Assembly (NCBI RefSeq): GCF_019670125.1
Contig: NZ_AP023033.1
Coordinates: forward strand, 1,911,001-1,975,000
Direction: 5' to 3'
Length of the DNA stretch: 64,000 nucleotides
Source: Agarivorans aestuarii
GTDB taxonomy: Bacteria > Pseudomonadota > Gammaproteobacteria > Enterobacterales > Celerinatantimonadaceae
Position numbers and translations under genes: made by a program. A model generated the notes under the pieces. It was given only the letters and a program-made list of their open reading frames with translations, was not told where the DNA came from and searched no databases. Positions 1-64,000 of the stretch are shown one piece after another (position 1 is the stretch's first letter; every line of letters starts with the position of its first letter).

Positions 1-115
1 CAGTTCGCAGAAAAACCTTGATGGCGCAATTGATAATGCAGCGTTCTGGTTATCAACGCTAACAGCTGAAGAAGTTGCGGCGCGAGCAGAAGCATATGGC
101 TTTACTGCTAACTAG
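1..115 (+). CDS. C-terminal end of an unidentified protein (cut by window edge)
   Basis: An open frame runs from the left edge to a TAG at 113-115 and gives about 37 residues ending in AEAYGFTAN. It is followed 12 nt later by a strong terminator, as expected for the true end of a gene. The fragment has no motif I recognise. Its position directly before the alginate genes makes a role in that locus possible, but nothing in the sequence shows it. Confidence 0.55.
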   Translation, partial: SSQKNLDGAIDNAAFWLSTLTAEEVAARAEAYGFTAN

Positions 116-127
116 TTGTTGCTAATC

Positions 128-163
128 AATAAACCCTCACTACTTAGTATGAGAGGGTTTATT
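128..163 (+). terminator. Rho-independent terminator of the left-edge gene
   Basis: AATAAACCCTC (128-138) pairs perfectly with GAGGGTTTATT (153-163) around a 14-nt loop. It lies 12 nt after the stop codon of the partial gene. Its A-rich 5' flank means it could also work on the minus strand. Confidence 0.75.
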
Positions 164-554
164 AAAAGTTCTACTTCGGTGTTATACAACCACTCACTAT
201 TGCTCAATTAGATATAAATGGAAACATCGCCGACCAGCAAGCTAGTTGAGATGCAATAGTCGAGAATTTGTAAATCGCTAACAATAGCAGTTCTAAAATG
301 CACCTTACTATGGTGCATTTTTCTTTTCCGTAAACGCTCTTCTAAAAGTAAATGTGTCGCCTTCGAAGGTTTACATGCTATCAAGACGTTCTAACACTTC
401 GTAAAGCAATATAGCTACACCCTAAGTTAGCAATGTCGCCCACCTGCTTACTTGCCATATTATATTTTTCATTTGAATGGATTGTTGAATTAATGGACTG
501 TAAAAAGTGATCCGTTAGACGTTTTGTTTCAACAGCAATGCTGATGATCACATT
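164..554. other. Intergenic stretch with an orphan terminator-like hairpin
   Basis: No credible coding frame was found here. The one structure is a terminator-like hairpin at 296-322: AAATGCACC (296-304) pairs with GGTGCATTT (312-320) and is followed by more T residues. No gene lies between it and the preceding terminator, so it could end a short untranslated RNA starting after about 165, or be a relic. The last 80 nt are the promoter region of the KdgM-like porin gene. Confidence 0.4.
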
Positions 555-602
555 TTGAACGGTTTAGCCTACACAATGTATTAAAATGATATTGTAATAC
601 AA
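555..602 (+). promoter_or_regulatory. Promoter and GntR-type operator of the KdgM-like porin gene
   Basis: TTGAAC (555-560) and TATTAA (579-584) are spaced 18 nt apart and make a plausible sigma-70 promoter with a start near 591. TTGTAATACAA at 592-602 is a perfect palindrome around one central base and matches the FadR-subfamily operator rule TNGTNNNACNA. It would cover the start of transcription, 30 nt before the ATG, which is a repressor geometry. The same motif occurs at five other units in this window. Confidence 0.6.
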
Positions 603-631
603 ATTATTGTGTTCAATGTAGAGTTATAAAC

Positions 632-1312
632 ATGAAATCATACAGTCTAGCAATGTTACTTAGTGGTGGTTGTTTACTGAGTGCGAACGTTCTCGCGACT
701 TCAGTAGACTTTCGCCATGAGTACAAAAGTGATACCAAGCAGCATGCTAGCCGAGTAAAGATGGCCCATACCTTTGAAAATAATTTCTCTATGGCTTTAG
801 AGCTTAAATTTAAAGGAGAAGAGGGCAAATTCATGGAAGACTTACAATCAAACGGATCTGAAATCGACCTTGGCTACCGCTATAAAATTAACGATCAATG
901 GGCGCTAATTCCTGGTATGCCTATAGAGTTTGGTCAATCCGGTGCTACCTACAAACCGCAGCTCCGATTAACCTACACCCCAGAAAAGGTAAAGGGATTG
1001 TCATTAAGTGGCCGTTACCGACTTGACGTAAAACCGGGAGAAGATATTAAGAAGTATCGCCATCGCTATACCGCCAACATTGGATATAAGTATCAGCAAT
1101 GGACCTTTGGTCTAGAGGGTAACTATTACTATTCCGACAATTCTGAATATCACCTCTATAACAATGGCCGAACTAATTATGAAAACAACTTTACCATTCA
1201 TTACAGCATGGGCAGTTGGACGCCGTGGTTAGAGTTTGGTGATGTTTCAATTTCCGATCAATCTAGCCAACGAGAGTTAAGAAGCCGCATAGGCCTACGC
1301 TATAACTTCTAA
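632..1312 (+). CDS. KdgM-family outer-membrane porin (probable oligoalginate channel)
   Basis: This 226-residue protein has a signal peptide (about residues 1-22, ending VLA) followed by the KdgM-family start SVDFRHEYKSD. Alternating beta-strand segments follow, and it ends RIGLRYNF with a terminal Phe, typical of outer-membrane barrels. KdgM porins are small monomeric channels first known for oligogalacturonates; relatives in alginate loci are thought to admit alginate oligomers. The neighbours (SDR, PL17 lyases, KdgK, KdgA) and the operator 30 nt upstream point to alginate rather than pectin. A second KdgM-like porin lies at 39935-40690. The family call is secure; the substrate is inferred. 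Confidence 0.85.
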   Translation: MKSYSLAMLLSGGCLLSANVLATSVDFRHEYKSDTKQHASRVKMAHTFENNFSMALELKFKGEEGKFMEDLQSNGSEIDLGYRYKINDQWALIPGMPIEFGQSGATYKPQLRLTYTPEKVKGLSLSGRYRLDVKPGEDIKKYRHRYTANIGYKYQQWTFGLEGNYYYSDNSEYHLYNNGRTNYENNFTIHYSMGSWTPWLEFGDVSISDQSSQRELRSRIGLRYNF

Positions 1313-1328
1313 AGTGTGATCTGCGCAT

Positions 1329-1370
1329 TTGTATTACAAATTATCAAGGTGTAATCTATTTGTATTACTA
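1329..1370 (+). promoter_or_regulatory. Two GntR-type operators before the SDR gene
   Basis: TTGTATTACAA at 1329-1339 is a perfect copy of the recurring palindrome. TTGTATTACTA at 1360-1370 has one mismatch. The centres are 31 bp apart, about three helical turns, so two dimers could bind the same face of the DNA. Both lie 52-94 nt upstream of the SDR start codon. This is the only unit in the window with two closely matching copies. Confidence 0.6.
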
Positions 1371-1422
1371 AAGAGGCCGTTGGCTCTCTAACATTACTTA
1401 ACCTTTAATTGAGAGTGTAGAT

Positions 1423-2178
1423 ATGTCTAATAAAGTTGCATTAATTACCGGAGCAACCGGTGGAATTGGTTTTCAAGTGGCAAAACGCTTAGGTGAAGAC
1501 GGCTATACCGTTGTTTTGAACGGTATCGAAGATGAAGCCGGCGCAGCACGCGTTGCTCAATTACAAGAATTAGGTATTGAAGCAGAATACTATAGCTTTG
1601 ACGTTACTGATGAAGTAGCTGTTACCAGCAACGTGACTAGAATTGGTGAAAAGTTTGGCAAAATTGACGTGCTGGTAAACAACGCCGGTGGCTTAGGCGG
1701 TCGTAGCCCAATGGAAGAAATGACCACGGAGTTCTACCGTTTTGTAATGGCCCTAAATTTAGATAGTGCATTCTTTGTATCGCGTGCTGCAATTCCATTC
1801 TTGAAGAAAGGTGAAAATGCTTCAATCATTAATTTCACCTCAAATGCAGGTTGGAATGCCGGTGGTCCGGGCGCAGGCATTTATGGTGTTTCAAAGGGTG
1901 CTGTACATACTTTAACTCGCGCTTTAGCCAAAGAGCTAGCGCCAGCGGGTATTCGTGTTAACGCAGTATCTCCTGGTACTATTGATACGCCATTCCACGC
2001 TCAAATTAAAGAGACGAAGCCTGAAGTATTTGCTTCATGGAAAGATAGCATTCTACTGGGTCGCTTAGGTCAGCCAGAAGAAGTTGCTTCTACAATTTCT
2101 TTCTTGGTCAGCAAAGATGCTTCATTCATCACAGCTGAAACAGTACAAATTGGTGGTGGACAAGCTTTAGGTATCTAA
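1423..2178 (+). CDS. Short-chain dehydrogenase/reductase, probable DEH reductase
   Basis: A classical SDR of 251 residues. The NAD(P)-binding motif TGATGGIG is at 9-16, NNAG at 86-89, the probable catalytic Ser at 140, and Tyr154-x3-Lys158 in YGVSKGA. The C-terminus GGGQALGI is also typical. In alginate catabolism, SDR enzymes such as Sphingomonas A1-R reduce 4-deoxy-L-erythro-5-hexoseulose uronate (DEH) to 2-keto-3-deoxygluconate (KDG). That would supply the substrate of the KdgK encoded at 13.4 kb. Two operators precede the gene and a strong terminator follows it, so it is probably monocistronic. The position makes DEH reductase the best guess; a KduD-like role is the alternative. Cofactor preference cannot be read with confidence. 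Confidence 0.8.
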   Translation: MSNKVALITGATGGIGFQVAKRLGEDGYTVVLNGIEDEAGAARVAQLQELGIEAEYYSFDVTDEVAVTSNVTRIGEKFGKIDVLVNNAGGLGGRSPMEEMTTEFYRFVMALNLDSAFFVSRAAIPFLKKGENASIINFTSNAGWNAGGPGAGIYGVSKGAVHTLTRALAKELAPAGIRVNAVSPGTIDTPFHAQIKETKPEVFASWKDSILLGRLGQPEEVASTISFLVSKDASFITAETVQIGGGQALGI

Positions 2179-2205
2179 TAGTTGCCTTTAGCGCCTTAAA
2201 AATAC

Positions 2206-2237
2206 AAAGCCACACTTAGTTTAAGTGTGGCTTTTTT
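2206..2237 (+). terminator. Terminator of the SDR gene
   Basis: AAGCCACACTTA (2207-2218) and TAAGTGTGGCTT (2222-2233) form a 12-bp stem with a GTT loop, followed by a T run. It lies 28 nt after the stop codon. Confidence 0.9.
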
Positions 2238-2373
2238 AATGTCTCACGATGTTCTTTTAGTCTTTTTTAAGCCAAAGGGCTAAGACTTTAGTATTTAAGT
2301 GTTACAAATATAGCGATCAAGCCTGCATTTGACGGCTTTTTTTGTATCTGGTCTACTACAAATCGAGTAGTAT

Positions 2374-2384
2374 TAGTCATACTA
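2374..2384. promoter_or_regulatory. Candidate autoregulatory GntR operator
   Basis: TAGTCATACTA fits TNGTNNNACNA and matches the window consensus TTGTA(A/T)TACAA at 8 of 11 positions. It is also the right half of a larger inverted repeat, TAGTAT-N5-ATACTA (2368-2384). It lies 80 nt before the regulator's start codon, as expected for autoregulation. Confidence 0.4.
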
Positions 2385-2397
2385 AATGTAGAATGAG

Positions 2398-2444
2398 TTG
2401 TGTTAGCAATGATAAATCTAGTGGATTGGTTATTGCTAACACAA
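2398..2444. repeat. 13-bp perfect inverted repeat upstream of the GntR gene
   Basis: TTGTGTTAGCAAT (2398-2410) is the exact reverse complement of ATTGCTAACACAA (2432-2444), with a 21-nt spacer. The arms are 34 bp apart centre to centre and end 20 nt before the ATG. They differ from the TTGTAWTACAA motif. They may be a pair of sites for another protein, or an RNA hairpin in the leader close to the ribosome binding site. Confidence 0.6.
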
Positions 2445-2464
2445 TATTTGATTAAGGTTATTTT

Positions 2465-3187
2465 ATGTCTAACGAATTTATGCAAATAGAAGGTGCGTCT
2501 CGCAGTCTTCATTTGCAAGTAGCGAGAGAGATCGCCCGTGGCATCTTGTCGGGAAGTTTGCCCCAGGGCAGCATTATTCCCGGTGAGCTAGATCTGTGCG
2601 AACAGTTTGGTGTTAGCCGCACTGCATTACGTGAAGCAATTAAATTGCTTAACTCTAAAGGCTTATTAGAGTCTCGCCCTAAAATTGGCACGCGAGTGCG
2701 CGACCGCGAATATTGGAACTTTTTAGATTCTCAATTACTCGATTGGATGATGGGCTTAAGCAATACTGAAAAATCCTACCAAGAGTTTTTGGCCTTGCGC
2801 AGAGCAATTGAACCCGAAGCCGCAGCTTTAGCAGCGCGAAATGCAAGTGCAGAACAGCGCATGAGTTTATCGGCTGTTTTCCAAAAGATGTCAGATGTTG
2901 CTGCTGGTGTAGACGACGTTAACTCATGGACAGACGTAGACATGGAGTTTCACCGTTTAGTATTTCTATCGACAGGTAATAGCTTTTATATTCCTTTTGC
3001 TAATGTTCTACGCACTATGTTTATTGGCTTTATTGACCACTCATCAAAAGAAGGTGGTACCTGTATAGATGAGCATAAAGCAATTTATGATGCCATTATG
3101 GCTGGTAATGCAGACAAAGCTCGTGAAGCCAACTTAGCGTTATTAAATAACAGCAATCACCGTTTACCTTCGGACACCGCTGCTTAA
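2465..3187 (+). CDS. GntR-family (FadR/FCD) transcriptional regulator
   Basis: This 240-residue protein has an N-terminal winged helix (about 12-78, with SRTALREAIKLLNSKGLLESR as the recognition region) and a C-terminal FCD ligand domain. Probable metal-ligand positions are Asp159, His163 (DMEFH), His204 (DEHKAIYDAI) and His232. FCD regulators usually sense a pathway acid and repress transport and catabolic genes. DEH or KDG is the likely effector here. The palindrome TTGTA(A/T)TACAA seen upstream of at least five units fits the operator rule of this subfamily, so I infer that this protein controls the alginate regulon. It is transcribed alone and closed by a terminator. Confidence 0.85.
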   Translation: MSNEFMQIEGASRSLHLQVAREIARGILSGSLPQGSIIPGELDLCEQFGVSRTALREAIKLLNSKGLLESRPKIGTRVRDREYWNFLDSQLLDWMMGLSNTEKSYQEFLALRRAIEPEAAALAARNASAEQRMSLSAVFQKMSDVAAGVDDVNSWTDVDMEFHRLVFLSTGNSFYIPFANVLRTMFIGFIDHSSKEGGTCIDEHKAIYDAIMAGNADKAREANLALLNNSNHRLPSDTAA

Positions 3188-3207
3188 TACACCTTACTGT
3201 TTCATTT

Positions 3208-3238
3208 AAAATGCCGACAATATGATTGTCGGCATTTT
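3208..3238 (+). terminator. Terminator of the GntR gene
   Basis: AAAATGCCGACAAT (3208-3221) pairs perfectly with ATTGTCGGCATTTT (3225-3238) across a 3-nt loop. It lies 20 nt after the stop codon. A-rich and T-rich flanks allow use on both strands. Confidence 0.85.
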
Positions 3239-3398
3239 AGTTTGTGCTTTTTATGTAGCACTTAGCTTTTCTCCATCTCTAACTTGCTCTCTAATTCCTC
3301 TTTAAACGAAATTCATGAATTTTATTTCATGCTTTCAAGAACTTATTTGTCTATAAAAGGACAAACTATAGAGATAGCGCGTAGTGAAAGGGAGAACA

Positions 3399-4100
3399 AT
3401 GCAACAACTTGCCGAGAATATTTGGATTGTAGAGGGGCCTAGTGTTCCTTTTTTAGGTTTACCTTATTCTACCCGCATGACCATTATTCGCCTCGATAAT
3501 CGTAAGCTGTGGATCCACAGCCCAATAGCGTTAAACGATAAGTTGTTAGCAAAAATCGCTTTGCTAGGAGAGGTTAAGTATTTGGTTGCGCCAAATCACC
3601 TGCATCATCTGTTTATTGAGCCCTGGCAACGACAGTTCCCCAATGCTCGCTTGTATGGTACCGAGCAACTAATTATTAAGCGTAATGACTTGGATTTTGA
3701 TGGCGCTTTAACCAACAACCCAAGTGAAGTTTGGCCTTGGCAAGAGCAGATTAAACAAGTGCTTTTTACCGGCTCTCCACTTATGCAGGAGTGCGTTTTT
3801 TACCACCCAATATCTGGTGTTTTAGTCGTAACAGATTTAGTTGAAAACTTTAACCTAAGTGGCTTTAATTGGTGGCAAAGAACGTTGGCTAAGCTAACTG
3901 GAATAGTGGCTCCAAACGGAAAAATGCCTTTGGATTGGCGACTGAGTTTTATGTTTGGCAAGGCAACTGCACGCCAGCATTTAAAGCTGATTCTCAGTTG
4001 GCAAGCAACTACCTTGGTGATGTCGCATGGTGACATTATCCAAGAAGATGCCACCAACTTTTTGCGGCAGTCTTTTGGTTGGTTAATCAAAGCTGAATAG
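3399..4100 (+). CDS. DUF4336 family protein (MBL-fold-like)
   Basis: A protein of 233 residues resembling the DUF4336 family, which has a fold related to metallo-beta-lactamases but an altered metal site. Visible features are the opening LAENIWIVEGPSV, the segment VAPNHLHHLFIEPWQRQFP (similar to the usual His-rich loop) and a late MSHGDII. The in-frame GTG at 3384 is possible, but the ATG at 3399 has a GGGAG ribosome site at good distance. No signal peptide is seen. It is not an obvious alginate gene and has no operator of the recurring type upstream. Function unknown. Confidence 0.65.
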   Translation: MQQLAENIWIVEGPSVPFLGLPYSTRMTIIRLDNRKLWIHSPIALNDKLLAKIALLGEVKYLVAPNHLHHLFIEPWQRQFPNARLYGTEQLIIKRNDLDFDGALTNNPSEVWPWQEQIKQVLFTGSPLMQECVFYHPISGVLVVTDLVENFNLSGFNWWQRTLAKLTGIVAPNGKMPLDWRLSFMFGKATARQHLKLILSWQATTLVMSHGDIIQEDATNFLRQSFGWLIKAE

Positions 4101-4117
4101 CTGACAAGAATAATAGG

Positions 4118-5737
4118 CTAGTTGTTGATGGCAAAGCCTATGCCTAAACTTTGATTATGTTTGTTGTAATCAATTAAGGATTCACCATAACCATTGAAAT
4201 ATTTTAGGTAAAGCGCCAACTCTTGGGAGATGCCGTAAGACCAGCGTAGATCTAAAGCGCCTTTATTGTCTTTCTTAAAGTTATTTCGTCCCAAAAAGCT
4301 TAAGCGATGACGTTCATTTACCTGCCAACTAGCCGTTAACTCTCCATAGCCATAGTAATCTTCCATGTTGGGGTTATCGTCTTCCGATTCATCTTCTTTG
4401 ATGCGATACCATGGTTTTAGCGCTACGCTAACGGGATCTGCATCAAAGCCAAACTCACCATATATGCGATTCCACGAACGCGAGCGGATTTGTGTTTGGC
4501 CGTTAGATTCATGCACTAAACCAAAACGCATCCATTCCGGCGACCAAGCTGAACGCTGTTCGGCACTGCTATTCCACTGATAGAAAAATTCAGGCTCATA
4601 ATTGGTTTCTCGGATAGAGTCACCGGAGCGTTCGTAAGGTTGCCAGAAAGTTTGCTGGGTGTAAGCAAAGCTCAAATTATCGCTGTCGGTAAATAAGGTG
4701 AAGGGAAGTGTGAGACGAAAACTAAACTGAAATTCTACTTCCATTTTTTCCGGTTGTTGACCGGGAACGCCTCCGGCTAAATCGGGAATGGCAGGCGAGG
4801 GGTTGTATTTGAACGGCAGAATATAGTTATCTCTAAACATACTCATGCCAGCAAAGGTCCATTGGCTGCTGGTTGACATCATTTCACGTCGGTCGCCGAT
4901 TCGATTAAGCGCAACACCTAGGCCAAAAGACTGGTTGTGGATGTTGTAGTCAAGCATTGACTCACCATAGCCATTAAAATACTTGGCGTAGAGAGAAAAT
5001 GCGGGGCTAATGCAATAAGAAAAGCGTAGATCTACAGCACCCTTATTGTCTGATTGCAGATTATTGCGACCCATTGCCGTGATGCGGTGGTTACATTGGT
5101 CATCACCAAATAGGTAGCCAAGGGTGAGTTCACCGTAGCCATAGTAATCGGTAAAATCACCGCCGTTATTCACTTCGGGTCCTACCGGGATCCAAGGTTT
5201 AAAGGTGATTAACCAGTCGTTGTAGGAGGTATCAAACTGGGCATAAATTCTCTCCCAGGAACGATCAAATTCACCGTAAGAGCCATTAGCTTGGTGGCTA
5301 AAACCAAGGCTTGCTGCGCGCAATAGCCAGCGGTTTTTGTCGATGCTAAATTGATCGGGGCGCCAAGTGTAAATGAGCTCTGGTTCGTAATTGGTATCAC
5401 GAAAAGGGGATGAGAAGGGTTTATTGTATACCTGCCAAAAGCTTTGTTGGGTATAGGCAATGCTAAAGTAGTCTCGCTCACTTAACAGGCTTTCAGCTAC
5501 GATGAGCTTGCCACTGATCTGAAATTCGGTTTCTAGGTTGTCGATACCTCTGCCATTTTCGGCTTCTTTGGTGGCCAATACCGAAGAGTAATCGCCTAAG
5601 CTTGGTGGATTAGGGTTGTATTTCCCTAGCAAAATATAGGTATCACGATAGGCAACTAATCTAGGACCACCGTCTTGCTCTGCCAAGCTAGTACTTGATA
5701 GCGATAGCAGCAAGATACTAAGTACTGTTTTCTTCAT
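4118..5737 (-). CDS. Tandem outer-membrane phospholipase A: two fused OMPLA barrels, first one degenerate
   Basis: This 539-residue protein has a signal peptide (1-19, SSTSLA) and two complete copies of the PldA/OMPLA sequence, about 23-280 and 296-539. Ordinary OMPLA is one 12-strand barrel of about 270-290 residues. Matching segments include RDTYILLGKYNP/RDNYILPFKYNP, AYTQQSFW/AYTQQTFW, YYGYGELT in both, and YFNGYGES in both. OMPLA uses a His-Ser-Asn triad in HxSNG...SRSWNR. Copy 2 keeps it (H409, S411, N423). Copy 1 reads HQANG...DRSWER, so the Ser is Ala150 and the Asn is Glu162. OMPLA normally works as a calcium-dependent homodimer, so this chain may be a built-in dimer with one active site. 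It has a good ribosome site (AGGGACGGA before ATG) and appears to be a single gene on the minus strand. Confidence 0.85.
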   Translation of the reverse strand: MKKTVLSILLLSLSSTSLAEQDGGPRLVAYRDTYILLGKYNPNPPSLGDYSSVLATKEAENGRGIDNLETEFQISGKLIVAESLLSERDYFSIAYTQQSFWQVYNKPFSSPFRDTNYEPELIYTWRPDQFSIDKNRWLLRAASLGFSHQANGSYGEFDRSWERIYAQFDTSYNDWLITFKPWIPVGPEVNNGGDFTDYYGYGELTLGYLFGDDQCNHRITAMGRNNLQSDNKGAVDLRFSYCISPAFSLYAKYFNGYGESMLDYNIHNQSFGLGVALNRIGDRREMMSTSSQWTFAGMSMFRDNYILPFKYNPSPAIPDLAGGVPGQQPEKMEVEFQFSFRLTLPFTLFTDSDNLSFAYTQQTFWQPYERSGDSIRETNYEPEFFYQWNSSAEQRSAWSPEWMRFGLVHESNGQTQIRSRSWNRIYGEFGFDADPVSVALKPWYRIKEDESEDDNPNMEDYYGYGELTASWQVNERHRLSFLGRNNFKKDNKGALDLRWSYGISQELALYLKYFNGYGESLIDYNKHNQSLGIGFAINN

Positions 5738-5916
5738 TCCGTCCCTGAAAATCTTTGTTAACTAGCAAGCTAGCGTTAGATCAATGATTTAACATTTTTA
5801 TGTTAGCGGGGAAAAGAAAAAGAAGCGAGTAAACCAAACAGAAAATACTTAAGCTTTAAGCCTATTGATATTGAAAAAGGACGCAGAAGCGCCCTTAAAT
5901 GTTAGTACTGGCTTGT

Positions 5917-6255
5917 TTAAGAAACGCTATAAGCGATAACAAAACCGAGCACTACGATTACTAAAGTAAAGGCGAATTGAATCGCTGTGGATAACAGGGC
6001 GAGTACAAAGCCTGCTACGGCGGTGGTTCTAAATACTAAAGAGAACAAAATGCTGGTTATTACTATTGCAACTAAGGTTGGGAAAAAACCTTCGCCAATG
6101 GCCAATTCGGTAAAAACACTGGCGGCTATGGCTGCAATTACAGCAACAAAGCAAACGTCTATTCCTGAACGCTCAATTTTGAGTACCTGAGTACCCAGTT
6201 TAATTGGCGCTAGCATTATTAATGTAAGTAGAGAAAGCGTTAATACTATCGTCAT
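5917..6255 (-). CDS. Small four-helix membrane protein, unknown function
   Basis: A 112-residue, very hydrophobic protein with about four membrane segments (roughly 1-20, 33-52, 58-77 and 84-108). A ribosome site (AAAGGA) sits just before the ATG. Charged residues are few: the KIERSGID loop and a single Glu in FTELAIGEG. I do not recognise the family. It stands alone between the phospholipase gene and the PL17 operon, with no alginate operator visible, so its link to the surrounding pathway is unknown. Confidence 0.6.
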   Translation of the reverse strand: MTIVLTLSLLTLIMLAPIKLGTQVLKIERSGIDVCFVAVIAAIAASVFTELAIGEGFFPTLVAIVITSILFSLVFRTTAVAGFVLALLSTAIQFAFTLVIVVLGFVIAYSVS

Positions 6256-6500
6256 TCCTTTAACCTCTATACGTTGATAACAGTCCTTGTTAATCGGTAA
6301 CCTACTGCAAATATCTTACTAATTAGGTATGGCAAAAGAGTAAGCCAAGCGATGTTTCTACACCATTCCCCATTTGGGTTAAATTACTTGTTTGTTAATT
6401 AATCAAAGCCTGCAAGCTTGACTAGCCAGGGGATAACGACAGATGAAGATTTTGTTACAGCTGAGTTGGTTAATTATGTTTTGAGCTTTTAGTGAAGCAA

Positions 6501-6527
6501 CAAAAAAGCCCCGCATAGCGAGGCTTT
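6501..6527 (-). terminator. Terminator of the PL17 operon
   Basis: Read on the minus strand, AAAGCCTCGC-TAT-GCGGGGCTTT forms a 10-bp stem with one mismatch and runs into TTTTG. It ends 17 nt after the stop codon of the downstream PL17 gene. Confidence 0.8.
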
Positions 6528-6543
6528 GTAGGAAGCGAAGAAA

Positions 6544-8691
6544 TTAAGCTATGTGAACAGCGCCACTCCAGCGTAGGATTTCTCCATTAACTTCTAATTG
6601 ATGCTGAGTTTCTGGTTTCACGTTTGCCTGGTTAGAAATACACACGGTAATTTGTTTTCCAGACACCAAATGAATTGCTACAGCTGACGCCACTTTGTTG
6701 TGAGCCAATACTTCAACTGACACCACTTGGCCGCGTGCTTCGGTACTTGCTTCAATGGCTTCATTAAAGTAGCCATGAGTTTCGAACACGTTGGCAAACA
6801 AGTGATCTTTAGCTTGCTGGCGTAGCAATAATACTGGTTCGCTACGTAAGTTGAAATCTGGATCGTTAGCACCGGTGCGCGCCATAATCACTTGGCTATT
6901 CGCTACCGCAGAACTCACCATCGAGTAATAGCTATTACCTTGTAACCAAGTGATTAAGCTTGAGCCATCAACTTCAGCAGTTGCTTGGTGCCACAGGTGC
7001 TGGTAACCATGGCTTTCACCAAGTGGTTTAAGGCGAGCGTTGCATTCGTAGTTAAAATCGCTGCGAATAAACTGGCCAGAATAGTGTATTGCGTAGTCAT
7101 AGTTATGCTCTTGCTCACTCACTAGGCGGAATAAATCCAGGACTAATGGCTTAGCAAAACCTTCCACTTCAAACATGATTACACTGCGCTGTTGGTCTAC
7201 GCCAGGGTAGTAGTTACGCACAAACGCACTCATTGCTTGTAGCTTGTTGTCACCACTTACAAAGAAGTGTTGTTCGCCCCATTTTTCTTCAGCAGTGGCA
7301 GTATTACCTTGGTTTTGGCTTTGGTAATCCACTACTACTGTGTTGTGAGCAATGGTTTGCTTAGCGTAGCTTTTGTTTTCTGGAATATAGCGACCACCAA
7401 ACTTAGGCTCTATATTTACCCAGCGACCGAAGCCGTAATCATGCAAAACTTCTTGGCCACGGTTGAATAGGTTGAAGTGCAAGCCATCAAAGTGGCCGTG
7501 GTCTAATGCTGAATGTAGCTTGTGGTCACTACCATGTTGGCCAAACCATAACAGCGCCATGCTGTCATCTTGCTGAGCATCTCGGTGTCGTAATATAGCT
7601 ACGCCACCGCGGTCGCCTTCGGCGCCATCTGTTAAAACTAAGCTGCCCCAGTTAAAGCCACCAATGCTTGCTGCGTTTTCGCTAGCATCCGATAAGCTGG
7701 CTCCAGAGCCATGTACCCAAACTTTGGCTTGGTGTTTAGCCATGGCCACTAAGTTGGCGTCACGTAGGTAACGGCTAAAGCACATGCTAGTGGCAATTAA
7801 GATACCTTCGTCTTTAATGTCCATGGATTTAGATGAATCATTAAGCGCTGGTAATACACCATTTGGAAAGGCAGTGGCCATTACTGCGTAAGTAGTGGTT
7901 TTAATCACCTGGTCTTTGAGTTGGTAAATACCAATCTCTGGTTGGCGACGCTCAATGGCTTCGGCAAACAAGAAAATTGGACGCAAGGAAAAGCGATGAT
8001 AGTAAGGGCCTTCCATGTAGTAACCGTCTGGTGAGAATAGCTGAGTGAGCTGGGCAATAAAGCCGCCGCTCACGCTATCACCTTTAAGGCCATACAGGGC
8101 TTTGTCTACACTGGCTTGGTCTTGAATTGCGTAACCACAAATACCAACACCTGCTACCGCCCACAAACCGTGGTTATGCACAATGTCAAAGTCGTGGGCA
8201 TATACATCAACAAACAGCTCAATCATTAATTTGAATAAATCGTTTTCGATTAGTTGCTGCTCGTCTTCTGCCAGTTTATGACGAATACAAGAATAAGCAC
8301 ACGAGGCATACAGCATCCACATGTTTTCATTCAATGTTTGGTGGAATAAGCGCCCCGGTGGGTTGGTGTCTCGGCTAGTGTTTAGCTCTAAAGTAGGGTA
8401 CACCTTGGCGTATTCAACCAGCATGCTACGTGCGTAATCTAGGTAGCGTTGGTCTTCAGTAATTAAGTATAAGCGGCCGGCTAAGTCCAAGTGGATATAG
8501 TTTTGCTTGTGGCGATTATGCTCGTAACCGCCGGCTTCACCGTGGCCGGGGATCTCAATGCCCAAAGGCATGTAAGCTTCAAGCGCTGCCACTTCGGCTG
8601 CGATAGACTGACCCATTAGAGAATCAGTATTTAAGTGCTTGGCCAGTTCTTTTGCTTCTTCAAAGCTTATCAATAATGGTTGGTAAGTCAT
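6544..8691 (-). CDS. PL17 oligoalginate lyase, second gene of the operon
   Basis: An exolytic alginate lyase that would release unsaturated monouronates from alginate oligomers. From the chosen ATG at 8691 it has 715 residues. The N-terminal alpha-toroid carries HNHGLWA (Asn173, His174) and YYMEGPYYHRF (Tyr230). The His-to-Tyr spacing of 56 equals that of the Alg17C catalytic residues His202 and Tyr258. The C-terminal half is a heparinase II/III-like beta domain with GHFDGL and FGRWVNIEPKFGGRY. The ATG lies 2 nt after the stop of the upstream PL17 gene, whose end supplies the ribosome site, so translation is probably coupled. A longer reading frame would overlap the neighbour. No signal peptide is seen, so it should act in the cytoplasm. 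Relative to its paralogue it has an extra stretch around SDHKLHSALD before the HGHF motif. Confidence 0.9.
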   Translation of the reverse strand: MTYQPLLISFEEAKELAKHLNTDSLMGQSIAAEVAALEAYMPLGIEIPGHGEAGGYEHNRHKQNYIHLDLAGRLYLITEDQRYLDYARSMLVEYAKVYPTLELNTSRDTNPPGRLFHQTLNENMWMLYASCAYSCIRHKLAEDEQQLIENDLFKLMIELFVDVYAHDFDIVHNHGLWAVAGVGICGYAIQDQASVDKALYGLKGDSVSGGFIAQLTQLFSPDGYYMEGPYYHRFSLRPIFLFAEAIERRQPEIGIYQLKDQVIKTTTYAVMATAFPNGVLPALNDSSKSMDIKDEGILIATSMCFSRYLRDANLVAMAKHQAKVWVHGSGASLSDASENAASIGGFNWGSLVLTDGAEGDRGGVAILRHRDAQQDDSMALLWFGQHGSDHKLHSALDHGHFDGLHFNLFNRGQEVLHDYGFGRWVNIEPKFGGRYIPENKSYAKQTIAHNTVVVDYQSQNQGNTATAEEKWGEQHFFVSGDNKLQAMSAFVRNYYPGVDQQRSVIMFEVEGFAKPLVLDLFRLVSEQEHNYDYAIHYSGQFIRSDFNYECNARLKPLGESHGYQHLWHQATAEVDGSSLITWLQGNSYYSMVSSAVANSQVIMARTGANDPDFNLRSEPVLLLRQQAKDHLFANVFETHGYFNEAIEASTEARGQVVSVEVLAHNKVASAVAIHLVSGKQITVCISNQANVKPETQHQLEVNGEILRWSGAVHIA

Positions 8692-8693
8692 GA

Positions 8694-10832
8694 TTAACCT
8701 CGGTTCTTTTCTAAAGCCAGAGATCCCTGCCAGCAATAAGTTTGTTGATTGAATTCTATACTGTGCTGGGTGTCAGCACTTACATTGCGTTGGTTACTAA
8801 TCATTACAGTGAAGTTGATGCCGTCACCGATTATTTGCACTACGCTGCCGACGTCGTTACTTACTAGTACGCTTAGTTGGCTTACTTTGCCACGTGCGTT
8901 AGTACTGGCTTCGATGGCTTCATTAAAGTAACCATGGGTTTCTAATACGTTAGCAAACACCGTTGATTTTGCTTGGCGACGCAAGATAAAGCTGGTTTCA
9001 CTACGCAAGTTAAACTCTGGGTCATTGGCACCAACGCGGGTGAAGAATAGCTCGTCGCTTGTTTCACTGGCACTAATCCAAGAATAGTAACTATTGCCTT
9101 GCAGCCAACTTACTAAGTTGTTCTCAGAGGCTTTGCCTTGTGCTTCGTTCCACAAATGTTGGTAACCAAAGTTGTTACCCATTGGCGCGAGCTCATTGTG
9201 CATTTGATAGTCACTGGTGCACCGCACAATTTGCCCTTGGTATTGCAGGGCGTAGTCATAACTATGTTCGGTGTCACTGCTTAAACGGAATACATCCAAT
9301 AATAGTGGTGCGTCTAATGTGTCATCATTAATCAATACCAAACTACGTTGTTGGTCTACACCCGGGTAGAAATCATCGGCAAAGGCACTTACCGCTTGTA
9401 GGTCTGCATTTTGGTCTGCAAAGAAGTGGGGGATACCGTGTTTGCTATCAGCCAGTTCTACATCAAAGTTGTTTTGACAAGATTGGTCTACCGCAACCGC
9501 ATTATGAGCAACGGTTTGACGTGCGTAAGATTTGTTTTCATCTAAATAGCGACCACCAAACTTAGGTTCTATATTTACCCAGCGGCCAAAACCGTACTCT
9601 TTTAGTACCTCTTGTCCACGGTTGAAGAAGCTAATGCCTAAGGTGTCGAAGTGACCATGGCCCATGCCGTGTTGGCCATAGTTCATCACCAGTTGGCTAA
9701 CGTCACCATCTTTGCTTTGCATGCGAACAAAGCCTTGAGCGCCTCGGTCACCCTTAGGGCCTTCATTTAACTCAACGCTAGGCCAGTGAGGAAGGGCAGT
9801 GTTAGTTGATTCTTGATAGGCTTTTGATAGCGCGCTACCACAGCCATGTAACCAAACTTGCTGCTGGATTTTGGCCATGCCAAGCAGTTTATCGTCGTGG
9901 CCGTAGTGTTTGTAAGCCAAGCTTACTGCTACTACTACGCCTTGATCTTTGATGTCCATGCTTAATGACGCATCGTTTAACGCAGGGAATACGCCGTTCG
10001 GGTAGGCGGTCGCTAACAAGGCTTTAATGGTTTTGCCAATCACTTGGTCTTTGTAGTTAAAGATGTCCAACTCTGGGCGGTGGCGATGTAATACTTCAGC
10101 AAACAAACACAAAGGGCGAATCGCATAGCGATGGTAGTAGGGGCCTTCCATGTAGTAGCCTGAAGGAGCGAACAACTGGCTAATTTGGGCTAAGAAGCCA
10201 CCAGTTACGTCATCGCCTTTTATCCCATGTACCGACATGTCTACATATTGTGGTTTGCCTATGGCAAGGCCGCAAATACCTACGGCCGCTACCGCCCACA
10301 AACCATGGTTGTGGATCCGGTCAAAGTCGAAGCCATATTTATCGGTAAACATATCTAGCATAGGTTGGAATAACTGACCTTCGATATGCTTCACTTGTTC
10401 TTCGCTTAACCAGTGCTTAATGCAGCTATAGCCTAAGCTGGCATATAATAGCCAAACATGCTCGTTGAGGATTTGGTGGAACAAGCGACCTGGTGGATTA
10501 GTATTTCGCTGGATATGGAAACCAAAGCCCAAGTACTTATCAGCATACTCACTTAATATATCTGCAGTGTATTGCGCGTATTGCTCATCGTCAGTGATTA
10601 AGAACAGGCGGCCAGCTTGGTTAATGTATTGATAGTTCTGCTTGTGACGGTTGTGCTCATATCCACCCGCTTCACCATGACCTGGCACTTCAATCGGATT
10701 AGCCATATAAGCCTGAGTGTCGCTAATCATCTTGTCTAAACTTAAGCCCATCAAGCTATCATTGTTAAGCTGCTGGCTAATTTCAGTAATTTCCTGCTGA
10801 TTTAGTAACACTGCATTTAATTTCGCAAGCAT
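8694..10832 (-). CDS. PL17 oligoalginate lyase, first gene of the operon
   Basis: A paralogue of the downstream gene, 712 residues from the ATG at 10832. That ATG has a GAGG ribosome site 6 nt upstream; two earlier in-frame ATGs at 10853 and 10844 lack one. Catalytic-region residues are Asn175, His176 (HNHGLWA) and Tyr232 (MEGPYYHR). The C-terminal domain has GMGHGHFDTLGISF and FGRWVNIEPKFGGRYLDENKSYA. No signal peptide is present. The two enzymes share long identical blocks but differ enough to suggest old duplication and possibly different preference for mannuronate or guluronate ends. An operator and a CRP-like site lie upstream. Confidence 0.9.
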   Translation of the reverse strand: MLAKLNAVLLNQQEITEISQQLNNDSLMGLSLDKMISDTQAYMANPIEVPGHGEAGGYEHNRHKQNYQYINQAGRLFLITDDEQYAQYTADILSEYADKYLGFGFHIQRNTNPPGRLFHQILNEHVWLLYASLGYSCIKHWLSEEQVKHIEGQLFQPMLDMFTDKYGFDFDRIHNHGLWAVAAVGICGLAIGKPQYVDMSVHGIKGDDVTGGFLAQISQLFAPSGYYMEGPYYHRYAIRPLCLFAEVLHRHRPELDIFNYKDQVIGKTIKALLATAYPNGVFPALNDASLSMDIKDQGVVVAVSLAYKHYGHDDKLLGMAKIQQQVWLHGCGSALSKAYQESTNTALPHWPSVELNEGPKGDRGAQGFVRMQSKDGDVSQLVMNYGQHGMGHGHFDTLGISFFNRGQEVLKEYGFGRWVNIEPKFGGRYLDENKSYARQTVAHNAVAVDQSCQNNFDVELADSKHGIPHFFADQNADLQAVSAFADDFYPGVDQQRSLVLINDDTLDAPLLLDVFRLSSDTEHSYDYALQYQGQIVRCTSDYQMHNELAPMGNNFGYQHLWNEAQGKASENNLVSWLQGNSYYSWISASETSDELFFTRVGANDPEFNLRSETSFILRRQAKSTVFANVLETHGYFNEAIEASTNARGKVSQLSVLVSNDVGSVVQIIGDGINFTVMISNQRNVSADTQHSIEFNQQTYCWQGSLALEKNRG

Positions 10833-10865
10833 TTGAAACCTCATACATATCAATTTATTGCTATA

Positions 10866-10925
10866 AAGTAATACAAATAAGTGTTGAATTCAGCTTGATC
10901 AAGTAAAACAGTGAACTTACTCACA
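10866..10925 (-). promoter_or_regulatory. GntR-type operator and CRP-like site before the PL17 operon
   Basis: AAGTAATACAA (10866-10876) matches the recurring palindrome at 9 of 11 positions and ends 34 nt before the chosen ATG. AGTGAACTTACTCACA (10910-10925) matches the CRP core TGTGA-N6-TCACA at 9 of 10 positions, centred about 85 nt upstream of the ATG. Together they suggest glucose-sensitive activation with substrate-relieved repression. Confidence 0.5.
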
Positions 10926-11039
10926 TTATATATTTTTCCTTTTAATGGTTAGCAGACCAAGCTGAGTAGTGGCCTAGGTCTAGCAATTCCCCGCATTTCC
11001 TGCCTGAATAATAATCAAAACAAACTAAGCAAAAAATAA

Positions 11040-11084
11040 TTGGATCTTCATCACACATAAAGTGTTTTTGTATTACAATATAAT
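11040..11084 (+). promoter_or_regulatory. CRP-like site, operator and -10 box of the symporter-kdgFKA operon
   Basis: TATAAT at 11079-11084 is a perfect -10 box, but no -35 box is present 17 nt upstream. TTGTATTACAA at 11068-11078 abuts it, so a bound repressor would block polymerase. TTGGATCTTCATCACA (11040-11055) matches the CRP core at 8 of 10. It is centred about 43 nt before the expected start near 11091, close to the class II position, which would explain the missing -35 box. Confidence 0.5.
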
Positions 11085-11150
11085 TTAATTGTTTTACACT
11101 GAACGGGATTTAAATTTCACACACTTAACTTTTGACCTTCAGAGGCGGCT

Positions 11151-12917
11151 ATGAGTATTGATATCGTTGTTGTACTAGCCTACTTCGTATTTTTAATTGC
11201 GATAGGTTGGATGTTTCGTACTTTTACATCTTCCACCAGTGACTACTTTAGAGGCGGCGGTAAAATGCTGTGGTGGATGGTAGGTGCGACAGCATTTATG
11301 ACTCAATTTTCAGCATGGACCTTTACTGGAGCAGCAGGGAAAGCATTTAGCGACGGTTTTGCCATCGTTATCTTGTTCTTAGCCAACGCGTTTGGCTACT
11401 TTATGAATTACATTTATTTCGCTCCGAAGTTTCGACAACTTCGCGTAGTTACCGCAATCGAAGCGATTAAAAAACGTTTCGGCCGTACCTCTGAGCAATT
11501 TTTTACTTGGCTAGGCATGCCCGACAGTTTGATTTCTGCCGGTGTATGGTTAAACGGTTTGGCAATTTTTGTTGCCGCTGTTTTCAACATTCCTATGGAA
11601 ACCACCATTATTTTCACCGGTGTAGTATTGGTGATAATGGCCGTAACCGGTGGTTCTTGGGCGGTTGTTGCGTCTGATTTCATGCAAATGCTAGTGATTA
11701 TGGCGGTAACCATTACCTGTGCCATTGCCGCTTACTTCCATGGCGGAGGCTTAACTAACATTATTGGTAACTTCCATGGCGACTTTGTGATGGGCAGTAA
11801 CCTTAACTATGTAAGCATTTTCTTATTGTGGATTGTATTCATCTTTGTGAAGCAATTCGGGGTAATGAACAACAGCATTAACGCATACCGTTACCTTTGC
11901 GCAAAAGACAGTGACAATGCACGAAAAGCGGCTGGTTTAGCCTGTGTATTGATGATTGTTGGTCCGCTTATTTGGTTCTTACCACCTTGGTATGTAAATG
12001 CCTTTATGCCTGATTTTGCGGAAGCTTATAGCACCGTAGGTGGCAGCGATGCAGCCTACTTAGCCTTTGTTCAAAACGTAATGCCAGCAGGTATGGTGGG
12101 TTTGTTAATGTCGGCAATGTTTGCCGCTACGATGAGTTCTATGGACTCTGGCCTTAACCGCAACGCCGGTATCTTTATTCGCAACTTCTACTCGCCAATT
12201 GTTCGTAAAGAAGCAGCCAGCGAAAAAGAGCTTATTGTTGCCAGTAAAGCAGCCACGATATTTATGGGCTTAGTTATTATCTCGATTGGCCTATTTATTA
12301 ACTCGCTACGCCATTTAAGTCTTTTCGACATTGTACTAAATATTGGCGCCTTAATTGGCTTCCCAATGTTAATTCCAGTGCTATTGGGTATGTGGATCCG
12401 CAATACGCCAGATTGGGCCGGTTGGGGAACACTCGTCGTGGGAGGTGTGGTGTCTTACGTATTTGGTATCGCCTTAACTTCCAACGACATTCAAAACTGG
12501 TTTGGCTTAGAGCAAGCGCTAACTGGTCGTGAATGGGCTGACTTGAAAGTAGGACTTAGCCTAGCTGCACACGTGATATTTACCGGTGGCTTCTTTATTG
12601 GCTCAACCTTGTTCTTTAAAGGGCGTACGCCAGAGCGTGAAGCTGAAGTAGCTGAGCTGTTCCGCGATTGGAATACTCCAGTACATGCAAACACTGAAGA
12701 GCAACACAACCTAGATACTAAACAGCGTTCAATGTTGGGTAACCTAATTAGTGTTGCTGGTTTCGGCATCATCACCATGGCATTGATTCCAAATGACATT
12801 TCCGGTCGAGCACTGTTTGTTCTGTGCGGAACCATAGTATTGGTAGCCGGGATCTTGTTGGTACAAGCAGCCAGAAAACCCAATAAAAGCTTACAAACAG
12901 AAGCGATAACGGAATAA
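11151..12917 (+). CDS. Sodium:solute symporter (SSS family), probable uronate/oligouronate importer
   Basis: A 588-residue inner-membrane protein with about 13-14 hydrophobic segments. It has the SSS-type start (short periplasmic N-terminus, then TSSTSDYFRGGGKMLWWMVGATAFMTQFSAWTF) and the conserved SAMFAATMSSMDSGLNRNAGI region. Related SSS proteins in Vibrio alginate loci (ToaA/ToaB) import alginate-derived monomers or oligomers. It is the first gene of an operon with kdgF, kdgK and kdgA. A GC-rich hairpin (12934-12958) separates it from kdgF. The operator at 11068 controls it. The family is certain; the exact substrate is inferred from the operon. Confidence 0.85.
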   Translation: MSIDIVVVLAYFVFLIAIGWMFRTFTSSTSDYFRGGGKMLWWMVGATAFMTQFSAWTFTGAAGKAFSDGFAIVILFLANAFGYFMNYIYFAPKFRQLRVVTAIEAIKKRFGRTSEQFFTWLGMPDSLISAGVWLNGLAIFVAAVFNIPMETTIIFTGVVLVIMAVTGGSWAVVASDFMQMLVIMAVTITCAIAAYFHGGGLTNIIGNFHGDFVMGSNLNYVSIFLLWIVFIFVKQFGVMNNSINAYRYLCAKDSDNARKAAGLACVLMIVGPLIWFLPPWYVNAFMPDFAEAYSTVGGSDAAYLAFVQNVMPAGMVGLLMSAMFAATMSSMDSGLNRNAGIFIRNFYSPIVRKEAASEKELIVASKAATIFMGLVIISIGLFINSLRHLSLFDIVLNIGALIGFPMLIPVLLGMWIRNTPDWAGWGTLVVGGVVSYVFGIALTSNDIQNWFGLEQALTGREWADLKVGLSLAAHVIFTGGFFIGSTLFFKGRTPEREAEVAELFRDWNTPVHANTEEQHNLDTKQRSMLGNLISVAGFGIITMALIPNDISGRALFVLCGTIVLVAGILLVQAARKPNKSLQTEAITE

Positions 12918-12933
12918 ACGCGAGAGGCTTAAG

Positions 12934-12958
12934 CCAAGGCGAGCTCGTCTCGCCTTGG
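12934..12958 (+). other. Intercistronic hairpin between symporter and kdgF
   Basis: CCAAGGCGAG (12934-12943) and CTCGCCTTGG (12949-12958) form a perfect 10-bp GC-rich stem with a 5-nt loop. No T run follows, so it is not a classical terminator. It may be an mRNA-stabilising or processing element that changes the ratio of symporter to enzymes. Confidence 0.6.
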
Positions 12959-13013
12959 TAAAAGAAGGATTTACCTTAAGCACAACTGAAAACTAACCAT
13001 AACGAGAAACATT

Positions 13014-13349
13014 ATGACAGCATTTTTTAATTCAGCAGAAACTCCTTGGGATGACCTTGGCGATGGCGTTACCCGTAAAATTGTCGGTCACACAGACCAG
13101 TTAATGGTTGTTCACGTACGATTTGAAAAGGGTGCTATTGGCGCTCCACACGCCCACGAATTTCACGACCAAATTGGTTACGTGGCAGAGGGTAGCTTTG
13201 AAGCTGAGATCAACGGCGAAAAAAGAATAGTTAAGAAAGGCGATGCTTATATCGCCCCGCGTACTTTCATGCATGGTGCGGTTGCGCTTGAAGAAGGTAG
13301 CGTATTAGTAGATTGTTTCTCACCACCGCGTGAGGACTTCTTGTCTTAA
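13014..13349 (+). CDS. kdgF: KdgF-type cupin, unsaturated uronate ring-opening enzyme
   Basis: A single cupin of 111 residues. KdgF converts 4,5-unsaturated monouronates from pectin or alginate into the linear keto form (DKI/DEH). Metal-ligand candidates are His46, His48 (PHAHEFHDQ), Gln53 and His87 (FMHGA). The end VDCFSPPRED keeps the catalytic Asp-x-Phe-x3-Arg pattern of Yersinia KdgF (Asp102, Phe104, Arg108), here Asp100, Phe102 and Arg106. It acts in the cytoplasm on the products of the two PL17 lyases. It lies 12 nt before kdgK. Confidence 0.9.
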   Translation: MTAFFNSAETPWDDLGDGVTRKIVGHTDQLMVVHVRFEKGAIGAPHAHEFHDQIGYVAEGSFEAEINGEKRIVKKGDAYIAPRTFMHGAVALEEGSVLVDCFSPPREDFLS

Positions 13350-13361
13350 GAGGAAACATTC

Positions 13362-14306
13362 ATGACTGAGTTAAAAGTCGCCTTTGTTGGCGAATGCATG
13401 GTAGAACTGCAACAACAAGAAAATGGTCTTCGTCAGAGCTTTGGTGGCGACACGCTAAATACAGCGGTTTATTTTTCGCGTATTAGCCAAAATGCCAAAG
13501 CGAGCTATGTTACCGCACTTGGCCGCGATGCCTTAAGCGAGCAAATGATCGCAACATGGCATGCCGACAATATTGATACCCACTTGGTACAGCGTTTAGA
13601 AGACAAGTTACCTGGTATTTATATGGTGCAGGTAGATGAGACTGGTGAGCGTAGCTTTCTGTATTGGCGTAACGATTCCGCTGCTAAATTCTGGTTAGAG
13701 CGTGCTAGTGACGCTTTAATTGAAGAGCTGACTAATTACGATGTAATTTACTTGTCGGGAATTAGCATTGCAGTGTTGCCAGAAGCCTCTCAAGAGAAGC
13801 TTTTCCAAGTTTTAGCTCAGTGTAAAAACAACGGGGCGCAAGTTGTATTTGATAACAACTTCCGCCCAGCTTTGTGGCAGAGTAAACAGCAAGCGATAGA
13901 TGCTTACGCAAAAGTATTAGCCTGCACCCATACAGCTATGCTTACCTTCGATGATGAGCAAGAGATTTATGATGACGCTCATATAGAGCAGTGCATCGAG
14001 CGTACATTGGCATTAGGCGTTAGTGAACTGGTGATTAAACGCGGTAGTAAAGATTGCTTAATCGTTACTGAAGATGGCGCGATTAGCGTACCGGCGACTA
14101 AGGTTGCCAATGTCGTTGATACCAATGCCGCGGGTGATTCGTTTGCAGCCGGCTACTTGGTAGCCCGTTTACATGGCTCGAATACCGAACAAGCCGCACT
14201 AACCGGCCATAAAATGGCAGGAACGGTAATTCAGCATAAAGGTGCAGTAATTGACGCCGCACATATGCCAAAGATTCAGCTATCATTTACCGCAGATGCG
14301 GTATAA
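13362..14306 (+). CDS. kdgK: 2-keto-3-deoxygluconate kinase
   Basis: A 314-residue PfkB-family sugar kinase that phosphorylates KDG to 2-keto-3-deoxy-6-phosphogluconate (KDPG) with ATP. The N-terminal GGDTLNTAVYFSR (substrate-binding glycines) and the C-terminal PfkB signature DTNAAGDSFAAGYL, containing the catalytic Asp, are intact. DNNFRPALW is typical of KdgK. The AGAGGAAAC ribosome site fits the ATG at 13362. It lies 12 nt after kdgF and 16 nt before the aldolase gene, so the operon is tight. Length and motifs match the family. Confidence 0.93.
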   Translation: MTELKVAFVGECMVELQQQENGLRQSFGGDTLNTAVYFSRISQNAKASYVTALGRDALSEQMIATWHADNIDTHLVQRLEDKLPGIYMVQVDETGERSFLYWRNDSAAKFWLERASDALIEELTNYDVIYLSGISIAVLPEASQEKLFQVLAQCKNNGAQVVFDNNFRPALWQSKQQAIDAYAKVLACTHTAMLTFDDEQEIYDDAHIEQCIERTLALGVSELVIKRGSKDCLIVTEDGAISVPATKVANVVDTNAAGDSFAAGYLVARLHGSNTEQAALTGHKMAGTVIQHKGAVIDAAHMPKIQLSFTADAV

Positions 14307-14322
14307 GAACTAGGAACAAAAC

Positions 14323-14937
14323 ATGAACTTAAATGAACAACTTCAAGCGCTTAAAGTAATTCCTGTTATCGCTATCGATAACGCTGATGATGCAGTGCCA
14401 TTGGCCAAGGTATTGGTAGATAACGGTTTGCCTTGTGCTGAAATCACTTTTAGAACACCTGCTGCGGCTCAAGCTATTGCAAATATGCGTGAAGCCTACC
14501 CAGATATGCTAATTGGTGCTGGTACTGTGCTAAACAGCGCTCAAGTAGACCAAGCTATTGATGCCGGTGTAGATTTTGTAGTGAGCCCTGGTTTTAACCC
14601 AACTACAGTGCGCTACTGTCAGCAACGCAACATGCCAATTATTCCTGGTGTAAACAACCCTTCATTGGTTGAGCAAGCGATGGAAATGGGCTTAGATACT
14701 TTGAAGTTCTTCCCTGCAGAGCCTTCTGGCGGTGTAGGCATGTTAAAAGCGTTAACAGCCGTTTACCCAGTTAAATTTATGCCAACGGGTGGTGTATCGG
14801 TTAAGAACATTAACGATTACCTAAGCATTAATGCGGTATTAGCTTGTGGCGGTACCTGGATGGTTCCAGCGAATCTAATCAAAGAGCAAAACTGGGATGC
14901 AATCGCTGAGCTAGTTAAAGCTATCGATTTAGGCTAG
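14323..14937 (+). CDS. kdgA: KDPG aldolase
   Basis: A 204-residue class I aldolase (Eda/KdgA) that splits KDPG to pyruvate and glyceraldehyde-3-phosphate, the last step of the alginate route. Key residues are Glu40 in CAEITFRTPAA, Thr68 in GAGTVL and the Schiff-base Lys128 in LKFFPAEPSGG. Phosphate-binding PTGGV follows. It is the last gene of the operon and is closed by a strong terminator. The gene could equally be named eda; I use kdgA because of its operon. Confidence 0.92.
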   Translation: MNLNEQLQALKVIPVIAIDNADDAVPLAKVLVDNGLPCAEITFRTPAAAQAIANMREAYPDMLIGAGTVLNSAQVDQAIDAGVDFVVSPGFNPTTVRYCQQRNMPIIPGVNNPSLVEQAMEMGLDTLKFFPAEPSGGVGMLKALTAVYPVKFMPTGGVSVKNINDYLSINAVLACGGTWMVPANLIKEQNWDAIAELVKAIDLG

Positions 14938-14957
14938 TTTTTTTAGCTATGTTTATT

Positions 14958-14989
14958 AAGCCTCGCTAGCCAACTAGCGGGGCTTTTTT
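14958..14989 (+). terminator. Terminator of the symporter-kdgFKA operon
   Basis: AAGCCTCGCTAG (14958-14969) pairs with CTAGCGGGGCTT (14974-14985), a 12-bp stem with one G-T pair and a CCAA loop, followed by six T. Confidence 0.9.
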
Positions 14990-15060
14990 GTGCTGTATCA
15001 ACATTCACTTTGCTTAGGGTGATAGAGTTAAGTTATCTATCAGCTAAAGCTTACTTGCCC

Positions 15061-15843
15061 ATGGAATACATACAGCTCGGCCCTAACAACATCGATAGTG
15101 AACACATTTGTTGCGGCTTTTCTGATAAGAAATGCGCCAACAGTTACCATGCCAAAAAACGTTGGATGAGTGAGCAATTCGAGCAGGGTTTAGTATTTCA
15201 ACGCTTAAACGAAAGAGCCAAAGTATTTATTGAATACCAAGCAGCAGAGCAGGCGTGGTTGCCCATCGTTGCGCCGCAGTATTTAGCACTGGGCTGTTTT
15301 TGGGTATCGGGTAAGTACAAAAAACAAGGCCATGGAAAAGCCTTGTTAGCCAAAGCTATTGCAGCCGCTAAAAGTAGCAATAAGCTAGGGGTAGTGGCGG
15401 TCGTTGGCAGCAAAAATTACCACTTTATGAGCGATACTAAGTGGTTGCTTAGGCAAGGCTTTGTGGTGGTTGATGAAGCGCCTAATGGCTTCCAACTATT
15501 GGCTTATCAATTAGGTACTGCATCAGACGAGCAAACTCCGCGCTTCGCATCTTCGGTGCATAATGCAGAACTCAATGCTGTTCATCAAGGCTGCCTTGTT
15601 TACTATTCAAATCGCTGTCCATTTGCCGAGTATCATGTCTTAGAGTCTCTGCAGCAAAGTTGTGCCAAGCGGCACATCCCGCTAACTATTATTAAATTAG
15701 ATAGTGTTGAAAAAGCACAAAATTGCCCTTGTCCACAAACTATCTTTAGCCTTTATTATCATGGGCACTTTGTTACCACCGATATAAGTGCATGCATGGA
15801 CAGTCGCTTTGACAAATTTATTGCGCCCAAGGTGCAGATTTAA
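15061..15843 (+). CDS. GNAT acetyltransferase with C-terminal YoaP domain
   Basis: From the ATG at 15061 the product has 260 residues and begins MEYIQLGPNNIDSEHICC, the usual start of YoaP-like proteins; the frame is open upstream to a TTG at 15010. The GNAT domain includes GCFWVSGKYKKQGHGKALLAKAI, the acetyl-CoA loop. The C-terminal part has YYSNRCPFAEYHV and NCPCPQT, cysteines in a thioredoxin-like YoaP domain. Substrate unknown. It lies 8 nt before the P-loop kinase gene, so the two are probably co-transcribed. The ribosome site at 15061 is weak. Confidence 0.7.
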   Translation: MEYIQLGPNNIDSEHICCGFSDKKCANSYHAKKRWMSEQFEQGLVFQRLNERAKVFIEYQAAEQAWLPIVAPQYLALGCFWVSGKYKKQGHGKALLAKAIAAAKSSNKLGVVAVVGSKNYHFMSDTKWLLRQGFVVVDEAPNGFQLLAYQLGTASDEQTPRFASSVHNAELNAVHQGCLVYYSNRCPFAEYHVLESLQQSCAKRHIPLTIIKLDSVEKAQNCPCPQTIFSLYYHGHFVTTDISACMDSRFDKFIAPKVQI

Positions 15844-15851
15844 GGAGAGTA

Positions 15852-16325
15852 ATGGCTAAAGTCATTTTTCTGTGTGGTTTTATTGGTTCCGGTAAAACCA
15901 CCTACGCAAAAAAGTTAGCGGCTGAGCTACCGGCATTTCGCTTTACTATGGATGAATGGATGATTCCTCTATTTGGCGAGCACATGGAACGTGACGTGTT
16001 TGATGCTCGAAAAGCGGCTCTTTATAGCTTGTTTCAACAATCGGCTTTGTCCTTACTAAAATTGGGTACCTCGGTGATTTTTGACTGTGGTTTATGGCAA
16101 CAAGCAGAGCGAACAGAAATGGCCAAGTGGGCCCAAGCCGAAGGCTTTGAGTTTGAGACTCATTATCTAGATGTAAGCTTTGAGTTGTGTTGTGAGCGTG
16201 CCTATTCACGCAATATGCAGCGCGGTGAGCACGCTTACGAAATGACACCCGCAATGATGGAGATGTTTTGGCAACAGTTTGAGCTTCCTAGCAAAGAAGA
16301 AGCGCTTATTTGGGTTTCCAGTTAG
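15852..16325 (+). CDS. AAA_33-type P-loop kinase, unknown substrate
   Basis: A 157-residue cytoplasmic protein with the Walker A motif GFIGSGKTT (9-17), an early MDEWM, a Walker B-like SVIFDCGLW and a lid-type CERAYSRNMQRG. These are features of small zeta-toxin/AAA_33-type kinases that phosphorylate small molecules. AAGGAG lies just before the ATG. It follows the YoaP-like gene by 8 nt. The target cannot be told from sequence; an antibiotic-kinase-like or sugar-kinase-like role are both open. Confidence 0.7.
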   Translation: MAKVIFLCGFIGSGKTTYAKKLAAELPAFRFTMDEWMIPLFGEHMERDVFDARKAALYSLFQQSALSLLKLGTSVIFDCGLWQQAERTEMAKWAQAEGFEFETHYLDVSFELCCERAYSRNMQRGEHAYEMTPAMMEMFWQQFELPSKEEALIWVSS

Positions 16326-16620
16326 CTCTTGCTTGGTTATCAATGAATGAATCTAAAACCTGAGCGATTTGATGACCAAGGTTCTTCATTGAAGTATGAC
16401 GATAGCTGCTACAGCTAAGATCACTGTTCTAAGTCATCTCACTGATTTCTCGTTTATGTTAAACTTCCCCGCTTGAATTTAGTGTTTACGCTCTGAACAC
16501 TAATCACACCGCAAGTTTGTTATTTTTAACACTATTTACAAGGGTTAAAAATCTAATCATTACCACTCAATGGGGGTCGGTCTTCGTATTCGTTTACCTG
16601 AATAAGTAAACCTTTTCTAT

Positions 16621-18225
16621 ATGCATTTTAAATCTCAAAAATACAGTATAAATTCAACTGATTATGAAGTTGGTCAAGACAACATAAGCAAGTGGGGTAT
16701 GGATATACATAACTCCGTTTTTATTGCTTCAGCTGGCTTATCTATTCTATTTATTGTTGCTCTTCTCATCCTTTCGCCCGCAGAAGCAAAGGCCGCTATT
16801 GATACCGTTAAAGCTGCTGCTTTATCCAAATTCGATTTTGTTTTCATGTGGAGCGCAAACATCATATTGATTTTTGCAATCGGTATCGCTTTTTCCCCAT
16901 TAGGGAAAATTCGATTAGGTGGTGATAAAGCCACAACTGATTATTCCACCGTCTCTTGGATTGCCATGTTGTTTGCCGCAGGTATGGGCATTGGGCTTAT
17001 CTTTTGGGGGGTAGCCGAGCCAACGGCGTTTTATACAAACTGGTTTGGCACTCCCTTAGGTGTAGAGCCTTATACAGCGGAAGGGCGTGAATTAGCGCTT
17101 GGCGCATCCCTTTTCCATTGGGGATTTCATGCTTGGGCGATATACGGAATGACAGCCCTGTGTCTTGCGTATTTTGTGTATAACAAAGGCCTGCCGCTTT
17201 CAATTCGCTCCATTTTCTATCCGCTGCTTGGTGATAAGGTATGGGGAAGGATCGGTGACCTTATTGATGTGATGGCTGTATTGGTTGTTTTATTTGGCCT
17301 TGCCACTTCACTTGGCCTCGGCGGTTCTCAAGCGGCAAGTGGAATCAGCCATGTATTTGGTATCGATAACAGCCTTTTCCTTCAAATAGCTATTATTTTG
17401 ACCATCATGGGGCTAGCCATTATCTCCATAGTGAGAGGCATGGACGGAGGCGTTAAACTGTTGAGCAACATCAACATGATCATTGCCTTTGTATTCCTTG
17501 GTTTTCTTGCCCTGCTTAACTTCACCACTGTATTAGACTCATTGCTGACAGGCCTAGTGGGGTATGTGAAGAACATTATTCCGTTAAGCGGGAACTCTGG
17601 TCGAGATGATACCACCTGGCTACATGGCTGGACGGTATTTTACTGGGCTTGGTGGATAGCTTATGCGCCAATGTTTGGTATGTTCGTAGCGCGAATTTCA
17701 AAAGGGCGAACAGTGCGCGAGTTCCTAGTTTGTGTATTGTGTATTCCTACCGTAGTAACAGCGGCTTGGATGTCATTTTTTGGCGGTATAGCTATCCAAC
17801 AAATCATAGATAAAGTTGGACTGCTTGGTGCTGACCAAGGTATTGCCGACGTTTCATTAAGTTTGTTCTATATGCTTGATGCTTATCCAATGGGTAATAT
17901 CTTATCCATCATCGCCGTTTCACTGATCATCATTTTCTTTGTTACGACCCTTGATTCTGGTTCAATCGTCGTCGATAGCATGACCGCGGGTGGTAAGCTG
18001 GAATTACCTGTAATGCAGAAGGTTATTTGGGCCGTTATCTCTGCGCTTATCGCTATGATGATGCTGTGGATTGGCGGTACCGACTCAGTGCAGGCGCTGC
18101 AGTCAATAACCATCATCGCCGCGCTGCCTTTTGCAGTTATTTTGGTAATAGGCTGTATCAGTTTAGTGAAAGGTTTACTTTCTGAAGTTGAGAAACCTCT
18201 AGTAAGCCAAAGCAAAGGCGCTTAA
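16621..18225 (+). CDS. BCCT-family betaine/choline/carnitine-type transporter
   Basis: A 534-residue protein with 12 membrane segments. Family hallmarks include GMGIGLIFWGVAEP, FHWGFHAWAIYG, the substrate-site helix WTVFYWAWWIAYAPMFGMFVARIS (Trp-rich box) and TTLDSGSIVVDS. BCCT carriers import quaternary ammonium osmolytes with Na+ or H+. It lacks the long C-terminal osmosensing tail of BetP, so it is more likely nutritional or constitutive. The ATG at 16621 has a weak ribosome site, and a later start near Met27 cannot be excluded. It is a single gene with no recognised regulator beside it. Confidence 0.88.
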   Translation: MHFKSQKYSINSTDYEVGQDNISKWGMDIHNSVFIASAGLSILFIVALLILSPAEAKAAIDTVKAAALSKFDFVFMWSANIILIFAIGIAFSPLGKIRLGGDKATTDYSTVSWIAMLFAAGMGIGLIFWGVAEPTAFYTNWFGTPLGVEPYTAEGRELALGASLFHWGFHAWAIYGMTALCLAYFVYNKGLPLSIRSIFYPLLGDKVWGRIGDLIDVMAVLVVLFGLATSLGLGGSQAASGISHVFGIDNSLFLQIAIILTIMGLAIISIVRGMDGGVKLLSNINMIIAFVFLGFLALLNFTTVLDSLLTGLVGYVKNIIPLSGNSGRDDTTWLHGWTVFYWAWWIAYAPMFGMFVARISKGRTVREFLVCVLCIPTVVTAAWMSFFGGIAIQQIIDKVGLLGADQGIADVSLSLFYMLDAYPMGNILSIIAVSLIIIFFVTTLDSGSIVVDSMTAGGKLELPVMQKVIWAVISALIAMMMLWIGGTDSVQALQSITIIAALPFAVILVIGCISLVKGLLSEVEKPLVSQSKGA

Positions 18226-18239
18226 TACTTTAAAGGGTA

Positions 18240-18268
18240 TATCTCGGCAAGTCCGAGATAAGCTCTTT
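18240..18268 (+). terminator. Probable terminator of the BCCT gene
   Basis: TATCTCGG (18240-18247) pairs with CCGAGATA (18253-18260). AGCTCTTTTG follows, a short and interrupted T run. It begins 15 nt after the stop codon. Confidence 0.55.
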
Positions 18269-18290
18269 TGTAAAACCGCTTACCGCTGTT

Positions 18291-18317
18291 CGTGTCAGCC
18301 AATATTTGGCTGGCACG
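18291..18317. repeat. 12-bp hairpin, no T run
   Basis: CGTGTCAGCCAA (18291-18302) pairs with TTGGCTGGCACG (18306-18317), with one G-T pair and a TAT loop. It lies between the convergent BCCT and DmeF genes. It could be a REP-like unit or an mRNA 3'-end barrier. No second copy was seen in the window. Confidence 0.4.
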
Positions 18318-18388
18318 ACGGTGGGCAAAGATGGTTAGTGGACTTATAGATGCCCGGTCGAATCTATCCCCAAAAGTACAGGGGACGT

Positions 18389-19303
18389 CTAGCAATTAAC
18401 CTCTATACTCACGTGCTTTAACTTAGCGATGTGTTGTAGCTTTTGTTTATACTCTATTAACGGAGATGGCGTTTCACAGCGCAGCGAAATAACAACTCCG
18501 AGAGATTTTTCCCCAAGATGCCAAACGTGCAAATCAGTTATCTCTGTATCCTCATTTTCTAAAGCTTTACGCACACTTTGCTCCGTGGGTAGGCACTGTT
18601 GATCAAGTAGGTGACTGCTAGTTAAGGTAATCAACCCCCACGCCCATTTACTAATGACTAATGCGCCCACTATTCCCATAACAGGATCAAGCCAATTTAG
18701 CCCTGCATACTTACCTGCAAGTAGTGCAAAAATTGCAAGTAACGAGGTTAAGGCGTCAGCTAAAACATGCATGTAAGCCGCACGCAAATTGTGGTCGTGA
18801 TGAGAATGCTCATGTTCATGGCCATGGTGGTAATGCACATCCTTTAAGATCCAAGCGCTTGCTAAATTCACCGCAAGGCCGATTATCGCAACCAATATTG
18901 CTTGATTAAACGCAATTGCTTGAGGCTCAAAAAATCGAGCGATGGATTCAATCGCCATAACCAGCGCAACCACCGCAAGTGCTACTGCACTTGCAAAGCC
19001 GCCAAGCGAACTCACCTTTCCTGTCCCAAAGCTGAACTTAGAATTATTAGCATGCTTGCGTGCATAACGATAGGCGAAAATAGTGATAGTAAATGCTGCA
19101 ACATGTGTTCCCATGTGCCAACCATCGGCGAGCAAGGCCATGGAACCAAACCAAGTTCCTGCGACTATTTCTATAACCATAGTGAGCGCGGTAAGAACTA
19201 ATACTATTAAAGTACGTTGCTCCCCTTGGTTACTATGGTGAGAAAAATCGTGTTTATGCGGCCGGCTACTGATATCAAATACGGCATGATGATGGTGACT
19301 CAT
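18389..19303 (-). CDS. dmeF: CDF-family metal exporter, DmeF-like
   Basis: A 304-residue cation diffusion facilitator from the ATG at 19303, which has AGGTAAC upstream; the frame extends back to 19366 without a better start. The N-terminus is His-rich (MSHHHHAVFDISSRPHKHDFSHH). Six membrane segments carry the transport-site pairs (ADGWHMGTH and HVLADALTS), and a His-rich loop HYHHGHEHEHSHHDH lies between helices IV and V. The domain layout and wording match the Co/Ni-type DmeF subgroup, but Zn cannot be excluded. It exports metal to the periplasm by proton exchange. Confidence 0.82.
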   Translation of the reverse strand: MSHHHHAVFDISSRPHKHDFSHHSNQGEQRTLIVLVLTALTMVIEIVAGTWFGSMALLADGWHMGTHVAAFTITIFAYRYARKHANNSKFSFGTGKVSSLGGFASAVALAVVALVMAIESIARFFEPQAIAFNQAILVAIIGLAVNLASAWILKDVHYHHGHEHEHSHHDHNLRAAYMHVLADALTSLLAIFALLAGKYAGLNWLDPVMGIVGALVISKWAWGLITLTSSHLLDQQCLPTEQSVRKALENEDTEITDLHVWHLGEKSLGVVISLRCETPSPLIEYKQKLQHIAKLKHVSIEVNC

Positions 19304-19495
19304 GATGTTACCTACTGTCCCTGTGAGTAAATACTGAGAAGAAATACTAACAGTTCTCACTTGCATTTATGCAGTCTCTAAGTTGTTCTAAATGTTTTAG
19401 ATCAAAAAAGGCTTAATTTTAGCTAGAGCTTTCAGATAAAAAGTATTAAATACGCGCTTTGATTTACCAATTAACCATTTACAAAGAGAGTACGC

Positions 19496-20071
19496 TTGGC
19501 CGAGTTATCAGGTAGTTTTATTGCTTTTACATTAATTTTTTTAGCTGAGTTTGGCGATAAGAGTCAACTAGTCACAATGACCTTAGCTGCTCGATGTGGC
19601 GGACGCACTGTTGCCTTAGGGGCGATTAGCGCATTCGCCATTCTTAACCTACTAGCGGTTACTGTTGGAGCATCCATTGCAGCTATTATCCCCGAGTTTT
19701 GGATGAGTATTATTACTGCGTTGTTGTTTTCGGTATTTGGCATTCAATCCTTGCTTGCCAAGGATGAAGGAGAGGACCAAGGTAATGAAAAACTCAAATA
19801 CTCCAGCGTATTTTGGTCTGCATTCAGTTTGATTTTTATCGCCGAATTAGGTGACAAAACTCAATTAGCGGTTGCCGGCTTGGCAACTACCCACACCGCT
19901 TGGTCAGTATGGCTTGGTGCTAGTTTAGCCTTGGTGGCAACAACATTGTTGGCCGTAGCGCTTGGTAAAATACTACTTAAAAGGGTTAGCAGCGTATGGC
20001 TGCACAAAATTGGCGGTGCTTTGTTTTTAATATTTGCTGTAATCACATGCTGGCAAGCATTTGCGCATTAA
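19496..20071 (+). CDS. mneA: GDT1/TMEM165 (UPF0016) family manganese exporter
   Basis: A 191-residue inner-membrane protein with two homologous halves, each carrying the E-x-G-D-(K/R)-(S/T) ion-site motif: EFGDKSQ at 18-24 and ELGDKTQ in the second half. Six or seven hydrophobic segments are present. The Vibrio cholerae homologue MneA exports Mn. The start is a TTG at 19496 with GAGAG placed upstream; no ATG fits. No yybP-ykoY riboswitch could be recognised in the 120 nt before it, although that would be a common control for this family. Confidence 0.85.
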   Translation: MAELSGSFIAFTLIFLAEFGDKSQLVTMTLAARCGGRTVALGAISAFAILNLLAVTVGASIAAIIPEFWMSIITALLFSVFGIQSLLAKDEGEDQGNEKLKYSSVFWSAFSLIFIAELGDKTQLAVAGLATTHTAWSVWLGASLALVATTLLAVALGKILLKRVSSVWLHKIGGALFLIFAVITCWQAFAH

Positions 20072-20089
20072 TAGTAGTGTGGAACCGAT

Positions 20090-20731
20090 TTAGATCATCA
20101 ATACAATGCCCATTAACAAACATGCAACGATAATTGGCCAAACGCCACGCTTAAGCGAAGGTTTCATCGCAACATTTAACACCTTGTATCCGGTCAGCAT
20201 TGCGTTTAGGTAACCTCGTTTTCTGAAGCTAAAGTAAGCGATGGTAACAACATGCAGCGCAATTAATCCAAATAGGTAGTTCACATTGCTAGCATGAATG
20301 GCTTTAAACCAATCGTAGCTACTCTCACTTACGAAGGCGTAAAGAGGTCCATCTGAAAGGATATCGTCAGAGTTAAACAGTCCTGAAATAAGCTGAATGG
20401 ATAATAAAGCCCACAAAGCCAATACCATGTAAGAGCCAAGGTAGGAATGTCCAGAGTGCAGACTTACCTTACCCTTGAGTTCGTTTTCAATTTCATTATA
20501 TGCACCTTTGGGATGGAGTCGCAGTGATTTGAACAATGCTGTACTGCTACCTATAAGTCCCCACACAATACGGGTCACTAGGAGTGTGAGTAGCGCTAAT
20601 CCAAACAGCATGTGCAAATCAACTTCATCGAGTTTTATACTTAGCCATAAGCCTATTACTAGCAGCAATTGCAGCCAGTGATAGAAGCGAATAAATCCGT
20701 CCCAGACCAATACTATTTGTTTTGTTTTCAT
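20090..20731 (-). CDS. Cytochrome b561-type diheme membrane protein
   Basis: A 213-residue protein with about four or five membrane segments; His residues in FIRFYHWLQ, VDLHMLFG and LIALHVVTIAYF are positioned as heme ligands of the bacterial b561/NiFe-hydrogenase b-subunit family. It passes electrons between quinone and a periplasmic partner. It is encoded 81 nt after a b562-like soluble protein and downstream of cusCBA-like genes, so it may be the electron donor or acceptor for that periplasmic protein. The ATG at 20731 is preferred over a TTG two codons earlier. Confidence 0.8.
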   Translation of the reverse strand: MKTKQIVLVWDGFIRFYHWLQLLLVIGLWLSIKLDEVDLHMLFGLALLTLLVTRIVWGLIGSSTALFKSLRLHPKGAYNEIENELKGKVSLHSGHSYLGSYMVLALWALLSIQLISGLFNSDDILSDGPLYAFVSESSYDWFKAIHASNVNYLFGLIALHVVTIAYFSFRKRGYLNAMLTGYKVLNVAMKPSLKRGVWPIIVACLLMGIVLMI

Positions 20732-20812
20732 CGTCAAACTCTTGCATTAAGCCCAGCACCTAGCTGGACTTCTATATTAGTACGGCCATCTTATATGGAC
20801 GGCCGAATATAG

Positions 20813-21328
20813 CTACTTATCGCAATCCATTCGGTACTCTTTATGGCTTAGTTTACTATGCTTCTTTATCTCAACTAGCGTACCTTTAACCAGCTTTTTA
20901 TTGTCGACTTGTTGTAATCTCTCAAACAATAAAACCAGTTCATCCATGCCTTTCATATAGCTCATGTGAGCCATATGAGTTTGATGATCCATGCCCTCCA
21001 TTTCACCATGATCCATATCGCCATGATCCATCTCGGCCATTTCTTGCATATGACCTTTGTGCTCAGCCATCTGATGCTCATTGTCTTGTAACTTTAGCGG
21101 AATGTGTTGTTTGGCTTCTTTAGCATTACTAAGTAGCTTTGCAGCATGCTGTTGCATGGTGGCTTGGTCATTTTCCTTAAAAGCATCCACATAGGCTTTG
21201 AGTTCAGATTTCATGTCTTTCATGACTGAGCCCAGCTCGGTGTCTTTACAGTGTTCACTATGCGCGTTTGCTGTAACGCTGATTAGCGCAAATGCAGATG
21301 CTGTTAGTATTGAGTTAAATTTGTTCAT
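20813..21328 (-). CDS. Periplasmic cytochrome b562-like protein with Met/His-rich insert
   Basis: A 171-residue exported protein (signal peptide about 1-22, TANA/HSEH). Its outer parts align with E. coli cytochrome b562: VMKDMKSELKAY with NMETLNDNLKVI, EAKQHIPLKLQDN with DAQKATPPKLEDK, and HKEYR with HQKYR. The heme ligands would be Met36 and His162. Between helices 2 and 3 is an extra segment, about 84-122, rich in His, Met and Asp (MDHGDMDHGEM), typical of Cu(I)/Cu(II) binding. Cys27 and Cys169 flank the bundle and could form a disulfide. GGAGAAATTAA precedes the ATG. It is encoded 18 nt downstream of cusA, so it is part of the copper unit. Confidence 0.7.
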   Translation of the reverse strand: MNKFNSILTASAFALISVTANAHSEHCKDTELGSVMKDMKSELKAYVDAFKENDQATMQQHAAKLLSNAKEAKQHIPLKLQDNEHQMAEHKGHMQEMAEMDHGDMDHGEMEGMDHQTHMAHMSYMKGMDELVLLFERLQQVDNKKLVKGTLVEIKKHSKLSHKEYRMDCDK

Positions 21329-21346
21329 TTAATTTCTCCGTGATTG

Positions 21347-24300
21347 TTATTCGCTAATCAGTTTGCGTAAGGATACGCGCTTCCATAAATAATAAACTGA
21401 GGGCAGCACGAGCAGGGTTAATACCACTGCTGAAGCCATACCGCCGATCATTGGTGCAGCAATACGCTGCATCACTTCCGAGCCAGTTCCTTCGCCATAC
21501 ATAATCGGGATTAGACCAATAATCACCGTTGCAACGGTCATCATTACCGGTCGTACGCGCAGGCCCGCACCTTCCACAATGGCGGTACGTAATTGATATT
21601 TAGTGATAAGACGGTGCTTAGCTAAGGCCCCTTCAAGAGATTGATTAAGATAAATCAGCATGATTACGCCAATTTCTACCGCTACACCGGCAAGGGCAAT
21701 GAAACCAACCCCTACTGCGATGGAAAAGTTGTAGCCCAATAAATACATCAACCATACGCCACCTATCATGGCTAAGGGCAGGGTGCCAAGGATCAGTAAT
21801 ACTTCGCCAACCCGCCTAAAGGCCATGTACAAGAGCAGCACAATGATAGCCAACGTGGCTGGCACCACGACTTTTAAGGTGGCTTCTGCCCGTTCCATAT
21901 ACTCATATTGTCCAGACCAACTGACCGAATAGCCCGCAGGTAACGACAAGCGCTCCTGAACATAGAGCTTGGCCTCTTGTACGTAGCTGCCAAGGTCACG
22001 GCCTTCAATATCGACGAAGATCCAACCATTAGGTCTAGCGTTTTCGGTCTTAATCATTGGCGGCCCGTCTTCAACATATACTGAAGCGACATCACCCAAG
22101 GTCAGCCTAAGCCCATTTGGGGTGATTACCGGCAAGCTTTTTAGTTGTTCAACGCTGTCTCGGTAACGTTGTGGATAGCGTATGTTAATTGGGTAACGCT
22201 CCAAGCCCTCTACCGTTTCAGATACATTCATCCCACCTATAGCTGTGGATACCACCGCTTGTACATCGGCAATATTCAAGCCATAGCGAGCAGTGGCTAG
22301 GCGGTCGATATCTACTTTGACATAGCGTCCCCCGGCAACACGCTCAGCGTAAGCGGAGGCGGTACCAGGAACATCACCAAGGATTTCTTCAATGTCCTTG
22401 CCGATGGCTTCGATAACACCGAGGTCTTCACCAGATATCTTAATGCCAATAGGCGTTTTAATGCCGGTTGCTAGCATGTCGATACGGGTTTTAATCGGCA
22501 TGACCCAAGCATTGGTAAGCCCAGGGAAGTTAACTAAACTATCGAGTTCTTGGCGCAGCTTGTCGGTGGTAATGCCATCACGCCATTGTTCTTGAGGCTT
22601 GAGTGTTATGAAAGTTTCAATCATAGTTAGTGGTGCGGGGTCAGTCGCCGTTTCCGCACGGCCTACCTTGCCCCAAACCCGCTCAACTTCCGGCACAGTC
22701 TTAATCAACTTGTTAGTCTGTTGTAAAACTTCTCGCGCTTTACCGATACTTATCCCTGGGTACGTGGTAGGCATATACATTAAGTCACCCTCATCCAATG
22801 GCGGGATAAACTCGCTGCCTATCTTGTTGATTGGGTATAGGCCTACACCGACTAAGGCCACTGCGACTAGTAGTACTACCACCGGCGCTTTTAAGCTGAG
22901 ATTAAGTAGCGGCTTATAAGCGGCTATGAGCAGTCGATTCAGCGGGTTTTTATGTTCAGCGATGACTTTACCGCGAATGAAGTAACCCATAAGAACCGGC
23001 ACAAGGGTAATTGCCAATCCTGCTGCGGCAGCCATGGCGTAGGTTTTGGTATAGGCTAAAGGTGAGAACATCTTGCCCTCTTGGCCTTGCAAAGCAAATA
23101 CCGGCACAAAGCTAAAGGTAATGATCAATAGTGAGAAAAATAAAGCTGGCCCCACTTCAGAGGCGGCTTTAGCTATTACCTCCCAGCGGTTGGCATCATT
23201 CAGCTCAGTTTTTTCCATGTGCTTGTGCACGTTCTCAATCATCACAATGGCACCATCTACCATGGCGCCAATCGCAATGGCGATACCACCAAGCGACATA
23301 ATGTTAGCGTTAATGCCCTGCCAACTCATTACAATGAAGGCAATGATGATCCCCACGGGTAAGCTCACCAGTACCACTAGCGAACTACGAATGTGGAAAA
23401 GGAAAGCCGCACACACCACAACCACAACCACAAACTCTTCAATCAGTTTGTCTTTAAGGTTTTCAACGGCGCGTTCAATCAAGCCTGAACGATCATAAGT
23501 GGTGACAATTTCTACGCCATCAGGCAGTGACGCACTTAAGCTATCAAGCTTGTCTTTAACTGCTGCAATGACTTGCTGGGCATTTTCCCCATAGCGCATT
23601 ACCACAACACCACCAACCACTTCACCTTCTCCATCCAGTTCAGAGAGACCACGGCGCATTTGCGGTCCTAGCTGAATATCAGCAACATCACCTAACAACA
23701 AGGGGGTGCCTTGTGGGTTGAGCTTTAAAGGCAACTGTTGCAAGTCTTCAACTGAACTGATGTAACCGCTACTGCGGACCATGTACTCCGCTTCCCCCAT
23801 TTCAATCACACTGGCTCCGGTTTCCTGGTTACCCTGAGAAATGACCATTTTCAGCTGGGCTAGGCTTATCTGATAAGCTCTCAAGCGATCTGGGTCGATA
23901 CTTATCTGGTACTGCTTGACCATGCCACCTACCGTCGCTACCTCACTAACACCGGCGACAGTCTGTAATTCGTACTTCAAAAACCAATCTTGAATGCTGC
24001 GCAGTTGACTGAGGTCATGCTGACCAGTTCGGTCCACCAAGGCATAACTAAATACCCAGCCAACTCCAGTAGCGTCTGGCCCTAACGCCGGCTTGGCGGC
24101 AGCGGGGAGATTAGGAGCTACCTGCGACAGGTACTCCAGTACTCGCGAGCGTGCCCAGTAAATATCGGTGCCATCTTCAAAGATGATGTATACATAGGAA
24201 TCACCAAAGAAAGAATAGCCACGCACTGTCTGTGCCCCCGGTACTGACAACATTGCGGTAGTTAAGGGGTAAGTAACCTGATCTTCAACGACCTGCGGGG

Positions 24301-24469
24301 CCTGCCCCGGATAGGAGGTTTTAATGATGACCTGTACATCGGACAGATCAGGAATTGCATCAACCGGTGTGTTTTTAATGGCAAAACCACCATAGACCAA
24401 AATGGCTAAAGTCGACACCAATACTAAAAAGCGATTATGTATCGACCAGCGAATAATGCTCGGGATCAT
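21347..24469 (-). CDS. cusA: CusA-type HME-RND copper/silver efflux pump
   Basis: A 1040-residue RND pump of the heavy-metal branch, usual length for CusA. N-terminal ...[40 protein letters not shown] and the central [26 protein letters not shown] (helix IV with the proton-relay acidic residues) are CusA hallmarks. It exports Cu(I)/Ag(I) from periplasm and cytoplasm through CusC. Its ATG overlaps the stop of cusB by 1 nt (TAATG), so translation is coupled. It is the third gene of cusC-cusB-cusA on the minus strand. Confidence 0.92.
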
Positions 24470-26292
24470 TACTGCTCTCCCTCTTCATCATCAAAGTCCA
24501 GCCAATCTAAGTCATCATCCACTAAAGTACTGGTATCAATCTCAGCACTCTGCTGTTGGCTATGATTCATCTGTGAATGGTCCAATTGTGAGTGGTCCAT
24601 CTGTGTATGGTCCATGGTGCCGTCATCCATATTGCTATGGTTCATCTGTGAATGGTCCATTTGTGAGTGATCCATCTGTGTATGATCCATGGTGTCGTCA
24701 CCCATATTGCTATGGTCCATTTGTGAATGGTCCATGGTGCCATCCTCCATGCTGCTATGGTTCATCTGTGAATGGTCCATTTGTGAGTGTTCCATCATGC
24801 TGTGGTCTTCACCCATATCCATTTGTTCTAAGGCATTAAGATTTAGCTCACCAGGTTGGAGTTCAGAAATGGGAAACTGCTTGCCCTGCTTACGAATGGT
24901 AAATGTTAGCTCTCGTCCCGGTACAAGCTGCTCGTTTACTTGAGCGGGTTCCAGTGGGAAGTCCATCACCATCCCAGGCCAATCCCATTCAGGTACTGGC
25001 TCATGGGCAATGGTTAATGCAGCTTCTTTCACTGCAATCACGACACCACTGGCAACCACAGAATCAGCTAGGCGATCTGGAGGACCAATGCGACTAAAAT
25101 CAGCACTCAAACTAGACTCGGAATCCAGCATGAATTGAGCACTGGTAACGATGATGTCTCCATTTTTCAGGCCATCTAGTATCTCCACTTGTCCCTGACT
25201 TTCACGGCCGACTTCCACTCTTACGCTTTGATACTTGCCAGCTCCGCGCTTCATCACTACTCGATCAAAACGGCCACCTCGGATCACCGCTTCGCTTGGA
25301 ATGGTTAAGACCTGTTGAGCCTTGGCAGATGACACTCTCACGCGAGCGTACATGTTCGGTTTTAGGCGCTCGTCAGAGTTAGTAAACTCCATTCTTACGC
25401 GCAGGGTTCGGGTTTGCGGCTCTAGGTTGGGGTAGATGTAATCAATCTCACCTTGCCAAGTTTGTCCGGGGTAACTGTCGACACGCATTTCCACTTGATC
25501 CCCAAGTGCTACTAAGCTTGCTTGAGACTCGAACAGTTCACCTATTAGCCAGATGCTATCCAATCCTCCAGCTTCAACCAAGGTTAGTGAAGGAGTGATG
25601 TAAGCCCCTTCTCTAACGCCAAGTTTAAAGATATAAGCAGAGCTTGGCGCATACAGTTCAACCAGCTGTTCACTGCGGCGTTGCTTGGTCACGCGGCTAA
25701 CTTGTTGTGCCGACATGCCCAATACACTAAGGCGAGTCTTGGCTGAATTAATTAATCGCTTATTACCCATGTTCTGCGCATTCAACAGATCGTCCTGGGC
25801 CTTAACCAACTCAGGAGAGTAAATAGACAGTAGATATTGGCCAGCCTTAACTCGCTCGCCTTCTGTTTTCACAGCCAGTTTTTCAACCCACCCAGATACT
25901 CGGCTATTGAGCTGCCACTGAGAGTTCTCGTTTACTGTGAGCATGCCTACGGTTTCGATGCTCGTGGTAAAATCGTTAAGCTCAACTTTAGCGGTTCTCA
26001 CGCCAAGATTGTTTTCAACAGCGGGATCTATAGTGACTAAACCGGGTTTATTGGCTGACTGGCTTGCCTCAAAAACCGGGACTAAATCCATCCCCATAGG
26101 TGATTTCCCGGGTTTATCACGACGATAATTCGGATCCATAGGAGCCACCCAGTAAAGGGGCTCTGCTTCATCAGATGCTGTAACTGAGGCTTGATTGCCT
26201 ACAGGGTGTTGATGCTGCATCAGAGTATTTGCAAAGTAACCACCGATCAGACCTAGCGATAGAAATAGACTGCTTAATACAAATTTGTTCAT
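24469..26292 (-). CDS. cusB: CusB-type periplasmic adaptor fused to a CusF domain and a Met/His pentapeptide tail
   Basis: A 607-residue membrane-fusion protein. In order: an N-terminal anchor/signal (1-25); a heavy-metal-binding motif [21 protein letters not shown] (about 50-70); barrel-sandwich and beta domains (110-400); a CusF-like domain (about 413-480) with His430, Trp438, Met441 and Met443 at the exact spacing of CusF His36, Trp44, Met47 and Met49; a tail of 16 pentapeptides of the MDHSQ type (500-579); and an acidic end [11 protein letters not shown]. CusF is a separate chaperone in E. coli. The tail should bind many Cu or Ag ions and hand them to CusA. The stop overlaps the cusA start. 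Confidence 0.9.
24556..24795 (-). repeat. Tandem 15-bp repeat encoding 16 MDHSQ-type pentapeptides
   Basis: Sixteen consecutive 15-nt units encode [25 protein letters not shown] and close variants, with a higher-order pattern of about eight units repeated twice. Three units (MEDGT, MGDDT, MDDGT) lack His. The near-identity of some units means the copy number could change by slippage or recombination. Antisense reading frames over this stretch are artefacts. Confidence 0.9.
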
Positions 26293-26304
26293 TTGGTTCT
26301 ACTC

Positions 26305-27570
26305 CTACTGAGCCTGAAAATATCGAACTTGGGCAAGGGATTGGTATTGCTGGGTTTGAAGTTGTTCAAACTCTAGTAGCAGTGCGGTTTCGTCCATAAA
26401 AGCATTGACCACCTGATCAAAACTCACGGTATTAGATTGATAACCCTGAATTGCAGCTTGGGTATTGGCTCGCGCTTGCGGTAGCAAGGTTTGTTGATAA
26501 CGAGCTAAACGCTGTGTGAGGTTTTGGAACTGTGCGACCTGACCATTAAGAGCGCCGTTCATGCTCTTAAGCAGTAAATCTCGTTCGGCTTGTTTGATAC
26601 CTTTGCCTCGTTCGGCTGATATCACTGCTTGGTCTTGGCGTTTATCGGTAAACAGTGGTACGTCCATAGAAAGAAAGCCTGAGACTAAGTCGGGACGAGT
26701 ACTACCGTCCATATCAAGAGATCGACGATGGCCGTAACCTAGTTCTACTTTAAACGCTGGTTTGTAAGCTTCATGGGCAATTTCAACTTGTTTGTCTGCT
26801 TCCTCAATAGCGGCTTGCTTGGCCAACACCATAGGATGTTGGGTGAGCAAACTATAGTGTTCTGTGTTGCGAGCTGCTGCGTATGATTCGGCAGTACTCC
26901 ACTGAGGTAAGGCAGGATCAAAAGGCTGATAGGCGCTAGCGCCTAACCAAGTGGCTAATTGCCCTCGATAGGCCTGTTCTTGTTGAGCGAATGCAGCGAT
27001 TTTCTCGTCGAACTTACTGAGTTGAAGCTCTGCTTGAAATAGATCTTGGCTTTGCTTGTAGCCAAGTTCAAACTGGCCACGCACATGTTCAACATTACGT
27101 TCAAAAAGTTGTTTATTTTGATCTAACAATTGTTGTGCCGTGTGGGTAAATCGCACGTTTAACCACATTTGGCGGATTTGCTGGCTCAACTCCAAGCGAC
27201 GCTCAGCTGCTTGATGTTCTGTTTGCTGCTCCAAAATTTGATAACGCTGACCTGTTAACTCGCGCGTATCGCCGCGGGTAAATTCTTGTGCGACACCAAT
27301 ACTAAGCTGAGTCATTGGGTCTTGGTCAAACTTAAAACTGTCAGTTGGCAAGTTGGCTAAGCCGAATTTCACCATGGGATCTTTTAACTGAGCGTTTTGA
27401 ATCCCCATGGCCGCGAACTGCTCTTGACGTTGCAGATATAGCTGAGTCGATGGATCTACGCTTAATGCTAGTTCAACAGCGCGTTCAATCGTTAAAGTGG
27501 TGGCTGTCGCTGTGGTGCTTGCTGTTAAAGCAATAGCAAGCACAACCTCTTTGTAAGAGGATATGTACAT
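26305..27570 (-). CDS. cusC: CusC-type outer-membrane efflux protein (TolC family)
   Basis: A 421-residue protein with a signal peptide (about 1-23, TASTTATA) and two long alpha-helical repeats rich in Gln and Leu, typical of the TolC/OEP family (for example LELSQQIRQMWLNVRF and FDQVVNAFMDETALLLEFEQLQ). It forms the outer-membrane exit duct for CusBA. It lacks the N-terminal lipoprotein Cys of E. coli CusC. It is first in the cusCBA order and ends 12 nt before cusB. Confidence 0.88.
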   Translation of the reverse strand: MYISSYKEVVLAIALTASTTATATTLTIERAVELALSVDPSTQLYLQRQEQFAAMGIQNAQLKDPMVKFGLANLPTDSFKFDQDPMTQLSIGVAQEFTRGDTRELTGQRYQILEQQTEHQAAERRLELSQQIRQMWLNVRFTHTAQQLLDQNKQLFERNVEHVRGQFELGYKQSQDLFQAELQLSKFDEKIAAFAQQEQAYRGQLATWLGASAYQPFDPALPQWSTAESYAAARNTEHYSLLTQHPMVLAKQAAIEEADKQVEIAHEAYKPAFKVELGYGHRRSLDMDGSTRPDLVSGFLSMDVPLFTDKRQDQAVISAERGKGIKQAERDLLLKSMNGALNGQVAQFQNLTQRLARYQQTLLPQARANTQAAIQGYQSNTVSFDQVVNAFMDETALLLEFEQLQTQQYQSLAQVRYFQAQ

Positions 27571-27609
27571 GATTTTTCCTTACTATTTGATTAAAAAAAG
27601 ATTTAAAAA

Positions 27610-27960
27610 TCAAGCAGTAAGAGGAGGCCGAAAAGGTAAATCCTGTAGGGAAGGATGGAGATTAAAGGTGTAGAAACTAAGTGCTGCACCTTTTGGTAAG
27701 GGGGTAAAGTGCAGGCCTGAAGAAATGTAAGCAGGTGTCGCAGCGCACAAAGACAGCTGGCAATCTAACTTGCACAACTCACTAAGCTGAGCAGCAGCCT
27801 CATGGCTATCACTAACAGCATCATTGTGGCAATCCATACTGGTATGCATGACTCCCTGTTGAGCATTGTGTTTTTGCTTGTGCGAGGAATGCTCCGAAGC
27901 GTTGGCCACGCCGGATACCATTTGCAAACAAAACACAAAAATCAAAAACAATGCTTTCAT
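27610..27960 (-). CDS. Small secreted Cys/His protein leading the cus operon
   Basis: A 116-residue product from the ATG at 27960 (a TTG 13 codons earlier is possible), with a signal peptide (MKALFLIFVFCLQMVSGVANA). The mature part has HSSHKQKHNAQQ, MDCHND and LCKLDCQLSLCAA, and so a cluster of His and Cys fit for metal binding. No known domain. It lies 40 nt upstream of cusC in the same direction; comparable small proteins precede copper-efflux operons in other marine gammaproteobacteria, to my memory. It may be a periplasmic copper buffer or a sensor-like leader protein. Confidence 0.6.
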   Translation of the reverse strand: MKALFLIFVFCLQMVSGVANASEHSSHKQKHNAQQGVMHTSMDCHNDAVSDSHEAAAQLSELCKLDCQLSLCAATPAYISSGLHFTPLPKGAALSFYTFNLHPSLQDLPFRPPLTA

Positions 27961-27999
27961 AGGGTTAGGATAGTAAGGCAGAGTTAGTGATAATCGCAA

Positions 28000-28344
28000 G
28001 TGTTTTTGGAGAATTGAGTCAATAGAATTTTAACTGCCGTATTAAAGGCAAAGTCGATTCATTAGAATTCTACTAACATCTAATGATGCTTTTTCGAGTT
28101 AGCAGCGTTGCTAATCTATTACTTTATGGCTTAGGTCAAATATCGCTAAACCATTTAGTTGGGGCAAACCATAAATGAAGCGAAGTGCTCCATTTTATTC
28201 AACGAGCAAATGCTTCACTATCGGGCACAACATTTAACAAGGTCGATTAACAATGCTTAAGCAGGGTAGTGACGTTATAGTTCATAAATTAATGGCGTAG
28301 CTCCCTTACCAGTAGGTGCGGGAGTTACACACATTAGGGAATGA
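28000..28344. other. Intergenic stretch with a weak hairpin
   Basis: No coding frame was found. GTAGCTCCC (28297-28305) and GGGAGTTAC (28320-28328) can pair (one G-T) just downstream of the GH3 remnant in the minus direction. It may be the former 3' hairpin of that gene. Nothing else is recognised. Confidence 0.35.
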
Positions 28345-28464
28345 TTACCCAATAACTTCAAACTTGGCTTTGTGCAAATCTCTATCTCTTGAGCTTGAAC
28401 CCACCATCAGTTCAAACTCACCCGGTTCTACTAGGCGTTGAAGATCGCTAGTGACTAAGGTGTA
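28345..28464 (-). pseudogene. Remnant of a GH3 beta-glucosidase (C-terminal Fn3-like domain)
   Basis: The minus strand reads 39 codons, including LVEPGEFELMVGSSSRD and ending KFEVIG with a TAA at 28345-28347. This matches the last strand region of the fibronectin III-like domain of family 3 glycoside hydrolases, where EPGEFELMVGSSS is characteristic. A stop in frame (28465-28467) precedes it and no start exists. The rest of the roughly 700-codon gene is gone, probably by a deletion ending near 28465. Confidence 0.7.
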
Positions 28465-28555
28465 TTAGTTACAAACTATCAGTTCTACATTGGTGGTTTA
28501 GTTATCGCTTACTTTGTTGTAGTTTGGTTGTATCAATGTAACGAAGTGTGATTTT

Positions 28556-29695
28556 GTGACTATCAGTGAAAATGCGTTAACTAACAACAGCAGTTATCTT
28601 TTGCACTCTAGCATTAAGCACAGCGAGCTTGCACTTGATGCTAGCTCTCCCTTTCAAAACCCGGTGTTCTTGCAAGCCTTAGAGCAGCAAGCATGTGTGG
28701 GAGCGAATAGCGGCTGGCAACCACATCATATTGAGTTGCCCGATCACCAATTACTGTTTCCAAGCTATTTAAAGTCACATAGTTATGGTGAGTACGTGTT
28801 TGATTGGGCCTGGGCAGACGCTTATCAGCGTTACGGTTTAGACTACTACCCCAAGCTAGTTACCATGCAACCCTTTACGCCTATCGCTGGGCAAAAGCAC
28901 TTTGGTAAGGCCCTTACTGATAGCGCTGTTGCTCAACTGGCTGATAGTGTTGTAAATATTTGCCAACAACAGAGCTTAAGTTCGTGGCACTGTAATTTTA
29001 TTGAGCAAGCTTTTGCCGATCAATTGCAAGCCAATGGCATGATGACCCGTCACGGGGTGCAGTTTGAGTGGCGCAACCAAGGCTATGCTAGCTTTGAACA
29101 CTATGTCTCAGGTTTTACCTCCCGCAAAAGAAAAACCACTAATAAAGAGCGTAGAGTAGCTAAAAGCAGCGTGGACGAGATTGTTTGGCGAACTGGTAGC
29201 GATATAGACTACCAAGCTTTAGAGGCATTTTATCTTTGCTATCAAACTACCTATATGAAGCGTGGACAAAAAGGCTATTTGTCTTTTAGTTTTTTTCAGC
29301 AGCTAGCTCAGAAAATGGGCGACAACATGCTGCTGGTGACAGCAGAAAAAGACCAGAAAATTGTGGCTAGTGCTTTGTTCTTTTTCGACCAAGATAACTT
29401 ATATGGCCGCTATTGGGGCTGTTTGCAAGAGTTAGACATGCTGCATTTTGAGTTGTGTTTTTATCAAGGTATCGAGTTTGCTATAGCCAAGGGAATACAG
29501 CGGTTCAACCCTGGTACTCAAGGTGAGCACAAGCTGTATAGGGGTTTTGAACCAGTGACCACCTATTCCTCTCACTATGTTGCTCGTAGTGATTTTTCCG
29601 CCGCAATAAAGGCCTTTTGCATCGAAGAGCAGCTGCACATCGCACAATATGCTGAGCAGTGTAAAAAGCTGCTCCCCTATAAAACCCAGCCCTAA
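28556..29695 (+). CDS. COG3146 family GNAT-like (FemAB-type) protein
   Basis: A 379-residue cytoplasmic protein of the COG3146 group, predicted acyltransferases once annotated as peptidogalycan biosynthesis proteins. Visible marks are SSPFQNPVFLQALE, GEYVFDWAWADAYQRYG, FTSRKRKTTNKERR and the C-terminal FNPGTQGEHKLYRGFEPV. The start is a GTG at 28556; no ATG is placed better. It ends 17 nt before the next gene, so the two are probably co-transcribed. Substrate unknown. Confidence 0.75.
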   Translation: MTISENALTNNSSYLLHSSIKHSELALDASSPFQNPVFLQALEQQACVGANSGWQPHHIELPDHQLLFPSYLKSHSYGEYVFDWAWADAYQRYGLDYYPKLVTMQPFTPIAGQKHFGKALTDSAVAQLADSVVNICQQQSLSSWHCNFIEQAFADQLQANGMMTRHGVQFEWRNQGYASFEHYVSGFTSRKRKTTNKERRVAKSSVDEIVWRTGSDIDYQALEAFYLCYQTTYMKRGQKGYLSFSFFQQLAQKMGDNMLLVTAEKDQKIVASALFFFDQDNLYGRYWGCLQELDMLHFELCFYQGIEFAIAKGIQRFNPGTQGEHKLYRGFEPVTTYSSHYVARSDFSAAIKAFCIEEQLHIAQYAEQCKKLLPYKTQP

Positions 29696-29712
29696 GACAA
29701 ATGGAGTCAGTC

Positions 29713-30285
29713 ATGGATGTAGATCTACAATGCCGATGTGGCAAGATAAAAGGGCAGATAAAGCAAGTAAGCCCTAGCGCTGTTAAGCAGCTAGTGTGTT
29801 ATTGCGAAGATTGTCGCAAGTTTGCTCAACATTTGCAGAGCGAAGGAAGCTCGATAAATCAGTATGGTGGCTCAGAGCTATATGTAGCTGCACCAGCTAA
29901 GGTTGAAATAGTAGAGGGAAAACAACAGCTAGCCTGCTTGCGTTTAACGCCTAAAGGCATTTATCGCTGGTATAGCCAATGTTGCAATACACCTATCGCC
30001 AATACCGTAGGCATTAAACTGCCCTTAGTTACGGTTTATCAAGACTTTGTAGATGCAGAGCATACTAGTTCTTTACAGAGTAACAGTGAGCACTTAGGTG
30101 CAGTAAATGAGCATCAAGCTTTAAAGCCGCTTCCTGAGGCGCTATTGGGAGCATCCCCGCGTAAAACCAAATTTAAACTGATTGTTAAACTATTAGGCTG
30201 GAAACTTAAAGGAAAAGGAAAACCCAATCCTTTTTTTGAAGACTCGGGTAGGGCAAAGGTAAAACCCTCGATACTTAAAAGCTAG
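29713..30285 (+). CDS. DUF6151/GFA-like zinc protein
   Basis: A 190-residue protein with cysteine pairs CRCGK, CYCEDCRKF and QCCNTPIANT, an arrangement like glutathione-dependent formaldehyde-activating (GFA) proteins and close to the DUF6151 family. The ATG at 29713 has GGAG 6 nt upstream; a longer form would start at 29701. A basic, Lys-rich end (GWKLKGKGKPNPFF) follows. No enzymatic activity can be assigned. It probably shares a transcript with the COG3146 gene. Confidence 0.65.
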   Translation: MDVDLQCRCGKIKGQIKQVSPSAVKQLVCYCEDCRKFAQHLQSEGSSINQYGGSELYVAAPAKVEIVEGKQQLACLRLTPKGIYRWYSQCCNTPIANTVGIKLPLVTVYQDFVDAEHTSSLQSNSEHLGAVNEHQALKPLPEALLGASPRKTKFKLIVKLLGWKLKGKGKPNPFFEDSGRAKVKPSILKS

Positions 30286-30356
30286 TCTCTATAGTTAACT
30301 AGCTTCTTCTAGAACTGACTAAATAAGCCCTCACTAGCGGTGAAGGCTGTTAGCAA

Positions 30357-31580
30357 TTACCTGCTAGTTTTTTTCGGGTTTTTGTAATGCCCATTGCCCT
30401 TTTTAGACTTGGGTTTGTAGTTGAGAATTGAAACAGGCACTTCTTTGATTGGCTCAAAACCTTCTATCACTTTACGTTCTATTAAGTGGCCAATTCGGCT
30501 TTCAATCGCACATAGGTTTCTAAAGTCATCTTTAGAGACAAAAGAGATTGCTTCACCTTGAGCACCAGCTCGACCAGTTCTGCCAATTCGATGCACATAG
30601 TCGTCTGCTTGGTCTGGTAAGTCGTAATTGACCACTCGGCTTAGCTCTTCAATGTCGATACCACGAGAAGCGATACCGGTAGCCACTACAAACTTAATTT
30701 CTCCAGATTTAAAGTCTTCTAGAAGCTTGTTGCGCGAGGCTTGGCTACGGCCGCTATGCAATGCTTCGGCATTAATACCACGCTTTTCGAGCTGGCTTAC
30801 AAGCTTGGCTGATCCATGTTTAGTTTGAATGAAAATCAGCGCTTGTTGCCAATCGCCGTCTTTAATCATTTGGCTTAACATGGCGGATTTCTTGTCTTTG
30901 TCCACCGTGACTAGCCACTGGTCAATTTTAGGTACACTGTCTTTGTTTTGAGCCAGTGAAATTTCAAGCGCTTCACCAATAGAGGTTTGTGCCAGTTGCT
31001 TTACTTGCTTCGACAGGGTAGCGGAGAAAAGTAAGCTTTGGCGCTGCTCGGGGAGTCGGTCAACAATTTTAGTGATGTCGTCAATAAAGCCCATATCTAA
31101 CATGCGGTCGGCTTCGTCTAGCACCAAGGTATCTAGTTGGTCAAAATTCACTGCACGTTGATACATCATGTCTAGCAATCGACCGGGTGTGGCGACTAGG
31201 ATATCTACGCCGTAAATTAGGGCCTGTTTTTGTGGCTCAGAGTCTACTCCGCCCACCATTGCCAGAGAGCTTATTTCAAGGTGCTTAGCGTAGTCTTGAA
31301 TGCTTTGTTCAACTTGTTGGGCTAATTCGCGCGTAGGTGTTAGCACCAATGCTCGCACTCGTTTTCCGCGCAGTGGAGTTGTTTGTTGAGTAATGTTTTG
31401 CAAAATAGGCAATACAAAACTTGCAGTTTTACCTGTACCTGTTTGCGCTGCCGCAATCAGGTTTTTGCCATTTAACACCAACGGTATCGCTTTAGCCTGA
31501 ATCGGCGTAGGCTGTTGGTAGTTTAATTCGTTTAAGGCTTGCACCAGTGGTGCGTGTAAACCAAGTTTGGAAAATGGCAT
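30357..31580 (-). CDS. rhlE: DEAD-box RNA helicase, RhlE-like
   Basis: From the ATG at 31580 it has 407 residues: Q motif (FSKLGLHAPLVQALNELNYQQPTPIQ), motif I AQTGTGKT, Ia PTRELAQQ, II DEADRMLD, III SATL, IV-VI including HSGRSQASRN, VATGIASRGID and HRIGRTGRAG. It lacks the RNA-binding domain of DbpA and the long tail of DeaD, which fits RhlE, a ribosome-assembly helicase. The basic end KSKKGNGHYKNPKKTSR may add RNA affinity. It stands alone, divergent from rof. Confidence 0.85.
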   Translation of the reverse strand: MPFSKLGLHAPLVQALNELNYQQPTPIQAKAIPLVLNGKNLIAAAQTGTGKTASFVLPILQNITQQTTPLRGKRVRALVLTPTRELAQQVEQSIQDYAKHLEISSLAMVGGVDSEPQKQALIYGVDILVATPGRLLDMMYQRAVNFDQLDTLVLDEADRMLDMGFIDDITKIVDRLPEQRQSLLFSATLSKQVKQLAQTSIGEALEISLAQNKDSVPKIDQWLVTVDKDKKSAMLSQMIKDGDWQQALIFIQTKHGSAKLVSQLEKRGINAEALHSGRSQASRNKLLEDFKSGEIKFVVATGIASRGIDIEELSRVVNYDLPDQADDYVHRIGRTGRAGAQGEAISFVSKDDFRNLCAIESRIGHLIERKVIEGFEPIKEVPVSILNYKPKSKKGNGHYKNPKKTSR

Positions 31581-31724
31581 GGGTATCTCTATGTCGAAGG
31601 AAGCAATGGCTAGGGTAGTGCGCTGCAACTAAATCATCAGCTGGCGCTATATTAGCACGTGTTAGGGCGTTAGCTGAATCATTGGATATGATGTTTTATT
31701 TGCGCATAGCTAATCGGAGTGCTT

Positions 31725-31970
31725 ATGATTTCTTGTGATAACTATGATTACATCGAAATAGCCTGTATGTACCGCTACCTAGTGAGGGTATTGTTGGTAA
31801 GTGGTGAGCAAATTCAAGGTCTCGCGTTAGACACTAAGCGTAATCAACACAAGCAAGAATGTATCTTACTCGAGCAAGCTAATCAGCAAATTTTAGTGGT
31901 GTTAGATGACATAGAACAGTTAGAGGTCTTGGTAGATAACCCTCATTTTACTAAGGTGAGCTTTACTTAA
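31725..31970 (+). CDS. rof: Rho-binding antiterminator Rof (YaeO family)
   Basis: An 81-residue protein with the Rof signature: ISCDNYDYIEIACMYRY at the start and a small Sm-like beta fold. Rof binds Rho and blocks transcription termination, notably under stress. The ATG at 31725 has GGAG 5 nt upstream; a GTG two codons earlier is less likely. The gene is single and closed by a strong terminator. Confidence 0.85.
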   Translation: MISCDNYDYIEIACMYRYLVRVLLVSGEQIQGLALDTKRNQHKQECILLEQANQQILVVLDDIEQLEVLVDNPHFTKVSFT

Positions 31971-31982
31971 GCCTTACAAAAC

Positions 31983-32007
31983 AAAAGGCGAGCATGGCTC
32001 GCCTTTT
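31983..32007. terminator. Bidirectional terminator between rof and the leu genes
   Basis: AAAGGCGAGC (31984-31993) pairs with GCTCGCCTTT (31997-32006) around ATG. A runs on one side and T runs on the other serve the convergent rof and LeuA-like genes. Confidence 0.88.
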
Positions 32008-32030
32008 ATTTTACTTAAGAAGCGCTAGTG

Positions 32031-33560
32031 TTATTGGCGCTGATGTAAACGTACATTCAGCATGCGTAAGGTCGCTTGAATACCAGCAAATACCTGGTTG
32101 GAGTTAACTCCGCGGGTATGGAACTGTTTAGCATCATCTGCCCATTGAATTACACATTCGGTTAGAGCGTTCGCTTGACCACCGGGTGGAATCCGAACTT
32201 CGTAATCAATCAGTTCTGGCATGGTGAGCTTAGAATCACTTAAAGGATGGTCGAGTGCTTTCATAAAGGCATCAAAGCCACCGTTACCGTGTCCTGAGCT
32301 TTTATAAACTTTATCACCAATGCGTAGGCGAATGTTAGCGGAAGACTCTAAATCCAACCCACTGGTAATTGAGCAGTTGAGTAGCTCGATATGGGCGAAG
32401 TCATTGCTCTCCATGATATCGGCGATAATGAACGGCAAATCGTTAGGTGTGATAGTGGCTTTTTGGTCACCCAACTTAACGATTTTGTCGAGAAGCTTTT
32501 TCTGATTCTCGGGCGATATTTCAATCTCCATTGCTTCAAGGTTTTTAATGATTGAAGCTTTACCAGCCATTTTCCCTAAAGCGTAACTACGTTCACGACC
32601 AAAGCGCTCTGGGCTAAGTTCGGTAATGTATAAGCCGCCTTTGTGGTCACCATCGGCGTGAATACCTGCCGTTTGAGTAAATACGTCTGCACCAACAATC
32701 GGGGTATTAGCGGCAAGTCGTTTACCGGAAAAGCTTTCAACCAGTTTGGCAATATTGTGAATTTCTTTCTCATCAATATTGAGTTTAAAACCTAACTTGT
32801 CTTTTAGTACTACCGACACTTCAGCTAAAGAAGCATTACCGGCGCGCTCGCCTAAGCAATTCATGGTGCAGTGCAATGCCGCCACGCCAGCTTCTGCGGC
32901 TGCCATGCTATTGGCGGTGGCTAAGCCGTAATCGTTATGCGGGTGAAAATTAAATTTAATATTTGGGAAGCGTTCAATCATGTCAGTTAAGCTATCAAAC
33001 ACTTCTTTTGGTGCCATAACCCCTAAGGTATCGGGTAACATGAAGTGCTCTATGCCTAAATCTTTAAGCGCATCGACTAGCTGGTATACGTATTCTGGGC
33101 TGTCGGCATAGCCATTTGACCAGTCTTCTAGATAGACGTTTACACTTAAGCCTTGGGCCTGAGCATAACTCACCGTTTGTTTGATGTCGGCGATATGCTG
33201 CTCAATAGTTTTACCTAGCTGATTAGTACAGTGGTTTAAGCTGCCTTTGGTCAGTAGGTTAATAATTTGAGCGCCAGATTCAACAATCCAATCAACGCTT
33301 TTGTTGTGATCAACAAAACCAAGAATTTCGATTTGATGTAGGTGACCAGCGTCTTTAGCCCATTCGGTAAGCTGTTGTACCGCAGATTTTTCACCGTCTG
33401 AAACACGTGCAGAGGCTACTTCGATACGATCAACTTTTAAGGATTGGAGTAGGGCTTTACCTACACTGACTTTTTCTTGAGGGAAGTAAGACACACCTTG
33501 GGTTTGTTCGCCATCGCGAAGGGTAGTGTCCATGAGTTGTATTGAGCGGTTTTGCTCCAT
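32031..33560 (-). CDS. LeuA/CimA-type synthase (2-isopropylmalate or citramalate synthase)
   Basis: A 509-residue enzyme of the HMGL-like synthase family with MDTTLRDGEQTQGV (metal/acid site), HPHNDYGLATAN (metal-binding His pair), GERAGNA and, at the C-terminus, an alpha-isopropylmalate synthase regulatory (LeuA dimer) domain with SSGHGNGGFDA. Its wording (IEVASARVSDGE, LEDWSNGYADSPEYV, QTAGIHADGDHKGGLY) resembles the group found with leuCD in Bacteroidetes more than E. coli LeuA. It condenses acetyl-CoA with 2-ketoisovalerate or with pyruvate; sequence alone does not decide. It lies 67 nt after leuD. Confidence 0.8.
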   Translation of the reverse strand: MEQNRSIQLMDTTLRDGEQTQGVSYFPQEKVSVGKALLQSLKVDRIEVASARVSDGEKSAVQQLTEWAKDAGHLHQIEILGFVDHNKSVDWIVESGAQIINLLTKGSLNHCTNQLGKTIEQHIADIKQTVSYAQAQGLSVNVYLEDWSNGYADSPEYVYQLVDALKDLGIEHFMLPDTLGVMAPKEVFDSLTDMIERFPNIKFNFHPHNDYGLATANSMAAAEAGVAALHCTMNCLGERAGNASLAEVSVVLKDKLGFKLNIDEKEIHNIAKLVESFSGKRLAANTPIVGADVFTQTAGIHADGDHKGGLYITELSPERFGRERSYALGKMAGKASIIKNLEAMEIEISPENQKKLLDKIVKLGDQKATITPNDLPFIIADIMESNDFAHIELLNCSITSGLDLESSANIRLRIGDKVYKSSGHGNGGFDAFMKALDHPLSDSKLTMPELIDYEVRIPPGGQANALTECVIQWADDAKQFHTRGVNSNQVFAGIQATLRMLNVRLHQRQ

Positions 33561-33627
33561 AAACCATGTCTCGCAGTAAAGAAATTCGCTAAAGAGTAGG
33601 CGCTACCTAAGTAGCGCCTAGCTGCAA

Positions 33628-34245
33628 CTATGCGCTTGGCCACAACCAAGGTAGTTGTTGTTTGTGTTTGGCTTCAAACTCGTCGATCTTGTCTTCGAAT
33701 TTTAAAGTCCAGCCAATGTCGTCAAGGCCTTTAGATAAAGTCTCTTTACGGAATGGGTCTACATCAAACGCGACTTCTTTACCGGCCGGAGTTTGTATTA
33801 CTTGATTCTCTAAATCGATAGTAATTGAAATCCCAGGCGCTGCTTCTACTTCGTCCATTAATGCTTGTAATGTTTCAGCATCAACGATGATTGGCAAAAT
33901 GCCATTTTTAAAGCAGTTGCTGAAGAAAATGTCAGCGTAGCTGGTTGAAATAATAGTATTAAAACCGTAATCAGCAATTGACCAAGGTGCATGCTCTCGT
34001 GAGCTACCACAACCAAAGTTATCACCAGCGATTAGGATTTTAGAACCTTTAAACTCAGGGCGGTTTAATTCAAACTCTGGGTTCTCAGAGCCATCTTCTA
34101 GGTAGCGCCAATCGTGAAAAAGGTGAACGCCGAAACCGGTACGTTCTACTTTTTTCAAAAACTGCTTGGCAATGATTTGGTCTGTATCTACGTTACTACG
34201 ATTCATTACCGCAGCAACAGAGTTGTGTTTGTTATATGGTTGCAT
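33628..34245 (-). CDS. leuD: 3-isopropylmalate dehydratase small subunit
   Basis: A 205-residue protein from the ATG at 34245, which has TTTGGAG upstream; the frame is open to a GTG at 34266. It has the swivel-domain motifs NVDTDQIIAKQFLK and GDNFGCGSSREHAPWS. It forms the heterodimeric isomerase with LeuC, interconverting 2- and 3-isopropylmalate (or citramalate and 3-methylmalate). It lies 48 nt after leuC on the minus strand. Confidence 0.95.
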   Translation of the reverse strand: MQPYNKHNSVAAVMNRSNVDTDQIIAKQFLKKVERTGFGVHLFHDWRYLEDGSENPEFELNRPEFKGSKILIAGDNFGCGSSREHAPWSIADYGFNTIISTSYADIFFSNCFKNGILPIIVDAETLQALMDEVEAAPGISITIDLENQVIQTPAGKEVAFDVDPFRKETLSKGLDDIGWTLKFEDKIDEFEAKHKQQLPWLWPSA

Positions 34246-34293
34246 AATTAACTCCAAAAATTTCACTCACATTGATTAATCAACGTGTTTACA

Positions 34294-35697
34294 TTATTTC
34301 CAAGTACGTAAATCGACGAACTTACCTTCAACGGCTGCGGCTGCTGCCATCGCTGGTGATACAAGGTGGGTACGACCCCCTTTACCTTGTCGTCCTTCGA
34401 AGTTTCGGTTTGAAGTTGATGCACAGCGCTGTTCAGGTTGAAGGTAATCACCGTTCATCGCTAGACACATTGAGCAACCCGGCTCACGCCATTCCCAACC
34501 CGCTTCAATAAGCACTTTATCAATGCCTTCTTTTTCGGCTTGTTCTTTAACAGGGTAAGAACCTGGTACGGCAATAGCTTGTACGCCTGGCGCTACTTTT
34601 TTACCTTTAGACACAGCGGCAATCGCGCGGAAGTCTTCGATACGACCGTTAGTACATGAACCTACAAATACCACATCTACAGGGAAGTCGGTCATTTTCT
34701 TACCGGCTTCTAGGCCCATGTAGTTTAGCGCGCTTTTAGCCGCTAAAGATTTAATTGAATCTTCGATTTGAGCAGGATCTGGAATTGGTTGATCCACAGG
34801 AAGTACTTGCTCTGGTGAGGTACCCCAAGTGACTTGTGGTGCAATTTCTGCTGCGTCTAATTCAACTACAGCATCGTACTCAGCACCTTCGTCGGTAGTT
34901 AGAGACTTCCAGTATGCAACCGCTTGATCCCAGTGTTCACCTTGAGGAGCAAACTCTTTGCCTTCTAGGAAATCAAAGGTTTTTTGGTCTGGTGCAATAA
35001 GACCAGCACGCGCACCGCCTTCAATCGCCATGTTACATACGGTCATGCGACCTTCCATGCTTAAGGCTTCAATTGCACTACCGGCAAATTCAATCACGTA
35101 ACCAGTACCGCCAGCAGTACCAATTTTACCGATGATGGCTAGTACAATGTCTTTCGCGGTAGCAAATTCAGACAGCTCGCCATCTACTTTAACCAACATT
35201 GTTTTTGATTGTTGTTGTTGGATGGTCTGAGTTGCCATGATGTGTTCAACTTCAGAGGTACCAATACCGAAGGCTAGGGCACCAAAGGCACCGTGAGTAG
35301 CAGTGTGGCTATCACCACAACAAACCACCATACCTGGATGAACAAAACCGTGCTCTGGCACAACGATGTGAATTACACCGTTATTAGCATTGTTCATATC
35401 GTATAAGTTAATGCTGTTATCGGCACAGTTTTGCGCCATAACTTCAATTTGTTTTTTGCCAATAGGATCAGGCAAAGATGCGCGGTCGGCTGCTTTAGTT
35501 GGAACACAGTGGTCCATAGTGGCCAAAATGCTGTGTGGGTTGCGAACCGGGCGGTTAGCCATACGCAGACCTTCAAAGGCTTGCGGGCTTGTTACTTCGT
35601 GCATGAGGTGACGGTCAACAAAAAGGATAGATGCGCTACCTTTTGGTTCGTGGACTACATGCGCGTCCCAGATCTTTTCGTACATTGTTTTTTTCAT
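34294..35697 (-). CDS. leuC: 3-isopropylmalate dehydratase large subunit
   Basis: A 467-residue aconitase-family protein. The cysteines of the [4Fe-4S] cluster are in VGSCTNGR and GCSMCLAMN, and the start [14 protein letters not shown] aligns with E. coli LeuC. AAGGAAG precedes the ATG at 35697. It is the first gene of leuC-leuD-synthase. leuB, which normally sits between leuA and leuC, is absent from this region and must be elsewhere or replaced. Confidence 0.96.
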
Positions 35698-36083
35698 GGC
35701 TTCCTTTACACCCTGTCTGTTGCTCTCACTCGCGCTATTCTTATTTATTTAGTCAAGCTTTAAGCGAATACTACTAACTTAAACTGTTTCTTTTATCTGT
35801 CTGCAAATTGTGATTTTTAAGCTAATTATTCTGCAAAAATAACCACAATAAAGACCCGACATCATAAAACAACATCACAGGTGCAGCAAGGGGCACGCGC
35901 CAATGAATGTTGATATAGCGGTGAACTTGCTGTTTTACCAAATGAAAGCGCTGTCAGTCATAAAATTCGCAAATAATCATGCTTTGTTAGTGAAAACTTA
36001 AGTAGCTTTTGTTTTCATCACTTCAAATGGTTGAACGAGGTGTTTGCACGCAGCTTGCGTTAGCTAAATGCCATGGAGGTTGA
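35698..36083. other. Divergent promoter region of leuC and the amylase gene
   Basis: 386 nt AT-rich upstream of two divergent genes. On the leuC side I looked for a leader peptide with leucine codons and an attenuator and saw none. No clear MalT boxes were recognised on the amylase side. Confidence 0.4.
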
Positions 36084-38225
36084 ATGAAAGGTTTTAAACT
36101 AGGTTTATTGAGTGCGGCGCTAGTAATGGCGGGCGGTTCGGCAAACTTGTCGGCGGCGATGATCAAAACGCCACTTTATATGAATTATGCCGATAGCGGT
36201 GTCAATGTTGAGCAGCGCTTAAAATTTGCTGGAAAAAGCAAATATAAAATTACCGTTCCGCTAGAAAAAGGCACTTACAACATTCAGATCTCAGACGAAG
36301 GCCAACAATGTGGCTTACGTTTTGGCCCTGTCGACAAAAGCAAACTGCGCTTTTCAAAACCTCAAGACTTAAATAGCTGTGCTAAAGACAAATACTTCGA
36401 ACTGAAAATTTTGTTCGCTGGCAACTACGAGCTAATCTTAGATAATTCAGATGCCGACAAGCCTACCGTGCAAGTATCACGCAAGGCGCAAGCATCTACC
36501 TTTAAACGTAAGCCACCATCTGTGGATTGTATTGCTTGGGATGGTCAACCAGTAACAGTTGATGTGAGCTCTACCTTCGCTAACGGCCAAACCGTTAAAG
36601 ATTTTTATTCTGGTCAAACTCAAAAAGTGGCTAATGGCCAAGTGACCATGCAGCCAGATCCTGCCAGCGGCGGGGTATTGTTGCTTGAAGCGGCGGATGC
36701 AGAAGCTAGCGAGTTCTCTTGGGACAATGCTAGCGTTTATTTCATCATGACAGATCGCTTTAACAATGGTGATACTAGTAACGATTACCCACTAAATCGT
36801 AAAGCCGATGGCAAACAAGAAATTGGCACCTTCCAAGGTGGTGATTTTAGCGGCATTACTGCCAAGCTAGATTACATTAAAGACTTGGGCATGAACGCGA
36901 TTTGGGTAACGCCTATTGTTGAACAAATCCATGGCTTTGTGGGCGGCGGTGATAAAGGCAGCTTCCCATTTTATGGTTATCACGGTTACTGGGCGTTGGA
37001 CTTTACCAAGATTGATCCAAACTTAGGTAGTGAAGAAGACTTTGGCCGTTTTGTTGATGAAGCCCATAAACGTGGCATTCGCGTATTAGTAGACGTGGTA
37101 GTTAACCATGTTGGTTATCCAACCATGGATGACATGCAAACCTTTGGTATTAACGCTATGGCGCCTGGTGCGCCAGTGCCGAAGAAGTGGACCGATTGGC
37201 AACCAGACTTTGATAAAGGCCATAACTGGCATCGTTACAATAACTTTATTCGTTGGAGCTCTAGCGAATGGGTAGAGAATTGGTGGGGGCCAGATTGGGT
37301 TCGCAGCGGTATGGCTGGTTACACAGCGCCGGGTGGCGATGATATCACCATGAACCTAGCGGGTTTACCTGACTTATTAACCGAGAGTACTAAACACGTA
37401 GGTTTACCGCCGATCCTTAAAAACAAAAAAGATACTAAAGCGGTAGAGCGCGAAGGTTACACCGTTTTGGATTACTTGGTTGAATGGCACACCAACTGGG
37501 TCCGCGATTACGGTATCGATGGATTTAGAGCAGATACAGTAAAACACGTTGAAGCCGAAGTATGGGCCAAGCTAAAAGACTCTGCTACTGAAGCGCTAGC
37601 CGAGTGGAAAAAAGAAAACCCAGAGAAAGCCATTGATGACAAACCATTTTGGATGGTGGGCGAAGTATGGCATCACGGGGCATACCGTGACTTTTACTTC
37701 GACAATGGTATGGATAGTTTAATTAACTTTGAATACGCAGGCGATAGTGCGGCGCTTAAGGGCTCACAGTGTTTGGCGCAAAACGAAAAAATGTATGCGA
37801 CCTACGCGAAAGATATAAACAGCGATCCTACATTCAACTTGCTTACTTACATTAGTTCGCACGATACCAAGTTGTTCTACTCAAATTATGAAGATATCCC
37901 ACTGCAAGCAGGTGCGGGTACGGCATTGTTAATGATGCCTGGCGGAGTGCAATTGTATTACGGTGATGAAAGTGGACGCCCACGTGGGCCTCAGTCTGAC
38001 GCTTTTGACTCTCCAACTCGTTCGTTTATGAACTGGGAGCAAATTGCTAAAGATAAAGACCGCCAAGCCTTAGTTAAACATTGGCAAACAGTAGGTCAGT
38101 TCCGAGACCGCCACGTTGCCATTGGCGCTGGTGAACACAACAAGATTAGTGATCAACCTTATGCCTTTAGCCGCAGCAAAGGCGACGATAAAGTCGTGGT
38201 GGTTTTTGCGGGCATTAAACAGTAA
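36084..38225 (+). CDS. Secreted GH13 alpha-amylase (MalS-like)
   Basis: A 713-residue exported enzyme with a signal peptide (about 1-24), an N-terminal beta domain (about 28-210) and a GH13 catalytic barrel. Conserved regions are DVVVNH (337-342), GFRADTVKH with nucleophile Asp484, GEVW with acid Glu527, and SSHDT with Asp594. It hydrolyses alpha-1,4-glucans in the periplasm or outside the cell. Overall layout resembles periplasmic MalS. Four N-terminal cysteines (C76, C99, C149 and one later, near 563) allow disulfides. It is a single gene with a strong terminator. Confidence 0.88.
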   Translation: MKGFKLGLLSAALVMAGGSANLSAAMIKTPLYMNYADSGVNVEQRLKFAGKSKYKITVPLEKGTYNIQISDEGQQCGLRFGPVDKSKLRFSKPQDLNSCAKDKYFELKILFAGNYELILDNSDADKPTVQVSRKAQASTFKRKPPSVDCIAWDGQPVTVDVSSTFANGQTVKDFYSGQTQKVANGQVTMQPDPASGGVLLLEAADAEASEFSWDNASVYFIMTDRFNNGDTSNDYPLNRKADGKQEIGTFQGGDFSGITAKLDYIKDLGMNAIWVTPIVEQIHGFVGGGDKGSFPFYGYHGYWALDFTKIDPNLGSEEDFGRFVDEAHKRGIRVLVDVVVNHVGYPTMDDMQTFGINAMAPGAPVPKKWTDWQPDFDKGHNWHRYNNFIRWSSSEWVENWWGPDWVRSGMAGYTAPGGDDITMNLAGLPDLLTESTKHVGLPPILKNKKDTKAVEREGYTVLDYLVEWHTNWVRDYGIDGFRADTVKHVEAEVWAKLKDSATEALAEWKKENPEKAIDDKPFWMVGEVWHHGAYRDFYFDNGMDSLINFEYAGDSAALKGSQCLAQNEKMYATYAKDINSDPTFNLLTYISSHDTKLFYSNYEDIPLQAGAGTALLMMPGGVQLYYGDESGRPRGPQSDAFDSPTRSFMNWEQIAKDKDRQALVKHWQTVGQFRDRHVAIGAGEHNKISDQPYAFSRSKGDDKVVVVFAGIKQ

Positions 38226-38248
38226 GAATAATAATAAACGGTAATAGT

Positions 38249-38286
38249 AAGGCGAGAGCGTAATTACACGGTCTCGCCTTTTTTTT
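38249..38286 (+). terminator. Terminator of the amylase gene
   Basis: AAGGCGAGA (38249-38257) pairs with TCTCGCCTT (38272-38280) around a 14-nt loop, followed by a run of eight T. The T run touches the stop codon of the convergent PEP-CTERM gene. Confidence 0.85.
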
Positions 38287-39079
38287 AAGCTCGAATACGA
38301 GCTTGGCGCGCAGCTAAAGCAAATAACCCCAACACAATTAGCCAAATACTTAGTGGCTCAGAAACTTGGCTAGCCACTTGGCTGTCTCCATTAATCACAA
38401 TATCTCTAAAGCCAAACGCTTCATTACCGCCATTTTGATTGGCGTTAAAATACAAGCTTAATACCGAGCCGCTGCCAACTAGGCTCTGACTAAGCTGTTT
38501 AAACTGATTGTCTAGCACTTGCTTGTTGATAGATAGCGGATCGTTTAGTTGATATTGGTTCCCGCTGGCCATGGTATAGCTTTGGTTGGCTTGTTCATCA
38601 ACTGCGCTGCTAAAGAGTAGTTGTATGGGCGAGGCATCAATGGCATAGCTAAAGCTAAAGTAATCAGATGTTTCAAAATCGCCCATAGCCGCCATGGAAA
38701 TGGATATGGAACTTAAGGCATAACCACTGATATCAAACAGCCAGCTGGCTTGTGCATCCCCGCTTGGATTGTCTGGGTTAAGGGTATCGCTTACACCAAA
38801 GAAGCTTGCTTGGTCAGTGTGTGAATCAACAATCCCCAGGCTATCGCTTGGATTGCTTTGGCTTGAATCAATAAGGCTATTAGGAATGCTTAAGCTGGTA
38901 TTTACTTGATACTTGTTAAAGCCATCTTGCGCGCTGGTAAACTGTTGGCTGAGAGGGTTCTGATAATCGACTAAGTTAAGGCTACTGCTGTTTAGCATAT
39001 CGTAGGCGATGATAGTTGCGTGAACCGGCATGGTGAGTAGTATCAAGCTTATAGAGAGTAGCTTTCTAGTGATTAGCAT
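38285..39079 (-). CDS. PEP-CTERM-like exported protein
   Basis: A 264-residue protein with a signal peptide (about 1-21, TMPVHA) and a C-terminal sorting-type end: SEP, then the hydrophobic helix LSIWLIVLGLFALAA, then a basic RQARIRA. This fits the PEP-CTERM tripartite signal cut by exosortase in EPS-making bacteria, with Ser in place of the first Pro. The body is rich in Ser, Asn and Gln and low in Cys, as usual for such surface proteins. No exosortase gene lies in the window. Function unknown. Confidence 0.75.
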   Translation of the reverse strand: MLITRKLLSISLILLTMPVHATIIAYDMLNSSSLNLVDYQNPLSQQFTSAQDGFNKYQVNTSLSIPNSLIDSSQSNPSDSLGIVDSHTDQASFFGVSDTLNPDNPSGDAQASWLFDISGYALSSISISMAAMGDFETSDYFSFSYAIDASPIQLLFSSAVDEQANQSYTMASGNQYQLNDPLSINKQVLDNQFKQLSQSLVGSGSVLSLYFNANQNGGNEAFGFRDIVINGDSQVASQVSEPLSIWLIVLGLFALAARQARIRA

Positions 39080-39417
39080 TAGGCATTCCTTTGTAAAATG
39101 AATACCTAGTAAATCAATAATTGCGCCAAAAATATAAAAGTTTTAAAATTCAATAGTTAAGAAAGCGATAGTGCTTAAAGGAAAAGATCATGTAAATATT
39201 AATGACACTTTTATTACCAAGTGTCATGCAGTGTCCTTATCTCTTTATTAACTTGTTTGTAAATAATTTGGCTTGCAGCTTGACTAAGCGTATTTCTATT
39301 TTGATATTAGCCACTTACAAATACCCAATTATTACTGTAAAAAATCCTGACCAGCAAGCTCTAGATTAAGTGCCGAAAAATTGAACCAAACCCGCTAAGC
39401 TTTCGTTCTAAATAGCA
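39080..39417. other. Divergent intergenic region with an 8-bp inverted repeat
   Basis: TGACACTT (39203-39210) is the exact reverse complement of AAGTGTCA (39219-39226), spaced by 8 nt. This is an operator-like geometry between the PEP-CTERM and DUF4174 genes. Nothing else was recognised. Confidence 0.4.
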
Positions 39418-39435
39418 ATGAATGGGGGACTTAAG

Positions 39436-39870
39436 ATGAAGCGATTACTAACACCTGTTTTGTTATTCACCAGCAGCCTTGCCATGTCTTACCCAATGGA
39501 TAGTGACTATTGGGCACATCGAAGTGTACTGTTTTTTGCTCCACAGCAAGATAGTGCGGTAGAGCAGTTCTTAGCTGATGAAATGCGTTACCGCTGCCAG
39601 ATCCGTGAGCGAGATTTAGTGGTGATGGTTATGACGGCCAAACAGGCTCATGGACAGGCAGAGCAAGTAGGAAGCCACGGCGTTTCTTATCTTAGGGATA
39701 AATATCGGGTGGAAGAAAACAAACATATTGCGGTGTTAATTGGTAAAGATGGTCACGAGAAACATCGTTGGGGAGCAAAAACAGATTGGCAAGAAATATT
39801 CGCAATTATTGATGAAATGCCAATTCGTAAACAAGAAATGTTAAACAGTGCGAGCGTTTGCTCGGTATAA
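39436..39870 (+). CDS. DUF4174 family exported protein
   Basis: A 144-residue protein from the ATG at 39436, which has GGGGGA 6 nt upstream; an ATG at 39418 is possible but has no ribosome site. A signal peptide (to about SLAMS) is followed by YWAHRSVLFFAP and RDLVVMVM, a thioredoxin-like layout of the DUF4174 family without a CxxC motif. Function unknown. It is single and followed by a terminator. Confidence 0.7.
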   Translation: MKRLLTPVLLFTSSLAMSYPMDSDYWAHRSVLFFAPQQDSAVEQFLADEMRYRCQIRERDLVVMVMTAKQAHGQAEQVGSHGVSYLRDKYRVEENKHIAVLIGKDGHEKHRWGAKTDWQEIFAIIDEMPIRKQEMLNSASVCSV

Positions 39871-39876
39871 AAAAAG

Positions 39877-39904
39877 AACCAAGCAGAACACCTGCTTGGC
39901 TTTA
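39877..39904. terminator. Terminator between DUF4174 and KdgM-like genes
   Basis: CCAAGCAG (39879-39886) pairs with CTGCTTGG (39892-39899) around AACAC, flanked by A-rich sequence and CTTTAAAG. It serves two convergent genes. Confidence 0.7.
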
Positions 39905-39934
39905 AAGAAGGAAAGCTAAATATTTACGAAAGGC

Positions 39935-40690
39935 TTAAAACTTGTACTTAACACCAACACGAGTTTTAAGTTGGCGCTGGTCTGTTTTAGAGCTCACGCT
40001 TGAGTTCCAAAACTCCATATATGGACGCCAATTCTCTATCTGGTAACCGATGAATATACCGGCATCCCAGTTATCGTCGCCGTTGTTAAACTGTGGATCT
40101 TTGGCTTTGCCTGCAATTGCGTCCCACTCGTAAGTGTGGCTCTTCCAGTAGTTTGCCTCATAGTCTAACTTAAGGTTTGGCATGCTCTTAACTTTGTAAC
40201 CACCAGTTAAGGTGATTTTAGATTTGTACCACGTTTCACCATTTTCTTTACCATCAGCATACTGACGGATTTCGTAACGGTAACGTAAAGCAGTTTTTAA
40301 ACCAAAATCGGATTTATAACCCACTCTAAATTGTGGTTTGTAGGTTACGCGCTCATCACCAAAGGTAATTGGCATACCTGGATGGATGTACCACTTTTTG
40401 TTGATTTTGTGTTGGTAGCCCCAATCGAACTCTGAGTCACCACGTTGTAGGTTTTCGAGAAAACCGCCATATTCTCCGTCATCGTTCTTGCCACTAAAGA
40501 ACTTCATCTCTACGCTGTAGTTCCATTTACCAGCGTCGCTTACTTTGGTTGAGTCACCGATTTTAATACGGTAGGCGTGAGCTTCAGATTCATGTTTGTA
40601 TTCGCTACGTAGGTCAAGTTGACCTGCAGCTACAGGTGCTGCGATTAATAGCGCACCAATTGCAATTGAAAGGCTTTTCATTTTTGTCAT
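39935..40690 (-). CDS. Second KdgM-family porin
   Basis: A 251-residue protein from the ATG at 40690 (GGAATT upstream; a TTG at 40708 is less likely). Signal peptide to about APVAA, then GQLDLRSEYKHESEAHAYRIKIGD, the KdgM start. Further landmarks are PGMPITFGDERVTYKPQFRVGY (close to PGMPIEFGQSGATYKPQLRLTY in the first porin) and the terminal VGVKYKF. It lies 71 nt downstream of an 80-residue secreted-protein gene that carries the alginate-type operator, so the pair is likely one operon of the alginate regulon. Its exact substrate is unknown. Confidence 0.85.
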   Translation of the reverse strand: MTKMKSLSIAIGALLIAAPVAAGQLDLRSEYKHESEAHAYRIKIGDSTKVSDAGKWNYSVEMKFFSGKNDDGEYGGFLENLQRGDSEFDWGYQHKINKKWYIHPGMPITFGDERVTYKPQFRVGYKSDFGLKTALRYRYEIRQYADGKENGETWYKSKITLTGGYKVKSMPNLKLDYEANYWKSHTYEWDAIAGKAKDPQFNNGDDNWDAGIFIGYQIENWRPYMEFWNSSVSSKTDQRQLKTRVGVKYKF

Positions 40691-40761
40691 GATAAATTCC
40701 ATTTCCAAGTTAAGGCCCAGTAATGAGCCCAGTTTTTATATTTAGAGAGTTAGGGTTCTAA

Positions 40762-41004
40762 TTATTGTTTTGGGTATAGCTGTTCTATATTTCTTTCGGC
40801 CAATATCTCAGCTAAGCTCTTTTTCACCGTGAGCTGTGAAAAATCACCAGACTTAGATAGCGCCAACAGGTTCTGGTCATTCATACCTAGGGCCGCTTCA
40901 CCTTTAGTGCCGCCACCAAGCACAAGTTCAAACTCAGCGGCTATAACGCTAGAGCTAGTTGCTATACAAAGTGCAAGAGCTAAAGGTTTATAACTTGTCA
41001 TCAT
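40762..41004 (-). CDS. 80-residue secreted protein of unknown function, alginate-regulon-like promoter
   Basis: The product has a signal peptide (MMTSYKPLALALCIATSSSVIAA, about 1-23), then a mature part of about 57 residues: EFELVLGGGTKGEAALGMND, then a helical KKSLAEILAERNIEQLYPKQ. There are no cysteines in the mature part. I recognise no family. ATGTAATACAA lies 35 nt before its ATG and a CRP-like site a little further out. Together with the porin gene behind it, this suggests a small periplasmic partner of the oligouronate porin or a binding or assembly factor; that is inference. Confidence 0.65.
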   Translation of the reverse strand: MMTSYKPLALALCIATSSSVIAAEFELVLGGGTKGEAALGMNDQNLLALSKSGDFSQLTVKKSLAEILAERNIEQLYPKQ

Positions 41005-41038
41005 TAGTCCTTATTGGGCGACATCATTACTGGTATTA

Positions 41039-41094
41039 ATGTAATACAAATATGCTATTGGGATTTTGGATTTGTATCTGTGAACCTGATCAGA
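41039..41094 (-). promoter_or_regulatory. GntR-type operator and CRP-like site before the 80-residue protein/porin operon
   Basis: ATGTAATACAA (41039-41049) matches the recurring palindrome at 10 of 11 positions. TGTGAACCTGATCAGA (41079-41094) matches the CRP core at 9 of 10 positions. The order relative to the gene (operator near the start, CRP site further upstream) is the same as before the PL17 operon. Confidence 0.55.
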
Positions 41095-41545
41095 TTATTA
41101 AATATTTTTGTATGATTAAAAGGAAAAGGTTAAAAACTGTGGGCTAGATAAGGTTTCCATTGGAGAAATGTGAACTTTTACCCAGTTAATGGTTTTTCTT
41201 AAGCAGGCTCTGTCGACGAATCTTTAACTTTAAAGTTATAGCTGGGGCTCGGTTAGCAGCGCAATGTAACTTTTCGTAATAGTGATAAGCTATTGATTAG
41301 ATGTTTTATTGACTTAATAGAGCTGCAAAAGTAGCCCTAGGCATGTAAGTAAGTGACTGATTTTCGTAATACTTAGCACTACTCACGGCGGCACTATTAT
41401 TGAATTATGTGAAAAATTGGCGTTTATTTGTGCAGGGGTAAACTCAAACTGCGTGAGTGGTGTTGACAGTCTATAAAGCAATATTAAGCTTGTTTTGTAC
41501 TACATATAATAGGGTTGTTAAGCAAACAACCCTGTATATCAGCAC
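41095..41545. other. Intergenic stretch with a weak hairpin
   Basis: No coding frame was found. AGGGTTGTT (41511-41519) pairs with AACAACCCT (41525-41533) just after the dCMP deaminase stop on the minus strand, but no T run follows. A near-match to the operator, TTGTACTACAT, occurs around 41494 and is probably chance. Confidence 0.35.
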
Positions 41546-41986
41546 TTAGTGTTGCTCTAAGGGTAACCAATCTACTGTTACGCCTGCTTGGCTAAACATG
41601 TCTTCACTGACTTTAATTTTGTCTCCCCAGCGTGACAAAAAGTCCTCAGATTGCTCGGGACAATGAACTGTGGCAATACCTGTTTGAATGATTTTGGCTG
41701 CGCAGTTAGGGCAGGGGAAGTGAGTCACCCAAATCTCACAGCCAGACAAATCGCGCTTAGCAAACAAAATAGCATTCTCTTCGGCATGTAAGGTTTTGAG
41801 TAGCTTCATTTCGCGGTTGTCGGTTTCGGCACTATCAGAAATGCCATGGGGATAGCCATTAAATCCTAAAGACACAATGCGATTGCTCTCGGTGATAACC
41901 GCACCCACCTGGGTTGATGGGTCCTTGCTCCAAGAACCCACCAGTTCAGCCATTTGAAAAAAGCGCTTAGCCCATTTAGAAACCAT
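41546..41986 (-). CDS. Deoxycytidylate (dCMP) deaminase
   Basis: A 146-residue zinc-dependent deaminase with the HAE motif (LHAEENAI) and PCPNCA, the His/Cys zinc ligands and catalytic Glu of the cytidine/deoxycytidylate deaminase family. The early KDPSTQVGAVI and FNGYPHGI motifs match dCMP deaminases of the phage T4/ComEB type. It makes dUMP for thymidylate synthesis. It is a single gene. Confidence 0.85.
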   Translation of the reverse strand: MVSKWAKRFFQMAELVGSWSKDPSTQVGAVITESNRIVSLGFNGYPHGISDSAETDNREMKLLKTLHAEENAILFAKRDLSGCEIWVTHFPCPNCAAKIIQTGIATVHCPEQSEDFLSRWGDKIKVSEDMFSQAGVTVDWLPLEQH

Positions 41987-42087
41987 TTGTCTTACTCCTT
42001 AGTTAACGCGGCTATTGTGCGGTTGAAAGGCGCCCCTTGCAAGTATTGATAAGCTTTTGAAAGAATGGCGTAAACTAAATGAATGAG

Positions 42088-43671
42088 CTAATCACTAAAT
42101 TGCTTAATCGCCTGAGGTTTGCCATACAACCAGCCTTGGTGCAAATAGACACCTTTTGATATGAGGTAATCGGCTTGTTGTTGGTTTTCTACCCCTTCTG
42201 CAACGATTTGCAGATCCAAATTGAGCGCTAAGTCGATAACCCCATCCAATACTTTGGCTTGTGGTGAGTCGGTGTTTATGGCGATAACAAAGCTGCGATC
42301 TATTTTTAGGGTATCTAGTGGCAATTGCTGTAAATACTGCAGGCCAGCGTAGCCGGTACCAAAATCGTCGATAGCCAGTTTAACACCCTGCTGCTTGAGC
42401 CTTTGTAGCGACAGTTGCACCTGTGGAGAGTCTATTTCTACCAATTCGGTTTCGGTGACTTCTAAACATAGATTAGGAAAGCCAGCATGTGCGCTTAGCA
42501 CCTGATTAATGAAAGATGCGTCTTTTAGATGCTGACCGGTAATGTTGATGTTCACTTTTAACGAAGGCTGCCTAGCAAGCAAAGAGTGTAGATCGTTCTT
42601 TAAATTGCTAATAACTTGTTCGGTAAGCGCAACCTGTAATTTGTAGCGATCAATATCGGGTAAAAATGCGTCGGGGTAACGCAAACCATCCACTGGGTGC
42701 ATCCAGCGCACCAAGGCTTCAACCGCGACTAACTGCTTATTGTGGGTATCATAAATCTCTTGATAGTAATTTATAAACTCATGATTTTTAAGTGCTAGCT
42801 TAAGCCGAGAACGTTGGCTTAAGCGTTGGCTACGATGCCGGTATACCAAAAACATGCTGCAGCATAGCAGTAGGGTATACATGCTTAACTGCACTAGGCT
42901 TAAACAATAGACACCTTTGTATAGTTCAGAAGTTGGGCGGCTGGCAACGAGGGCTAAGCCTGGCAGTGCAGGAAAAACTTCGCTAACAAAATATTTATTG
43001 CTGTCATCATCAAATTGCGCGAAACCGCTGGTTTTACTTTGTTGTAATGGGAACAAAGGGCTATTTAAGTTTAGCGGCAAGCTGTAACTACCACTTACAA
43101 AAAGGGGAGTGCCATTTTGGCTGTCGCTTAAAGCGACGATGTCACTAGATTGGCTGGTATCTTCGATAAATGAACGGAATACCTCTAGCGGTATTGCTGC
43201 GTTAACTTCGCTGCCATCGGGGCGGGTTTTGGCAACAACCATGGCTGGTTCTTTGGTGTACTCTAGAGCGAGAGGCCCAAAGTAGCGCAACACGTTAGAA
43301 TTAATTGGCTTAAGTACGTCGGTGGGAGGATCTAGCTTCCCCCAGCTGGAGCACAGCAATTTGCCGTGTTGGCTTACCAAGCCCATTTCTGCAATGTAAG
43401 AGATCTTAAAGTGAACTTTGCGCAAGGCGATTAAAGTATCTTCTTGGCACTGTTCACTTACATGAGAGAGTTGCTCAAACTGCTGGTCAATGGCCTTTAG
43501 GTTATGACTAATGTTGTTGAAGGTTATTTGATAGTCGTGATTAAAAGCTTCTCGCCTTTGTTGTTTGCTGGTTTCAACAATCCAAAAATAACTAATGATG
43601 ATGGGAAACAGGCTGCAAAGTAGCGCAAATAACGCAGGCTTAAGTTGTAGCTGTTTAATCCGACAAAACAT
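42088..43671 (-). CDS. CSS-motif EAL-domain c-di-GMP phosphodiesterase
   Basis: A 527-residue inner-membrane protein from the ATG at 43671 (a TTG further upstream also opens). One N-terminal membrane helix, a periplasmic CSS-motif sensor (LLCSSWG with a second Cys in SEQCQED), a second helix (near SLVQLSMYTLLLCCSMFLV), and a cytoplasmic EAL domain. The catalytic residues appear intact: EALVRWMHP, NINITGQHL, EVTETE, DDFGTGYAGLQYLQ, KIDRSF and EGVENQQQ. The sensor type reacts to periplasmic thiol/disulfide state in E. coli PdeC-like proteins. It would lower c-di-GMP, favouring motility over biofilm. Confidence 0.85.
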   Translation of the reverse strand: MFCRIKQLQLKPALFALLCSLFPIIISYFWIVETSKQQRREAFNHDYQITFNNISHNLKAIDQQFEQLSHVSEQCQEDTLIALRKVHFKISYIAEMGLVSQHGKLLCSSWGKLDPPTDVLKPINSNVLRYFGPLALEYTKEPAMVVAKTRPDGSEVNAAIPLEVFRSFIEDTSQSSDIVALSDSQNGTPLFVSGSYSLPLNLNSPLFPLQQSKTSGFAQFDDDSNKYFVSEVFPALPGLALVASRPTSELYKGVYCLSLVQLSMYTLLLCCSMFLVYRHRSQRLSQRSRLKLALKNHEFINYYQEIYDTHNKQLVAVEALVRWMHPVDGLRYPDAFLPDIDRYKLQVALTEQVISNLKNDLHSLLARQPSLKVNINITGQHLKDASFINQVLSAHAGFPNLCLEVTETELVEIDSPQVQLSLQRLKQQGVKLAIDDFGTGYAGLQYLQQLPLDTLKIDRSFVIAINTDSPQAKVLDGVIDLALNLDLQIVAEGVENQQQADYLISKGVYLHQGWLYGKPQAIKQFSD

Positions 43672-43821
43672 CAATAAAGTACCTTGGCCTGCAACAGAAA
43701 TTAAGCGCTTAGCTATTGTGCTGCTTAGTTCAAAAATAATTTCGAGTGGCAAATTTACTTCATTTTTATGAAAGAAATGTTACAGCTGTTGGTAAGAAGA
43801 GATTGATAGTAGAAAAGGCAA

Positions 43822-43854
43822 ATAAAAGGCTACAAAAGAAGGACTTGTAGCCTT
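43822..43854 (-). terminator. Terminator of the DUF2959 operon
   Basis: On the minus strand AAGGCTACAA and TTGTAGCCTT (10-bp stem, 9-nt loop) are followed by TTATTTG. It lies 10 nt after the DUF2959 stop. Confidence 0.75.
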
Positions 43855-43863
43855 GTAACTTAG

Positions 43864-44496
43864 TTATTTCATGCTTGCGATGAATTTGTCAGATTCGGCT
43901 ATCGCTTTGCTCATTTGTTTAATTACGTCGGCAACTTCTTGCTCTAATCGAGAAAACTCTTTGCCAACCGCGCCAATGGCTCGAGCATTTAGATTATGTT
44001 TTAAGTAAAGCTGATTATCGTTTAAACGACTAAGAACGGGATCCATTTGCGCTTCAGCTTTGCGCATGGCTTTAAGCATGGCGGCGTAACGTTTACGCGT
44101 ATCTGAAAGCTGCTGCTTACTTTCTGCTTTTAGGCTGGCTGACTGGTATTGCTCTAACTCATCTTGCCATTCATCAAAAAGTGCTTCTGCAACACTGTCT
44201 ACTTCATCTATCCGTTCACTTACGGTTTCGGCTGCGGCTTTTGAGTCTTTATATTGGGCATTTACTTCATCGTAAACATCTTCTAAATCGCCGCCATCAA
44301 AATTAGTTAAGGTTTTTAGCTGTTCAAGAGCCGAGGTGAATTGTTGCTGTGCATCTTGTTGGCTTTCTTGTGCATCTTCTACTCGGTCAACTAATATCTC
44401 GCGTTTGTGGTAGCCCACCTTTTCCATTGCGGAGTAATAGGTGGATTCACAAGCAACAAGGCCGGTAAGTAATAATAATATGCTAAAAATTCTCAT
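43864..44496 (-). CDS. DUF2959 family lipoprotein-like protein
   Basis: A 210-residue protein with an N-terminal LLLTGLVACEST, a possible lipobox (LVAC), followed by a long coiled-coil region (about 40-205) rich in Gln, Glu and Lys, as usual for DUF2959. Opening YYSAMEKVGYHKREILVDRV is the family signature. Its ATG overlaps the stop of the upstream 75-residue gene (TAATG), so the two are translationally coupled. Function unknown; an envelope location is likely. Confidence 0.75.
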   Translation of the reverse strand: MRIFSILLLLTGLVACESTYYSAMEKVGYHKREILVDRVEDAQESQQDAQQQFTSALEQLKTLTNFDGGDLEDVYDEVNAQYKDSKAAAETVSERIDEVDSVAEALFDEWQDELEQYQSASLKAESKQQLSDTRKRYAAMLKAMRKAEAQMDPVLSRLNDNQLYLKHNLNARAIGAVGKEFSRLEQEVADVIKQMSKAIAESDKFIASMK

Positions 44497-44723
44497 TAGT
44501 TACTCCCTGGTGTAAATCTCGCTGCGTCAATAATTGCCCAAATATGAACGATCACCGCAATCACAATGGGCACAATTAACCACCAAAGCGCGTAGCCTGC
44601 AGCGGTGATTACAAAAAACATTAAAGCCGACAGAATTCTGCCTTGAACTAATTGGCCTAAACCGGGGATAAAAAAGCTACAAATAGCGGCAAGCACGTTG
44701 CCAGTAGAACCTTGATCAGACAC
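44496..44723 (-). CDS. 75-residue TM2/DUF5683-like membrane protein
   Basis: Two hydrophobic helices separated by a short turn, with FFIPGLGQLVQGR at the start, the Pro-Gly-Gly-Gln pattern of small TM2-like membrane proteins. It is coupled to the DUF2959 gene by a 1-nt stop/start overlap. The pairing of a small membrane protein and a coiled-coil lipoprotein suggests that they work together. No known function. Confidence 0.65.
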   Translation of the reverse strand: MSDQGSTGNVLAAICSFFIPGLGQLVQGRILSALMFFVITAAGYALWWLIVPIVIAVIVHIWAIIDAARFTPGSN

Positions 44724-44934
44724 TGTTCTTCCTTGAATTAACTCGAAACAATAATTGTATGTTGCCAGAGTCTAAGGCGCTATGCGAGTTTCGCTGACGA
44801 ATTCATTTCTTTGACAGCTTGCTTGGTGTCAAATGCGTATATTCATTGCCTTAAAAGCATGGCTTGGCGATAATGCTGGCTCTGCAATTAGTAAAGCACT
44901 TGTGCTTGTTTCTGGTTTAACTTACGGATATTGA

Positions 44935-46074
44935 ATGAAATTTCTCCACACTTCTGATTGGCACCTTGGGCGCCAGTTACACAATCAGTCTTTATTGCAA
45001 GATCAAGAGTATGTGTTAGAACAAATTATTCAAATTGCTGAGCAACACCAAGTGGATGCCCTTATTGTGGCTGGAGATATATTCGACCGCTCTGTGCCTC
45101 CAAGCAACGCAGTAAAACTGCTTGATGACACCTTAGATAAACTCGTTAATCAACTAAGCATTCCGGTGATTCTTATTGCTGGAAATCACGATGGCGCGCA
45201 GCGCTTAGCTTTTGCATCTAGGCAGATGCGTGAAAGCGGTCTTTATATAAGTGGCACCGTAGAGCAACAAATACCGGCTATTAAACTAGACGCCAAAAAC
45301 GGCGAGTCAGCGGTATTTTACCCGCTTCCGTATGCTGAGCCAGCCACTGTGCGAGATGTTTTTGAAAGCGAAGCAACTAGCCATCAAGAAGCAATGCAAG
45401 TGCTGGTTGAACAAGTTAAACAACATGATAGCGAAGGCTTAAAAAAGGTGGTGATTGCTCACTGCTTTTTAGATGGTGGCGATGAGTCCGAATCTGAGCG
45501 CCCGCTTAGCATTGGCGGGGCCGACAAGATTTCTCCAAAGCTATTTAGCGACTTTGATTATGTTGCACTAGGCCATTTACATGGGCCTCAATACAAGGGC
45601 TCACAGCAGGTCCGTTATTCCGGTTCTCCATTAAAGTATTCCTTTAGCGAGCAGCATCAGGCTAAGTCTGTGACTCTAGTTGAGTTAAGTGAAGGTGAAT
45701 GCGATATCGAGTTAGTCCCCCTTGAGGCCAAGCGCGATGTGCGAATTATCGAAGGCTATCTAGAAGAGCTGTTGGCGAGCGGCAGTACAGACGCCGGCCG
45801 AGAGGACTACTTAATGGTGCGTTTGTCAGATAAGTCAGCCATTTTAGATGCCATGGGTAAGTTACGCGAGGTATACCCAAATGTTCTGCACCTTGAGCGA
45901 ACCGGCCTGATGGCGAATACAGACAAGCTTGAGCTTAATCGAGAGCACATAAAAAAAGGTGAATATGACATGTTCACCGACTTTTTTGCCCAAGTATCTG
46001 GCGACGAGCTAAGCGCTGAGCAGCAAGCCTTGTTAAAGCAAACTATCGACCAACTGCACCGCGGAGACCAATAA
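44935..46074 (+). CDS. sbcD: Exonuclease subunit SbcD (Mre11-type nuclease)
   Basis: A 379-residue calcineurin-like phosphoesterase. Metal motifs: DWHLG (8-12), GDIFDR, AGNHDG, and the late GHLHGPQ. With SbcC it forms the SbcCD (Mre11-Rad50 type) complex that cleaves hairpins and blocked DNA ends. The stop overlaps the sbcC start by 1 nt (TAATG), which fixes the stoichiometry. Length is near that of E. coli SbcD (400). Confidence 0.95.
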   Translation: MKFLHTSDWHLGRQLHNQSLLQDQEYVLEQIIQIAEQHQVDALIVAGDIFDRSVPPSNAVKLLDDTLDKLVNQLSIPVILIAGNHDGAQRLAFASRQMRESGLYISGTVEQQIPAIKLDAKNGESAVFYPLPYAEPATVRDVFESEATSHQEAMQVLVEQVKQHDSEGLKKVVIAHCFLDGGDESESERPLSIGGADKISPKLFSDFDYVALGHLHGPQYKGSQQVRYSGSPLKYSFSEQHQAKSVTLVELSEGECDIELVPLEAKRDVRIIEGYLEELLASGSTDAGREDYLMVRLSDKSAILDAMGKLREVYPNVLHLERTGLMANTDKLELNREHIKKGEYDMFTDFFAQVSGDELSAEQQALLKQTIDQLHRGDQ

Positions 46075-49000
46075 TGCGCCCAATTACTTTACGCATGAGC
46101 GCCTTTGGCCCCTTTGCTGGAACAGAGTTGATAGATTTTCGCCAACTTGGTCAAAACCCACTATTTTTGCTCAATGGCCCTACTGGCGCAGGTAAAACCA
46201 CCATTTTAGATGCAATGTGTTTTGCCTTGTATGGAAAGAGCACAGGTGACGAGCGCGAAGCTTCACAAATGCGTTGTGATTTGGCCGATGAAGCCCTACT
46301 AACTGAAGTGATTTTTGAGTTTGAACTAGGGGCAAAGAGTTATAAAATTCGTCGCGTGCCCGAACAAGCACGTCTTAAGAAATCAGGTGATGGTTATACC
46401 CAGCAAAAGCCCGAAGCACAGATAAGTTTAGTTAATGATGATGGTAGTGAAGAGCTGTTGGTGCCCGCCAAAGTGTCGGAAGCCAATAGTCAGATAGAAG
46501 CACTTACCGGTTTAGATGCCGACCAGTTTCGCCAAGTGATGGTATTGCCGCAGGGCAAGTTTCGTCAGCTGTTAATGGCTGACTCGAAAGAGCGGGAAAA
46601 AATATTTTCTCAATTGTTTCAAACGCATATATACAGAAAAATTGAAGATAGCCTTAAAAGCCAAGCGGCTAGCATTCGCACAAAAGCCTTAGAGCAAAAA
46701 AATATTCGCGAAGGTATTTTGCAAAGCGCCGATCTAAATGAGCAGAGTGATTTAAGCGAAGAGTTAGCCCAGTTAAGCTCGCAACTTGAACAAGCCTTAG
46801 CGAAAAAACAGCAAACTGAGGTTCAGTATTCAGCAGCAAATAAAGACTACGAAGCGGCTAAATTACTCGATGAAGACTTTAATTTACTGGCTAATCTTAA
46901 AACATCTTTAAGTGCTTTAAACAAACAAAAAGCCAATATTAGCGAAAAGCAAACTCGCTTAGACCAAGCCAAAGCCGCGCAGGCTATTGAGGCCTTTGAT
47001 ACGGCAAAAGTGCAGCGCTTTAACGAGGCTAAGCAAGCCAGTTTGGCACAAAGCCAGGGTGAAGCGGGATTAAGCTTGGCTCAACAAAACTTGCAACAAG
47101 CGCAGCAACAGCTTGAGCAAATGCCAGAGAAAGAAGCGCAACTAGCACAAGCTCAAGAACAGCTACTATCGCTACAAAACTTTAAACCACTTATTCAAGA
47201 GCTAGAAAAGCTTAAGCAGCAACAAACAGCTGCCCAAACTAAACTAGACAGCCAAGCAGAGCAAGGCAAAGGTTTAAAGCAGCAACTAGCCGAACTAGCG
47301 AGCAGTAAAGTCGCTTTGAGCGAGCAACTTACAAGCAGTCGCCAATTGGCGGAAACGCAAGCTGAAAAACAGCGGCTTTTAGGCCTAGCCCAACAGTATC
47401 TTGAGCAGGCTGATGCTTTGGCAAAACTCAATCAACAGTTAAGCGAGAATAAAGCTGAAGTTGAACAATCTGCCGAGCAAGGTAAGCAGCTTAAGGCCCA
47501 TTACCAGCAAGCTCAGCAGCAGGCCAATCAAGTTCAGTTAACTTGGCACCAAGGCCAAGCGGCCATTATGGCGCAGCGACTGCAAACTGGTGACGCTTGC
47601 CCTGTATGTGGTAGCACTGCACATCCTCAACTCGCGGTGAGTCAGCAAGCATTGCCCAGCGAAAATGATGTAGAGCAGGCGCGTAACAATGAGCAAGTAG
47701 CGCGAGACAAACTAGAAGAAGCTCGCCAGCATTACAAAGCCTTAAAAACCAAGCAAAGCGAATGGCTAGTTCAGCAGCAGAATCTCAGCCAGCTCTTGGG
47801 AGATAAAGCGGCAATATCAGTTCAACAGCTTCGCGCGGAACTAGATGCTGTTCAGCAAGCATTGGCGGCCGCCCAACAAGCTCACTCGCTAAGTAAACAA
47901 CAGCAACAACAACTCGAGCAATCAGAGCAAACAGAGTTAAGGCTGCAAGCTCAAGTGGAGCAGGCGAGAGACTTATATCAGCAAACCAAAAGCCAGTTAG
48001 ATGTGTTGCAAGGGCAGCGTGAGAATGCTGAACAAAATCTACCCGAGAAGTTTCAGCAGCCGTCAATTCTTGATGAAGCAATAAACTTACAACAGCAGCA
48101 AATTGAGCAACTTAAGACATCTATTGCAGCGATAAACGAGCAACACAATGTTGCTCGTGAAGACTTAAGTGCTAAACAATCGGCAGCTACAGCAGCAAAA
48201 CAGGCGCTGCAGCTCGCTCAGCAAGCTTTAAGTGAAGCGCAAGCTACGTTTTCTGAACAATTAGCAAAATCCAGTTTTGCCAATGAAAGCGCCTTTAACA
48301 TGGCTTTGGTTAGTGATGATGAAATGGCAGCACTTGCAAAGGAGCTAGAAGAATATCATAGCGACTTAACAACAGTGTCTGCGCAATTAGAGCAATTAAA
48401 GGTCAAACTAAAGGGTAAAAAGCAGCAAAATCTTGAAGATTTAGCGCAAGCGCTTAACAAACTGCTAGAACAAAAAGATTTAGCAGATGCTGAGTGGAAC
48501 AAGCTCAATAATCGTCACTTAAGTTTGTTAGAGATTCAAAATAAGTTAAATCATGCCGATAAGAATGCCCAATCTCTCGCTGACCAATACCAAGTAGTAG
48601 GCACTTTAGCCGATGTGGCTAACGGCCAAACCGGTAACAAAGTGAGTTTGCAGCGCTTTGTATTGAGTGTTTTGCTGGATGACGTATTACTGCAAGCCAG
48701 CCAGCGCCTAAGTGTTATGAGCAAAGGGCGTTACCAGCTTATTCGCAAAGAGCAGCGGGCGAAAGGCAACAAAGCCTCTGGTTTAGAACTAGAAGTGGAA
48801 GATAGTTACACCTCTAAAGTACGCTCTGTAGCAACCCTAAGTGGTGGCGAGAGCTTTATGGCTGCGCTAGCCATGGCATTAGGGCTGTCTGATGTGGTAC
48901 AAGCCTATGCGGGTGGCATAAAACTAGATACTCTGTTTATTGATGAAGGTTTCGGTAGCTTGGATCAAGAGTCATTAGATTTGGCGATTCGAACTTTGGT

Positions 49001-49130
49001 GGATTTGCAAAGTGCAGGCCGAATGGTGGGGGTGATTTCTCATGTGTCAGAGATGAAGGAACAAATCACCAGCCGTATAGATGTGCTTAAGCATTCATCT
49101 GGCAGCACTACTCAGTTACACCTTCCTTAA
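46074..49130 (+). CDS. sbcC: Exonuclease subunit SbcC (Rad50-type ATPase)
   Basis: A 1018-residue SMC-like ATPase. Walker A is GPTGAGKT (about 35-42), the Zn hook is CPVCG near residue 512, and the C-terminal signature TLSGGESFMAALAMALGLSD and Walker B LDTLFIDEGFGSLD are intact. The coiled coils around the hook are very rich in Gln, Ala and Leu. It is coupled to sbcD. A terminator lies directly after its stop. Confidence 0.95.
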   Translation: MRPITLRMSAFGPFAGTELIDFRQLGQNPLFLLNGPTGAGKTTILDAMCFALYGKSTGDEREASQMRCDLADEALLTEVIFEFELGAKSYKIRRVPEQARLKKSGDGYTQQKPEAQISLVNDDGSEELLVPAKVSEANSQIEALTGLDADQFRQVMVLPQGKFRQLLMADSKEREKIFSQLFQTHIYRKIEDSLKSQAASIRTKALEQKNIREGILQSADLNEQSDLSEELAQLSSQLEQALAKKQQTEVQYSAANKDYEAAKLLDEDFNLLANLKTSLSALNKQKANISEKQTRLDQAKAAQAIEAFDTAKVQRFNEAKQASLAQSQGEAGLSLAQQNLQQAQQQLEQMPEKEAQLAQAQEQLLSLQNFKPLIQELEKLKQQQTAAQTKLDSQAEQGKGLKQQLAELASSKVALSEQLTSSRQLAETQAEKQRLLGLAQQYLEQADALAKLNQQLSENKAEVEQSAEQGKQLKAHYQQAQQQANQVQLTWHQGQAAIMAQRLQTGDACPVCGSTAHPQLAVSQQALPSENDVEQARNNEQVARDKLEEARQHYKALKTKQSEWLVQQQNLSQLLGDKAAISVQQLRAELDAVQQALAAAQQAHSLSKQQQQQLEQSEQTELRLQAQVEQARDLYQQTKSQLDVLQGQRENAEQNLPEKFQQPSILDEAINLQQQQIEQLKTSIAAINEQHNVAREDLSAKQSAATAAKQALQLAQQALSEAQATFSEQLAKSSFANESAFNMALVSDDEMAALAKELEEYHSDLTTVSAQLEQLKVKLKGKKQQNLEDLAQALNKLLEQKDLADAEWNKLNNRHLSLLEIQNKLNHADKNAQSLADQYQVVGTLADVANGQTGNKVSLQRFVLSVLLDDVLLQASQRLSVMSKGRYQLIRKEQRAKGNKASGLELEVEDSYTSKVRSVATLSGGESFMAALAMALGLSDVVQAYAGGIKLDTLFIDEGFGSLDQESLDLAIRTLVDLQSAGRMVGVISHVSEMKEQITSRIDVLKHSSGSTTQLHLP

Positions 49131-49135
49131 ACAAA

Positions 49136-49160
49136 AAAAGCCAGGCAATGCCTGGCTTTT
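49136..49160. terminator. Bidirectional terminator between sbcC and ompK
   Basis: AAAAGCCAGGC (49136-49146) pairs with GCCTGGCTTTT (49150-49160) around AAT. It serves convergent sbcC and ompK. Confidence 0.9.
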
Positions 49161-49179
49161 CGTTCAACTACATACAAAC

Positions 49180-49923
49180 TTAGAAGTTGTAACGTAGTGA
49201 ATAAATGAAGGCGTTTTGGTTGCCCACAGTACCTAGCTTGTTATAAGCGTAACGGTATTGGATACCGGTAGTTACGTGCTCGGTGGCATCCCACCAAAAT
49301 GCTAATGCACCATTCATTGATACATCATCAGTTTCGCCAGAAACGTCGGTGTAATCTGACTTACGTGCAAATTCAGATTCGTGCCAGTTAGAGATCCAGA
49401 ATTTTTGGTCCCAAGCTGTAAAGTTGTAAACCGCGGTCCAACCGAACATACCACCGTTAAAACCAGTGAAACCGTCGTTCCAAGAAGGGTTTGTGATAGT
49501 CATGTGAGCACCAACCCAAGGAGTAACAAACCAACCGTCACCTTGGAAGCGGTATTGACCACCTAGTACAGTATTGTTTGCAGCAAAACCTTTTGAGTCA
49601 GTTGCGTAGTGTTGGCCGTATAAACGGAAATCAGTATCAGCGATTTTGTAAGCAATAGTTCCTTTATATGCTGTACGTAGTTCATCGCTTCCATCTTGAA
49701 CGTTTTCTAGATCGAAGAAGCCGTATACTTCACCCCAATCAAAACCTGCGCCACCTTCTAATTCAAGGTAAGCAAAATCTTCTTGGAAACCAGTACGGTC
49801 TTGAGTGTTTTTAGACCAATCTAAGTAGTTTACGCTGATGTTACCAAAACCGTAAAGATACTCGGCGCTGGCAGGCGCGCTGGCTAAAAGAGCGGCAGCT
49901 GAAAGTAGTGCAATTTTTTTCAT
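49180..49923 (-). CDS. ompK: Tsx/OmpK-type nucleoside channel porin
   Basis: A 247-residue beta-barrel protein with a signal peptide (about 1-20, SAPASA) and family marks EYLYGFGNISVNYLDWS, FFDLEN, FWISNWHE and TGIQYRYAYNKLG, ending SLRYNF. OmpK/Tsx channels take up nucleosides; OmpK is also a vibriophage receptor. A CRP-like site 90-106 nt upstream of the start fits cAMP control, as known for tsx. It is a single gene. Confidence 0.88.
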   Translation of the reverse strand: MKKIALLSAAALLASAPASAEYLYGFGNISVNYLDWSKNTQDRTGFQEDFAYLELEGGAGFDWGEVYGFFDLENVQDGSDELRTAYKGTIAYKIADTDFRLYGQHYATDSKGFAANNTVLGGQYRFQGDGWFVTPWVGAHMTITNPSWNDGFTGFNGGMFGWTAVYNFTAWDQKFWISNWHESEFARKSDYTDVSGETDDVSMNGALAFWWDATEHVTTGIQYRYAYNKLGTVGNQNAFIYSLRYNF

Positions 49924-50013
49924 AGGGTAGTTCCTTGTTCACGTTTAAGTGAATTACCGTGTGTGTTTTGTTTTGAGTTCGGCAGAAAGTTTATATTGGA
50001 AGGGAACTAAAGT

Positions 50014-50029
50014 TATGATTCGGATCACA
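50014..50029 (-). promoter_or_regulatory. CRP-like site upstream of ompK
   Basis: TATGATTCGGATCACA matches the CRP core TGTGA-N6-TCACA at 9 of 10 positions. It is centred about 98 nt before the ompK ATG. Confidence 0.5.
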
Positions 50030-50197
50030 AAAATCCGCTCACTTATTGGTCAATTAAATCTTATTAACCAAATATGTTTATGGTATTTAGCTTTTCACAA
50101 AAAAATAATAAAAATATTTAGGTGACAAATATCTAAAATTCAGGCTCTTAGGCTAATTGTTGAGCACTAAGTTAAATTGGTGGGGGATATTTTGAGT

Positions 50198-50359
50198 TTA
50201 ATCTTCTGGTTTTGCTTGTTCTGCAAGTTTTTTTTGGCAGTCCTGGCTCACTATTTCTAGTGCTTTAAGTGCGAGTTCTGGCTCAATGTGGTTTTCTTCA
50301 AGTAATTGAATTAAATCTACAGCCAACTGAATGTGTTTTGGAGCGGAGTTAAGAGACAT
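50198..50359 (-). CDS. ybaM: YbaM family protein (DUF2496)
   Basis: A 53-residue cytoplasmic protein, exactly the length of E. coli YbaM. MSLNSAPKHIQLAVDLIQLL and the later ALKALEIVSQDCQKKL follow the E. coli sequence closely ([20 protein letters not shown]). In E. coli ybaM neighbours priC, as here, with a DUF2057 gene in between. Function unknown. An UP element or own promoter was not determined. Confidence 0.85.
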   Translation of the reverse strand: MSLNSAPKHIQLAVDLIQLLEENHIEPELALKALEIVSQDCQKKLAEQAKPED

Positions 50360-50389
50360 AGAGATCCGGGAGAGCTAAAGCTATAAGAA

Positions 50390-50415
50390 AATGACCTGAG
50401 TTGACACAACTCAGG
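50390..50415 (-). terminator. Terminator of the dinG-TSUP-priC-DUF2057 unit
   Basis: CCTGAGTTG (50395-50403) pairs with CAACTCAGG (50407-50415) around ACA. On the minus strand the stem is followed by TCATTTTC. It separates ybaM from the genes upstream of it. Confidence 0.7.
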
Positions 50416-50433
50416 CCAATATTCGTTAGGTTA

Positions 50434-51195
50434 TTACTGTTGTTGGATTACCCAAATTTGAAACTGCTTACGGGTAGCTGCATCGGCACGCTGATACCAA
50501 AATTGCAGCATTTGTAATTCGGTATTATCACCTGCTGGAACTGCTACATCGTTACTCGCTGCAGCTGGGTTATCGTTAGAGGCTGCTACTGCTGTAGCTG
50601 CAACAGCTGTTGTTGCTACTGCGGCAGTGGCATTGCTGTTGCTATTTGTAGAGCTTGCCGCAGGAGTGTCTGCTTTAGCTACCACGGCAGTGGTTGTGGC
50701 GGCAGCTGCTACTGGAGCCGCTGTACCTTGTTTAGCTTCAATGGCTGCAATCTCTTCTAAATAATCACGAGAAAACTGCATACCTGGTTTTAAAGGCAGA
50801 AGATAATAACTTGAGTCTACAGAACCACCGTTTTCATCTTTTAAACTAAAGCTTGGCTTATCAGCAAATTTTTTGGCTTTGCTAATACTGCGGGGTTGTT
50901 GAGCTTTTAAAACGATGTCTTGGCCATCTTTAACGTTTAAGTTGATAACAATGGGTGTTGACTTAATAATTTCTGAATTGCTGTTAGAGCCTACGTTGTC
51001 TGCGTAGCGAACCACAACTTGATGAGGACCAGCATTTAAGTCGGCGCTAGTTTTGCTAAGGCTAAGTACACCAGTAGACTGTTTATCTACATACATAATC
51101 TCAAAGTGACTAGGTGTAGAAAAGCTCGCGGCAAAGGCGTTGAAGCTTGCAATACAAGCAAATGTTAAGCTTACAGTCTTCCCAAAGAATCGCAT
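50434..51195 (-). CDS. DUF2057 family (YccT/CsgI-like) periplasmic protein
   Basis: A 253-residue exported protein (signal about 1-22, NAFAA). The first part matches DUF2057: FEIMYVDKQSTG and LNAGPHQVVVRYADNVGSNSN. About residues 160-220 are a low-complexity Ala/Thr/Ser/Asn/Val stretch, a likely flexible linker. The end TELQMLQFWYQRADAATRKQFQIWVIQQQ is a conserved helical tail of the family. E. coli YccT has been linked to control of curli. It lies 3 nt after the priC stop, in the same direction. Confidence 0.7.
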   Translation of the reverse strand: MRFFGKTVSLTFACIASFNAFAASFSTPSHFEIMYVDKQSTGVLSLSKTSADLNAGPHQVVVRYADNVGSNSNSEIIKSTPIVINLNVKDGQDIVLKAQQPRSISKAKKFADKPSFSLKDENGGSVDSSYYLLPLKPGMQFSRDYLEEIAAIEAKQGTAAPVAAAATTTAVVAKADTPAASSTNSNSNATAAVATTAVAATAVAASNDNPAAASNDVAVPAGDNTELQMLQFWYQRADAATRKQFQIWVIQQQ

Positions 51196-51198
51196 GAA

Positions 51199-51807
51199 TT
51201 ACTCCTTAAAGCGTGATTCTAACTGATTTATTTTCTGTTCCAGTTTCCAAGTGGTTTTTTGACACTCACCTAAACGACTTTTTAAGCTGAGAATCTCCGC
51301 GCTTAGTCTAGCAGTATCTGTCTTGATATTACTACGATTAAGTACTTGGTTTTTTTCCGCAATTTTTTGTTCTAATTGCGCTTCAAATTGCTTTTGTTGA
51401 TTGAGCTTTTCGCGCAGTTGATTTTGATCGCCAGAGTTGATTACTTTATTCAAACGATTTTGCCAACTCTGGATCCGCTGCTGCTGGGGAATGGAGCGTT
51501 GTTTTTGTTTGCGAGTAACTTGATTGATTTTGCCTTGTAGCATGGCAAACTTACCCACAAATCGGTCGCAGTATAGTTTGAGCAAGTCTATGTCTTTGGT
51601 TTTTTCACCTAAGCGACTAATTTGAAGGAGATCTTGTTCAAGCTCGCTAACATAGTCACTAAACAGATCACTACGACAGCTAAATCGCTCATCAAGTACT
51701 GCGGTTTTTGCGTAGGCGCTGCGCTCACCTTGCAGATCTCGATGTTCGGCTTGCTCTTTTAGTTGGCGAAGTTTTTGCGCCAACTTTTCAAGTTCTAACT
51801 CAACCAT
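51199..51807 (-). CDS. priC: Primosomal replication protein N'' (PriC)
   Basis: A 202-residue, Gln/Lys/Arg-rich helical protein. The family pattern LFSDYVSELEQDLLQI and KLYCDRFVGKFAMLQGKINQ is visible. PriC recognises abandoned replication forks and reloads DnaB. The ATG at 51807 overlaps the end of the TSUP gene by 13 nt; a TTG at 51816 is possible. ybaM and dinG nearby also fit replication and repair. Confidence 0.82.
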   Translation of the reverse strand: MVELELEKLAQKLRQLKEQAEHRDLQGERSAYAKTAVLDERFSCRSDLFSDYVSELEQDLLQISRLGEKTKDIDLLKLYCDRFVGKFAMLQGKINQVTRKQKQRSIPQQQRIQSWQNRLNKVINSGDQNQLREKLNQQKQFEAQLEQKIAEKNQVLNRSNIKTDTARLSAEILSLKSRLGECQKTTWKLEQKINQLESRFKE

Positions 51808-52574
51808 GCTTGCCAAGCCAGTTTACCGGCAATAACCATTACCACAGTAATAAACACCGGACGAATAAACTTAGCACCAAAGTGAATCGCCGAATGCGCG
51901 CCAACTACCGCACCTAGCATAATACTTACACCCATGGTTAAGCCAATTGCCCAATTTACGTGGCCCAGGTATACAAAGGTTATAAAGGAAACAAAGTTAC
52001 TGGTGAAGTTCATCGCTTTTGCTAAGCCAGAGGACAACAAAATGTTCATCTTATATAAGGCCATGGATGAAACCGTCCAGAATGCGCCGGTACCTGGCCC
52101 GGCAACACCATCGTAGAAGCCTAAGCTTAAACCTTGGCCAAGCATCTGCTTTTTAAGTTTCTTGTCTGCTTGGGGAAGCGCAGCATGGCCGTCGGCCTGT
52201 TTACGATTAAGGATGGTATAAACCGCGGTTGCCATAATCACCAGAGGTAATAGCTTTTCTAACCACTCGGTGCTAATAAAATCTACGATGAAGGTGCCAG
52301 CAAAAGCACCAATTGCGGTAGCAACAAAACTCCAAAGCCAAAACACCGGGTTAAACAGTTGCTTGCGATAAAAGGTCCATGCTGCGGTACTTGAGCCAAA
52401 GCTTGCCGCAAGTTTGTTGGTACCTAACGCTATATGTGGAGGTAGGCCAATACTTAATAAGGCGGGAATGGTTAATAGACCACCACCGCCAGCAATCGCA
52501 TCAATAAAACCTGCGGTTAGGCCAATGCCTACAATAAGGATTAATACAGAAGGGTCGAGTCCCAGTTCTAACAT
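51795..52574 (-). CDS. TSUP-family membrane protein (YfcA/TauE type)
   Basis: A 259-residue protein with about seven or eight membrane segments, and the repeats GFIDAIAGGGGLLTIPALLSIGLPPHIALGTNK and GFYDGVAGPGTGAFWTVSSMALYKMN, typical of the sulfite/organosulfur anion exporter TSUP family. The start overlaps the dinG stop by 1 nt and its end overlaps priC, so it is embedded in an operon. Substrate unknown; YfcA is the closest type. Confidence 0.82.
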   Translation of the reverse strand: MLELGLDPSVLILIVGIGLTAGFIDAIAGGGGLLTIPALLSIGLPPHIALGTNKLAASFGSSTAAWTFYRKQLFNPVFWLWSFVATAIGAFAGTFIVDFISTEWLEKLLPLVIMATAVYTILNRKQADGHAALPQADKKLKKQMLGQGLSLGFYDGVAGPGTGAFWTVSSMALYKMNILLSSGLAKAMNFTSNFVSFITFVYLGHVNWAIGLTMGVSIMLGAVVGAHSAIHFGAKFIRPVFITVVMVIAGKLAWQAWLS

Positions 52575-54598
52575 TAATGGTCACTTCTTTTATAAGGTGG
52601 TAATGCAGCTAATAGTTGCTTGCCGTATCGACGAGTTGTGAGTCGACTATCGAGCAGCACGATTCTACCTGAATCACTTTCTTTTCTCATTAACCTTCCG
52701 CAGCTCTGTACCAGTTTTCGACTGGCACTGGGCAAGGTGAGTAACATGAACGGATTTTGGTTGCGGCTTTCTAATAGTTCAGCATGGCTGGCCATTACCG
52801 GCTCGGTAGGCACGGCAAAGGGCAGGCGAGCTACAATAAGGTCAGTTAATAAGTCACCGGGTAGGTCAATGCCTTCACTAAATCCAATAGTGGCTAGAAT
52901 AGTACTGGTTTGGTTTTGTTGGCGGCTTTGTCTATGTTTGGCTAAGATTTGCTGATTAGTGAGTTGGCCTTGGATCCAGAGGTTGTTAATTTTTTTGCCT
53001 TCTAGCTGTTCAGCGACTTTGTCCACCAAACGATAGGAATTACATAGCACCAAAACCCCGCCTTGATTGTGCTGAGCTTCGATGATCTTTTGAGCAACAT
53101 TATTGGCAAACTCAGGATGATCAGGCTCAGCGATATTATTCGGAACCTCTAAAATAACCTGTTGGTAGTTAAAAGGAGAGGGCAGTTTGACTAATTGTTC
53201 CTTGGCCAGTTTAGCCAAACCAACTTGATTTAAATAGTATGAGAAGTTACCTAGAGCACTAAGTGTTGCTGATACGGCTATGACCGAAAAAGCGTCTTGC
53301 CACAGCAGCTGTTGCAGTAAACCACCAATTTCTATTGGTGAACTACAAAGCTGTATTTCTTTATCTTTACGAGTAAACCAAAAGGCATAGTTTTTTTGGT
53401 TGTTTTCGTTCGCATAACTAAACAACACCTCCAACCAAGACTCAGCTAAACTTTGCATGATGCTTAATCTACTCAGTAAAGCTTCTGCCTGGGCAGACTT
53501 CATTTGATTGTTGGCAACGTTCTCTTGGATAACCCCAGAGTAATGTTGCAAACTATTACTGAGCTTATTGGCTTCTTTATGGTAGTTACTGGCTAGGTTA
53601 ATAATTGCTGAGGGAGTTTTTCCTAGTGCGAAGCGCCAATGCTGACTGTTATCAAATGATTCTTTATTCGCATTGGCAACATCCTTAAGTTTGTTAAAGC
53701 AGCGGTTTAGTTCTGCGCAAGCTTCCTTTAGTTTTAGGCTGCTTCCTGCAATGGCATTTGGGTTTAGTATGTTCGCTAATTCTTTGTCGAACAGCTTTAG
53801 GTTCTCTAGCTCCTTCAATGCGTGATTTAGCATTAGTTGCTTAGCACTAGCTTCTCTTGCTATCTCTGGAAACTGATGAGCTTCGTCCAATATATAGATG
53901 CAATCCTCAGATGCCGGCAGAATATGACCACTGCCGGCATGAAGATCGGCGAGCAACAAACTGTGGTTTGCCACAATAACATCAGCTTTCTTTAAACCTT
54001 TGCGTGCTTTATGAAAAGGACAAGTTCTATGCCTAGCCGATTGAACCGAGCAACTTAGTGTATCAACCACCACATGTTGCCAAATTTGCCAAGGTACTTG
54101 CCCCGGCCAGCTATCTCTGTCGCCATCCCATTTACCTTGCTGCAAAGCAATCGCCATTCTTTTGGTGAGATCTAATTGTTTAGGGGGGAGGCCTAAATCG
54201 GTGCTTGTAGCCGCAACCAGTTTATGTGCACAACAATAACGCTGCCTGCCTTTCGCTAAGGCAAATTCAAACTCGCCATGTGCCGCTCTATGCACAGTGG
54301 GTAAATCGCTTTCTACTAGTTGTTGCTGCAGAGCAACGGTTGCGGTGGAAACCACCACTTTTTTATTTAGCGCTTTCGCTAAAGGTATAGAGGCCAATAA
54401 ATAAGCTAATGATTTGCCGGTTCCGGTGCCTGCTTCTGCTAAAAGTACCCGCTGTTTACGATTAATGTCCCCAGCAATTGTTTTGGCTATTTGTGCAATA
54501 AGAGAACTTTGTGCAGCCCTCTTAACAAATTTTGGGTTTTGCTCCTGAAGAGTATTATACCAATGGCGAATTCGTTGTTTGTTCTTTTCTGTTAACAT
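52574..54598 (-). CDS. dinG: ATP-dependent DNA helicase DinG
   Basis: A 674-residue XPD-like helicase (E. coli DinG 716). Walker A GTGTGKS, VVANHSLLLADL, DEAH (ILDEAHQFPEI), SATLSALGNFSYYL and the final RLVQSCGRLMRKE are present. Fe-S cysteines are suggested by YCCAHK and SCSVQSARHRTCPF. The start KNKQRIRHWYNTLQEQNPKFVKRAAQ and the end DSRLTTRRYGKQLLAALPPY follow E. coli DinG rather than YoaA. It is the first gene of a four-gene unit with TSUP, priC and the DUF2057 gene. Confidence 0.88.
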   Translation of the reverse strand: MLTEKNKQRIRHWYNTLQEQNPKFVKRAAQSSLIAQIAKTIAGDINRKQRVLLAEAGTGTGKSLAYLLASIPLAKALNKKVVVSTATVALQQQLVESDLPTVHRAAHGEFEFALAKGRQRYCCAHKLVAATSTDLGLPPKQLDLTKRMAIALQQGKWDGDRDSWPGQVPWQIWQHVVVDTLSCSVQSARHRTCPFHKARKGLKKADVIVANHSLLLADLHAGSGHILPASEDCIYILDEAHQFPEIAREASAKQLMLNHALKELENLKLFDKELANILNPNAIAGSSLKLKEACAELNRCFNKLKDVANANKESFDNSQHWRFALGKTPSAIINLASNYHKEANKLSNSLQHYSGVIQENVANNQMKSAQAEALLSRLSIMQSLAESWLEVLFSYANENNQKNYAFWFTRKDKEIQLCSSPIEIGGLLQQLLWQDAFSVIAVSATLSALGNFSYYLNQVGLAKLAKEQLVKLPSPFNYQQVILEVPNNIAEPDHPEFANNVAQKIIEAQHNQGGVLVLCNSYRLVDKVAEQLEGKKINNLWIQGQLTNQQILAKHRQSRQQNQTSTILATIGFSEGIDLPGDLLTDLIVARLPFAVPTEPVMASHAELLESRNQNPFMLLTLPSASRKLVQSCGRLMRKESDSGRIVLLDSRLTTRRYGKQLLAALPPYKRSDH

Positions 54599-54946
54599 GA
54601 ATTCCTCAATGTTGTTAACAACTTATAAATAAGCGCTTGTGCTTCTCATATATATTATAGGTAAGTGAGGCAACATAAAACACTGCAAAAAAATCAAATT
54701 CTTAGCTTAAATACTGTTGGAGCTAGATCACGTTTTTATCTCTAATACATTCTTTTATTGTGCCTGATTGTAGATTGACCACTCCAAAAGCACGTAGATA
54801 CAAGGTTTTACGTGATTTTATAAAAGTTCAATTTTTTATTGCAAAAATTTTTCAGCTTGATAATGTATTGACCAGACAGTGAGAAATCACTGTCGCACAG
54901 GGAATTTAAGGAACAAGTGTTTAATTGCTAAGAAGGCACAGGAAAA
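54599..54946 (+). other. Promoter and leader of the first porin
   Basis: 348 nt between dinG and the divergent porin gene. It is AT-rich. A GCTAGATCACG segment near 54720 resembles only half of a CRP site. A ribosome site CACAGGAAAAATG precedes the porin. Nothing else is recognised. Confidence 0.35.
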
Positions 54947-55933
54947 ATGAAAAAGACAATTCTAGCGGTAGCAATACCAGCATTATTCGCAGCATCTGCA
55001 CAAGCTGCAACTGTATATGACGCTGACGGCGTATCTGCTGACCTATATGGTCGTATGCAATTCGATATCGCTAACGATGGTAACGACACTGATGGTGTTG
55101 GTTCTGCTCGTTTCGGTTTTAAAGCTAAATCTGAAATTGCTCCAGGCGTATCTGGTCTAGCTCGTGGTGAGTGGCAAATCCGTGCTGAAAACAGCACTTC
55201 AGACGCTAAGCAGCTTTCTGCTCGTCACGTTTACGCTGGTTTCGAATTTGATGACGCTGGTACTGTAGTATTTGGTCAAACTGATACTGCTTTCTACCAA
55301 GCTGTTGCCGCTACCGATATCTTCAACACTTACGGTTACGAAGCATTCAACCTAATTGAAGACGGTCGTCAAGAAGGTCAAATCGTATACAACGGTGAGT
55401 TTGGCGGGTTCTACGTAGGTGCTTCTTACCAGTTCCGCGATGAGAACTTCAAAATTGACCTAGGTAACCCTAACTCAGGTGTACCTTCTGTACCTACTAA
55501 CGAGAAACTTGATTCTGGTTACGCTGGTACTTTAGGTTATAACTTTGACTTCGGTCTTGGTCTATACGGTGGTTACCACGTAGAAAAATTCGCTGCTGGC
55601 GAAGATAAGAAAAACATGGCTCTATCTGCTACTTACTCTTGGGAAGACCTATACTTAGGCGCTGCTTATGTAGGTACTGAGATGGGTGACGCAGAGCTTA
55701 AAGGTTACGACCTAGTAGCTTCTTACGACATCAACGCTGTTTCTCTTTACACCGGTTACGCTGCTCAAAAAGCTGAAGGTTCAATTAGCGACCAAGGCGA
55801 TACTGCTAAAGCATTCAAACTTGGTGCAGCATACAAGTTCAACAGCAACATGAAAGCATGGGCTGAGTACTTGAACAATGGCCTTGAAGGCGCTGACAAC
55901 GAGTGGACTATCGCAGTACAATACAACTTCTAA
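54947..55933 (+). CDS. General porin (OmpC/OmpU type), first of a tandem pair
   Basis: A 328-residue trimeric-porin-type protein: signal peptide MKKTILAVAIPALFAASAQA, then ATVYDADGVSADLYGRMQFDIA, ending WTIAVQYNF. The constriction loop region carries YEAFNLIEDGRQEGQIVYNG. It is the likely main diffusion porin. Codon choice is restricted, as in highly expressed genes. A terminator follows and a second porin gene lies 385 nt downstream in the same direction. Confidence 0.9.
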   Translation: MKKTILAVAIPALFAASAQAATVYDADGVSADLYGRMQFDIANDGNDTDGVGSARFGFKAKSEIAPGVSGLARGEWQIRAENSTSDAKQLSARHVYAGFEFDDAGTVVFGQTDTAFYQAVAATDIFNTYGYEAFNLIEDGRQEGQIVYNGEFGGFYVGASYQFRDENFKIDLGNPNSGVPSVPTNEKLDSGYAGTLGYNFDFGLGLYGGYHVEKFAAGEDKKNMALSATYSWEDLYLGAAYVGTEMGDAELKGYDLVASYDINAVSLYTGYAAQKAEGSISDQGDTAKAFKLGAAYKFNSNMKAWAEYLNNGLEGADNEWTIAVQYNF

Positions 55934-55976
55934 GTTTATTGTTGCGATGAACGCTAATTAAGCGTTGTATCCAAAC

Positions 55977-56003
55977 AAAAAGCTCACTTCGGTGAGCTTT
56001 TTT
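55977..56003 (+). terminator. Terminator of the first porin gene
   Basis: AAAAAGCTCAC (55977-55987) pairs with GTGAGCTTTTT (55992-56002) around TTCG, a stable tetraloop. Confidence 0.92.
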
Positions 56004-56187
56004 AGTTTTACCCCACACCAAATAACTTCTAGTCTTGCCTGCAGCCCCTCTCTAAAAACCTTTTTAAATCTTCAAGTTACTTAATATTTTGTTAAAAAAT
56101 AGACATTATTTAGATGATTATTTCGCCAGGATGCCTATTGTGGTTTTAAAAAACTAGAAAAGTTCATAAAAACTTCAAAAAAATGTT

Positions 56188-56205
56188 GATTTCATTCTCA
56201 TTATC
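56188..56205. promoter_or_regulatory. Possible Fur-type site before the second porin
   Basis: The stretch 56188-56205, read on the minus strand, gives GATAAT-GAGAAT-GAAATC, three hexamers close to the Fur repeat GATAAT (15 of 18 positions). It lies 114-131 nt upstream of the porin start. AT-rich sequence makes a chance match likely enough that this is only a candidate. Confidence 0.3.
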
Positions 56206-56318
56206 AGCAAATATGTCCGCCGTGAGAAGGACTTCACTGCTCAGGGAAACCATTCCAAGGATGTAAGAATGGGTCATGGAAGAGATAAATTATCAATCTC
56301 AAAATAGGCAGTGGAACA

Positions 56319-57335
56319 TTGAAAAAGACTATTCTAGCAATCGCAATCCCAGCATTATTTGCAACTGGTGCAACTAACGCTCAAGAAATTTACAACGACG
56401 GTGAAAACGCATTTTCAATCGGTGGTCGCCTTAACCTTATGGTTGAGTCTGCTAACAACGATGGTGAGCGCGATCTTCGTTCAGAAAACAACTCTTCACG
56501 CATTAATCTAAACTTCTCTCGTAAAATGAGCGATAACGTTACAGCTCGCGCTACTATGGAATACGGTTTAGACAACCCAAGTGGTAACAGCGACTCTCCT
56601 TTCTTCAACCGTTTAGGTTTCATTGCTGTTGACCACGCAGACTACGGTTCTGTTTCTTACGGTAAGCAATGGTCTACTTACTACACTGTTACTGGCGTAA
56701 CCGATGTATTTTGGGTTTACGGCGGTACCGCAATGGGTATTTACGACAACGGTGACAAAGTAGGTACTGCTCGAGCTAACGATGCACTACAATACAACGG
56801 TAGCTTTGGCGGTGTTAATTTAAGCGGTCAATACCAGTTCGCTGACGAAACTGAAGATCGCAAAGACAGCTACTCTGGTGCTATTTCTTACGACTTTGAT
56901 TTTGGCCTAAACATTGGTGCAACTTACCACCAAATGAACCGTACCGAATCTGCTAAAGCAACTTTAGATACTGGTGACAACAAATTAACCGCTTTAGCTG
57001 CTAGTTACAACCAAGGTCCTATCTACGCTGCTGTTTCTTACGGTGAATTCAAAAATCACGTTTCTTTCGCTAAAGACACTGTTTCAGACAAAGCTATCGG
57101 CCACGAAGGTGTATTCGCTTACACGCTAGACATGGGTCTACAGCTTTACACTGGTTGGAACGTTCAAGAAGACAAAAACTCTTCTGCTGACCTAAAAACT
57201 GCTTTAGTTGGTGCAATGTACGATTGGAACAACGTTCTTTTGTACACCGAGTACCAAGACGAGACTACTAAGTCTGTATCTGGTGCTAAAGAAGACGACA
57301 ACCGCTTAGCTGTGGGTGTACGTTACAACTTCTAA
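56319..57335 (+). CDS. General porin, second of a tandem pair, TTG start
   Basis: A 338-residue porin paralogue with signal peptide LKKTILAIAIPALFATGATNA and end DNRLAVGVRYNF. Its N-terminus lines up with the first porin only if translation starts at the TTG at 56319; no ATG or GTG fits. The segment GTGGAAC before it is a modest ribosome site. It could be expressed at lower level or under specific conditions. The constriction-loop region (VFWVYGGTAMGIYDNGDKVG) differs from that of the first porin, so selectivity probably differs. Confidence 0.87.
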   Translation: MKKTILAIAIPALFATGATNAQEIYNDGENAFSIGGRLNLMVESANNDGERDLRSENNSSRINLNFSRKMSDNVTARATMEYGLDNPSGNSDSPFFNRLGFIAVDHADYGSVSYGKQWSTYYTVTGVTDVFWVYGGTAMGIYDNGDKVGTARANDALQYNGSFGGVNLSGQYQFADETEDRKDSYSGAISYDFDFGLNIGATYHQMNRTESAKATLDTGDNKLTALAASYNQGPIYAAVSYGEFKNHVSFAKDTVSDKAIGHEGVFAYTLDMGLQLYTGWNVQEDKNSSADLKTALVGAMYDWNNVLLYTEYQDETTKSVSGAKEDDNRLAVGVRYNF

Positions 57336-57356
57336 TTCTTCTAAGAAGATGGAAGT

Positions 57357-57384
57357 AAAAAGGCCACCTAAGGGTGGCCTTTTT
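57357..57384. terminator. Bidirectional terminator between porin 2 and the DksA-like gene
   Basis: AAAAAGGCCACC (57357-57368) pairs with GGTGGCCTTTTT (57373-57384) around TAAG. It serves convergent genes. Confidence 0.92.
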
Positions 57385-57395
57385 GTATTTACTGG

Positions 57396-57770
57396 TTAAA
57401 GTGCGAAACTTTCGCGCCGCTTAAACATACGGTGTTTGTCACTACAGCGTTGACAGCGTTGAGTGCTTGGGTCGTTCTCTAAACGGCTAATTTCAATCTC
57501 TTCTTCACAGTCGCTACACAAACCATATAAACCTAAGTCTATTTGGCAAAGTGCTGCGTCAACCCTTTGTAATTGTTTTAACTGAGTCGTTAGCTCTGAG
57601 AGCTGCAATTTCAGGGCCTGGTCAATAAGTTCTTCGTTAGTTAAAGACTGCAATTTGTCAGCTGTTAGTTTTAAACTGGTTTTTTCTGAGGCAGTTAAAA
57701 TTGAGATTATTTCAGACTTTAACTGCTCTAATTGTTGCGTGAGTCGCAACTGATAATCTCTAAATTCCAC
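57396..57770 (-). CDS. DksA/TraR family zinc-finger protein
   Basis: A protein of about 124 residues with an N-terminal coiled coil (about 5-75) and the C-terminal zinc finger CSDC-x17-CQRC, the four-Cys pattern of the DksA/TraR family. DksA-like proteins insert their coiled coil in the RNA polymerase secondary channel. The Asp-Ala at the DksA coiled-coil tip is not evident, so it is a paralogue and not DksA itself. The start is uncertain: a GTG at 57770 or a TTG at 57782; no ATG is available. Confidence 0.72.
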   Translation of the reverse strand: MEFRDYQLRLTQQLEQLKSEIISILTASEKTSLKLTADKLQSLTNEELIDQALKLQLSELTTQLKQLQRVDAALCQIDLGLYGLCSDCEEEIEISRLENDPSTQRCQRCSDKHRMFKRRESFAL

Positions 57771-57950
57771 GTTTAAGCCCAATTATTAAATGAGCTAGCA
57801 GTATAAACACCGGGTCTAACCCCGAGATATGATGTGAATCAAAACGAAACACTAAAAAGCTATATAACTACTTTTATTAGGGTTTTGTTGATCTAATACA
57901 GAATATGAGCAAATAGTGCGAAGAAACGTAAAGCCAAGCTTAAGGAAAGG

Positions 57951-58892
57951 TCAATCTTTGCATTGCTGTAAGCGGATTTGCTTAACAATAGAATTGGTAT
58001 CTTTTAATACTCTGATGTTGCGAAATAGATCGTCGGCTTCGGTGTAGTAGCCAGAAAGATATCTTAACCACTGTTTCACCCGGCTTTGGTAGTACTTGGC
58101 TTTTTCACTGGTGATTTCGTGTTGAGAATAGCGGATGAGTAGCTCAATCACTGCTGACCAAGGCAATGGTTCTTCGTCACCTCGTACTACTTTAGCAAGG
58201 TTCGGAATAGTAAGTGCGCCGCGGCCAATCATTACATCTTCACAATCGCTGGCTTCTTTGCACTGTAAGTAGTTTTCTCGGTTCCAAACTTCTCCATTAG
58301 CAATAATAGGAATAGAGAACTGCTGTTTAACTTGCTTTATATAGTGCCAATGCGCTGGCGCTTTGTAACCGTCGAGCTTGGTCCTAGCATGAATGGTTAG
58401 CTCATTGGCGCCTGCTTCTTGCACAGCTTGTACAATATCAAAACAGTCATCTTTGTTTTCCCAACCTAAGCGAATTTTGGCAGATACAATATGCTGCTTG
58501 GGTACGGCTTTTCTTACTTCACTTACAACATCATAAATCGACTGAGGGGCTTTTAACATAGAGGCACCACCGCAGCTTCCAGTAACAGTATTGCTGGGGC
58601 AGCCAAAGTTTAGATCTAAACCATGAGAGCCAAGTTCGATAGCTCTTACCGCATTTTCTGCCATGGGACTAGGATGCTGGCCTAACAGCTGTACTCTAAC
58701 CGGGGTGTGGCCTGCTATTAAACCTTGCTCCTGTAGTTCCGGGCAGTACTTGTAGAATACTTTGTCGGGCAGGGCTACGTCAGTAACACGAATGAACTCT
58801 GTTACGCACCAGTCGTAGCCACCACAACTAGACAAAAGCTGGCGCATGGAAGCATCTGCGACACCTTCCATTGGGGCTAAAACTACGCGCAT
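57951..58892 (-). CDS. dusC: tRNA-dihydrouridine(16) synthase DusC
   Basis: A 313-residue FMN enzyme that reduces U16 in tRNA. APMEGVADASMRQLL is the start of Dus enzymes, NFGCPSNTV holds the catalytic Cys, and TIHARTKLDGYK and IANGEVW complete the barrel. Overall wording (TEFIRVTD, RGALTIPNLAK, RVKQWLRYL) fits DusC and not DusA or DusB. It is a single gene divergent from the 37-residue-protein gene. Confidence 0.9.
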   Translation of the reverse strand: MRVVLAPMEGVADASMRQLLSSCGGYDWCVTEFIRVTDVALPDKVFYKYCPELQEQGLIAGHTPVRVQLLGQHPSPMAENAVRAIELGSHGLDLNFGCPSNTVTGSCGGASMLKAPQSIYDVVSEVRKAVPKQHIVSAKIRLGWENKDDCFDIVQAVQEAGANELTIHARTKLDGYKAPAHWHYIKQVKQQFSIPIIANGEVWNRENYLQCKEASDCEDVMIGRGALTIPNLAKVVRGDEEPLPWSAVIELLIRYSQHEITSEKAKYYQSRVKQWLRYLSGYYTEADDLFRNIRVLKDTNSIVKQIRLQQCKD

Positions 58893-59041
58893 AGTAAACC
58901 TTGGTTTGAAAAAGCGGCCATTCTAACGGTTTGCGGCGTCTCCCGCTAGCAAATTAGCAAGGTAAACTATCTTCCTAGATATGTTAGTTGCTCAGTTTAT
59001 TTCCATGTTTTTGCTGGGTGTTTGTAGAGATGATGCTCACG

Positions 59042-59060
59042 TATAATTGATTTAGATCAA
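59042..59060 (+). promoter_or_regulatory. Perfect FNR box overlapping a perfect -10 box
   Basis: TATAAT (59042-59047) shares its last base with TTGATTTAGATCAA (59047-59060), a full match to the FNR consensus TTGAT-N4-ATCAA. The start would be near 59054, inside the box. This geometry suggests FNR-type repression in low oxygen; a different, unseen promoter downstream would be needed for activation. Confidence 0.6.
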
Positions 59061-59094
59061 TGTTGATTGAATTTAGTTTAAAGGTGAAGTTTAG

Positions 59095-59208
59095 ATGGAC
59101 CAGCAGTTTAAAGAAGATTATAACGTATTCTATTTCCTAGGTTTTGTAGTAGCTTTGCTGTTGCCAACCTTACCTTTGAGCTTGTCTCTACTAAAAATGT
59201 TTGCTTAG
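59095..59208 (+). CDS. 37-residue single-helix membrane protein
   Basis: MDQQFKEDYNVFYFLGFV, then one hydrophobic helix to the end (LLPTLPLSLSLLKMFA). AAGGTGAAG precedes the ATG with correct spacing, and a strong terminator (59281-59308) follows, so the gene looks complete and real. The short acidic start followed by a Pro-containing helix is like small membrane subunits or regulators of respiratory complexes. I recognise no family. An FNR-type box overlaps its promoter. Confidence 0.65.
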   Translation: MDQQFKEDYNVFYFLGFVVALLLPTLPLSLSLLKMFA

Positions 59209-59280
59209 TTTTTAGCTATTATCTAGCTTAGCACTGCGTTGCTTTATTGCCATAAACTGAGATAATTAAAGATTGTAAAT

Positions 59281-59308
59281 ACGCCCATCCTGTTTGGGCG
59301 TTTTTTTT
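59281..59308 (+). terminator. Terminator of the 37-residue-protein gene
   Basis: ACGCCCA (59281-59287) pairs with TGGGCGT (59295-59301), followed by eight T. It ends 17 nt before the apt start, so apt must have readthrough or a promoter close by; TTGCTT-N16-GATAAT (59239-59266) is the one candidate, but it lies before this hairpin. Confidence 0.8.
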
Positions 59309-59325
59309 GGAAAATGGAAGCCGGT

Positions 59326-59871
59326 ATGAGCAGCGCTAATCTTGAGTATATAAAGAACGCAATTAAAACTATCCCTAATTACCCAAAAGAGGGGATATTG
59401 TTTAGGGATGTTACCAGTTTAATTGAAGATCCTAAGGCTTTTGCCTTGGTTATTCATGAGTGGCAACAGCGTTTTGAAAATCTCGGCATCACTAAAATTG
59501 TTGGCACAGAAGCGAGAGGGTTCATTTTTGGAGCGCCGTTAGCGCTGGCTTTAGGGGTTGGCTTTATTCCAGTTCGTAAACCTGGCAAGTTGCCTCGTGA
59601 AGTCATTGGCGAAAGCTACGAACTTGAATATGGAATGGATACCTTAGAGATCCATACCGACGCTATTCAACCTGGTGACAAAGTACTGTTGGTTGATGAT
59701 TTAATTGCAACTGGCGGAACTGCTGAAGCGTCGGTTAAGTTGATTCGCCAACTCGGTGGAGAAATCAACTATGCGGCCTTTGTTATTAATTTGGTAGACT
59801 TACCTGGCGCACAGAAATTAACGACACTCGGAGTAGAATCAACTTATCTAGTTGAGTTCGAAGGCGAATAG
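59326..59871 (+). CDS. apt: Adenine phosphoribosyltransferase
   Basis: A 181-residue purine salvage enzyme joining adenine and PRPP to [21 protein letters not shown] is the Apt start region, [15 protein letters not shown] binds adenine, and [15 protein letters not shown] is the PRPP loop. The ATG at 59326 has GGAAG 6 nt upstream; an ATG at 59314 is in frame. It lies 14 nt before dnaX, the conserved apt-dnaX-ybaB order of gammaproteobacteria. Confidence 0.95.
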
Positions 59872-59885
59872 GACAACAGCATTTA

Positions 59886-62192
<2,307 letters not shown>

Positions 62193-62263
62193 ACAACTTG
62201 ATTTTCGACATTAATCTAGATGTAATGTCGCAGTTATAACTAATAGAAGAGAAGAGAATAGTT

Positions 62264-62590
62264 ATGTTTAAAGGCGGAATGGGTAACCTAATGAAGCAAG
62301 CGCAGCAAATGCAAGATAAAATGCAGCGCGCTCAAGAAGAAATCGCCAAAATGGAAGTTACTGGTGAGTCAGGCGCAGGCTTGGTGAAAGTTGTTATGCT
62401 TGGTAACCACAACGTTCGTCGTGTTGAGCTAGATGAAAGCTTAATGGACGACGACAAAGACATGATTGAAGATCTACTGGCTGCAGCGGTTAATGACGCT
62501 GTACGTCGTGTAGAAGAAACTAGTAAAGAAAAAATGGCTGATGTAACTGGCGGAATGCAAATGCCTCCAGGTATGAAAATGCCATTCTAA
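62264..62590 (+). CDS. ybaB: YbaB/EbfC nucleoid-associated protein
   Basis: A 108-residue DNA-binding homodimer with the start [25 protein letters not shown], the central [21 protein letters not shown] and the Met-rich end [13 protein letters not shown]. It is conserved next to dnaX, 71 nt away. It is followed by a terminator. Confidence 0.95.
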
Positions 62591-62615
62591 GCTAGCTTAG
62601 AGCAGCAAATTAATT

Positions 62616-62637
62616 AGGCCGCATTGCGGCCTTTTTT
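62616..62637 (+). terminator. Terminator of the apt-dnaX-ybaB unit
   Basis: AGGCCGC (62616-62622) pairs with GCGGCCT (62626-62632) around ATT, followed by TTTTT. Confidence 0.9.
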
Positions 62638-62682
62638 GTGCAACACTTAGCTTGCACGAACTTAGATTAAAAAGGTAGCAAG

Positions 62683-63105
62683 ATGAAAGTATGCGGTGTA
62701 GAAATAAAAAGTAATGAAGTTATTGTTAGCTTGCTAACGCTGGAAGATGGATTGTTTCAAATTCCAGATTGTCGTGTGCGCCGCCTTACTTTAAGCGATA
62801 TTAATAGTACTCAGCATTTACGTGATTTCCAGTTTGCCTTTACTAAGCTGATGAGTGATTACAAGGTTGAAAAGGTAGCGATTAAGCAGCGTCCAATGAA
62901 GGGTAAATTTGCCGGCGGTGCGGTAGGCTTTAAGTTAGAAGCGGCTATCGAGCTAATTGGTGAGCTAAATGTAGAGTTAGTATCAGCCACTAAATCTAAG
63001 CAAGTACTTAAAGATAATCCAATGCCAGTAGAGTTTGCTGCAACGGGCCTTAAAGCCTTTCAAGAAGCATCATTTACTACTGCATATGTAGCCTGCGTGG
63101 CTTGA
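62683..63105 (+). CDS. DUF3010 family protein
   Basis: A 140-residue cytoplasmic protein of the DUF3010 family, predicted from KVCGVEIKSNEVIVSLL, IKQRPMKGKFAGGAVGFKLEAAIELI and ATKSKQVLKDNP. The fold resembles a small RNase H-like domain, an inference from family predictions. A strong ribosome-site region (AAAGGTAGCAAG) precedes the ATG. It is single. Function unknown. Confidence 0.8.
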   Translation: MKVCGVEIKSNEVIVSLLTLEDGLFQIPDCRVRRLTLSDINSTQHLRDFQFAFTKLMSDYKVEKVAIKQRPMKGKFAGGAVGFKLEAAIELIGELNVELVSATKSKQVLKDNPMPVEFAATGLKAFQEASFTTAYVACVA

Positions 63106-63147
63106 ACTTAAAGCTCTGTTTAAGGGCTGGAGTGAATTACAGCTAAT

Positions 63148-63178
63148 AAAAAACCGATGCTTTGGCATCGGTTTTTTT
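63148..63178. terminator. Bidirectional terminator between DUF3010 and asnB
   Basis: AACCGATGC (63152-63160) pairs with GCATCGGTT (63165-63173) around TTTG, with A runs before and T runs after. It serves convergent genes. Confidence 0.92.
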
Positions 63179-63200
63179 GTTTAAAGCTTAAGGCTTAAGT

Positions 63201-64000
63201 CTAGTAAGCTTCGTTGTGTACAGAGAGTACTGCGCGACCAGAAGGATCAGCGTTGTTTGCAAAGCTCTCATCCCAAGCAATTGCTTCAGGCGTTGAACAT
63301 GCTACAGATTTACCGTGAGGTACACACTCTGCTGCAGAATCCTGTGGAAAATGCTCTTCAAACATACCGCGGTAGAAGTAAGCTTCTTTGGTATCTGGCG
63401 TGTTAATTGGGAAGCGGAAGGCGGCATTCGACAATTCTTGGTCAGACACTTCTAATTCAACCAATTCTTTTAGGCTGTCAATCCACGAGTAACCAACACC
63501 ATCAGAGAATTGCTCTTTTTGACGCCAAGCCACTTCAGCAGGTAAGTAACCTTCGAAAGCTTCACGTACAATGTGCTTCTCGATTTTCTCGCCAGCACAC
63601 ATCTTAGCTTCTGGGTTGATGCGCATTGCAACATCCATGAACTCTTTATCTAAGAATGGTACACGGCCTTCAATGCCCCAAGCTGCAAGAGATTTGTTAG
63701 CACGGTTACAATCGAACATGTGCAGTTTCTCAAGCTTACGAAGAGTTTCTTCGTGGAACTCTTGGGCGTTTGGTGCTTTGTGGAAGTACAAGTAACCACC
63801 GAATATTTCGTCAGCACCTTCTCCAGAAAGTACCATTTTAATGCCCATCGCTTTAATCTTACGGGCCATTAAGTACATAGGAGTAGACGCACGAATCGTG
63901 GTTACGTCGTAGGTCTCAAGGTGGTAAATAACGTCTTTAATTGCGTCAATACCTTCTTGAACCGTAAAGTGAATCTCGTGGTGAACCGTACCTAAATGGT
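63201..64000 (-). CDS. asnB: Asparagine synthase B, C-terminal part (cut by window edge)
   Basis: The frame is open to the right edge; the visible part starts at [19 protein letters not shown] and covers about 266 residues of the ATP-dependent synthetase domain. [15 protein letters not shown] is the PPi-loop region, [12 protein letters not shown] and [14 protein letters not shown] follow E. coli AsnB closely. The N-terminal glutaminase domain lies outside the window. It makes asparagine from aspartate, glutamine and ATP. Confidence 0.95.

Follow-up and report, generated by a model that had tools for sequence, protein, structure and literature searches.

A tandem PldA gene of Agarivorans and the putative single-chain pseudo-heterodimer of OMPLA that it encodes

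A gene of the marine bacterium Agarivorans aestuarii carries two complete OMPLA (PldA) barrel domains in one reading frame, and the two domains have lost different parts of the active-site region. The amino-terminal copy is without the catalytic nucleophile, and the carboxy-terminal copy, whose catalytic face is intact, is without the loop around Ser106. Judged from these sequences, the gene probably encodes a single-chain pseudo-heterodimer of OMPLA, with copy 2 as the catalytic unit and copy 1 as its dedicated partner. We also lean, less firmly, towards a stricter reading, whereby the product would be an obligate pseudo-heterodimer in which a pseudoenzyme barrel gives its calcium-site loop in trans to a catalytic barrel, and thus a natural two-barrel, single-chain outer-membrane enzyme. 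We know of no earlier natural enzyme of this kind. The window referred to below is the whole stretch of DNA that was analysed, 64,000 nucleotides of the A. aestuarii genome, and all features of the gene are on its minus strand.

The tandem gene and its product

The open frame (4118..5737) starts with an ATG at 5737 and stops at 4118, and is translated without interruption into 539 amino acids. A Pfam profile search detects PF02253 twice in this protein, which bears out the preliminary description of a single gene with two full PldA repeats. Searched apart, as that description had proposed, each half matches on its own; positions 4898-5671 code for the half that scores 229 bits and positions 4121-4885 for the half that scores 278 bits, where the curated cut-off is 27 bits. 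Beyond the two halves, no PF02253 match is present in the genome (one 4.69-Mb contig searched). OMPLA/PldA proteins are characterized by one barrel domain per chain, and here two domains share one frame in seven of seven genomes of the genus.

From the open frame and its translation, the order is signal peptide, copy 1, linker and copy 2. The likely signal peptide (residues 1-22, 5672..5737) was recognized by eye; it begins MKK and is likely cleaved near A19. Copy 1 (residues 23-279, 4901..5671) is a complete PF02253 barrel domain without the nucleophile but with the S106-S-P-F-R loop retained. In the alignment of the seven species, the linker (residues 280-296, 4850..4900) begins with IGDxRE in every one. 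Copy 2 (residues 297-539, 4121..4849) is again a complete PF02253 barrel domain, where the catalytic face is intact and the S106-x-P-F loop is gone.

Might the fused pair adopt a fold different from two 12-stranded OMPLA barrels, such as a single 24-stranded barrel? There is a precedent, as an engineered duplication of OmpX reportedly gave a larger pore. Each half, however, matches the PF02253 profile to its last position (257 of 257), and when compared with PDB entries by sequence, each matches only four distinct OMPLA or phospholipase A1 sequences, the known OMPLA structures being matched over 221 residues by copy 1 and over 211 by copy 2. In addition, the catalytic surface of copy 2 is preserved, which a rearranged barrel would not demand. 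A different fold is thus very improbable.

The carboxy-terminal end differs from that of single PldAs. The fused proteins end in NN in five species and in NQ in two (window 4118-4160, minus strand), whereas Leu, Phe or Tyr is the final residue in 93 of 106 single PldAs; the last strand of the fused proteins is therefore without its usual terminal residue. If the two-barrel reading is true, how does BAM handle two complete barrels in one polypeptide, the second of which does not have the usual terminal Leu or aromatic residue?

Two cysteines are found in every copy 1 of the seven species (Cys215 and Cys242 in the window's protein; 5012..5095), and none in any of the seven copies 2. By eye, both are in short turns. 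No single PldA of the 106 has Cys at both of these columns and two have it at the first, although two cysteines occur somewhere in 41 of the 106. A disulfide between Cys215 and Cys242 is possible.

An alginate-use cluster is situated around the tandem gene (window 632-12917). It contains two adjacent oligoalginate-lyase-like genes, which score 523 and 516 bits (the NCBIfam cut-off is 1400) and have 51-52% cross-identity with their counterparts in other species, as well as a KdgM porin and a sodium/solute-symporter-like gene; an SDR enzyme and a GntR regulator were recognized by eye. A conserved gene partner was considered and rejected, as the alginate-cluster neighbours accompany the gene in the window and in only four of the other six genomes. 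The lyases are missing from the 16 kb read in each of two genomes (G002 and G005), where a GntR relative and the transporter, respectively, are found near the tandem gene.

Distribution and origin of the fusion

In each of the seven Agarivorans genomes searched, a single frame of 545-550 codons contains both PF02253 domains. A sequencing or assembly error joining two genes, which the preliminary description had named as a possible refutation, is ruled out by this recurrence. Agarivorans sp. Toyoura001, the one named relative found, is matched over residues 1-538, and the identity in the best segment is 86%. Elsewhere in the family, one of five genomes has a PldA, and it is single-domain.

How far does the fusion extend? 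The survey of related genomes was made with draws from the order, the class and the phylum, which overlap and sample a larger collection. In the order draw, PF02253 is present in 163 of 295 genomes, and with the fused protein as the query, 162 of 295 match. Among the matches listed, which are in E-value order, seven genomes of the 295 have a match across both halves; these seven come first and all are Agarivorans. Another 17 genomes of the order with at least two PF02253 matches were searched again (22 handles in all), and no frame with two whole domains was found in them. One genome (G150) has two partial PF02253 matches inside one 400-residue frame. In the class draw, 80 of 369 genomes match at 1e-20, and both halves are spanned in one of the 369, the window's own. 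The phylum draw yields matches in 103 of 398 genomes; the pair is in one frame in two, both Agarivorans, and the remaining 101 of the 103 are without such a frame. Matches are also present in 63 plasmid records, and in the 20 listed, each match is shorter than 800 bases, equivalent to one domain. The survey that had been suggested at the outset thus confines the fusion to Agarivorans within these three draws, and fusions outside the genus are possible. No description of a tandem or fused PldA was found in titles and abstract openings, in a body of literature lacking most subscription journals.

A side observation concerns a genome of another family (G109), where a partial PldA match is situated about 2.4 kb from a complete copy (contig 124, 94791-98487). 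The complete copy, L068, branches inside the PldAs of family f6.

How did the two halves originate? In the tree, each copy forms its own branch (100/100), and the copies are sisters (100/99). Four single PldAs, one of them from the same family, branch closest to the fused pair (94/86). The tree bootstrap had not settled and both copies are on long stems, that of copy 1 (0.82) being about twice that of copy 2 (0.40). Separate origins of the halves were considered and are disfavoured by the joining of the copies as sisters, although the alternative is not formally rejected: a tree in which copy 2 is moved beside the four nearest singles, without copy 1, loses 27 log-likelihood units and has a p-AU of 0.09. 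A duplication inside the gene, followed by specialization before the radiation of the genus, is the likely origin as read from these sequences. The tandem protein of G002 (L053) is placed differently by its two halves, copy 1 beside G006 and copy 2 at the base of its clade; this discordance may represent either an exchange between genomes or a long-branch artefact.

Residues lost and kept in the two copies

The residue comparisons are from an alignment of the 14 halves, E. coli PldA and 106 distinct single PldAs, with positions in E. coli mature numbering. The singles are the best-scoring search loci and constitute an uneven sample; a weak locus (L088) was omitted, and sequences with identical last 260 residues were counted once.

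His142 is present in all halves and in all singles. Ser144, found in all 106 singles, is kept in the seven copies 2 and is Ala in the seven copies 1. Ser152 (104/106 singles) is likewise kept in every copy 2 and is Asp in every copy 1. Asn156 (100/106) is kept in every copy 2 but in only one copy 1, where the position is Glu in five species, Asn in one and Asp in one. The His142-Ser144-Asn156 triad is therefore complete in seven of seven copies 2 and, with Ala at 144, absent from copy 1. In the window's protein, the dead catalytic region of copy 1 comprises H148, A150, D158 and E162 (5252..5296), and in copy 2 the triad H409-S411-N423 is found together with S419 (4469..4513; E. coli 142, 144, 156 and 152), all four being the same in the seven species. 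The preliminary description had given H148, A150 and E162 for copy 1 and H409, S411 and N423 for copy 2, and these residues are correct; the alignment maps them onto E. coli H142, S144 and N156. Its remark that Glu stands in place of Asn in copy 1 holds for the window's protein but is not general, as the variation at position 156 indicates.

The pattern at the S-x-P-F loop is the reverse. Among the singles, Ser106 is present in 106 of 106, the Pro in 103 and the Phe in 104. Copy 1 has the S106-x-P-F loop in all seven species; Ser106 is found in one copy 2 of seven (Gly in five, Val in one), and Pro108 and Phe109 in none. The loop of copy 1 in the window's protein, S109-S-P-F112 (5402..5413; E. 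coli 106-109), is the one proposed to be donated to copy 2, which according to the alignment has G372-D373-S374-I375 in its place (4613..4624). As copy 2 has one residue fewer in this loop, the alignment is ambiguous there, and the G002 protein still has Ser at column 106, with other serines nearby. Together with Asp373, which is invariant in copy 2, these features are where the proposed division of labour is weakest.

A wider comparison can be made with the 42 near-invariant columns, i.e. those conserved in at least 93% of the singles, where a residue is considered lost if kept in fewer than four of the seven species; as the species are related, their losses do not count as independent. Ten of the 42 are missing from copy 1 (111, 144, 152, 156, 178, 183, 185, 186, 230 and 250), and seven of these fall in 139-158 and 176-190. 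Two of the ten are conservative (E111D and I250L). The loop at 183-186 is altered in copy 1, and the loop at 106-110 is retained. Copy 2 has lost five of the 42 (106, 108, 109, 187 and 230), three of them at 106-109. The copy 2 change D187N also occurs in two of the four singles closest to this copy and may be older than the fusion, and position 230 is changed in seven of seven copies 1 and six of seven copies 2.

Have both halves perhaps left phospholipase chemistry and taken on another function? The whole chain, the one PldA scored, gives 330.2 bits against the NCBIfam phospholipase A equivalog (NF008031), below its cut-off of 369. Yet copy 2 retains H142, S144, S152, N156, D184 and N185 in all seven species, and another function appears improbable.

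The pattern of variation among the seven species mirrors that of the losses. In the loop region 99-110, one of 12 columns is variable in copy 1 vs six of 12 in copy 2; in region 139-158, nine of 20 are variable in copy 1 vs five of 20 in copy 2. The compared windows were chosen on functional grounds after the sequences had been seen, and in a full enumeration of non-overlapping window pairs of those sizes, a contrast this strong occurs in 96 of 41412 (0.2%); four alternative window choices give 0.2, 0.9, 1.4 and 2.0%. Over the whole barrels, the copies are equally variable (90 of 234 columns in copy 1, 91 of 234 in copy 2). The median dN/dS is 0.025 for copy 1 (three of 21 pairs usable) and 0.038 for copy 2 (six of 21), the remaining pairs being without a usable dS. 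Both halves are under purifying selection. This bears on the notion of a decaying duplication, where copy 1 would be a pseudo-domain in the process of being lost, as the ten missing near-invariant residues and the twofold stem length might indicate. But copy 1 is in frame in seven of seven species, at identities down to 72% with the window's copy 1, and it is as constrained as copy 2 both in dN/dS and in the number of variable columns. Decay is the least probable of the readings considered here.

Residues at the dimer interface present a mixed picture. We take Y92, Q94 and Y114, as well as positions 25, 26, 28, 32, 71, 73 and 265, to be interface positions of the OMPLA dimer. The first three are present in both halves in all seven species, and the others are as variable in the halves as in the singles; position 73 is Gly in seven of seven copies 1, as it is in one of 106 singles. 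With this variation and the Gly73 of copy 1, the interface is not simply preserved. G139 and Y159, reported in PMC5542473 as a folding pair of OMPLA, are present in both halves.

A further reading is that copy 1 represents a structural or regulatory appendage, e.g. for holding lipid, membrane anchoring or forming a pore, and that copy 2 functions alone or with the copy 2 of another chain. The loss of the loop would then be tolerated drift, compensated within copy 2. Asp373 is invariant in the seven copies 2 and could replace a calcium ligand; it might have taken over from the lost Ser106. Positions 108 and 109 do occasionally vary in single PldAs (three and two of 106, respectively), and the two invariant cysteines and Gly73 of copy 1 are signs of a specialization of its own. 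The conservation of Ser106 is difficult to reconcile with this, as it is invariant in the singles and in copy 1, which has no use for it in cis, and the loop is near-frozen in copy 1 while drifting in copy 2. An appendage is therefore unlikely, though it deserves more weight than another fold, another function or decay.

Position 152 also varies rarely in the singles (two of 106). The two proteins concerned, L087 (G168) and L109 (G363), both have S152E, and they are two of the three singles without Pro108, with Tyr and Phe there. A coupling between the loop and Ser152 is thus faintly hinted at.

A composite site and its relation to known OMPLA systems

In the E. coli dimer, Ser152 and Arg147 of the catalytic subunit bind the active-site calcium together with Ser106 of the partner, the last through either its side chain or its backbone. 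No statement on the calcium ligands of OMPLA was found in the literature searched. On that arrangement, with copy 2 catalysing and copy 1 assisting, copy 2 alone would need the triad and Ser152, and copy 1 alone the Ser106 loop; these are the elements that survive. The complementary losses would thus leave one composite site whole and the mirror-image site broken from both sides. The preliminary description had suggested a tethered dimer with one dead half; the tethering and the dead half fit the evidence, but only half of the pattern had been seen, as the loss of the Ser106 loop from copy 2 was missed. With the loop lost in the catalytic half and kept in the dead one, the dead half would appear to be a required partner rather than a relic. 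As that description further suggested, the lipase may be always-ready or calcium-tuned, or the dead half may hold substrate.

The pseudo-heterodimer might have come about as follows. An intragenic duplication before the radiation of the genus would have joined two PldA barrels head to tail through a linker of about 20 residues, which by simple length is long enough to reach a neighbouring barrel. The halves would then have specialized. Copy 2, at the C-terminal end, would carry out hydrolysis with its His-Ser-Asn triad and Ser152, and the non-catalytic copy 1, at the N-terminal end, would present its Ser106 loop across the interface and complete the calcium and oxyanion site of copy 2. By analogy with the E. 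coli subunits, we propose that the two barrels pair face to face, whether inside a single chain or by a swap with a second one. We infer that copy 1 donates its loop in trans and that the fused enzyme is active. With the partner in the same chain, activation would proceed without the meeting of two monomers and without a concentration-dependent step, leaving control to calcium and to the access of substrate.

What would such a fusion signify? If the reading is true, the reversible dimerization by which OMPLA is often believed to be kept silent has been removed in nature, and the fusion shows if cells tolerate a phospholipase that is permanently joined to its partner. As each half is without the other's share of the active site, the gene also allows residues acting in cis to be told apart, on evolutionary grounds, from those acting in trans. 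One-site kinetics are possible too, as no more than one site per chain is whole. OMPLA is well studied, and in three papers its activity is linked to dimerization and calcium (PMC5043575, PMC10153742, PMC7617971), but they present regulation differently. OMPLA is called a constitutive dimer in one (PMC7617971), and in another a dormant monomer is mentioned as having been suggested, basal activity without calcium is seen, and calcium contributes little to dimer stability (PMC10153742). As the papers disagree on how OMPLA is regulated, the effect of the fusion on regulation is uncertain.

Comparison with known systems places the Agarivorans protein close to OMPLA in its parts and apart from it in their arrangement. 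E. coli PldA has one barrel per chain and functions as a homodimer with two equal sites; here there are two unequal barrel domains per chain and at most one whole site. Like each half, E. coli OMPLA/PldA (PDB 1QD6, 1QD5 and others) has a full PF02253 domain, and PDB 7EZZ is a further Phospholipase A1 entry. The triad given for E. coli OMPLA, His142-Ser144-Asn156 (PMC5043575), is retained by copy 2. Among the four nearest singles is L015, a PldA from a different genus in the family (genome G010), which has one domain in a 339-amino-acid frame, with Ser106, Ser144, Ser152 and Asn156 all present. An engineered covalent OMPLA dimer is reportedly a laboratory construct, with a disulfide between two identical barrels. 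Judged by its title (Kingma and Egmond, 2002, cited in PMC7617971), it is similar in that the barrels are covalently held, but the barrels of Agarivorans have diverged and are naturally fused in one chain.
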